This document shows, piece by piece, positions 1-33,230 of a DNA stretch of 33,230 nt (position 1 is the first letter of the stretch; each line of letters opens with the position of its first letter). The notes under the pieces are model-generated. The model worked only from the letters and a program-made list of their open reading frames with translations. It was not told the DNA's origin and ran no database searches. Where the stretch lies: assembly GCA_030533415.1 (NCBI GenBank), contig JAUNJE010000032.1:1-33230 (forward strand), given 5' to 3'. The stretch is from Eubacteriales bacterium. GTDB taxonomy: Bacteria > Bacillota > Clostridia > Oscillospirales > Oscillospiraceae. Position numbers and translations under genes: made by a program.

Positions 1-130
1 CCCTTTGCACAAGGGGGCCTTGGTGCGGTGCAAGGCGGAACATTGTGCGGGGGCCTTGGTGCGGTGCGGGACGGGGATTGTGCGGGAGTTTTTGGGGCGG
101 TGATGGGTGAGTTTTTGATTGATGGGGCTG
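1..130. repeat. Palindromic intergenic repeat, left copy (cut by window edge)
   Basis: The first 20 bases are identical to 4658-4677 and form a short hairpin (CCCTTTGCACAAGGG). A 30-base stretch near 57-86 matches 4678-4707 with one difference. Inside this copy the unit GGGCCTTGGTGCGGTGC occurs twice, so it is a partial tandem. No coding sequence is credible here. It lies just downstream of the last gene of the adhesin locus and matches the repeat on the other side of that locus. A purine-rich stretch on the minus strand with GAGTGGA/GAGAGTG-like units follows at about 140-172. Confidence 0.75.
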
Positions 131-165
131 GGGGCTTTTTGCACTCCTCACTCTTCACTCTCCAC

Positions 166-714
166 TCAGATTCCTCTCCGGCGCAGGATGGTGATAACCT
201 TCCCCTCCACGTCGGCGGCACTGACGGAGCCGAAGTCGCGGCTGTCCTCGGTCTGGGTGCGGTAATCGCCCAGAAGGAAATAGCTTTTTTCCGGGACAAC
301 ATAGGGATAGGTGAAATTTTCCTTGGCATAGGTGGGATACAGAATCTCGCCGCCCTGGGCCGTGCCGTTGACCAGCAGATTTCCTGTCTCGTCCATCATG
401 ATGACGTCCCCTTCCCTGCCGATAATGCGGCCTATCCGGTACTGCCCGTCATGGGTATAGACGACGACGTCGTTTTTCGAAAGGGCCTTTTCCAGGCGGT
501 AGGCCAGCACCAGATCACCGTCCTTAATGGCCGGGAACATGTCGTTTCCGCTGACCTGGGTGAGCAAAAACACCTGCGTGAACAGAATCAGCAGCACGGC
601 GGCCAGCACGATGCAGCGCAGTGCCAGGCTGCGGTAGCCCTGGGCGATCACAAGATTCCCCCTCCGGCGGCGGATGACCTCCGGGACGGTGGGTGTTTTT
701 GTCGTCTTAGGCAT
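166..714 (-). CDS. SipA-like inactive signal peptidase I homologue (pilus assembly factor)
   Basis: A 182-residue membrane-anchored S26-family protein with a basic N-terminus, one transmembrane segment (about residues 34-53) and the S26 boxes. The box normally carrying the catalytic serine reads SGNDMFP, with Asp58 in the serine position. The box normally carrying the lysine reads YRIGRIIGREGD, with Gly95 in the lysine position. The C-terminal GD-x-R...DSRDFG box is intact. Known: S. pyogenes SipA, needed for pilus polymerisation, has the same two replacements (Asp48 and Gly85), also 37 residues apart. The chosen ATG at 714 has GGAGG six bases upstream and overlaps the preceding stop by 8 bases; the longer reading from 747 has less support. 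It probably does not cleave signal peptides and instead assists assembly of the surface protein encoded two genes upstream. Confidence 0.85.
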   Translation of the reverse strand: MPKTTKTPTVPEVIRRRRGNLVIAQGYRSLALRCIVLAAVLLILFTQVFLLTQVSGNDMFPAIKDGDLVLAYRLEKALSKNDVVVYTHDGQYRIGRIIGREGDVIMMDETGNLLVNGTAQGGEILYPTYAKENFTYPYVVPEKSYFLLGDYRTQTEDSRDFGSVSAADVEGKVITILRRRGI

Positions 715-1015
715 CGGTATCCTCCGGCTCGCGGGCGCCGCCGCCAAGGCGAACCTGGCGGATCAGAAGATTGCAGCGGGCGCGCTCGGCCACAAGGGCA
801 TTCTCGTAAAGTGCATTCAGCTCTTCGATTTTCTTCCAGACGTCCGCGGGGTCGACGCCGCCAAAGGCCTTTTTCCGGAACCTGACGCCGGAAAGGTAGG
901 CGGCGATTTTTTCATACTCCGAGTTGGCTTGCAGCTCCGCCCTGGATTGGGGTTCGCGGGGGGCGGTTCTCGCCCCGCCGCGGGAGGGTGATGATTTTCG
1001 GTCGTACTTGCCCAT
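707..1015 (-). CDS. Small DivIVA-like coiled-coil protein of the adhesin locus
   Basis: A 102-residue hydrophilic protein with no signal peptide or membrane segment. Its first 30 residues are basic and Ser/Arg/Pro-rich. Residues about 36-85 read as helix, with a stretch (FRKKAFGGVDPADVWKKI) resembling the DivIVA/GpsB motif in which an F..K/R..GYd..eV core leads into a coiled coil. The ATG at 1015 sits three bases past the adhesin stop; a TTG at 1021 overlapping that stop is the alternative. It overlaps the SipA-like gene by 8 bases, so the three genes look translationally coupled. Function is unknown. A cytoplasmic scaffold that places the assembly machinery at a curved or septal membrane is inference only. 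Confidence 0.65.
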   Translation of the reverse strand: MGKYDRKSSPSRGGARTAPREPQSRAELQANSEYEKIAAYLSGVRFRKKAFGGVDPADVWKKIEELNALYENALVAERARCNLLIRQVRLGGGAREPEDTDA

Positions 1016-1017
1016 TC

Positions 1018-3825
1018 TCAAACCTGATAGCGGCGCTTCTTCGTCAGCAGCACAGCAGCGCCAACGGCCGCAACAGAGAACAGGATGATGTAGGGAGCCG
1101 TGTCGGTGAAGATGCCAGTGTCGATATTTGCTTCATGCCTGTTCACAACCGGGATCGTCATGTCCTTGTCAACCGAAATTGCGTTTGAAGTCACCGATGT
1201 CGCGTTGTCACTCTGATCCTTGTACTTCATACTGTTAATGGTAACTTCATAGGATCCCACACCGCTTTCCTGAACGGTCAAAGAAGCGCTGACCGGTACA
1301 TCCTTCAAAACGACATTCTCGCCGTGTTTCAGGCTGAAGGTGATCTTCGTACCATTCTCCACGGTGTAAGCGACGGAGCCCTCAGCTGCGGAATATGTTC
1401 CGTCCTTCATCGTGCCGTCGGTGAGGGTGACTACGAAGGGGAATGCCTTGGTCGTGTCGCCCATATTGCCAATGACCTGCTTGGTGATGGTGACAGTGGT
1501 CTTGGAGAGCGGAACCTGCACAACGGGCTTCGGGAAATTAACACTCTTAGTGTCATTATTCCCCTCAACCTGATAGGTCAGTGTTGCGGTCTCGTTGGAG
1601 AAGTAGCCTTTCTTTGAACCATCCGTCCAATGGGTGCCGGTGTTTGCGTCCGGCGTGTTGGGATAGTCCTGCCCCTTTGCGATTGCCGCATCCGACGGTT
1701 GGATGTCCAGGTGAACCTCGTAGGTGTAATTTTCTTTCAGCTTGTAGTCATCGGGGAAATTCAGACTCAGAACCTTTTCATTCAAGCTCGCGGCGATGTC
1801 CTGCTCGTCCTCAGGAAGATTTCCATTCTTACTTGAATAGGTTGTCACAGTTCCGTCACTGTTCGTTACCTTGATAACTACATAAGGCTGCGCATTTGCA
1901 ACGGGCACGACCCACTCGCTCAGGGTATCCGTAACAGTGGCGTTGGTGCAGGAGATCGTGGTGATTTTCTTGCCAAAGTCTTCAAAAATTTTACTCAGAT
2001 CACTACTATTTGTTGCCGTTGCATTGGCTACATCCACATTAGAATCTACGCTCTTAATAGCAGCAGTCAACTTTTGCAAATATGTCTGTCCCCCACTGCT
2101 CCCAACGAAAACCGTGTAGAATCCATTGATGCCAACAAGTTCCTTCACCATTTCCTCAGCGTGGGTGACGTCTGCGTTACTAGTGTCGCGGCCATCTCCG
2201 TCAGTCATTCCTTTTGCGTCATAATGATAGGTGGGGGCACCGTCTGACAGGAAGATGACATATTTGTATGCACCGCCTCTGGCGTTCAGCAAAGCCTTTT
2301 TACCCTCGCGGAGACCCGCCTCATAGTTGGTGCCACCGTTTGCAGCGATTCTATTAACGGCACCTTTTACCGTGCCGGCAGTTTCCATCCACCCACACGT
2401 TACCTCTGCGTCATTATAGGCACTATCCTGCGTGCCACCATATCCTGACGAACCTTTACTTCCAGAGAAAGTCACTACTGCGAAGTGCATATCCAAATTC
2501 TGATTGGCTGCCAGAGAATCGACAAGGCTGTTGGTCGCTGTTTTTGCGTTATTTAAGTTGCTTCCATCCATACTGCCCGACTTATCAATAATGAACAGCA
2601 GATCAACTGCGGTCTTGCTCTCGCTGGAGCCGACGCTGCTGCTGACGGTCAGCGCCAGGTCGTAAGTATAGTCATCTTCTATTCCGGTTCTTGTGGCCGT
2701 CTTGGTAACGCTGGGGGATGGCTCCTTCAATTCGGTGTTACTTCCGTCTACGGTGCCGTTGCCTTTGGTAATAGTGCCTGACAAACCGCTGTTATATACA
2801 TATGGAGTTACCTGAACAGTATAGGCATCTTTCCATTCACCAAAGATACCATAACCACTCTTATACTTTATCGTATAAATTCCTGGTTCAGCATTTTCAG
2901 TAGCGTTTATGGTAAGCTTACTATTCTCTCGTCCGACTGTAATGGTTGCGTCCCGCCCATCAGACACTACATTCCCTTCAGCATCCACAACTCTCCAGCT
3001 GTTGGAGTTGATACTGTTAGATATGGTTCCGGACTCACCGGCTGCAATAGTTAAATTCACGTCGCCTTCAGCATATGTAGCATATGTATCTGCAAACAAA
3101 CCGTCTGGGTTCAGAAGATACGCAATGGTATCCAGCACATCTTCCTGATAACCGTCATCCTCCATGGCGTTGGCTTTTGTCTGAAGCTGCGCAAGCTGGT
3201 CGTCCGTCAGTTCCAGGCAAGTATCGGCATTATCCTTCATCAAATTGAAAATCGCTTCATAGGACTCCGCTGCCATCAGCTTTTCGAAGAATGAGACTTC
3301 CGTTTCGGGTTCGGTCTCTTCCTCCGTTTCTGGCTCGGTCTCTGCTTCCGTCTCTTGCGTCACGGTCTCTTCCGTGGAAGCAGTTGTCTCTTCCGAGGGA
3401 TCGGCTGCATCGGTTTCGTCGTCTTCCGTAACAGCAGGCTCGCTCTCCTCGGACTGGGCCTCCGGTTCGGCAGCGGGGAGCACCAGGACTGTAAACGTCA
3501 CTTCAATACCAAAATCAGAATCAGAACCAGAGACATACGCAACCTTGTATGTACCCGGGGTGGCGCTGGTGGCGTCCACAACGATCTTGCCATCCTCTTT
3601 ATTACACACCAGGCCGCCGTCGTTCGGGAAAACACTGAAATCTCCAATCTGGCCGGACACAGAATACTCTGCCTTCTCCCCTGCCTTGACCTCTACATCG
3701 GCAGTCTCCCCCTCGGCACTGGCCCGCAGTCCGGGGAAGCACACGCCAGCCAGCATCACCAGAGTGAGCAGCAGTACAAGCGTCCGCCGAAAGCCGCGTT
3801 TTCTTTGATATCTTCTTCCGTACAT
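1018..3825 (-). CDS. Large secreted vWA-domain adhesin / pilin-type surface protein
   Basis: A 935-residue surface protein. It has a Sec signal peptide (KR-rich start, hydrophobic to about 30, likely cleavage after ASA near 37) and an Ig-like domain at about 40-116. A Glu/Thr-rich acidic linker (about 119-177) and a helical segment (180-240) follow, then a second Ig-like domain (250-341). The von Willebrand A domain starts near 406 and has a complete MIDAS DKSGS at 414-418. A pilin/CnaB-like C-terminal domain (about 785-895) has a Lys-Glu-Asn arrangement suggesting an isopeptide bond. The end is NIDTG (900-904), a hydrophobic helix and KKRRYQV, which is the layout of a sortase signal with an atypical motif. 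AGGAGG lies 8 bases before the ATG. It is first in a three-gene unit with the DivIVA-like and SipA-like genes. Tip adhesin or major pilin is the likely role; no sortase is visible. Confidence 0.85.
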   Translation of the reverse strand: MYGRRYQRKRGFRRTLVLLLTLVMLAGVCFPGLRASAEGETADVEVKAGEKAEYSVSGQIGDFSVFPNDGGLVCNKEDGKIVVDATSATPGTYKVAYVSGSDSDFGIEVTFTVLVLPAAEPEAQSEESEPAVTEDDETDAADPSEETTASTEETVTQETEAETEPETEEETEPETEVSFFEKLMAAESYEAIFNLMKDNADTCLELTDDQLAQLQTKANAMEDDGYQEDVLDTIAYLLNPDGLFADTYATYAEGDVNLTIAAGESGTISNSINSNSWRVVDAEGNVVSDGRDATITVGRENSKLTINATENAEPGIYTIKYKSGYGIFGEWKDAYTVQVTPYVYNSGLSGTITKGNGTVDGSNTELKEPSPSVTKTATRTGIEDDYTYDLALTVSSSVGSSESKTAVDLLFIIDKSGSMDGSNLNNAKTATNSLVDSLAANQNLDMHFAVVTFSGSKGSSGYGGTQDSAYNDAEVTCGWMETAGTVKGAVNRIAANGGTNYEAGLREGKKALLNARGGAYKYVIFLSDGAPTYHYDAKGMTDGDGRDTSNADVTHAEEMVKELVGINGFYTVFVGSSGGQTYLQKLTAAIKSVDSNVDVANATATNSSDLSKIFEDFGKKITTISCTNATVTDTLSEWVVPVANAQPYVVIKVTNSDGTVTTYSSKNGNLPEDEQDIAASLNEKVLSLNFPDDYKLKENYTYEVHLDIQPSDAAIAKGQDYPNTPDANTGTHWTDGSKKGYFSNETATLTYQVEGNNDTKSVNFPKPVVQVPLSKTTVTITKQVIGNMGDTTKAFPFVVTLTDGTMKDGTYSAAEGSVAYTVENGTKITFSLKHGENVVLKDVPVSASLTVQESGVGSYEVTINSMKYKDQSDNATSVTSNAISVDKDMTIPVVNRHEANIDTGIFTDTAPYIILFSVAAVGAAVLLTKKRRYQV

Positions 3826-3854
3826 AGTCCTATCCTCCTAAAATACCAAATCTG

Positions 3855-3929
3855 TCACCCGAACGGTGAAAGACCGCTGAATTTATGTTATCCATCCCAG
3901 GTGCGAAGCCGGGAAACCTCTTTCGCACC
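3855..3929 (-). other. Structured 5' leader of the adhesin operon
   Basis: On the minus strand, between the promoter and the ribosome site, there are two hairpins. The first is GGTGCGAA paired with TTCGCACC (ends 3900 and 3929). The second is TCACC paired with GGTGA (3855-3869). The leader is about 125 bases long. I compared it by eye with c-di-GMP, preQ1 and THF riboswitches and could not assign it. It may control expression or mRNA stability. Confidence 0.4.
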
Positions 3930-3956
3930 GTTCTATATCCTTTAAAGTCCATTAAT

Positions 3957-3985
3957 AAAATACCATAGTATTTTTAGAAAGTCAA
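3957..3985 (-). promoter_or_regulatory. Adhesin operon promoter, overlapped by an inverted repeat
   Basis: On the minus strand a TTGACT -35 box and a TATTTT -10 box are 17 bases apart. The -10 lies inside an inverted repeat, AAAATAC-4-GTATTTT (3957-3974), so a regulator bound there would block polymerase. The divergent XRE gene is the obvious candidate regulator. Confidence 0.65.
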
Positions 3986-3993
3986 GCAAATAA

Positions 3994-4010
3994 TTACAAT
4001 AGTATTGTAA
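3994..4010. promoter_or_regulatory. Palindromic operator, probably for the XRE repressor
   Basis: TTACAATAGTATTGTAA is a perfect 8-1-8 palindrome 22 bases before the XRE start codon. It shares the core ATAGTATT with the inverted repeat over the adhesin -10 box. TACAAT inside it could be the -10 of the XRE gene, which would give autoregulation. The paired-site arrangement is typical of small XRE repressors; binding is inferred. Confidence 0.6.
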
Positions 4011-4032
4011 TTTTTGACTCGAGGGGATTATC

Positions 4033-4311
4033 ATGCTATCGCAAAGAATCAATGAACTGCGGCTCACCAATGGATGGAGCCAGGTTCAACTGGCAAAAAA
4101 GCTCAATGTTACCAAACAAACCGTGTCCAATTGGGAAAATGACAATATCCAGCCCTCCATCGATATGCTGGTCCGGCTGGCTAAGGCATTCAATGTTACG
4201 ACGGATTACCTGCTAGGGCTGGAGAATATCCCCCGCCTCAATGTGGATGGGCTGCCGCTCAACGTTGTGTCCCACCTGAGCCAACTGATTGACGATTTTA
4301 GATGGAAATAA
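4033..4311 (+). CDS. XRE-family HTH transcriptional regulator
   Basis: A 92-residue DNA-binding protein. An N-terminal Cro/CI-type helix-turn-helix (residues about 5-60) contains the recognition-helix stretch VTKQTVSNWENDNIQPS and the usual LAKAFNVTTDYLLG end. A short C-terminal tail of about 30 residues may aid dimerisation; no sensor domain is present. GAGGGG precedes the ATG. It is divergent from the adhesin operon, with palindromic sites in the shared 207-base gap, and is followed at once by a strong terminator, so it is a single-gene unit. Likely local repressor of the surface-protein operon and of itself. The HTH call is firm; the target is inferred. Confidence 0.9.
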   Translation: MLSQRINELRLTNGWSQVQLAKKLNVTKQTVSNWENDNIQPSIDMLVRLAKAFNVTTDYLLGLENIPRLNVDGLPLNVVSHLSQLIDDFRWK

Positions 4312-4315
4312 AATG

Positions 4316-4352
4316 CGCCGGGAAGCGGATACCGCTTCCCGGCGTATTTGGG
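4316..4352 (+). terminator. Rho-independent terminator after the XRE gene
   Basis: A perfect 13-bp stem (CGCCGGGAAGCGG / CCGCTTCCCGGCG) with a 3-base loop starts 5 bases after the XRE stop and is followed by TATTTGGGTTTT. Confidence 0.85.
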
Positions 4353-4365
4353 TTTTGGCGTTTAA

Positions 4366-4712
4366 TTGCTTCCCTTGCGCAACGCCGCTTCGGCGGCTTG
4401 GAGGGATTGGATGGTGAATACTTATCGGCTTCGCTTTGCAGGCCCGGCTTGCAAAGCACCAAAGCCTCCCTTGTGCAAAGGGAGGTGGGCCGCCGTTTCG
4501 GCGGCTCGGAGGGATTGTGCGGGGGGTGTTCCCTCTTCGCCTTGGGTTGGGCGAAACCGTGAGGTGGGGAACATTGCCCTTTTCGCCTTGGATTGGGCGG
4601 AATCTTAGTGCCTGCTGCTACAATCCCCCAGTCAAAAATCAGAGATTTTTGCCAGCCCCCTTTGCACAAGGGGGCCTTTGGTGCGGTGCGGGATGGGGAT
4701 TGTGCGGGGGGC
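4366..4712. repeat. Cluster of palindromic intergenic repeats, right copy
   Basis: A 347-base stretch with no believable gene. It is a mosaic of short hairpin modules: GCCGCTTCGGCGGC-type and GCCGCCGTTTCGGCGGC-type stems each followed by GGAGGGATTG; CCTCCCTTGTGCAAAGGGAGG at about 4466-4486; CAAAAATC-AGA-GATTTTTG at 4633-4651; and GCCCCCTTTGCACAAGGGGGC at 4655-4675. The last module and the following GTGCGGTGCGGG run recur at the left edge of the window. Open frames here encode only Pro/Arg/Gly-rich repeat translations. Confidence 0.8.
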
Positions 4713-5102
4713 TTAGGTGCTGGCGCGCGGGGGGCTTTGCTGCAGGTTTTGGGCTTCCTTTACCGCCATGTCAATATACTGGCAAACACCATCAAAATTG
4801 TGCATGACCTCATTGTTCGGAATCCGTAAAACGGTAAGGTCATAGCCTTTCAGATATTCCGTCCTTTGCGTATCTTTTTCAAGATTTCCAGGCTCAAAAT
4901 GCTGGGAACCGTCCAATTCGATGACAAGCTTTGCCCGGGCACAGTAGAAATCCACAATGTATTTTCCGAGCACCTTTTGGCGGGAAAAACGCACCGGATA
5001 TTTCCGCAGAAAGTCATACCACAAATGCCGCTCCTCCTTTGTCATTTCCCGGCGAAGCTGCCTGGCAAAAGGGGTGAGGCCCGGGTTATATTTATGTTCC
5101 AT
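4713..5102 (-). CDS. DUF559-family endonuclease-like protein
   Basis: A 129-residue soluble protein of the DUF559 family, related to very-short-patch and PD-(D/E)XK nucleases. It has the family's N-terminal run (ARQLRREMTKEERHLWYDFL, residues about 10-30), then FSRQKVLGKYIVDFYC and LVIELDGSQH. The Asp of IVDF and the Glu/Asp of ELDG are the expected metal ligands. The ATG at 5102 fits the family start and lies 10 bases after the GH3 stop; the frame is open further upstream but only as read-through of the GH3 gene. The ribosome site is weak, so coupling to GH3 translation is likely. The C-terminus runs into the repeat region. The cellular role of this family is unknown, and no methyltransferase partner is near. 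Confidence 0.85.
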   Translation of the reverse strand: MEHKYNPGLTPFARQLRREMTKEERHLWYDFLRKYPVRFSRQKVLGKYIVDFYCARAKLVIELDGSQHFEPGNLEKDTQRTEYLKGYDLTVLRIPNNEVMHNFDGVCQYIDMAVKEAQNLQQSPPRAST

Positions 5103-5112
5103 ACGGCCCGTA

Positions 5113-7578
5113 TCAGCCGATATACTCCCGCTGGATGGCGCTGGCAAAAATCGATTTGACCACATTGGCACAGCAGCGGCGGACATCCTCCTGCTGAATC
5201 AGTCCGGACCGGACACCTTCCAAAATCTCCTTCTTGAAGTCAGCCCCGCCGGGCATGATCAGATCATTGCCCGCCTTCATGGCAATGGCGCTGCTGGCCT
5301 GGCCCTTGTTGGTGGAGAACCAATCCGTCATGACCACACCGTCAAAGCCCCATTCATTGCGCAGTGCCTTGGTGCAAAGGTCATGGCTGTTGGGAGAATA
5401 AATCCCGTTGACCTTATTATAGGAGGTCATGACGCTTTTCGCGCCGCCCTCCCGGACGCAAATCTCAAAGCCGCGGAGGTAAATTTCCCGGAGGGCACGC
5501 TCGGACAGATTGCTGGAAACAAAATTGCGGTTATCCTCCTGGTTGTTGCAGGCGAAGTGCTTGACGGTGACGTAGAAGCCCTCCTCCTGCTGTACGCCCC
5601 GGGTGATGGCGGCGGCCATCATGCCTGAAAGGCGGGGGTCCTCGGAGAAGTATTCAAAATTCCGGCCGCAGAGGGGGTTGCGGTGGATGTTCACGGCGGG
5701 CGCCAGCCAGTAGGTGCAGCCGTATTCCTTCATCTCCCGGTACACTGCGGTGCCGATCCGGTACATCAGCTCCTGGTTCCAGGTCTGGGCCAGGGCGTTG
5801 GCCACAGGGAAGGCGGTGGTGTACTGGTAGATCACCGTGTCCCTGTTCGGGTCGCCCATCAGGAATTTTTTCAGCAGGCCCGGCAGGAACTCGTAAATGG
5901 ACAGGGGCATATCGATGGGCTTTACCTTCCCCCGCTTGTTCACGCCGGAGCGTTTCTGGATGCGCAGCCCCGCAGGACCGTCGCACAGGGCCACATTGGC
6001 AAGGCCCCGGTCCCAGAACCTGGAAGTGGTATTGCCCACGGACCCGGGCAGATTGAAGCGGGTCACGCCGCCTTGCATGCCATTGCCTACCACAATCTCC
6101 ACCATGTCCTCCAAGGTCAGGGTGCTCAGGAATTTTTGAACCTCTTCACCGGGGCAGACTGCGGGCGTTTCGTAGGTGTAGGTGACGGTTTCGATGCAGG
6201 CAGGATCCATGTCGAGCCTCGGCAGGCCCACCGGGACAGCTTCCGGCCGTCTGGGCGGGGCGGACAGCTCCTCCAGGGGCTTCACAGGGGGGCAGATGTG
6301 GTCATGGCGGGAGACAACGCACTCCTGCCCAAGCATTACCACGCCCACGGGGACAGTATTCCGGGAGGAATTGCCCAGGCGGAGAATATAGTCGCCAGGC
6401 TCCAGCACATAGTCGGATCCCCGGTAGCTGGCCAGGTTTTTCAGGTCAAAGGTCAGCTCCAGCGTCTGCCGTTCGCCGGGGGCCAGGTCGCCGGTCTTGC
6501 CGAAGGCGGCCAGGGACTGGTACTCCTTGGGCACCGTGCCGGCCGGGGCGGAGACATAGAGCTGGGCCACCTCCTTTCCGGTGTAGGTATCGCCGGTATT
6601 GGTGACAACGGCCTTGACGGTGACGCGGCTGCCCTCTGCGGACACGCCGGCGGAATGGAGGCGGAAAGTGGTATAGCTCAGGCCGAAGCCAAAGGGATAG
6701 GCCGGCTCCACGCCGAAGGAATCAAAATAACGGTAGCCGACATAGATGCCTTCCTTATAGTATTCATCGGTCAGATTGCCGTTGAGGTAGCTGTACTCCT
6801 CCGCAAAGGGAAGATCGCTGTACTGCTTGGCCCAGGTGTCGGAAAGCTTGCCGGAGGGCGTCACCGCGCCGCTGACCACATCGGCAAAGGCGTGGCCGCC
6901 CTCGGTGCCCAGCTGGCACAGGAACAAAATGCCGCCGATGCCGGGAATCTCCCGGGTGAAGGCCATGTCGATGGCGGAGCCGCAGTTGATGACCAGCAGG
7001 AAGTGGGCGTACTTCTCAGCGCACAGGCGGATGGAGGCGGCCTCCTCGTCTGTCAGAAACATGTCCCCCTTCTCCGCCCGGCGGTCGCCGCCCTCCCCTG
7101 CCTGGCGGCTCAGGACATAGATGCAGGTATCCGTGCCGCTGGCGGCCACATCCTCCTCAGTGATGGCACGGCCTACCGGGGCGCGGAAATTGTCAAAAAG
7201 CATCTGCATGATGGCGTTGGGCTTCAGCAGATTGATCCGCTTTCTCTTTTCTTCCTTATAGGCCGCTTCCGCTTCCGCGTAGCTTTTTTCAAAGTCTTTG
7301 ATCCATTGGTGGGTGGTGACCTCAAAGCCCCGGTCCTCCAGGCCCTCCAGGATCGTGACGGAATGGCGCTCGTTGACCTCGCCGGAGCCGGTGCCGCCCT
7401 TGATGGTCATGGACGCACCGGGACCATACAGGGCCACCTTCTTTGTCCGCAGGGGCAGCACACCGTCATTTTTCAGCAGCACCATGGCCTCACAGGCCGC
7501 CTGATAGGCAACCTGCAGATTCTCCTTCTCCCGCTGGGTAACTTCACCAGAATAGCTGGCCTTTGTCAAAAGTTTCAT
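5113..7578 (-). CDS. GH3 beta-glucosidase with permuted domain order
   Basis: An 821-residue glycoside hydrolase family 3 enzyme, likely releasing glucose or related sugars from beta-linked oligosaccharides. No signal peptide is visible, so it is probably cytoplasmic. The domain order is reversed from most GH3 enzymes. The GH3 C-terminal alpha/beta domain comes first (about 20-270, with a TGSGEVNERH-type loop), then a fibronectin-III-like domain (about 300-415), then the TIM barrel (about 480-790). The barrel has VKHFACNNQE and the nucleophile motif GVVMTDW (Asp752). This order is known in ruminal and gut anaerobes such as Butyrivibrio BglA. The ATG at 7578 has GGAGG 8 bases upstream and is preferred to the one at 7593. 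No transporter gene is adjacent. A DUF559 gene follows after 10 bases. Confidence 0.93.
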   Translation of the reverse strand: MKLLTKASYSGEVTQREKENLQVAYQAACEAMVLLKNDGVLPLRTKKVALYGPGASMTIKGGTGSGEVNERHSVTILEGLEDRGFEVTTHQWIKDFEKSYAEAEAAYKEEKRKRINLLKPNAIMQMLFDNFRAPVGRAITEEDVAASGTDTCIYVLSRQAGEGGDRRAEKGDMFLTDEEAASIRLCAEKYAHFLLVINCGSAIDMAFTREIPGIGGILFLCQLGTEGGHAFADVVSGAVTPSGKLSDTWAKQYSDLPFAEEYSYLNGNLTDEYYKEGIYVGYRYFDSFGVEPAYPFGFGLSYTTFRLHSAGVSAEGSRVTVKAVVTNTGDTYTGKEVAQLYVSAPAGTVPKEYQSLAAFGKTGDLAPGERQTLELTFDLKNLASYRGSDYVLEPGDYILRLGNSSRNTVPVGVVMLGQECVVSRHDHICPPVKPLEELSAPPRRPEAVPVGLPRLDMDPACIETVTYTYETPAVCPGEEVQKFLSTLTLEDMVEIVVGNGMQGGVTRFNLPGSVGNTTSRFWDRGLANVALCDGPAGLRIQKRSGVNKRGKVKPIDMPLSIYEFLPGLLKKFLMGDPNRDTVIYQYTTAFPVANALAQTWNQELMYRIGTAVYREMKEYGCTYWLAPAVNIHRNPLCGRNFEYFSEDPRLSGMMAAAITRGVQQEEGFYVTVKHFACNNQEDNRNFVSSNLSERALREIYLRGFEICVREGGAKSVMTSYNKVNGIYSPNSHDLCTKALRNEWGFDGVVMTDWFSTNKGQASSAIAMKAGNDLIMPGGADFKKEILEGVRSGLIQQEDVRRCCANVVKSIFASAIQREYIG

Positions 7579-7707
7579 TGGCAGTCCCTCCATGATTTTT
7601 TCTATAGGATATCGAAATCCGGTGACGCTTCCTAGCCGCCATTTTCTCCAAATTTCGCAGCCCGCATTTATACAGATATTCCAGTTTCATTCGTCAGAAT
7701 GCATAGC

Positions 7708-7744
7708 AAAAACAGGCTTCAGAAATTTCCAAAGCCTGTTTTTT
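7708..7744 (-). terminator. Terminator of yajC (works on both strands)
   Basis: An inverted repeat AAAACAGGCTT / AAGCCTGTTTT with about a 12-base loop starts 5 bases past the yajC stop. On the minus strand it ends in a run of T; the plus strand also ends in T's. Confidence 0.8.
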
Positions 7745-7749
7745 GATGC

Positions 7750-8136
7750 TTACTCCTTGTTGGTCTTTTCCGCCTTTTTGGCGGCCTTGGCCTTTGCCTT
7801 GGCCTCCTGGGCCTTCTTGGCCTCCGCTTTGGCATTCTCGGCGGCGGTTTCGTTGGTGGAGATCGCCCACTTTTCCAGCTCCAAACGCACCTGATCGGCG
7901 CTGGTCTCGATGACGATCCGGTTCTCCTTGATGTTCACAACCGTGCCGACAATGCCGCCGATGGTAACGATCTTATCGCCGTTCTTCACGGAAGAACGCA
8001 TCTGCTCCGCTTCCTTCTTGCGCTTGTTCTCAGGACGGATCAGCATGAAGTAGAAGATGGCGATCATCAGCACCAGCATGATCACGGTGCTGCCCAAGCC
8101 GCCGGCGGCGGTGGTAGTGGTCAGAAAATTAGGCAT
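7750..8136 (-). CDS. yajC: YajC, Sec translocase accessory subunit
   Basis: A 128-residue single-pass membrane protein. It has a short N-terminus, a transmembrane helix (about 15-35), then the family motif FYFMLIRPENKRKKE. A small domain (MRSSVKNGDKIVTIGGIVGTV) and a Lys/Ala-rich charged tail (about 98-128) follow. YajC joins SecDF in supporting SecYEG-dependent protein export. AAGGAG precedes the ATG. The gene follows tgt, the usual queA-tgt-yajC order of bacteria, but has its own promoter and terminator. secD and secF do not follow, which is a departure from the classical cluster. Confidence 0.93.
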   Translation of the reverse strand: MPNFLTTTTAAGGLGSTVIMLVLMIAIFYFMLIRPENKRKKEAEQMRSSVKNGDKIVTIGGIVGTVVNIKENRIVIETSADQVRLELEKWAISTNETAAENAKAEAKKAQEAKAKAKAAKKAEKTNKE

Positions 8137-8170
8137 TGAGAAAAACTCCTTCGTGTGTAATATCTTGTTT

Positions 8171-8198
8171 ATTATACCATCCTTTGCATAAAATGCAA
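8171..8198 (-). promoter_or_regulatory. yajC promoter
   Basis: On the minus strand TTGCAT and TATAAT are 16 bases apart, with the -10 about 35 bases before the yajC ATG, in the gap after tgt. Confidence 0.75.
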
Positions 8199-8206
8199 GG
8201 GGAAAG

Positions 8207-9337
8207 TTACAGTCTTCTGGCTAATTTTGCGGAATATTCCCGGCGGAACGCCTCAAAACTCCCCTCTTCCAGGGCATCCCGGATACGCTGCATCAATTTG
8301 TTGTAGAAATACAGGTTGTGCATCACCGCAAGACGCATGGCCAGCATTTCCTCCGCCACGAACAGGTGACGGATATAGGCCCGGGAATAGCGGCGGCAGA
8401 CCGGGCAGCCGCACTTAGGATCAATGGGGCTTTCGTCCAGCTGGTACTTGGCGTTTTTCAGATTGATGGCTCCCTCCCAGGTAAAGAGCCGGGCATGGCG
8501 GGCATTTCGGGCGGGCATGACGCAGTCGAAGAAGTCCACGCCCCGGGCCACGGCTTCGATGATGTTGGTGGGCGTGCCCACGCCCATAAGGTAGCGGGTC
8601 TTTTCCCTGGGCATGTGTTCTTCCACAGCTTCAATAATGTCGTACATCTCCTGGGCTGTCTCTCCCACAGCCAGGCCGCCGATGGCATAGCCGGGAAGGT
8701 CCAATTCCGCGATGCGCTTCATGTGGTCAACCCGAATGTCCGCATAGGTGCCGCCCTGGTTAATGCCCCACAGCATCTGGCTGTGGTTCACCGTGTCCGG
8801 CAGTGCGTTCAGCCGGGCGTTTTCCGCCTTGCAGCGCTGAAGCCAGCGGTATGTCCTGTCCACACTTTTCTGGACATAATCCCGGGGCGAGGGATTTTCA
8901 ATGCACTCATCGAAGGCCATGCAGATGTCACTGCCCAGATTGGACTGAATCTGCATACTTTCCTCCGGCCCCATAAAAATCTTATGCCCGTCGATGTGGG
9001 AGGCGAAGTAGACCCCCTCCTCCTTGATTTTCCGCAGGGAAGCCAGGCTGAACACCTGGAAGCCGCCGGAATCTGTCAGGATCGGCCCGTCCCAGGTCAT
9101 GAATTTGTGCAGGCCCCCAAGCTGGCGGACCACCTTATCCGTGGGACGCAGGTGCAGGTGGTAGGTATTGGACAGCTCCACCTGGCAGCCGATGGTTTTC
9201 AGGTCTTCCGCACTGAGGGCGCCCTTGATGGCCCCCTGGGTGCCCACATTCATAAATACCGGTGTCTGGACGGTGCCATGGGCGCAGGTGAATTCCCCCC
9301 GCCGGGCCTTGCCCTCGGTTTTTTTCAGTTCAAACAT
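8207..9337 (-). CDS. tgt: Queuine tRNA-ribosyltransferase (TGT)
   Basis: A 376-residue tRNA-guanine transglycosylase that exchanges G34 of GUN anticodons for preQ1 in queuosine synthesis. The TIM-barrel motifs are present: LTDSGGFQVFSL near residue 90 (catalytic/substrate Asp), GGLAVGE, the nucleophile stretch DFFDCVMPARNARH, and the zinc site CGCPVCRRY...H near 305-335. Full family length. AAGGAG lies 7 bases before the ATG, which overlaps the stop of the tandem GNAT gene by 8 bases. QueA, the next enzyme of the pathway, is encoded two genes upstream in the same operon. Confidence 0.97.
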   Translation of the reverse strand: MFELKKTEGKARRGEFTCAHGTVQTPVFMNVGTQGAIKGALSAEDLKTIGCQVELSNTYHLHLRPTDKVVRQLGGLHKFMTWDGPILTDSGGFQVFSLASLRKIKEEGVYFASHIDGHKIFMGPEESMQIQSNLGSDICMAFDECIENPSPRDYVQKSVDRTYRWLQRCKAENARLNALPDTVNHSQMLWGINQGGTYADIRVDHMKRIAELDLPGYAIGGLAVGETAQEMYDIIEAVEEHMPREKTRYLMGVGTPTNIIEAVARGVDFFDCVMPARNARHARLFTWEGAINLKNAKYQLDESPIDPKCGCPVCRRYSRAYIRHLFVAEEMLAMRLAVMHNLYFYNKLMQRIRDALEEGSFEAFRREYSAKLARRL

Positions 9338-10466
9338 TATGTTTCTCCTTATGGGGATTGTACAGGATATACGTACGAATTTGCTCCTTTACACCGGAGG
9401 GCATGGTGTGCTCCGCCTCAAACAGGAACGTAAAGCCGCATTTTTCGATCATCCGGGCCGAGCGGGCATTGCGCAGGAAATGGCCGGCAGTCAGAAAATC
9501 ATAATTCAGAGTATCAAAGCAATAGTCTGTTACCGCTCTGACCGCCTCAGGCATCAGTCCCCTGCCCCAATACGCCTTGTTCAGCTCTACGCCAAACTCC
9601 CGCCCCCGCAGGGAGCGGTCAATGGGATACATGCTCCAATTCCGGCCCTGTAAGGAGATCCCACCAATCATTTTCCCCGTCTCTTTCAGGACCACTGCCA
9701 AACCGTCCCGGGTTTCGATCTCCCCGTGAAACCGCTGCCGGGATACTTCCAGGCTTTCCGAGCAGCTCCATCCGGTCATATCCGCCACCTCCGGTATCAC
9801 GTGGTATTCATGATAGTCCTCAAGATCCGGTTCCTGCATGGGCCGCAGCAGCAGCCGGTCCGTTTCGATGCGGATATTGGTGACATCCACCGGAGCCGTC
9901 ATTTTTTTCGCAATTTTCCGGGTGTTTTCGAGGATATACAGCTTTGATGGCTCTTCGGTATCAAAGTTGGTTTTATGAATGATATCCTTGACATACATAA
10001 AGCCGCACTTCTCCACCACCCGGCGGGAGCGGTCGTTCCTGATAAAATGCCCACAGGTCAGCCAGTCAAAGTCCAGCTCCCGGAAGCAGCAGTCGATGAC
10101 CGCCCTGACCGCCTCTGGCATCAGTCCCCTCCCCCAGTAATCCCTGCTGAGCACATAGCCAATCTCCCGGCCCATGGATTCTTCCGGGACATCCAGCGTC
10201 TCGTCACTTATTTCCAGGCCCAGAGAGCCGATGACCTTGCCGGTTTCCTTCCATTCCAGGGCGAAAGTTTTCTTTTCCCGGATGAAACAGTCCAGAATCT
10301 GTTTGGATTCCTCTATGGACTTATGGGGCAGCCAGCCCGCCATCTGTCCCACACCATCCACACTGGCATATTCGTAAAAGTCCTCCAAATCGCTTTCCCT
10401 CCAGGCCCGGAGAATCAGGCGGCCGGTTTCAATTCGGATATCCGTCACATCAACAGGCGCGTTCAT
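9330..10466 (-). CDS. Tandem double-GNAT acetyltransferase (RimJ/RimL type)
   Basis: A 378-residue protein made of two homologous GNAT domains in tandem (about 1-185 and 190-370). Each begins APVDVT-IRIET-RL-LR and carries the acetyl-CoA-binding run YWGRGLMPEAVRAV, then a -RSA/SRR-(V/M)-EKCGF end. The two copies share these stretches almost exactly, so the duplication is clear. Relatives are RimJ/RimL-like enzymes acting on amino groups of proteins or small molecules; the substrate is unknown. GAGGTG precedes the ATG. It lies 9 bases after queA and overlaps tgt by 8 bases, so it is embedded in the queuosine operon. A link to tRNA modification is possible but unproven. Confidence 0.92.
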   Translation of the reverse strand: MNAPVDVTDIRIETGRLILRAWRESDLEDFYEYASVDGVGQMAGWLPHKSIEESKQILDCFIREKKTFALEWKETGKVIGSLGLEISDETLDVPEESMGREIGYVLSRDYWGRGLMPEAVRAVIDCCFRELDFDWLTCGHFIRNDRSRRVVEKCGFMYVKDIIHKTNFDTEEPSKLYILENTRKIAKKMTAPVDVTNIRIETDRLLLRPMQEPDLEDYHEYHVIPEVADMTGWSCSESLEVSRQRFHGEIETRDGLAVVLKETGKMIGGISLQGRNWSMYPIDRSLRGREFGVELNKAYWGRGLMPEAVRAVTDYCFDTLNYDFLTAGHFLRNARSARMIEKCGFTFLFEAEHTMPSGVKEQIRTYILYNPHKEKHNV

Positions 10467-10475
10467 ATCATCACC

Positions 10476-11510
10476 TCACAGAATACACATAGCGTCGCCA
10501 AAGCTGAAAAAGCGGTAGCGTGCCGCAACGGCCTCTTGGTACGCATTCAATACATGCTCCCTGCCCGCAAAGGCGGAAACCAGCATCACCAAGGTACTTT
10601 CCGGCAGGTGGAAATTGGTGATAAGCCCATCCATGGCTTTGAAGGTATAGCCGGGGTAAATAAAAATCTCCGTCCACTTGGATTTTGCCGCAAAGGTCCC
10701 GTCCTCATTGACAAGGGATTCCAGGGTGCGGCAGGAGGTCGTACCGACGCAAATGATCCTGCCACCGCCCCGCCGGGTCTCATTGAGCACAGCGGCGGTC
10801 TCTTCACTGAGCATACACAGCTCGGAATGCATATGATGGTCCGTGATTTCCTCCGCCTTCACCGGGCGGAAGGTGCCAAGGCCAACATGGAGGGTCACAA
10901 ATGCCTCCTTAACGCCCTTTTCCCGGATTTTTTCCAGCAATTCTTTCGTAAAATGCAATCCAGCGGTAGGCGCCGCGGCAGAGCCGACTTCCCGGGAGTA
11001 GACGGTCTGGTAGCGCTCCTGATCCTGCAATTCCTCCTTGATGTAGGGCGGCAGGGGCATTTTTCCCAGGCGTTCCAATACCTCCAGGAAAATCCCCTCA
11101 TACCGGAACTCCACCACCCGGTTTCCGTCCTCCCGGACTTCCCGAACAACCGCTGTCAGCTCACCGTTGCCGAAGGAAACCTCACTGCCCACCTGCATTT
11201 TCCGGCCGGGCTTGCACAGGCATTCCCAGCGCTTGTCCCCCAGATCCCGCAACAGCAGCACTTCCACAGCGCCGCCGGTGGGACGGTGCCCCAGCAGCCG
11301 GGCGGGCAGTACCCGGGAATCGTTCATCACCAGGCAGTCGCCGGGGTTCAGATAATCCACAATATCATAAAAATGCCTGTGTGTCACTTCCCCGGTTTCC
11401 CGGGAAAGCACCATCAGCCGGGAATCATCCCGCTTTTCCAGGGGGGTCTGGGCGATCAGCTCCTCCGGCAGATCGTACCAAAAGTCCTTTGTTTTATAAA
11501 TACATTTCAT
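10476..11510 (-). CDS. queA: S-adenosylmethionine:tRNA ribosyltransferase-isomerase (QueA)
   Basis: A 344-residue enzyme that transfers and rearranges the ribosyl part of SAM onto preQ1-tRNA to give epoxyqueuosine. Family hallmarks: [27 protein letters not shown] at the start, [17 protein letters not shown], the [10 protein letters not shown] motif, [10 protein letters not shown] and a C-terminal [16 protein letters not shown]. The length matches the family when the ATG at 11510 is used; the longer frame from 11609 adds residues unlike any QueA. A GGAG/AAGGA-rich leader precedes the start. It lies 20 bases after a membrane-protein gene. Confidence 0.97.
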
Positions 11511-11529
11511 TTCCTTTTTTCTTTTCTCC

Positions 11530-12234
11530 TTATTCCGTATCAAATGGCGGTTTCCGAAACCGTTTCGCCGTACGCCAGAGGTACACCAACCGCAAAATAC
11601 TGACAACAATCCCTCCGATACATATGATCACCCCGGTCAAAAGTCCAAGAAAGGGGACCGTCCAGAAAAGCACAATGATTCCCGGTGTTACGGCAAAAAT
11701 TCCCACGCACCAGCCCCAAAGCTTCCTCCACCTCGCAGACAGCCCACGGTCAACCTCCGTCAAGGCCTCTGCGTGGGCATAGCATTCACGGTGCAATCCC
11801 AGCAAAGTAACCACGGAAGTCAGAATCGTAAACAGGTATGCCCATCGGGCTGTATCCGGAGATACAACAAGCTCGGCCGTCCATATGTTTCCCACCCCGG
11901 AAATGATGGTGCAGATCCCCGCAACGCGGTACCGGGAATCCGCGGCAGTTAATTTTATCAGAAGCAAGCCGTAGGCGACGGCGAAAGGGACGCCCCAAAA
12001 CAACCCCTGCCGGCACAAGATAGGTATAAAAGACTCGCCCACTACCACCATAATGTTTACCACGGTGTAAGGAACCATCACCCAGGACAGGGGCCTTAGC
12101 CACCTTCCCAGCAGCGGCCATGTATTCTGCCCACGCGCCCCGGAAGGCCGTCCGCCGGAACCAGCCTTGCACTCCGGGGAATTTCGCAGTTCGTGATCGC
12201 CGCATTTTTTGCCGGTTTTTTCGCAATTCAGCAT
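11530..12234 (-). CDS. Multi-pass membrane protein of unknown function
   Basis: A 234-residue protein not recognised. Residues 1-45 are hydrophilic and hold cysteines ([13 protein letters not shown] and PEC). About five or six hydrophobic helices follow between residues 50 and 220, with a charged loop near 150-170, ending in a basic tail. GGGGAG lies 7 bases before the ATG. It is 24 bases downstream of the flavodoxin fusion and 20 bases upstream of queA. Its best clue is the preceding gene, which ends in a membrane domain of similar size. A partner of that flavoprotein is a guess. Confidence 0.7.
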
Positions 12235-12258
12235 TTGTTTTCTCCCCGTATAGACCGT

Positions 12259-13851
12259 TCAGCTTCCCCTTGCTACCTTCGCCGGATACCACTTCTGGAA
12301 CCAGGCGGTAAAGATACCCATCAGGGCGGGCAGTACGGAATTGATAGCCCCCACCCAGGAGCCAACCGCCGTACCCATAATGAAGAATGTCCATATGGGT
12401 GTCAGCAGGTAAAGCACGCCCCAGCACAGCGTCAGGATCCGGTTTGTTTTCACAAACAAGGGATTGCCCAGCGCCTCTTCGCCGTTATACTCGTTCATGG
12501 AATAATGGGCGGTCAGGGGTATCCTCAGGAAGCCGGATACGGTCCACAGAACACCGAAGCAGAGATAAGCCAGGGGCACCACGGTTCTTCCCGCGCATCC
12601 CAGCAGCAGCGCAATAGAGCAGGCCGTTACCAGCGCGCCGGACAGCACATCATAAACCGTTTTCCGGCAGCGGTAAAAGGCCAGCGGTACCAATGCGCAG
12701 GCCGCGATGCTGATCAGCGCCCCGTAAAAACCGTCTATGGCCGCCGCAACCCAAAAGACGATCCAGGGAATCAGCAGGATATTCATATTGGTGGGCTTCT
12801 CCCCGCCGCTTTTCGCCGGTTCCGTCTTTTCCGTCTGGGCGCCAAAATAGCGGTCCCAATGGATCATCAGGTCAAAGTCCCCTTTGACCCGGTATTTGCC
12901 CTGCATCAGCGCGTCCTGTCCGCTGGTTTCCCCTGCGGCAATGGCTTTCCACACTGCAAACGGGGTTTCAATGCGGGTCGTGTAGTCCCGGAAGCCCCCG
13001 GACAGCACTTTACTGCCCTCTTGGGTCAGAAGAATCTGGAAACGCCTGTCCTGGTCGGTATAGTACATCTCCAAAACAATCTCTTTTCCAGGATAGGCAT
13101 TTTTGTTGTAAAGCGCCGCCATTTGCCTGGTAAATCCCAGCGTCTCGTCGGTTTTTTCCCCGCTCTGCTCCACGCCCCAGCTGGCATCGGCCATGGCCTC
13201 AAAGACCTCTCTGGGATACAGCAGGGCTTCCAGCTTGTCCCTGGTTTCCCGGGAAATGCTGCCGTTTCCAAATTCCCTGCCCGCGTCTTTTACGAAGGAT
13301 AAGTATTCGTCCGTCCGCTGGCTCAGCTCCTTGACGCGGAACAGCTCCCCCTGGCCGCAGAAAATGGACGTATAATTTCCCTTTCCGCAATAATGGTCAA
13401 AAATGGCGGTGACACCGTCGTAGTTGCCTTTCGCGGTATAGAAACCGCAGGTGGAAATGACCACATGGCGCTTTCCGCTCATATCGTAGCGGCTGGGATG
13501 GCCCCCGGACACCGTATCTGCGGCCATAAAGGGCAGCACCATGGGAAGCTGGCGGTCGATCAGGTTCTTCAGCGGCCCCGGCACGCTGAAATAGTACAGC
13601 GGGAAGCTCCACAGGATCACATCCGCCCAGAGCAGGTCCTCCATGACCGTGGCCATGTCATCCTGAATGCAGCACTTGCCCGGCGTTTTGTTCCAGCAGG
13701 AGAAGCAGCCGAGACAGGGCTTGATATTTTGCTGTGAGACGGTCCATTCCCGAACCTCCTGTTCGCCCATTCCTTCCAGGAACGCGCCTGTCAGGCGCAG
13801 GGTGTTGCTGCGTTTTCCCTTTGGGCTGCCGTTGATCACCAGAACCTTCAT
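12259..13851 (-). CDS. Flavodoxin-like / SCP2 / membrane three-part fusion protein
   Basis: A 530-residue protein in three parts. Residues 1-190 form an NAD(P)H-FMN-reductase/flavodoxin-like domain (start MKVLVINGSPKGKRSNT) with CLGCFSCWNKTPGKC, spaced C-x2-C-x2-C-x7-C like iron-sulfur flavoproteins, followed by the usual DDM. Residues about 235-335 look like an SCP2 sterol-carrier domain (FAVWKAIAAGE...LMQGKYRVKGDFDLM). Residues about 360-525 contain five or six membrane helices. AAGGAGG precedes the ATG and a strong promoter lies 30 bases upstream. A membrane-tethered redox protein with a hydrophobic-ligand pocket is inferred; substrate unknown. It heads the minus-strand run that reaches queA and tgt. 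Confidence 0.82.
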   Translation of the reverse strand: MKVLVINGSPKGKRSNTLRLTGAFLEGMGEQEVREWTVSQQNIKPCLGCFSCWNKTPGKCCIQDDMATVMEDLLWADVILWSFPLYYFSVPGPLKNLIDRQLPMVLPFMAADTVSGGHPSRYDMSGKRHVVISTCGFYTAKGNYDGVTAIFDHYCGKGNYTSIFCGQGELFRVKELSQRTDEYLSFVKDAGREFGNGSISRETRDKLEALLYPREVFEAMADASWGVEQSGEKTDETLGFTRQMAALYNKNAYPGKEIVLEMYYTDQDRRFQILLTQEGSKVLSGGFRDYTTRIETPFAVWKAIAAGETSGQDALMQGKYRVKGDFDLMIHWDRYFGAQTEKTEPAKSGGEKPTNMNILLIPWIVFWVAAAIDGFYGALISIAACALVPLAFYRCRKTVYDVLSGALVTACSIALLLGCAGRTVVPLAYLCFGVLWTVSGFLRIPLTAHYSMNEYNGEEALGNPLFVKTNRILTLCWGVLYLLTPIWTFFIMGTAVGSWVGAINSVLPALMGIFTAWFQKWYPAKVARGS

Positions 13852-13881
13852 AGCCGGGCACCTCCTTCATAAATATGCTTC

Positions 13882-13910
13882 ATTATAGCCCAATTCCCTT
13901 TTATTTGCAA
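13882..13910 (-). promoter_or_regulatory. Promoter of the flavodoxin-fusion / queA / tgt run
   Basis: On the minus strand TTGCAA and a perfect TATAAT are 17 bases apart, 30 bases before the flavodoxin-fusion ATG. The next genes to tgt are closely spaced on the same strand. I see no clear promoter for the divergent dapA in this 108-base gap. Confidence 0.8.
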
Positions 13911-13959
13911 CAGACAAAATAGAAACCATCCGCATAGACTGGCAAGGAGGTATCAGCTT

Positions 13960-14832
13960 ATGAAAAAACCATTATTCACAGGAGCCTGCACGGCTCTCGT
14001 CACGCCGTTTCTGAACGGCAAGGTCAACTATCCCATGCTGGAACAGCTGCTGAAACGGCAGCTGGAGGCGGGAATTCAGGCCGTGGTCATCTGCGGCACC
14101 ACCGGAGAATCCCCTACTTTGGCAGACAGCGAAAAGCTGGAAATGTTCCGCCGGGCGAAGCGGTATGTGGGCGATGACTGCATCATCATCGCGGGCACCG
14201 GCTCAAACTGCACGGAGCACGCCGTGGCCCTGAGCAAGGCGGCGGAAAGCGTTGGCGTGGACGCCCTGCTGGTCGTCAGCCCTTATTACAACAAGGCCAC
14301 CGACGAAGGACTGGTCGCCCACTACAGCGCCATTGCCGGAGCGGTACATATTCCCGTAATCGTTTACAATGTACCCTCCCGCACCGGGGTGGATATCCCC
14401 GTAGAGGTCTACAAATGCCTGTCTGTGATTCCCAATCTGGCGGGAGTCAAGGAGGCGTCCACGAACATCACGAAAATCGCAAAAATCAAGGCATCCTGTC
14501 CTAAGGACTTTGCACTTTGGAGCGGGAACGACGACCAGGCGGCGGTGGTCATGGCCTTGGGCGGCCAAGGGGTCATTTCCGTGCTGTCCAACATTCTCCC
14601 GGTGGAAACCCAAGCCATGGCAAAAGCCGCGCTGGACGGGGACTTTGACACGGCCGCGGATCTGCAAATCAGGATGCTGCCCCTGATTGAGCTGCTGTTC
14701 AGCGAAGTCAACCCCATCCCCGTCAAGGCGGCCATGAAGCTCATCGGGTTTGACTGCGGCGAATGCCGCCTGCCCCTGACACCCATGTCCCGGGAAAATC
14801 TCGAAAAACTAAAGAAACTGTTGTCTGCCTGA
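13960..14832 (+). CDS. dapA: 4-hydroxy-tetrahydrodipicolinate synthase (DapA)
   Basis: A 290-residue class I aldolase-fold enzyme that condenses pyruvate with aspartate semialdehyde in lysine and diaminopimelate synthesis. Signature residues: CGTTGESPTL, SPYYNKAT (Tyr), YNVPSRTG (Arg) and the Schiff-base lysine in AGVKEAS (near residue 160). EVNPIPVKAAM near the end is typical of DapA rather than of sialic-acid lyase. AAGGAGG precedes the ATG. It is followed after 76 bases by a Gfo/Idh/MocA dehydrogenase on the same strand, and no other lysine gene is here, so a sugar-acid aldolase role is a minor alternative. Confidence 0.9.
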   Translation: MKKPLFTGACTALVTPFLNGKVNYPMLEQLLKRQLEAGIQAVVICGTTGESPTLADSEKLEMFRRAKRYVGDDCIIIAGTGSNCTEHAVALSKAAESVGVDALLVVSPYYNKATDEGLVAHYSAIAGAVHIPVIVYNVPSRTGVDIPVEVYKCLSVIPNLAGVKEASTNITKIAKIKASCPKDFALWSGNDDQAAVVMALGGQGVISVLSNILPVETQAMAKAALDGDFDTAADLQIRMLPLIELLFSEVNPIPVKAAMKLIGFDCGECRLPLTPMSRENLEKLKKLLSA

Positions 14833-14908
14833 CAAAACTGTGCTATACTTGGAAATATCTGAAAGGCTTCAGATATGCCCTAAAAGAAAAATCAGGAGGA
14901 TGACATTC

Positions 14909-16153
14909 ATGAAATACGTTCTCATTGGCGCCGGTTCCCGGGGAATGACCTACGCTCCCTGGGCCGTGGCCCACGGCATCGAAATCGCGGCCATCGCGGA
15001 GCCGCGCCCTGACCGGCTGAAAAGCGCTGCAGACCAGCTGGGCGTCCCGGAAGCCATGCGTTTTTCCGACGCCGCGCCCCTGTTCGCTCTGGGAAAGATC
15101 GCGGACGCCGCCATCATCACCACCCTGGACCGGGACCATTACGGCCATACGATGCAGGCGCTGCACTGCGGCTATGACATTCTCCTGGAAAAGCCCATCT
15201 CCCCCGACCCAAAGGAGTGTATCACCATTGAGGAAACCGCCAATGCCCTGGGCCGGAAGGTCACGGTCTGCCATGTACTGCGCTACACCAATTTCTTCAC
15301 CCAGATCAAAAGCATCCTGGATTCCGGAGAACTGGGGAAAATCGTGGCCATCAAGCATTCCGAGAATATCGGCGATTTCCACATGGCCCACTCTTTTGTC
15401 CGGGGCAACTGGCGTAATGACCGGCTGTCCAGCCCCATCATCACGCAGAAAAGCTGCCATGACCTGGATATTCTGCTGTGGCTCACCGGGGCCCACTGCA
15501 CAAAAGTGGCGGCCTTTGGCTCTCTTTCCTATTTCAAGGAATCCAACGCCCCTGCCGGCTCTAGCGACCGCTGCCTGACCTGTCCTGTGGCAGAAAACTG
15601 CCGCTATGACGCAAGGAAAGCCTATCTGCCGGTATTGGGACAATGGCCCGCAGACGTGGTTTGCCTGGAGCAGACGGAGGAAGCCCTGATGGAGGCGCTG
15701 AAAACCGGGCCTTATGGCCGCTGTGTCTACCGCTGTGACAACAACGTCTGTGACCATATGAGCGTCATCATGGAGTTTGACAATGGCACAACCGCCACCT
15801 TCTCCCTGACCGCCCAGACCAGCGCCTGCCACCGCAACATCCACATCATGTGTGAGGACGGAGAAATCCTGGCTGATGACGGCCAGCGCCAAATCCTGGT
15901 GTGCCGCCATGTATCCAGTCAGGCCGATACCTTCACGGAGCGTGTCATCAACGTCCGCACCAACGGCAGCGGCCACGGCGGCGGTGATACCGGAATTATG
16001 GAGGACTTTACCGCCAGCCTGGCCGGGAGGAAAGAAACCCGCAGCTCCATTTCCCTCAGCGTGGAAAGCCACCTGATGGCCAGTGCCATCGAAGAGTCCC
16101 GGCTGACAGGAAAAGTCGTGGATATGGCGCAATACCGGAAATCCCTTGCATAA
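14909..16153 (+). CDS. Gfo/Idh/MocA-family NAD(P)-dependent oxidoreductase
   Basis: A 414-residue dehydrogenase. An N-terminal Rossmann fold (MKYVLIGAGSRGMTY) leads to the EKPIS motif near residue 95, the conserved catalytic-lysine region. A C-terminal substrate domain follows, with an inserted cysteine cluster (CLTCPVAENC near 225), as in a subgroup of the family acting on sugars or cyclitols. AGGAGG lies 8 bases before the ATG at 14909; the open frame upstream is leader. It shares a transcript with dapA by position. Substrate is unknown; oxidation of a sugar, inositol or sugar-derived ring is usual in the family. Confidence 0.88.
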   Translation: MKYVLIGAGSRGMTYAPWAVAHGIEIAAIAEPRPDRLKSAADQLGVPEAMRFSDAAPLFALGKIADAAIITTLDRDHYGHTMQALHCGYDILLEKPISPDPKECITIEETANALGRKVTVCHVLRYTNFFTQIKSILDSGELGKIVAIKHSENIGDFHMAHSFVRGNWRNDRLSSPIITQKSCHDLDILLWLTGAHCTKVAAFGSLSYFKESNAPAGSSDRCLTCPVAENCRYDARKAYLPVLGQWPADVVCLEQTEEALMEALKTGPYGRCVYRCDNNVCDHMSVIMEFDNGTTATFSLTAQTSACHRNIHIMCEDGEILADDGQRQILVCRHVSSQADTFTERVINVRTNGSGHGGGDTGIMEDFTASLAGRKETRSSISLSVESHLMASAIEESRLTGKVVDMAQYRKSLA

Positions 16154-16184
16154 TCCCATAAAATAAAGCATCGTAAACGCGTTT

Positions 16185-16230
16185 AACCCACTATAACACT
16201 TTCAAAATTGAAAGCGTTATAGTGGGTTTT
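16185..16230. terminator. Bidirectional terminator between dehydrogenase and acetyltransferase
   Basis: A long inverted repeat, AACCCACTATAACACTTTCAA pairing with TTGAAAGCGTTATAGTGGGTT, with a one-base mismatch and a tiny AT loop. It ends in TTTT on the plus strand, and the minus strand also ends T-rich. It sits between the plus-strand dehydrogenase and the converging minus-strand gene. Confidence 0.85.
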
Positions 16231-16254
16231 CTCTATGGGGCTATCGATTCTGTC

Positions 16255-16689
16255 TCAAATTTCTTTTCGAAAGCAAATAATACGGTTAACTTCCTCAAAT
16301 CCCATTGCCAAATGAAATTTTAAACTATCTATATTGTTTAATTCACAATCGCTTGCAAATTCGGAGCACGCTTTGTCATTTGCCCATTTTTCGCATTTTT
16401 GAAGAAGTTCCTTCGCAAATCCCTTATGCCGGTATTCCTCTTGAATAAAGATTCCTTCCAAATAGCCAACGGGTGATGTTTGTGTACCTTCAACATAATC
16501 ATATCTGAGTTGGCACTGGGCAAAACCGATTGGTTTACCCTCGACATATTTCATAAAGCATACAGCATTTTCATTGCTGATAATTTCTGCAAAATCTGAC
16601 TCTAACTCGGACAGCGTATGGTTACTCCACATTTGTACCGCTAATTTTGCCAAAGCCAGTGCATCTATTTCGGTTGCTCGTTTAATCAA
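16255..16689 (-). CDS. Aminoglycoside 6'-N-acetyltransferase-like GNAT
   Basis: A 144-residue single-domain GNAT that reads like the AAC(6')-I class. It has QMWSNHTLSELESDF, IGFAQCQLRYDYVEG, TSPVGYLEGIFI, the acetyl-CoA loop YRHKGFAKELL, EFASDCELNN, and a close with FHLAMGFEEVNRIICFRK. Those blocks and their order match enzymes that acetylate the 6'-amino group of aminoglycosides with acetyl-CoA. The start is a TTG with GGAGG 10 bases upstream; no ATG fits. The gene is visibly more AT-rich than its neighbours and stands alone between a terminator and a convergent-free gap, suggesting acquisition. Real resistance is not shown, as chromosomal relatives may act on other amines. Confidence 0.8.
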   Translation of the reverse strand: MIKRATEIDALALAKLAVQMWSNHTLSELESDFAEIISNENAVCFMKYVEGKPIGFAQCQLRYDYVEGTQTSPVGYLEGIFIQEEYRHKGFAKELLQKCEKWANDKACSEFASDCELNNIDSLKFHLAMGFEEVNRIICFRKEI

Positions 16690-16810
16690 AGGTATGGTTC
16701 CTCCTTAATTCAGGGTTTGTCCGGAAAAATGATAGTATACTTTGTTCAAGAAAACAAGGGAATGCGAACTTCCTTATGCTGCCTCTCCCTTCGGCCGGCG
16801 CTTTTATTTT

Positions 16811-17266
16811 CTATACTTTTCTCTGCATGTCAATGCTGCGGATGGAAAAGCCGCATTTCTGGTAGAAGGCCACAGCGCCTTCATTCTGGGGATAGACGCC
16901 CAATTGCAGGTCCGTGCAGCCGAAGGCCTTTGCCAGGGCATGGACATCGGCCATAATCTCCATGCCGATGCCCTGGTGCCGGAAAGCTTCCTCCACACAA
17001 AGCTCGTCCACCAGCATGACCCTTCGCTTGACCAGCCCCGGGTAGTCATAGTCCCGGATTACCAGCAGCACATAGCCCACCGGGATGCCGCCCACCTTGG
17101 CCACATACAGCTGACGTTCCTTTACCGCGCTTTGAAACCGCTCCTCCGAATACAGCTCCTCCGCCGCCTCAAAAAGGTCGGGCCGCCAGGAAACGTGCAT
17201 GGCATGAACCTGCCTTGCCAAAGCGTTGACCGCCTCCCGGTCAGCGCTTACCGCCAACTCCAGCAT
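16811..17266 (-). CDS. GNAT-family acetyltransferase
   Basis: A 151-residue single GNAT domain with VDELCVEEAFRHQGIGMEIM (acetyl-CoA loop, residues about 88-107) and the usual VYPQNEGAVAFYQKCGF end. The substrate is not evident. Its ATG overlaps the tyrS stop by one base (TGATG), so it is translated with tyrS and falls under the same tyrosine-responsive leader. The flanking stretch 16690-16810 carries only the upstream region of the AAC(6')-like gene. Confidence 0.9.
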   Translation of the reverse strand: MLELAVSADREAVNALARQVHAMHVSWRPDLFEAAEELYSEERFQSAVKERQLYVAKVGGIPVGYVLLVIRDYDYPGLVKRRVMLVDELCVEEAFRHQGIGMEIMADVHALAKAFGCTDLQLGVYPQNEGAVAFYQKCGFSIRSIDMQRKV

Positions 17267-18489
17267 CAGGCCAGCACCGCTTTGTGGAAGACCTTCTTGC
17301 CCTTGCGGATCTTCACGCCCTCCCGGAGCATTTCCCCCGTAACAGCAAAGGAGGCGGCGGGAACCTTTTCGTCATTGACAAAGACACCGCCCTGCTCCAC
17401 CAGACGGCGGGCTTCCTTATTGGAAGATGCCAAACCGCAGGCGGTCATCAAATTCAGAATGCCGATCTGACCATCCACCAGCTTGTCGGCAGGGATTTCG
17501 GTGGTGGGCATACTGGCGTCATCGCCGCCGCCAACGAACAGGGCCTTGGCAGAAGCCTGGGCCTTTTCCGCTTCTTCCGCGCCATGGACCAACTTGGTCA
17601 GCTCGTAGGCCAGAATCTCCTTGGCCTCGTTGATCTTGGCATCCTTCCAGGTGTCCATTTCGTTGATCTGCTCCAGGGGCAGGAAGGTCAGCATCCGGAT
17701 GCACTTCATGACATCGGCGTCGGCCACGTTGCGCCAGTACTGGTAGAATTCATAGGGCGTGGTTTTCTTGGGGTCCAGCCAGACGGCATTTCCGGCGGTT
17801 TTGCCCATCTTATTGCCCTGGGAGTCGGTCAGCAAAGTGATGGTCATACAGTGGGCATCCCTGCCCAGCTTCTTGCGGATCAGCTCGGTGCCGCCCAGCA
17901 TGTTGCTCCACTGGTCATTGCCGCCGAACTGCATGTTGCAGCCATAGTGCTTGAACAGGTGGTAGAAGTCGTAGGACTGCATGATCATGTAGTTGAATTC
18001 CAGGAAGGAAAGGCCCTTCTCCATTCTCTGCTTGTAGCATTCGGCCCGGAGCATGTTGTTAACGGAGAAGCAGGCGCCCACCTCCCGCAGCAGCTCCACA
18101 TAATTGAGGTCCAACAGCCAGTCGGCGTTGTTGACCATCTGGGCCTTTCCCTCGCCGAACTCGATAAAGCGCTCCATCTGCTTGCGGAAGCATTCGGCAT
18201 TGTGGTCGATGTCCTCTTTGGTCAGCATTTTGCGCATGTCGCTGCGTCCGGAGGGGTCTCCGATCATGGTGGTGCCGCCGCCGATCAGGGCAATGGGCTT
18301 GTTGCCGGCCATCTGCAGCCGCTTCATCAGGGTCAGGGCCATGAAGTGTCCGGCGGTCAGGCTGTCGGCGGTGCAGTCAAAGCCGATATAAAAAGTAGCC
18401 TTGCCACTGTCGATCATTTCCCGGATCTCGTCCTCATTGGTCACCTGGGCAATCAGGCCCCGGGCAACCAGCTCGTCATAGAGTTTCAT
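17266..18489 (-). CDS. tyrS: Tyrosyl-tRNA synthetase
   Basis: A 407-residue class I synthetase that charges tRNA-Tyr. It has the HIGH-like motif LTAGHFM near residue 45, NYMIMQSYDFYHL, GGNDQWSNM, and the KMSKS-equivalent KMGKTAGNAVWLD followed by TPYEFYQYWRN. A C-terminal S4 RNA-binding domain (LVEQGGVFVNDEKVP) completes it. The ATG at 18489, with AAGGAAG 9 bases upstream, is preferred to the TTG at 18495. It is second in a T-box operon, 18 bases after the M28 peptidase gene. Confidence 0.97.
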   Translation of the reverse strand: MKLYDELVARGLIAQVTNEDEIREMIDSGKATFYIGFDCTADSLTAGHFMALTLMKRLQMAGNKPIALIGGGTTMIGDPSGRSDMRKMLTKEDIDHNAECFRKQMERFIEFGEGKAQMVNNADWLLDLNYVELLREVGACFSVNNMLRAECYKQRMEKGLSFLEFNYMIMQSYDFYHLFKHYGCNMQFGGNDQWSNMLGGTELIRKKLGRDAHCMTITLLTDSQGNKMGKTAGNAVWLDPKKTTPYEFYQYWRNVADADVMKCIRMLTFLPLEQINEMDTWKDAKINEAKEILAYELTKLVHGAEEAEKAQASAKALFVGGGDDASMPTTEIPADKLVDGQIGILNLMTACGLASSNKEARRLVEQGGVFVNDEKVPAASFAVTGEMLREGVKIRKGKKVFHKAVLA

Positions 18490-18507
18490 TTTCAAATTCT
18501 TCCTTTC

Positions 18508-19443
18508 TTATACATGGACTGCGCCGCAGGTTATCAAGGTAATCAACGCCGCGCGCAGAATATTGACATTTGTCTGCTCCAAAATGGTATCGTTCTTCGT
18601 GTGGATTCTGCCAAGAAAAAGCCCTGCTTTTCCCTTGTTCAGGGCGCAGATGCCCACGCCGTAGGGGAAATTCGTCTGGTCGGAGGGGTACACGCAGAAG
18701 CCCTTTTCCTGCACCAGCACATTCTTTTTCCCGAAGTAGCCACAGGCTTTATAAAGGGATGTCAGCTTTTTCCGGTCCTTTTTCAGTTTTTTGGTGGGAA
18801 ACAGCCGAATATGATCCCCGTCCCCCACACAGTCCAGGTTCAGCACCAGCTGATTGTCCGTGGCCTTTTTGTGGGCCTTTCGGTAGGAGGCGGAGCCGAT
18901 CAGGCCCGCTTCCTCCAAATCAAACAGGACAAAGCAGACCTTGCCCCGCTGCTTTTCCGGCAGCGCCCGGGCGATTTCCAGCAGGGTAACGACACCGGAG
19001 GTGTTGTCATTGGCATTGTGCTGGTTTGCCGGGCCGGCTATCATCAGCACAATCAGCACCCATACGCAAAGATAGCCGGCAATACTGCCAATCCCCGGAT
19101 CTCCCGCCGCCAGGCCCACAAGCAGGCCAAAGGCAAACGCCGCAAAAAGGATCAACGCAGCAATCAGCATCTGATAGCCCAGGAAGGGCCAAAAATTGCA
19201 GGGGGTGATGAAATTCGGAAACGGCAGCCGCGCACAGGTGTCATAGTGGGCTGTGAGCAAATACTCCGCACCCTCAGGATCGCCCAGCACCAGGTTCCGG
19301 CTTCCCAGGCTTCCCGCTTCCACCCGGCTTTCATAGCCCAAGGACGCCGCATAGGATTGCACGGCATCCCGAAAGGCCTGCTTTTGCCGCTTTGACTTGC
19401 GCACAGGAAACGCGGTCAGTACATCCATAGGTTTTGCCAGCAT
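18508..19443 (-). CDS. M28-family peptidase with membrane helices inserted in the catalytic domain
   Basis: A 311-residue protein with the metallopeptidase M28 zinc ligands in order: His66 (TAHYDT), Asp146 (NDNTSGV), Glu177/178 (FDLEEAG), Asp204 (LNLDCVGDGD) and a late His (GRIHTKND, near 285). Between His66 and Asp146, residues about 84-137 are strongly hydrophobic and form two to three membrane helices, so the enzyme is probably membrane-bound with the insert bringing it to the bilayer. AGGAGGAGG precedes the ATG at 19443; the longer frame from 19524 reads through the T-box terminator. It is the first gene of a tyrosine T-box operon and may supply free amino acids from peptides when tyrosine is short (inference). 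Confidence 0.85.
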   Translation of the reverse strand: MLAKPMDVLTAFPVRKSKRQKQAFRDAVQSYAASLGYESRVEAGSLGSRNLVLGDPEGAEYLLTAHYDTCARLPFPNFITPCNFWPFLGYQMLIAALILFAAFAFGLLVGLAAGDPGIGSIAGYLCVWVLIVLMIAGPANQHNANDNTSGVVTLLEIARALPEKQRGKVCFVLFDLEEAGLIGSASYRKAHKKATDNQLVLNLDCVGDGDHIRLFPTKKLKKDRKKLTSLYKACGYFGKKNVLVQEKGFCVYPSDQTNFPYGVGICALNKGKAGLFLGRIHTKNDTILEQTNVNILRAALITLITCGAVHV

Positions 19444-19468
19444 TCTATCCCTCCTCCTTATGGTGGCA

Positions 19469-19731
19469 GCAAAATCGCCCTCTATCCATTGCGGATAGAG
19501 GGCGTAAATTTTACGCGGTACCACCTCTAATTCGGCACAGCCTCACGGCAGTGCCCTCACGGCGTCCAGCAACGCCTTCCGCTGTCTCGGGCGGGCCCGT
19601 CTGTCCCTACTGCTTTGTTCAGGACAGCCACTCCGGGAGGTATTTCGGCGGATTTTCCCACTGCCTTGCACCGGCCGGCAGTTCTCTGGCGGAAAACGGA
19701 ACGCTTACTTCTTCCCTTCACTGTGTTGCTT
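19469..19731 (-). promoter_or_regulatory. T-box riboswitch, tyrosine-specific by its specifier
   Basis: The minus-strand leader has the T-box AGAGGTGGTACCGCG (19514-19528) that pairs with uncharged tRNA ends. Just after it is a terminator stem (19476-19504, GCCCTCTATCC / GGATAGAGGGC) followed by GATTTTGC. Upstream, stem I carries AGTA (near 19703) and GAAATACC; the UAC at 19640-19642 sits in the specifier position and encodes tyrosine, matching tyrS downstream. When tRNA-Tyr is uncharged the antiterminator should form and the M28-tyrS-GNAT genes be expressed. Confidence 0.9.
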
Positions 19732-19736
19732 GCCTT

Positions 19737-19765
19737 ATCCTAACAAAAGAAACGGCTTTTGTCAA
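19737..19765 (-). promoter_or_regulatory. Promoter of the T-box operon
   Basis: On the minus strand TTGACA and TAGGAT are 17 bases apart. The -35 box overlaps the stop codon of the upstream acyltransferase gene, so the promoter is embedded at its end. Confidence 0.75.
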
Positions 19766-20649
19766 GTAATTTCTATCACGCCGCAGGCCATTCCCAATTT
19801 TGAAAAATTGCCGAGGGCATTTCTTTGCAGCCGGGTTTCCTGGGGATACTCTCTTCTTCTGGGAAACCGCCTTCCATATATGCGCTTTACCGCATCCGAC
19901 CCATAGGGGTCCTGAACCTGTCCAATCAGCTTAAAATTGGACGCAAAGGCAGCAATATTGCTTTTTTCGGGCAAAATTTCCAGCATCCCGGGATACAGCA
20001 GCCAGGAGTAACACAGAAACGCTTTCGCCCCGAAGTCCGGAAAATACTCCGCAAAGAATTGCTTTGCCGCTGAAAAGGACGCATGGACAGACGCGGGGGA
20101 AATATCCGCCCCCACCGGAATATGCACATTCAAAACCGGTGTCCCCTGCGGCAAGCTGGATTTCTGCTCCATCGAAAACTGCATATAATCCTCTCCGCAG
20201 CCTTCCTTGTCCAGATAAACCATATGGAACAGCTGATATTGCAACGCTCCGATTTGAAAAATCTCACCATTGTTCAGATGCCGAAACCAGATCACGTCCT
20301 CTTTTGAAAGTCCCGGAACGCCGTTTTTCTTTCGATATTGCGCTGCCCTTAACGCAATATCCCAAACCGTGTCCTGTATCACCTTCTCCGGAATTCCCAT
20401 AGCCTGGTACTTCCTTCTGACTTCCGGTAATTTACAGCACCAAATGACAAGCCGGTTCAATGGACTTTTTCCACAGATTGGGAAGTCCGGCTCTGCTCCA
20501 TCATAAGCCCGCTTTGCCTGGCATTGATAATAGCTCTCTCTGAGTGCATAGCAGGAACAAATTTCGAACCTTTCTTCCTCCGTAAAACGGGAAAAAGCCA
20601 AATTCTCCTTCAAAATTTCCAATTGTTCTTTTAATTTTCTCATATCCAT
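19762..20649 (-). CDS. Acyltransferase-domain protein (NAT_N / GNAT_C-like)
   Basis: A 295-residue protein of a Firmicutes family annotated as acyltransferase-domain, with an N-terminal helical part (about 1-115) and a C-terminal GNAT-like part (about 120-280). Recognisable stretches are PEKVIQDTVWDIA, WFRHLNNGEIFQIGALQYQ, VLNVHIPVGADIS and AKAFLCYSWLLYPGMLEILP, followed by SNIAAFASNF. The substrate is unknown. The ATG at 20649 has GGAGG 8 bases upstream. The C-terminal 30 residues are basic and near-repetitive in Arg. It carries the promoter of the following T-box operon inside its stop region. Confidence 0.78.
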   Translation of the reverse strand: MDMRKLKEQLEILKENLAFSRFTEEERFEICSCYALRESYYQCQAKRAYDGAEPDFPICGKSPLNRLVIWCCKLPEVRRKYQAMGIPEKVIQDTVWDIALRAAQYRKKNGVPGLSKEDVIWFRHLNNGEIFQIGALQYQLFHMVYLDKEGCGEDYMQFSMEQKSSLPQGTPVLNVHIPVGADISPASVHASFSAAKQFFAEYFPDFGAKAFLCYSWLLYPGMLEILPEKSNIAAFASNFKLIGQVQDPYGSDAVKRIYGRRFPRRREYPQETRLQRNALGNFSKLGMACGVIEIT

Positions 20650-20754
20650 CACAGGTTCCTCCGATGTAGATTGTGGGAAACTTTCCCCACCCAAAAAGCC
20701 TTCGTGTGCGCGTCTGCTTCTTTTTCATAGAACATCCCCCCTGTGATGGATGAA

Positions 20755-20822
20755 ACCGCTGCCGGTGTTTGGCAGCGGTCTGATACTATTTCTTTATAAA
20801 AATGTTTCCTTTTTATAAAGAA
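20755..20822. repeat. Two palindromes upstream of the acyltransferase gene
   Basis: ACCGCTGCC / GGCAGCGGT (20755-20779) is a 9-bp stem; TTCTTTATAAAAA / TTTTTATAAAGAA (20790-20822) is a perfect 13-bp inverted repeat. On the minus strand the TATAAA boxes in the second could also be promoter elements for the acyltransferase gene. Terminator, operator and promoter roles cannot be told apart by eye. Confidence 0.55.
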
Positions 20823-20872
20823 GGCACCGCCTGACGGCGTTGCTGTTTTCGTGAATTTTTGATCAGTATGAT

Positions 20873-21105
20873 AACATTATAAATGCGAATCAAGAGTTGA
20901 ATTGTTTGGAAAAAACGGGAAAACACACCGGTTGTCATCCTGAGCGGGCGGAGCGAGTCGAAGGATCTTGGCACTTAAGTTACGTACCAAGAAAAAGCAA
21001 ATGCGAAGATCCTTCGACTCCGCCGCCTTTGGCGGCGACCCTCAGGATGACAGCCGTTTAGAATGCTTTCCCTGTTTCAACGCTTGATTCACATTATAAA
21101 TTGAT
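20873..21105. repeat. Nested inverted-repeat element, MITE-like
   Basis: The inner arms GGTTGTCATCCTGAG (20930-20944) and CTCAGGATGACAGCC (21041-21055) pair, as do GAGTCGAAGGATCTT and AAGATCCTTCGACTC inside them. Outer arms (about 20873-20902 and 21077-21105) also pair imperfectly around GAATCAAG / CTTGATTC and end in ATTATAAAT. There is no open frame of note. A cruciform-forming, non-autonomous mobile or REP-like unit about 230 bases long fits; similar TGTCATCCTGAG repeats occur widely in Firmicutes genomes. Confidence 0.7.
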
Positions 21106-21129
21106 GATTCCACTCTGCCAAGGATACAA

Positions 21130-21567
21130 TCAACCGGGGTAAACCCGGACAAATTCCTCGCAGACTACCTTCATTTTGGGATCAAAGGCCAGTCCGGCCT
21201 CCGCCATGCAGTCCGTGAAGAACCGCTCATGAACCATGCGCCAGTAGGCAAGGCTTCTGTCGCCCTCCCCTTCCTTCCAGGCCTGGCGCTCATCCACTTC
21301 GCCAAAGGGGACCACAAACACCTTTGTGTTTTTTATCACGCACACCGCCTCCCCCTGGGAATCCAAAATCACGCTGTATTCCCCGGCCCGGGGAAGCGGC
21401 TCTCCCTCCAGGGCGTAGAGGGGATAGGCGCTGGCGGTGGCAGTTTTGACGCCTTCCAGCACAAGACGCGCAAGGGTATCCGCCTGATCCCCAAAGGCCC
21501 AAGCTTCGTATTCGGCGGTCAAGTTTTCCCTTGCGGAAAAAAGCCGCCACATTTCCTCATGGGTCAT
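21130..21567 (-). CDS. ASCH-domain protein
   Basis: A 145-residue protein of the ASCH superfamily, a small beta-barrel related to PUA RNA-binding domains. Typical stretches: FGDQADTLARLVLEGVKTATASAY, AGEYSVILDSQGEAVCVIKNTKV, PFGEVDE, then EGEGDRSLAYWRMVHERFF and a VVCEEFVRVYPG end. ASCH proteins are proposed to bind RNA or modified nucleosides, and some have amidohydrolase activity. GAGG lies 7 bases before the ATG, one base after the recN stop, so it is the last gene of the OLE-recN operon. Confidence 0.88.
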   Translation of the reverse strand: MTHEEMWRLFSARENLTAEYEAWAFGDQADTLARLVLEGVKTATASAYPLYALEGEPLPRAGEYSVILDSQGEAVCVIKNTKVFVVPFGEVDERQAWKEGEGDRSLAYWRMVHERFFTDCMAEAGLAFDPKMKVVCEEFVRVYPG

Positions 21568-21568
21568 A

Positions 21569-23218
21569 TCAATTCCTCAGCATTTCCTCCGCACTTTTCA
21601 GCGTGGTTTCGGTAATGTTCGCGCCGCCGATGATTCTGGCAAGCTCCCGTTTTCTGCCCTCCCTATCCAGAGGCGTCACGGAGGTATAGGTCCGGCCCTC
21701 CCGCTCGGATTTGGCAATCAGCAGATGGGTGTTGGCCAACGCGGCCAGCTGGGGCAGGTGGGTCACGCAGAGCACCTGCTTGTGGGCGGCTACGCTGCGC
21801 AGCTTCTCCGCCACCTTCTGGGCGGCCCGGCCGGAAACACCGGTGTCCACCTCGTCAAAAATCAGGGTGCCCACCTGGTCCTTTTCGGCCAAAACGTTTT
21901 TCATAGCCAGCATGATTCTGGCCAATTCGCCGCCAGAGGCCACCTTGCTCATGGGCTTCAGGGCCTCGCCCGCGTTGGCAGACATGTAAAACGCCACCGC
22001 GTCGGCACCGCTTGCCGTCAAGTCCAGCTCCCGAAACGCACAGGAGAACTGCACCCGGGGCATATCCAGCTGGGCAAGCTCCGTCAGGATTCGCTGGGAC
22101 AGGGTCTGCGCCGCGGCTTTGCGGCTTTCCCGGAGGGCAAGGGCACCTTCCCAGGCAGCTTTTTCCGCCTTTTGGAGCTTGCCCTTCAGCCGCTCTAAGT
22201 GGTCGTCCGCGAACTCGATGTCATCCAGTTCCTTCTTTGCCCTCTCCAGATATGCCAGAATGTCCCCGCAGGTAGCGCCGTATTTGCGGCGAAGCTTGTG
22301 GATCACATCCAGACGGGACTCGATCTGCTCCAGCTCATCGGCGGAATAGCTCAGCTCGTCCCGGGCATCCCGAACCTCCTCGGCCGCGTCCTGCACCTGA
22401 TACATGAGGTCCGCCACCCGGTCGTGGAGGCCGCCAAAGCTGTCGCTGAACCGGGCCAGCCGGGCAAGGGCGTATTCCGCCTGGGCCAGCAGCCCTGCGG
22501 CACCGTCGGTATCGTCGCTGCCGTAAAGGCACTCCACCGCCGCATCCATGCCGTTGCTCAGCTTCTCGGCGTTCTGCAAAATCTTGCGCCGCTCCTCCAG
22601 GGCATCGTCCTCCCCCGGCTCCAGCGCCGCCTTTTCGATCTCGGCGATTTGATATTTCAGCGTCTCCATGCGGCGCAGCTTTTCCCCTTCGTCCATGGTC
22701 AGATCATCGATCTCCCGCCGCAGTTTGGCCACCGCTTCATACTTTTGCGTATAATCCGCCCTTTTGTCCCCATTGTCCGCAAATGCGTCCAGGAAGGCCA
22801 GATGGTTGTCCTCGTCAAACAAGGAAGCGGAATCGTGCTGGCCATGGATGTTGATCAGCTGGATGCCGAGTTTGCGCAAAATGGACACGGATACCAGGCT
22901 GCCATTGACACGGCAGACATTCTTCCCGTCCAGGTAAATCTCCCGCTGGATCACTGTCTCCGGGTCGTACTCCACGCCATTGTCCACAAACCAGCCAAAT
23001 TCCGGAATGCCGGTAAACACCGCCCGGACAGAGGCCTTTCCGGCGCCGGTCCGGATCATATCCCGGTAGGCCCGCTCCCCAAGGATGGCGGAAATGGCAT
23101 CGATGACAATGGATTTACCGGCGCCGGTCTCACCCGTCAGGACGTTGAAGCCCTGGTCAAACGCAATATCCGCGCTCTCGATCACCGCGATATTCTCAAT
23201 GTGCAAAAGACTCAGCAC
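21569..23218 (-). CDS. recN: DNA repair protein RecN
   Basis: A 549-residue SMC-like ATPase for double-strand-break repair. The N-terminus MLSLLHIENIAVIESADIAFDQGFNVLTG is followed by Walker A GETGAGKS (about residues 30-37). A long central coiled coil (about 150-370) is followed by the ABC signature SGGELARIMLAMK and Walker B LIFDEVDTGVSGR near the C-terminus. The start is a GTG with GGGGGG upstream. It lies 25 bases after argR, the order argR-recN being common in Firmicutes. Confidence 0.97.
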   Translation of the reverse strand: MLSLLHIENIAVIESADIAFDQGFNVLTGETGAGKSIVIDAISAILGERAYRDMIRTGAGKASVRAVFTGIPEFGWFVDNGVEYDPETVIQREIYLDGKNVCRVNGSLVSVSILRKLGIQLINIHGQHDSASLFDEDNHLAFLDAFADNGDKRADYTQKYEAVAKLRREIDDLTMDEGEKLRRMETLKYQIAEIEKAALEPGEDDALEERRKILQNAEKLSNGMDAAVECLYGSDDTDGAAGLLAQAEYALARLARFSDSFGGLHDRVADLMYQVQDAAEEVRDARDELSYSADELEQIESRLDVIHKLRRKYGATCGDILAYLERAKKELDDIEFADDHLERLKGKLQKAEKAAWEGALALRESRKAAAQTLSQRILTELAQLDMPRVQFSCAFRELDLTASGADAVAFYMSANAGEALKPMSKVASGGELARIMLAMKNVLAEKDQVGTLIFDEVDTGVSGRAAQKVAEKLRSVAAHKQVLCVTHLPQLAALANTHLLIAKSEREGRTYTSVTPLDREGRKRELARIIGGANITETTLKSAEEMLRN

Positions 23219-23243
23219 GGCCTATCCCCCCTGTCCATTTGTT

Positions 23244-23696
23244 TCAGCTCAGCAGGCCCTTGATCTCGCCGCAGAAAGCGGCGGCGGCGTTGGTATCGCG
23301 CATGACGATGATCACCGTATCATCTCCGGCGATGCTGCCAAGCACCACGCTCATATTCATGGCATCCAGCGCCGAGGCCGCCGCATTGGCAAGGCCGGGA
23401 AGGGTGTGGATGACGATAATGTTCTGGGCATAGTCAAAATTGGTGACGCACTCCCGAAAAATCGCATTTAACCGGCTGGAGAAGGTATTGGGAACCTCTC
23501 TGGCCGCAGTGGTGTAACGGTAGGTCCCGAAGCTGGTCAGCTCCTTTACAATGCGCAGTTCCTTGATATCCCGGGAGATGGTCGCCTGGGTGCTGGTAAA
23601 GCCGGCCTCCTGCAGCTCCTGCAAAAGCTGCTCCTGGGTCTCCACATTGGTTGTGGAAATGATTTCCATAATTTTTGCCTGTCTTTTCGATTTCAC
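23244..23696 (-). CDS. argR: Arginine repressor ArgR/AhrC
   Basis: A 150-residue regulator of arginine metabolism. The N-terminal winged helix (about 1-70) has QATISRDIKELRIVK. The C-terminal oligomerisation and arginine-binding domain includes the conserved GTIAGDDTV-type stretch, here LGSIAGDDTVIIVMRD. The start is GTG with GAGGTG 7 bases upstream, 13 bases after nadK. The cluster tlyA-nadK-argR-recN is a well-known Firmicutes arrangement, so the gene may be here by operon history and not as a local regulator. Confidence 0.97.
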   Translation of the reverse strand: MKSKRQAKIMEIISTTNVETQEQLLQELQEAGFTSTQATISRDIKELRIVKELTSFGTYRYTTAAREVPNTFSSRLNAIFRECVTNFDYAQNIIVIHTLPGLANAAASALDAMNMSVVLGSIAGDDTVIIVMRDTNAAAAFCGEIKGLLS

Positions 23697-23709
23697 TGCC
23701 GTTCACCTC

Positions 23710-24573
23710 TTATGCTTTCTTAAATTTCGCGTTGACCACATCATAAAAGCTGCGGTCCTTCAGCCGAACCAGCCTGGTTTCCAGGTGGGATTTTTTGATG
23801 GTTGCCACGTCGCCCATGCTCAGCCGCACCGCTTTGCCGCCGTCCACGCTGAGGTAGGCATTGCGCCGGGCATTCTGGGCCATTTCCACGGTGACAACGC
23901 GCTTGTCCGAGGCCACAAGGCAGCGGCTGTCCACATCGTGGGCACAGATGGGGGTAATCAAAATATTCTTTGCCTCCGGCTCCACAATAGGCCCGCCTGC
24001 GGAAAGGCTGTAGGCCGTCGAACCGGTGGGTGTGGCTACGATGATGCCGTCACCGCCGCACTCCATTGCCTGCACACCGTCGCATTTTACCGCCAGGTGA
24101 ACGATACGGGCAACGGCGCCCTTGGTGATCGCCACATCGTTCAGACAGATGTCGTGGAACATAATATCCCGTTCCCGCTGGACGGTGACGTCCAGCATCA
24201 TGCGGCTGTCCAGGGTGTATTCTCCCGACGCAAGCTTTTTCAGCTTGTCCAATTCGGTGCTCTCCAGCTCCGCCATGAAGCCCATCGTGCCGATATTCAC
24301 GCCCAGAATGGGGATTCCCTTTCTGGTTGCGGCCTTGGCCATGTGGAGGATGGTGCCGTCACCACCGAAGCAGATCACCATTTCGGCATTGGGCAGCTCC
24401 CGGTCCAGCCGGAAAAAACGCAGGTCCCTGGGCAGGTCATAGGTGCGGTCCACCTCAAAGGGCAGGCACAGCCTGGGCTGCAGCCCGGCCTCCTTCATGA
24501 TCTGCACAGCACTGCGGACTGTTTGAAAATTCTTATCCCGGTAGGGGTTGGGTGCCAGAATGATGTTTTTCAT
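23710..24573 (-). CDS. nadK: NAD kinase
   Basis: A 287-residue enzyme that phosphorylates NAD to NADP using ATP or polyphosphate. The diagnostic CFGGDGTILHMAK motif lies near residue 70. GINIGTMGFMAE-type (here GVNIGTMGFMAE), NDVAITKG and the TPTGSTAYSLSAGGPIV box follow. The ATG overlaps the tlyA stop by 4 bases, with GGAGG 7 bases upstream, which makes translational coupling likely. Confidence 0.97.
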   Translation of the reverse strand: MKNIILAPNPYRDKNFQTVRSAVQIMKEAGLQPRLCLPFEVDRTYDLPRDLRFFRLDRELPNAEMVICFGGDGTILHMAKAATRKGIPILGVNIGTMGFMAELESTELDKLKKLASGEYTLDSRMMLDVTVQRERDIMFHDICLNDVAITKGAVARIVHLAVKCDGVQAMECGGDGIIVATPTGSTAYSLSAGGPIVEPEAKNILITPICAHDVDSRCLVASDKRVVTVEMAQNARRNAYLSVDGGKAVRLSMGDVATIKKSHLETRLVRLKDRSFYDVVNAKFKKA

Positions 24574-25385
24574 TGGCCCGCCTCCTTGTCCAGCGCGGCA
24601 TGGGCCTGCTCCACCACCAGAGCGGTATCGGGGCGGATTCCCTCCGCCGCATCCAGGCTCAAATGGGCCAGAAATTCAATATTGCCCTCCGGTCCCTTCA
24701 CGGGAGAATAGGTCAGCCCCAGAATTTGGAACTGCAATTCCCCGGCCAGAGCAACGAAATCATCCAGCACCGCCTTGTGGGTGGCCTTTTCCCGGACGAC
24801 CCCCTTCTTCCCCACCTTCTCCCGGCCGGCCTCAAACTGAGGCTTGATCAGGCAAAGCACCTGCCCCGTGGGCTTTAACAGGGTTTTGATGGTGGGAAGG
24901 ACGATCCTAAGGGAGATGAAGCTGACGTCCACCACGGAGAGGTCAAGGGGTTCCCCCAGCTGTTCCGGGGTCACATAGCGGATGTTGGTGCGCTCCATCA
25001 CCACGACCCGCTCATCGGAGCGGATCTTCCAGTCCAGCTGTCCATAGCCCACATCGATGGCAAACACCTTTTTGGCCCCCTGCTGGAGCAGGCAGTCCGT
25101 AAAGCCGCCGGTGGAGGCGCCGGAATCGCTGCACACAAAGCCCTCCGGCTTTACACCAAAGTCCCGCAGCGCCTTTTCCAGCTTCAGGCCGCCGCGGCTG
25201 ACATAGGGGCAGGCGGCTCCCCGGACTTCAATGGGCACCGATTCCTCATAGGCGGTACCTGGCTTGTCGGCCTTCTGCCCGTCCACGTAAACCAGGCCGC
25301 TCATAATGATGGCCTGGGCCTTGGAGCGGCTGTCCGCATACCCCTGCTCCGTCAGCAGAACATCCAGTCTTTTCTTTACCTTCAC
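24570..25385 (-). CDS. tlyA: TlyA-family rRNA 2'-O-methyltransferase
   Basis: A 271-residue protein with an N-terminal S4 RNA-binding domain (KKRLDVLLTEQGYADSRSKAQ, residues 1-60) and an FtsJ-like SAM methyltransferase domain. The latter contains DSGASTGGFTDCLLQQGAKKV, an AIDVGYGQLDWK stretch, VVDVSFISL and LIKPQFEAG. TlyA enzymes methylate 16S and/or 23S rRNA riboses; some are called hemolysin A. The start is GTG, overlapping the dxs stop by 4 bases (GTGA), with GGAGGTG upstream. Bacillus members are called YqxC. Confidence 0.93.
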   Translation of the reverse strand: MKVKKRLDVLLTEQGYADSRSKAQAIIMSGLVYVDGQKADKPGTAYEESVPIEVRGAACPYVSRGGLKLEKALRDFGVKPEGFVCSDSGASTGGFTDCLLQQGAKKVFAIDVGYGQLDWKIRSDERVVVMERTNIRYVTPEQLGEPLDLSVVDVSFISLRIVLPTIKTLLKPTGQVLCLIKPQFEAGREKVGKKGVVREKATHKAVLDDFVALAGELQFQILGLTYSPVKGPEGNIEFLAHLSLDAAEGIRPDTALVVEQAHAALDKEAGQ

Positions 25386-27253
25386 CGGGACAGCACCTCC
25401 TCCGTATAGCGGGCAATGGACTGCGCGTCCAAGCCGCAGCGTTCATAAAGTTCCTTCTGGGAGCCGTGGGGGACAAACCCCCGTCCCAGGTCAATGCCGT
25501 CCACACGGCAGTCCGGGCACAGCCTGCCAAGTTCCCAGGCCAAAGCCTCCCGGATACCGGAACCTGCGCAAACCTCCTCCACCACAATGACCCGGCGGTT
25601 TTCGGAGAGCCTGTCCGCAGCCTGTTCCGCAGGCAGGTCGGAAAGGGTCATCAGGCGAAGAACCGTCGCCTCGATGCCCTGCTGCGCAAGAAGCGCGGCT
25701 GCTTCCATTACGTTTTCCAAAAGTGTTCCATAGGTAATCAGCGTCACATCTTTGCCCTGGCGGTGAACCTTGACAAGGCTGCCATCCAGCCCACGCCAGT
25801 CCGAGGCTTTATAGCTTCCTTCCCCACCTCTGGGATAGCGAACCGCGACTGGCCCATAATAGTCTTCCACCGCCCAGCGCAGCATATCCTGCTGCTCCTG
25901 AAAGCTTACAGGGGCCAATATCCGCATCCCCGGCACCTGGCGCAGGAAGCCCACATCAAAAATGCCGTGATGGGTGGGACCGTCGTCGCCCACCAGCCCC
26001 GCCCGGTCTATGGCCAGCACCACATGCAGCTGAAGCAATCCGATATCCTGCATGATCTGGTCGTAGCTGCGCTGCAGGAAGGTGGAATAAATCGCCACCA
26101 CGGGAATCATTCCCTGCTTGGCCAGGCCCCCCGCCATGGAAACGGCGTGTTCCTCCGCAATGCCCACATCAAAGGTACGGCTCGGGAAGGTCCGCTGGAA
26201 ATGCAGCAGCCCCGTGCCGCCGGGCATGGCCGCGGTGATGGCGCAGACTTTGCCGTTTTTCTCCGCCAGCTCCATCATGGCTTCGCCGAAGGAATTGGAA
26301 AAGGTTTTGGTCTTGGGGGCCAGCTTCTTGCCGGTAACCGGGTCAAATTTTCCGATGCCATGGAACTTCGCGGGGTCCTCCTCGGCAAATTTGTAGCCGC
26401 AGCCCTTCTTCGTGACCACATGCACCAGCACCGGCTCCTGCAGGTCCTTGGCGGCACTCAGCAGAGAGATCAGCCCCGGCAAATCATGGCCGTCTACAGG
26501 CCCCAGATAGGTAAAGCCCATATTTTCAAACATGGTGCTGGGCAGCAGAAAGCGCTTCAGGCGGTTTTTCAGGCGGCTGCTCAGCTGATACAACGCGTTG
26601 CCGCCGGGAAGCCCCTTGAGAATCTGACGGTAGATTCGCTTGGCGTCCAAATAGTCCTCACTGGAGCGGAGCCGGGACAGGTGGCGGGAAATGCCGCCGA
26701 CGTTCCGCCCGATGGACATGGTATTGTCATTTAGGATGATGACGATAGGCTCCCCGCTGACCGCCGCGTCATTCAGCCCCTCATAGGCCATGCCGCCGGT
26801 GCAGGCCCCATCGCCGATCAGGGCGACCACATGGTAATCCTGATGCTGCAAAGTCCTGGCCCGGGCCATCCCCAGGGCAATGGAAACGGAGCTGGAGGCA
26901 TGTCCCGCCACAAAGGCATCGGCATCGCTCTCCTCTGGCTTTGGGAAACCGGAAATGCCGCCATACTGCCGCAGATGCGCAAAATCCGCCCGGCGGCCTG
27001 TCAGCAGCTTATGCACATAAGACTGATGACCGACATCAAAAACCAGGCGGTCTTCCATTGTATTGTAAACGGTCTCAATGGCAACGCTCAGCTCCACCGC
27101 GCCCAAATTGCCGGCGAGATGCCCGCCGGTTTTCGAGACGCTGGAAATCAGGAACTCCCGAATCTCCCCGCACAGTTGGGTACGCTCCTCCTCTGTGAGG
27201 GACAGCAAGTCTTCGTGACCGTTGATGCTTTCTAAAATGTCCACGATCGACAC
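25382..27253 (-). CDS. dxs: 1-deoxy-D-xylulose-5-phosphate synthase
   Basis: A 623-residue thiamine-diphosphate enzyme that joins pyruvate and glyceraldehyde 3-phosphate in the MEP isoprenoid pathway. Motifs: AGHASSSVSIALGMA, thiamine-binding GDGACTGGMAYEGLNDA with NDN downstream, FDVGIAEEHAV, and the transketolase C-terminal domain. Full family length. The start is GTG with a weak ribosome site (TTAGGTT), only 9 bases after the oapA stop, so re-initiation from oapA is plausible. ispA, xseA and xseB, which usually lie upstream, are absent from this window. Confidence 0.96.
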   Translation of the reverse strand: MSIVDILESINGHEDLLSLTEEERTQLCGEIREFLISSVSKTGGHLAGNLGAVELSVAIETVYNTMEDRLVFDVGHQSYVHKLLTGRRADFAHLRQYGGISGFPKPEESDADAFVAGHASSSVSIALGMARARTLQHQDYHVVALIGDGACTGGMAYEGLNDAAVSGEPIVIILNDNTMSIGRNVGGISRHLSRLRSSEDYLDAKRIYRQILKGLPGGNALYQLSSRLKNRLKRFLLPSTMFENMGFTYLGPVDGHDLPGLISLLSAAKDLQEPVLVHVVTKKGCGYKFAEEDPAKFHGIGKFDPVTGKKLAPKTKTFSNSFGEAMMELAEKNGKVCAITAAMPGGTGLLHFQRTFPSRTFDVGIAEEHAVSMAGGLAKQGMIPVVAIYSTFLQRSYDQIMQDIGLLQLHVVLAIDRAGLVGDDGPTHHGIFDVGFLRQVPGMRILAPVSFQEQQDMLRWAVEDYYGPVAVRYPRGGEGSYKASDWRGLDGSLVKVHRQGKDVTLITYGTLLENVMEAAALLAQQGIEATVLRLMTLSDLPAEQAADRLSENRRVIVVEEVCAGSGIREALAWELGRLCPDCRVDGIDLGRGFVPHGSQKELYERCGLDAQSIARYTEEVLSR

Positions 27254-27262
27254 AACCTAACG

Positions 27263-27841
27263 TTATTTTTTCTTTTTCGCGAAGAGGTGGTTCAAGGCAT
27301 AGATCACCCGGCCCACCATGTGCACGATCTGCGTGCAGGAATTGACGGCAAAGGTCTTGCCGATGGCCTTGCCGCCCACGGTCAGGCCCGCTACCAGCGC
27401 CGACATGACCAGAGATACCCCTCTTGGCCAGCCCACATCCACATGTGTCAGCATCAGCGCCGCAATGGTGGCGGAGGCGGAACCGGAGACAACGCCGCAG
27501 ATGTCGCCAACCACATCATTGCAGATGGAGCTGACACGCTCGGCGTTTCGCAGCAGGCGAATCGCCTCATGGGCGCCGGGAACCTTCCGGGCTGCCATAG
27601 AATGGAAGGGCTTTTCATCGGCGCTGGCCACCGCCATACCGATGACGTCAAACACGATACCCAGAAGAATAATGATCAGAAGAATCAAAAACGCAATGCC
27701 AATGCTGCTGTTTTCCATGACCTCATCCGACACCAGGGAAATAATGCCGGAAATCAGAATGGTTACCAAAAAAATCGTGACGACCCATTTGATCGTCTTG
27801 TTTCGCTCCCGTTTGGAAGCGGCCGGGTCGGTTTTCGCCAC
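27263..27841 (-). CDS. oapA: OLE-associated membrane protein OapA (DUF21-like)
   Basis: A 192-residue integral membrane protein with a basic N-terminus and about four hydrophobic helices (about 17-37, 45-70, 115-135, 140-165). Between them are FDVIGMAVASADEKPFHSMAARKVPGAHEAIRLLRNAERV and a highly basic C-terminal KKKK. The middle resembles the DUF21 domain of CNNM/CorB magnesium transporters. Known: OapA binds OLE RNA, localises it to the membrane and is implicated in Mg2+ homeostasis. Assignment rests on location directly between the OLE RNA and dxs, size and topology. The start is GTG with AAAGGTG 7 bases upstream. Confidence 0.85.
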   Translation of the reverse strand: MAKTDPAASKRERNKTIKWVVTIFLVTILISGIISLVSDEVMENSSIGIAFLILLIIILLGIVFDVIGMAVASADEKPFHSMAARKVPGAHEAIRLLRNAERVSSICNDVVGDICGVVSGSASATIAALMLTHVDVGWPRGVSLVMSALVAGLTVGGKAIGKTFAVNSCTQIVHMVGRVIYALNHLFAKKKK

Positions 27842-27879
27842 AAAAAGTCACCTTTTATCAAAGTTTTATAAAATGACGG

Positions 27880-28484
27880 CGGCAGGCAGGATAAATCTTA
27901 CGGCTTAGGTCGGGTTGTATTTCACCGGACAGAACCTGCCGTTGCCGTACAGGCCGTTTCCATTTGATCCGTCCGCCCAAGCGTTGCCAAAATGGGTACC
28001 CGATTGCCACTTAGACCGTACTGTAATCCCCTGCCTGCCCTGTTAGGACAGCCTAGGTGTTTTCCACGGCAGAATGCGCCATAGTCTTAGCCTCTTTTGC
28101 AAGCATGGTTTCCAGGAGCGATGACGGCAGCGGCAATGGCCATAGCCGCCTGCCGCCTGTCTCTTTCCCCACATGCCCACTCAAGGCAGGCTACGCTGCA
28201 CGCAGCACACGATTCTGTGCACCGCCTTGCAGGTTCATACCTGATTCGTACGCGATCGGAACCCCTTCCGGGGTTTCGGCCGTCGTCGCACAAGCTTCAG
28301 GTCTCCACGGAAACCGGGTCGGATGCGCCATGCCGTTGGCGCGCGCCCGGAATCCTTAACCCCCAGCATCCACCCTAAACTGGGCGTAAAAAGCAGACAC
28401 CAGGGACTTCATCGATGTGCCCTTCAAAGGATTTTTAGGCCCTTCTTGGAAAATGGCCACTCCGACTAGGATACTGCACCGTCG
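27880..28484 (-). ncRNA. ole: OLE RNA (ornate large extremophilic RNA)
   Basis: About 600 bases of strongly structured, apparently non-coding sequence transcribed from the promoter at 28491-28519 straight into oapA. It has many hairpins, for example AACCCC-GGAA-GGGGTT at 28260-28275, and several CAGGTATGAACCTG-like and CTGCGTGCAG stems. Small frames inside have no ribosome sites. Length near 610, the oapA gene immediately downstream, and the dxs-tlyA-nadK-argR-recN order are the known features of OLE loci. Its known partners form a membrane RNP linked to Mg2+, cold and alcohol stress in Bacillus halodurans. Ends are approximate. RNase P and tmRNA signatures are absent. Confidence 0.85.
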
Positions 28485-28490
28485 CCGTAT

Positions 28491-28519
28491 ATATTAGCAT
28501 ACTTTCGATGAATATACAA
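28491..28519 (-). promoter_or_regulatory. OLE operon promoter
   Basis: On the minus strand TTGTAT and TAATAT are 17 bases apart in an AT-rich stretch, with the transcript expected to start near 28484. It would drive the RNA, oapA, dxs, tlyA, nadK, argR, recN and the ASCH gene. Confidence 0.7.
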
Positions 28520-28599
28520 GTATTTTTTCAAAAATTGTATATTGTTACTATATCTGTGCAGGGCCGTGGTATATTGTTCCCGCGTTGGCGGGCGCTCCG

Positions 28600-29067
28600 C
28601 TACCGGTTCCGGAACAAGTCCTCCACAATATCCGCGTGGGTCACGGCGATTTCGATATCCGCGATCTCCTCCTTGGAAAAGAACCGCAGCTCCCTGGATT
28701 CGGCGCTGATGCGCATTTGGGGCGCCTCCTCAAAATCCAGGCCATAAACCACGATGACCATACGCCAGACGCTGCCGTCCCGGTAGGCGGCGATGCGGCC
28801 GGGGTCATCATAGACCGCCAGCTTTTGAAATCTGTCCTTCGGGACGCGGACGCCCAATTCCTCATAGACCTCCCGGGCGATGGCGTCCCGGCCGGTCTCG
28901 GTTTTCTTGCAGCCGCCCCCTACCAGTCCCCAGGTGTTGGAATCCCGCCGCCGTTCCAGCAGGAGCTTTCCCTTGCAGGTGATGATGGCGTTGGCTCCCA
29001 AATGGGCGGGCATGGTGGTTTTGGGCGCATTTTTCGGGTCCCCCCGGTAAAAAGTTACGATTGACAT
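28600..29067 (-). CDS. Nudix hydrolase
   Basis: A 155-residue hydrolase of nucleoside diphosphates linked to another group. The Nudix box is complete: GGGCKKTETGRDAIAREVYEELGV, i.e. G-x5-E-x7-REVYEELG-V (residues about 60-85), within an alpha/beta Nudix fold. The ATG at 29067 with GGGAGG 7 bases upstream replaces a longer frame beginning at 29154. Substrate unknown. It sits just upstream of the OLE promoter on the same strand but is separated by an AT-rich gap. Confidence 0.92.
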   Translation of the reverse strand: MSIVTFYRGDPKNAPKTTMPAHLGANAIITCKGKLLLERRRDSNTWGLVGGGCKKTETGRDAIAREVYEELGVRVPKDRFQKLAVYDDPGRIAAYRDGSVWRMVIVVYGLDFEEAPQMRISAESRELRFFSKEEIADIEIAVTHADIVEDLFRNR

Positions 29068-29160
29068 AGCGCTTCCTCCCAATGATAATTGCGGAACATT
29101 GTCAATGCAAAGTGTTCTACGGTTATTATACGGCATTTTCTGCCATATTTCCACCCAAAA

Positions 29161-29424
29161 TTACCGGATTTTTCCCAACACGCACCAGGTATGGGCACGA
29201 ATGCTATATTTCAATTCAAACAGCCGCGTTTTCTCCCAAACAGTGGCCCGGCACAGAAAAACCGTGGCCTCGGCGCCCACATACCGCACTTCCCTCACGC
29301 TGACCACTTCCTCAATGTCAATCCGAAGCATTTGATGCTCCTCATCCTCCACGCGAAGGCGCAGAGGCCGGATCTCCCCCGACGCGCTGCACACGGATAT
29401 CACATCCACAGGGCATATCTCCAT
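29161..29424 (-). CDS. Small conserved-looking protein of unknown function
   Basis: An 87-residue soluble protein, not recognised. Alternating hydrophobic/charged residues (EIRPLRLRVEDEEHQMLRIDIEEVVSVREVR, then TVFLCRATVWEKTRLFELKYSIRAHTWCVL) suggest a small beta-rich fold. A perfect GGAGGTG lies 7 bases before the ATG, which argues for a true gene. It reads minus, 93 bases upstream of the Nudix start. Confidence 0.75.
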   Translation of the reverse strand: MEICPVDVISVCSASGEIRPLRLRVEDEEHQMLRIDIEEVVSVREVRYVGAEATVFLCRATVWEKTRLFELKYSIRAHTWCVLGKIR

Positions 29425-29494
29425 TTCAGCTCACCTCCGTCGTTTTTTCTTATTATAGTACATTTGTTCGTATTTTGCAAGAGGATTTTTCTGG

Positions 29495-29523
29495 TTGCAC
29501 ATTAGAAAAAGACTTGGTATAAT
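29495..29523 (+). promoter_or_regulatory. Promoter for the 29642-31224 plus-strand genes
   Basis: TTGCAC and a perfect TATAAT are 17 bases apart in an AT-rich stretch, about 120 bases before the first ATG. The leader between (29530-29641) shows no structure I recognise. Confidence 0.7.
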
Positions 29524-29641
29524 GTAGTATTAAAGAAAATATTTATCAGCTTAGCGCAGACAGGCTTGATTGCACCACACCAGTGCATCAAGATAAGATT
29601 TGCCGCCGGTAATAAATTTGAATTTTTGAGGTGGATACGTA

Positions 29642-30118
29642 ATGGTTGTATTACAGCTTATTCTATATTGTCTGCTATTTACGGCAATGGTAAAAATCGG
29701 TGTTGGTGTGAATGCACTGAATGGACTGTACTTCTACCCTGCGCCCTATCAAGAGAAAGTATATGAACTGGGGTTAACAAATAGGGAGACTGTGCAGAAG
29801 AAAAAGAAAAGATTCATGACATCATTCTTTACCGTTATGCTGATTGCGTTGCTGCTGGTTATTGGTCTATGGAATGGGGTTAGCGCATTTCTCCCCGCGT
29901 ACTTACAGGCACTTCTTTTTCTCGAAGTGATGAACTGGTACGATGGCATTGTTATTGACCGTTTATGGGTTGGTCACAGCAGCTTCTGGAACATTCCGGG
30001 AGTTGATTTGCCGTATGTACAGACATGGCCACAGGTATTGAAGAAGCGTTGCATACTTACATTTATATGGCTTGCCGGTGCAGCAATTGTTGCCGGATTG
30101 ATCGTTTTGATTTTCTGA
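29642..30118 (+). CDS. Small multi-pass membrane protein of unknown function
   Basis: A 158-residue protein with about four hydrophobic helices (about 1-22, 58-80, 82-100, 135-158). A hydrophilic basic loop contains NRETVQKKKKR, and a tryptophan-rich segment reads EVMNWYDGIVIDRLWVGHS. GAGGTGG lies 8 bases before the ATG and a strong promoter precedes it. It is AT-richer than nearby genes. I do not recognise the family. The following gene is a DUF3592-like protein, which also belongs to poorly described membrane-linked families. Confidence 0.75.
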   Translation: MVVLQLILYCLLFTAMVKIGVGVNALNGLYFYPAPYQEKVYELGLTNRETVQKKKKRFMTSFFTVMLIALLLVIGLWNGVSAFLPAYLQALLFLEVMNWYDGIVIDRLWVGHSSFWNIPGVDLPYVQTWPQVLKKRCILTFIWLAGAAIVAGLIVLIF

Positions 30119-30214
30119 GCTGTGTAAACGCTAGCGCGTATCTGAAAACTACCTTCTCATATTCAAGCTGCACAAAAGGCCAAAAAGCGATACAAAGGAG
30201 GCCGCGAACCTGCT

Positions 30215-30544
30215 ATGAACATCCTGCGTGTATTCGGTATCGGCTCCGGTAGAATTCTGGCAAAAAACCACAGCGTTCCGGGGCATGTTTCGAAGGTTTC
30301 CCGTTGCTGGTGGCTGCGTGTCCACACGAAACCTGTGCGCCTCTATGCCTCCGAAGAAAATACAGTCTCCCCTGATATCATTACCTTTACTTATCATGTA
30401 GACGGCACTCCTTACATTGGAAAGCTCTACATTCCCATCCGTTACCGGACCCCCCAGAACGGTGAAACCATCCAAGTTTTCTATGATCCGGCAAAACCCA
30501 AACAATACGCCTGTTACGCGTTCGGTCCGGGGACTATATTATAA
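30215..30544 (+). CDS. Small DUF3592-like protein
   Basis: A 109-residue protein whose central part (FTYHVDGTPYIGKLYIPIRYRTPQNGETIQVFYDPAKPKQYACY) matches the pattern of DUF3592-type domains: a short beta domain with Y-x-V-dG-x-Y and V-x-YdP-x-x-P. It lacks the usual membrane helix, so it may be truncated or an unusual soluble version. The ATG has AAGGAGG 13 bases upstream, a long spacing. It starts 97 bases after the membrane-protein gene and ends 14 bases before the HAD gene. Confidence 0.65.
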   Translation: MNILRVFGIGSGRILAKNHSVPGHVSKVSRCWWLRVHTKPVRLYASEENTVSPDIITFTYHVDGTPYIGKLYIPIRYRTPQNGETIQVFYDPAKPKQYACYAFGPGTIL

Positions 30545-30558
30545 AAGGGAGAAACCAT

Positions 30559-31224
30559 ATGTTAAAATACCCCTGTCTCGTCCTTGACCACGACGATACC
30601 GTGGTGCAAAGTGAAGCCACCGTCAACTACCCCTTTTTCTGCTATATTCTGGACCAGTTCCGGCCCGGCGCCAGGATCACCCTGCAGGAGTACACCCAGG
30701 GCTGCTTTCATCTGGGCTTTGCCGACATGTGCCGCCAATGGTACGGCTTTACGGAGCAGGAGATCGAGGACGAATACCATGGCTGGCAAGAATATATCAC
30801 GCACCACATCCCCGCCCCCTTCCCCGGCATCGAACGGATCATCCGGCGGCAAAAGGCGGAGGGCGGTTCTATTTGCGTGGTGTCCCATTCCTGCATCCAG
30901 AATATCACCCGGGATTATTCCGCCCATTTCGGCATTCTTCCCGATGACATCTATGGCTGGGACCTTCCCGAGGCGCTTCGCAAGCCCAGTACATATCCCC
31001 TGGAACAGATCATGGCAAAATACGGCCTGTCCCCCCAGCAGCTTCTGGTGGTGGACGACATGAAGCCCGCCTGGGAGATGGCCAGCAAAGCGGGCGTCCC
31101 CATTGCTTTTGCCGCCTGGGGGCGGAAGGATTACCCGGAAATCATGGCGGAAATGACCTGGCTGTGCGCCTATTCCTTTGATTCCCCCGGAGCTTTGGAA
31201 CGCTTCCTGTTTGATGAGGTGTGA
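30559..31224 (+). CDS. HAD-superfamily hydrolase
   Basis: A 221-residue haloacid-dehalogenase-type phosphatase. Motif I is DHDDT (residues about 10-14) with the nucleophile Asp, an alpha-helical cap (about 15-100), motif II VVSHSC, and motif IV LLVVDDMKPAWEMA. The substrate is likely a small phosphorylated metabolite. The ATG follows GGGAG. The next reading frame begins 2 bases after the stop, so the two were one unit before the next gene was broken. Confidence 0.9.
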   Translation: MLKYPCLVLDHDDTVVQSEATVNYPFFCYILDQFRPGARITLQEYTQGCFHLGFADMCRQWYGFTEQEIEDEYHGWQEYITHHIPAPFPGIERIIRRQKAEGGSICVVSHSCIQNITRDYSAHFGILPDDIYGWDLPEALRKPSTYPLEQIMAKYGLSPQQLLVVDDMKPAWEMASKAGVPIAFAAWGRKDYPEIMAEMTWLCAYSFDSPGALERFLFDEV

Positions 31225-31225
31225 C

Positions 31226-31685
31226 ATGCTGCACTACGAAAAAATCACCATCCGGAACGCCCTCCCGGAGGATGCGCCGCTGCTGGCGCGCTGGTGGAAC
31301 GACGGGGCGGTCATGGCCCATGCTGGATTTCCCAAAGGCCTTGGCACCGCCGCCGAAAAAATCGCCGCCGGGCTTGCCGACGATACGGATGAGACCCGCA
31401 GGCGTATGATTCTGCTCAGGGATGCCACCCCCCATCGGAGAAATGGTCTACCGAAATATTGGCAGCCGCACTGCGGACATCGGCATTAAAATCTGTGAAC
31501 GCAGCTTTCAGGAAAAAGGCATCGGCCGGATCGCCCTGAGCCTGTTGGTGCAATACCTGTTTGACAACGGCTACACCAAAATCGTTCTCGATACCAATCT
31601 GAACAACACCCGCGCCCAGCATGTGTATGAAAAACTCGGATTTCAAAGACTGCGGGTAAATCCGGATTCCTGGCAGAACCAGTAG
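31226..31685 (+). pseudogene. GNAT acetyltransferase broken by a frameshift in a C run
   Basis: Two frames together encode one GNAT domain. The first (from ATG 31226, after GAGGTG) gives MLHYEKITIRNALPEDAPLLARWWND to about MILL. The second, from about 31427, gives PIGEMVYRNIG, GIGRIALSLL (acetyl-CoA loop) and ARAQHVYEKLGF-like end. Both are separated by a CCCCCC run at 31428-31433. Removing one C joins them into a single 152-residue protein. Either a real recent mutation, a phase-variable tract or a sequencing error. Confidence 0.85.
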
Positions 31686-31746
31686 GGGCAGTGGGAATCA
31701 TCTGTAGATTACGCCCTGACCGCAGATACATTTACAAATTTCGCGG

Positions 31747-31775
31747 TTTAATCCTCTTGACAGTTATGGTATAAT
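31747..31775 (+). promoter_or_regulatory. smpB promoter, extended -10 type
   Basis: TGGTATAAT (31767-31775) is an extended -10. A weak TTTAAT lies 17 bases upstream. A TTGACA is also present at 31757-31762 but is only 7 bases from the -10. Confidence 0.6.
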
Positions 31776-31807
31776 AATTTGCAGAGCACATGCGGGAGGT
31801 GAGACAT

Positions 31808-32275
31808 CTGGAAAAGGCAAGCATAAAAGTCATGGCCCGGAACCGGGAGGCCTATCACGAATACTTTGTGGAAGAAGAATTCGAGGCAGGCATCGAGCTG
31901 CTGGGCACCGAGGTCAAGTCCATCCGGGCAGGAACCCTGAACCTGAAGGACGCCTGGTGCGGCATCAAGGATGGCGAGCTGATCTTAAACCAGATGCACG
32001 TCTCCCCCTATGACCACGGCAACCGGTTCAATCCCGACGCCCGGCGCCCCCGCCGGCTCCTGATGCACAAACGGGAGATCATGCGGCTGTATGGGAAGGT
32101 CAAACAGGACGGATATTCCCTGATTCCTTTGTCCGTGTATTTCAAGGGCAGCCGGGTCAAGGTCAACGTGGGCCTGTGCAAAGGCAAAAAACTTTATGAC
32201 AAAAGACAGGCCGCGGCCGAACGGGACGCCAAGCGTCAGATCGACCGGGCCATGAAGGAGAGATTCAGACAATGA
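31808..32275 (+). CDS. smpB: SmpB, tmRNA-binding protein
   Basis: A 155-residue partner of tmRNA in rescue of stalled ribosomes. Motifs: VMARNREAYHEYFVEEEFEAGIELLGTEVKSIRAG, HVSPY, and GLCKGKKLYDKRQ with a basic tail. GGGAGG at 31794-31799 is 8 bases before a CTG at 31808, which gives the usual SmpB start (L/MEKASIKV) and length. The ATG at 31790 and GTG at 31799 overlap or precede that ribosome site, and ATG 31832 has none. tmRNA is encoded two genes on. Confidence 0.95.
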   Translation: MEKASIKVMARNREAYHEYFVEEEFEAGIELLGTEVKSIRAGTLNLKDAWCGIKDGELILNQMHVSPYDHGNRFNPDARRPRRLLMHKREIMRLYGKVKQDGYSLIPLSVYFKGSRVKVNVGLCKGKKLYDKRQAAAERDAKRQIDRAMKERFRQ

Positions 32276-32808
32276 ACCCTACATTTAAGATCACCATGGA
32301 GTCCGGCGGCGTCATTGAAGGCGAGCTGTACCCCGAGAAGGCGCCCCAGAGCGTCCGCAACTTCATCGACCTGTGCAGCCACAATTTCTACGATGGCCTG
32401 ATCTTCCACCGCGTCATCCCCGGCTTTATGATCCAGGGCGGGTGCCCCGAGGGCACCGGCATGGGCGGTCCCGGCTACTGCATCAAGGGCGAGTTTTTCT
32501 TCAACGGCTTCAAGAATGACCTGAAGCACAAGCGGGGCGTCCTGAGCATGGCAAGAAGCCAGTCCCCCAACTCCGCCGGCAGCCAGTTCTTCATCATGCA
32601 CGCCGACGCCAAGCATCTGGACGGCCAGTACGCCGCCTTCGGCAAAGTCACCTCCGGCATGGACGTGGTGGACGCCATTGCCAAGGTAAAAACCGGCATG
32701 GCCGACCGCCCCATTGAGGAGCAAAAAATCGCCTCCATCACCGTGGACACCCACGGCGAAACCTACCCGGAGCCAAACAAGCTGCCTGATCCTTACGGCA
32801 GATTTTAA
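32272..32808 (+). CDS. Cyclophilin-type peptidyl-prolyl isomerase
   Basis: A 178-residue cytoplasmic peptidyl-prolyl cis-trans isomerase that speeds folding at proline. It has FYDGLIFHRVIPGFMIQGG, SMARSQSPNSAGSQFFI and FGKVTSGMDVVDAI. The ATG overlaps the smpB stop by 4 bases. No signal peptide is visible. Confidence 0.95.
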   Translation: MNPTFKITMESGGVIEGELYPEKAPQSVRNFIDLCSHNFYDGLIFHRVIPGFMIQGGCPEGTGMGGPGYCIKGEFFFNGFKNDLKHKRGVLSMARSQSPNSAGSQFFIMHADAKHLDGQYAAFGKVTSGMDVVDAIAKVKTGMADRPIEEQKIASITVDTHGETYPEPNKLPDPYGRF

Positions 32809-32816
32809 TTCCGTGT

Positions 32817-32845
32817 GGAGCGCGGCGTTACTCTACGCCCGCTCC
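32817..32845 (+). terminator. Hairpin after the cyclophilin gene
   Basis: GGAGCG-C-GGCGT / ACGCC-CGCTCC stem with a short loop, 8 bases past the stop. No T run follows at once, so it may be a processing site or weak terminator. A pyrimidine-rich stretch (CTCCAATTTTCCACTATCCACTC) then leads to the tmRNA. Confidence 0.5.
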
Positions 32846-32881
32846 CAACTCTCCAATTTTCCACTATCCACTCTTAAACAC

Positions 32882-33230
32882 GGGGCCGTACTGGTTTCGA
32901 CGGGGGTAGTGAGGCTGGAATAGCGGGCCGTGGCGCCTGGCCACGATAAAACGGGCAATTTTCTAAATTTAACTGACAACAAAACTGTTGCCCTGGCTGC
33001 CTAATTAGGCGCCCATCCGCCCCGGAAGGTCCACGAGCCGGGCTCGGGTGTGATTTGAGTGGAGACCGTGCGTATGGTAAGCTTTGCCCATACCATGCAT
33101 CATGAAGCTACTGATTCCCGTAGGGTGTTTGTTCCCGCCGGGATGAGGGAATGTAAATAACAAACTGCGCCCGGAGAAGTTCTTTCCAAGTTGCTTTCGG
33201 ACAGGGGTTCGATTCCCCTCGGCTCCACCA
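32882..33230 (+). ncRNA. ssrA: tmRNA (transfer-messenger RNA)
   Basis: A 349-base tmRNA ending in CCA at the last base of the window. Its 5' GGGGCCG pairs with 3' CGGCTCC before ACCA, and GGGTTCGATTCCCCT is the T-arm. The reading frame to the TAA at 33002 encodes a tag ending TDNKTVALAA, the usual ending for Firmicutes ClpP-directed tags. In frame, the tag would read GNFLNLTDNKTVALAA from GGC at 32954; the exact resume codon is uncertain. smpB is 0.6 kb upstream. Confidence 0.97.

Follow-up and report, generated by a model that had tools for sequence, protein, structure and literature searches.

The window, by which is meant the whole stretch of 33,230 nucleotides analysed here, carries an OLE RNA and the gene for its membrane protein OapA in the known gene order. 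The best explanation, in which we have good confidence, is that this is a structurally maintained OLE ribonucleoprotein (RNP) locus of a Faecousia-type gut bacterium, in whose genus a protein of the MpfA type may stand in for the indispensable part of the task. A wider claim concerns the relatives of this bacterium, and here the arguments appear to us evenly balanced: within one gut genus, the OLE RNP would have been lost as a module on several occasions, taking ole, oapA and often oapB, and always in a lineage that has an MpfA/CorC-type protein, these proteins falling into at least three unlike subtypes, and the state with neither is absent from the 115 genomes that can be judged. Such a within-genus exchange between OLE and MpfA, together with decay of oapB, is possibly new; a full-text search of a limited literature collection found no paper on OLE loss within a genus.

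OLE RNA, OapA and their host

The OLE RNA (RF01071) occupies positions 27860–28498 of the minus strand, and was identified by cmscan (441.8 bits, E 9.9e-127) and by covariation in 32 relatives. The match covers the full model (positions 1–616 of 616), with a gathering score of 50 for comparison, and thus bears out the first-pass annotation, which had claimed an OLE RNA here and named the Rfam search as its test. It is the sole match in the bacterium's own genome (2.72 Mb in 80 contigs, 88% complete). The upper-case consensus letters of the model are matched at 222 of 249 positions, and among the open reading frames of at least 60 aa inside the stretch the largest, of 100 aa, lies on the opposite strand. 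Upstream, a sigma-70-type promoter (28491–28519, minus strand) can be read from the sequence, with TTGTAT at 28519–28514, a spacer of 17 bases and TAATAT at 28496–28491. Judged by eye, 16 of the 17 relatives compared have such a promoter ahead of OLE, the exception being locus L120 of Papillibacter cinnamivorans DSM 12816. Because the first bases of the model overlap the -10 box, the true 5' end of the mature RNA probably lies near 28484–28488.

Directly downstream, oapA (27263–27841, minus strand) starts with GTG and encodes a membrane protein of 192 aa. This product, singled out for checking by the earlier annotation, is OapA: it carries the DxxxD motif at D109 and D113, has OLE upstream of it, and matches the Pfam domain CNNM (the former DUF21) at 16.2 bits, below the cut-off of 28.4. 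The DxxxD motif is described as the mark that sets OapA apart from CNNM domains (excerpts of PMC11332333), and both aspartates are invariant in two sets of sequences (14/14 and 27/27). A PDB search with OapA gave no match at E values up to 10. Among the best 80 of 555 confirmed OapA matches in named genomes, OLE lies upstream of OapA in 78 loci, and in the remaining two OapA starts at or near a contig end. The following genes, all on the minus strand and recognised by Pfam domains, are dxs (25382–27253), a tlyA-like gene with S4 and FtsJ domains (24570–25385), nadK (23710–24573), argR (23244–23696) and recN (21569–23218; SMC_N/AAA_23, named from position and domains). The order from OLE and OapA through dxs, tlyA, nadK and argR to recN, also proposed at first pass, is thereby confirmed. 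On the other side, the upstream neighbour of OLE is a Nudix hydrolase gene (28600–29067, minus strand; Pfam NUDIX), which, by its spacing to dxs in relatives, served as the upstream reference for comparing loci with and without OLE.

The nearest relatives among the best 80 of the 555 OapA matches are gut MAGs of Oscillospiraceae, whose sources include the rectum of sheep, the cecum of roe deer, rabbit and chicken (the last two origins taken from isolate names). Lower among the same 80 stand isolates such as Papillibacter cinnamivorans, Sporobacter termitidis and Paenibacillus turpanensis. One member of the window's genus (G127) has exact 400-base stretches in common with Candidatus Faecousia intestinigallinarum (DVKX01000058.1), so that the genus appears to contain Candidatus Faecousia, and the sampling sites of its kin suggest a mesophilic host. 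A total of 297 genomes was searched, comprising 136 of the genus (including the window's own), 45 of other genera of the family and 116 of other families of the order. OLE was found in 158 of them, and the same search gave no match in 14 control genomes. OapA was matched in 162 and occurs together with OLE in 157, that is, in all OLE-bearing relatives except G088. Of the five genomes with OapA and without OLE, four belong to the genus and have OapA at or close to the end of a contig; the fifth, G281, has a weak match.

The earlier annotation had presented the locus as a surprise, an OLE RNA outside its usual hosts, and this part of it falls away. OLE is commonplace among these relatives, in agreement with the 2,822 Bacillota assemblies reported to carry it, which include the gut clades TANB77 and RF39, mainly with shortened variants (excerpts of PMC11332333). 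A gut host was therefore rejected as a novelty; Oscillospiraceae and Faecousia are not among the clades named in those excerpts. The copy in the window is complete and ordinary-looking, and since OLE in gut Bacillota has already been published, it is not new in itself.

A few relatives depart from the usual arrangement. OLE and OapA are about 2.5 kb apart in G164 and 1.7 kb apart in G277, and lie on separate contigs in G181 and G205. Two OapA genes are present in G185 and in G043; the latter also has two dxs genes, four CNNM matches and 6% contamination, and may therefore be a mixed genome.

Relatives lacking OLE and their MpfA-type proteins

Since missing contigs could mimic the absence of OLE, absence was called among the 115 of the 136 genus members in which dxs was found. 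OLE or OapA is present in 104 of them, and 11 have neither; in the 11 dxs loci, neither cmscan (E up to 0.01) nor nhmmer found OLE. MpfA-type proteins (CNNM, E below 1e-6) are encoded by all 11 OLE-less genomes and by 15 of the 104 OLE-bearing ones (Fisher 1.1e-8, which is not a clean probability because the species are related). A domain scan of ten such proteins, each from a different OLE-less genome, showed that all ten combine CNNM, CBS and CorC_HlyC; that of the eleventh genome, G133, is 94% identical to that of G001. The twelve MpfA proteins of the 11 genomes form three groups, with 25–40% identity between groups. Their membrane part is distantly related to OapA, as judged from the weak CNNM match of the latter. 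Whereas the OLE system is an RNP, the MpfA/CorC family consists of protein only and has cytoplasmic domains that OapA is without; it also does not carry the DxxxD motif (excerpts of PMC11332333). MpfA/CorC is thus proposed as a stand-in for the OLE system and not as a member of it.

Incomplete assembly is a likely cause of the absence of OLE in 13 other genus members, which have neither OLE/OapA nor MpfA and all of which were without a dxs match; for the 11 with dxs it was rejected. Thirteen genomes outside the genus also have neither OLE nor MpfA, and at least three of them (G146, G147 and G269) are at least 90% complete, so that the rule of OLE or MpfA is not absolute. In the window's own genome no CNNM protein passes the Pfam cut-off, the two weak matches being OapA (18.4 bits) and a 478-aa frame (14.3 bits); as this genome is 88% complete, an MpfA may have been overlooked.

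At the locus itself, the distance from the Nudix gene to dxs is 241, 240 and 216 bases in the OLE-less genomes G001, G133 and G059, as against 1,317 to 1,403 bases in 11 of the 12 OLE-bearing loci measured (two of the 12, L091 and L211, come from one genome). These spacings indicate a simple empty site in three genomes, belonging to two lines. The site is not conserved in the other 8 of the 11: in G119 the Nudix gene is 2,817 bases away, and in the other seven loci no Nudix gene was found within the stretch fetched. As a separate observation, the distance is 2,269 bases in G107 (L216), about 900 more than usual, with both OLE and OapA present.

A Dxs tree of 114 rows (112 from the genus and two outgroups; LG+G4, short search) was used to count the changes; it excludes G107 and G024, whose dxs is partial, as well as G039 and a second dxs of G043, also partial. 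The presence of OLE requires six changes on this tree, and the starred branches impose six for the OLE-less group. In 200 pairings of six independent pairs, MpfA moved opposite to OLE in a mean of 4.8 pairs, showed no difference in 1.2 and moved in the same direction in none (sign test, median p 0.0625). OapA and Dxs distances agree across 98 genomes (Spearman 0.58; 0/500 permutations as high). Loss of OLE is favoured over gain because of this agreement, because of the empty site and because 104 of the 115 genus members have OLE; both outgroups of the tree also bear OLE, but they were chosen for that.

The strongest objection to an exchange is that the absence of OLE and the presence of MpfA are linked by shared ancestry or by incomplete assemblies, with no functional replacement. 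We consider this unlikely, though it deserves real weight, given that the genomes are draft MAGs of related species, that the sign test rests on about six independent changes, and that MpfA also occurs in the 15 OLE-bearing genus members mentioned above; the last two points also count against the exchange itself. The contrast within the genus was, however, counted only where dxs is present, and it repeats at greater distances: MpfA-type proteins occur in 1/10 OLE-bearing versus 30/35 OLE-less genomes in other genera of the family, in 6/47 versus 61/69 in other families of the order, and in 20/158 versus 111/139 in all 297 genomes. Moreover, the MpfA proteins are of three dissimilar subtypes, and in no pairing did MpfA move in the same way as OLE.

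An exchange in which MpfA stands in for the OLE RNP also agrees with published work. MpfA has been reported to anticorrelate with OLE (excerpts of PMC11332333), and cross-rescue between OLE and MpfA is mentioned as unpublished data (excerpts of PMC12265935). The genus data fit, at close range, this idea of interchangeability. If the exchange is real, OLE would be kept for a task of which an MpfA-type metal-ion device is also capable. The genus offers near relatives with and without the OLE module, in three cases with a locus that otherwise matches, and oapB decays alongside, so that the published proposal of MpfA as an all-protein counterpart becomes testable among near kin instead of distant phyla. 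The OLE-less relatives with a protein of the metal-transporter type would be natural test cases for the function of the OLE RNA.

OapB, OapC and the question of a cis-acting leader

The first-pass annotation had suggested looking for oapB and oapC elsewhere in the genome, and both are present. OapB is encoded at G000:C73:151885-152154, between map and infA (131.5 bits in a profile search). The profile was built from nine proteins at map-infA junctions, one of which matches PDB 7k9b (OLE-associated protein B; E 5.1e-6). The KOW domain (PF00467) was rejected as a route to OapB, being too short and unspecific, and the map-infA junction was used instead. OapC is an L7Ae protein that scores 62.8 bits as YbxF against 23.1 as YlxQ, and its gene adjoins rpsL and rpsG, which were recognised by eye.

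Among genus genomes with a readable map-infA junction, where map is not truncated, 55/56 OLE-bearing ones encode oapB versus 2/7 OLE-less ones; the gene is decayed or missing in the other 1/56 and 5/7. Two genomes with a truncated map match (G076 and G057) were dropped from this count, as was G107, which has only a distant paralogue of map, and six genomes of uncertain OLE state, without a dxs match, were excluded (five with oapB, and G046 without). Within the OLE-less group, G059 has oapB as fragments, and in G060, G062 and G072 the gene is absent from a short map-infA spacer. G035 and G106 have kept oapB without OLE, which runs counter to a strict rule. The single OLE-bearing genome with a decayed oapB is G027 (53% complete), which nevertheless has a full-length OLE RNA of 451 bits (L321, G027:C21; L030, G027:C23); the P12.2/P13 loops of this RNA look normal in the 32-row alignment described below. 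If this pattern reflects loss as a module, the main task of OapB in these bacteria would be the OLE RNP. OapC was found in 80 of the 136 genus genomes, and in 65/104 OLE-bearing versus 4/11 OLE-less members, counts that come from a single-sequence search with a divergent query and are affected by missing contigs.

The OLE RNA might instead act mainly in cis, as a structured leader that regulates oapA and dxs, in place of a role as an independent RNP. It is preceded by the promoter and followed by oapA-dxs on the same strand, which would suit a leader, as would the OLE-form promoter that is found within 200 bases before the dxs match in all 11 OLE-less loci (nine by pattern, and those of G035 and G106 by eye). 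However, oapB is encoded at another locus and still decays in 5/7 OLE-less genomes, and in Halalkalibacterium halodurans OLE occurs in abundance as a free RNA, about 630 bases long, to which several proteins bind (excerpts of PMC9723947). A mainly cis-acting role is thus quite improbable.

Conservation of the fold and proposed function

The fold of the OLE RNA is maintained by selection. In an alignment of 32 OLE RNAs from the genus and near kin, drawn from about 100 sequences and with one genome counted twice (L107 and L027), 89.7% of 4,855 cells are paired. Changes on both sides occur in 70 of the 154 pairs, whereas shuffled alignments have a mean of 43.0 such pairs, and none of 500 shuffles reaches 70. 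Structures slid along the alignment reach at most 45.5% paired cells and 35 two-sided pairs, a comparison that tends to favour the unslid structure because it was taken from the Rfam alignment of the first row. Some pairs of the model (columns 113-125, 114-124, 150-190, 341-411 and 356-397) are broken in nearly every row, so that parts of the Rfam structure are not valid in this lineage. As a side observation, the OLE match of G143 (G143:C84:1-841) is 841 bases long (355.5 bits), suggesting an insertion of about 200 bases.

The loop stretches CCUAAAAAUCC, GCCCA and GGCAU and the palindrome GGCC are invariant in 32/32 rows. They can be assigned to the dimer contacts described for OLE RNA (excerpts of PMC12265935 and PMC12286853), which would make them the A-rich loop of P4, the loops of P5.1 and P6.1, and the palindrome of P9; the helix names are our own assignment after the first of these papers.

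The RNA of the window itself forms standard pairs at 142 of the 154 gap-free model pairs, a further 5 pairs falling in gaps; the 12 non-standard pairs could mark a relic without function, but several of them (e.g. columns 113-125, 114-124 and 150-190) are non-standard in nearly all relatives and so look like lineage features, and there is no damage to the conserved letters, the reading frame of oapA, oapB or oapC, which leaves this explanation hardly credible.

The OLE RNP locus of the window resembles that of H. halodurans: all model positions are matched, the loops are conserved, oapA lies directly downstream and is followed by dxs-tlyA-nadK-argR-recN, and oapB and oapC are in the genome. 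It differs in its host, an uncultured gut relative of Oscillospiraceae, and in the lineage-specific non-standard pairs of some helices. With OLE variants 1 and 2 (from TANB77 and RF39) it shares a gut host. In these variants, however, parts of P7–P9 are shortened or missing and OapB and OapC are mostly lacking (excerpts of PMC11332333), whereas the RNA of the window aligns over the whole model and both proteins are encoded in its genome. The published class of full-length RNAs is defined by a bit score of 390 on another model, and this cut-off was therefore not applied here.

In H. halodurans, the OLE RNP is membrane-bound and is needed under cold, ethanol and Mg2+ stress (excerpts of PMC9723947). 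What is known of its membrane localisation, protein binding and stress phenotypes comes from H. halodurans only. In the window, ole and oapA stand behind one promoter and ahead of dxs; oapB and oapC are encoded at other loci of the genome. By extension from the studied relatives, the following mechanism may be proposed. The OLE RNA would dimerise via its P4, P5.1/P6.1 and P9 loops, OapA would hold it at the membrane, and the RNA with OapA, OapB and OapC would constitute a device for stress and Mg2+ homeostasis. The comparisons within the genus suggest further that an MpfA/CorC-type membrane protein may take over the indispensable part of this task, after which ole-oapA would vanish from the operon and oapB would often decay. 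We infer that the device works likewise in this gut bacterium, and that its indispensable task may overlap with that of MpfA-type proteins.

Two other structured RNAs were noted in the window. A T-box leader (19495-19730, minus strand; 116 bits) precedes a frame of 338 aa resembling a peptidase (18508-19524) and then a tyrosyl-tRNA synthetase-like gene (17266-18495), both named by eye. A tmRNA gene (32882-33230, plus strand; 163.6 bits) lies at the very end of the window; in the OLE-less G059, tmRNA likewise ends the corresponding stretch, and smpB and the Nudix gene are also common to both.
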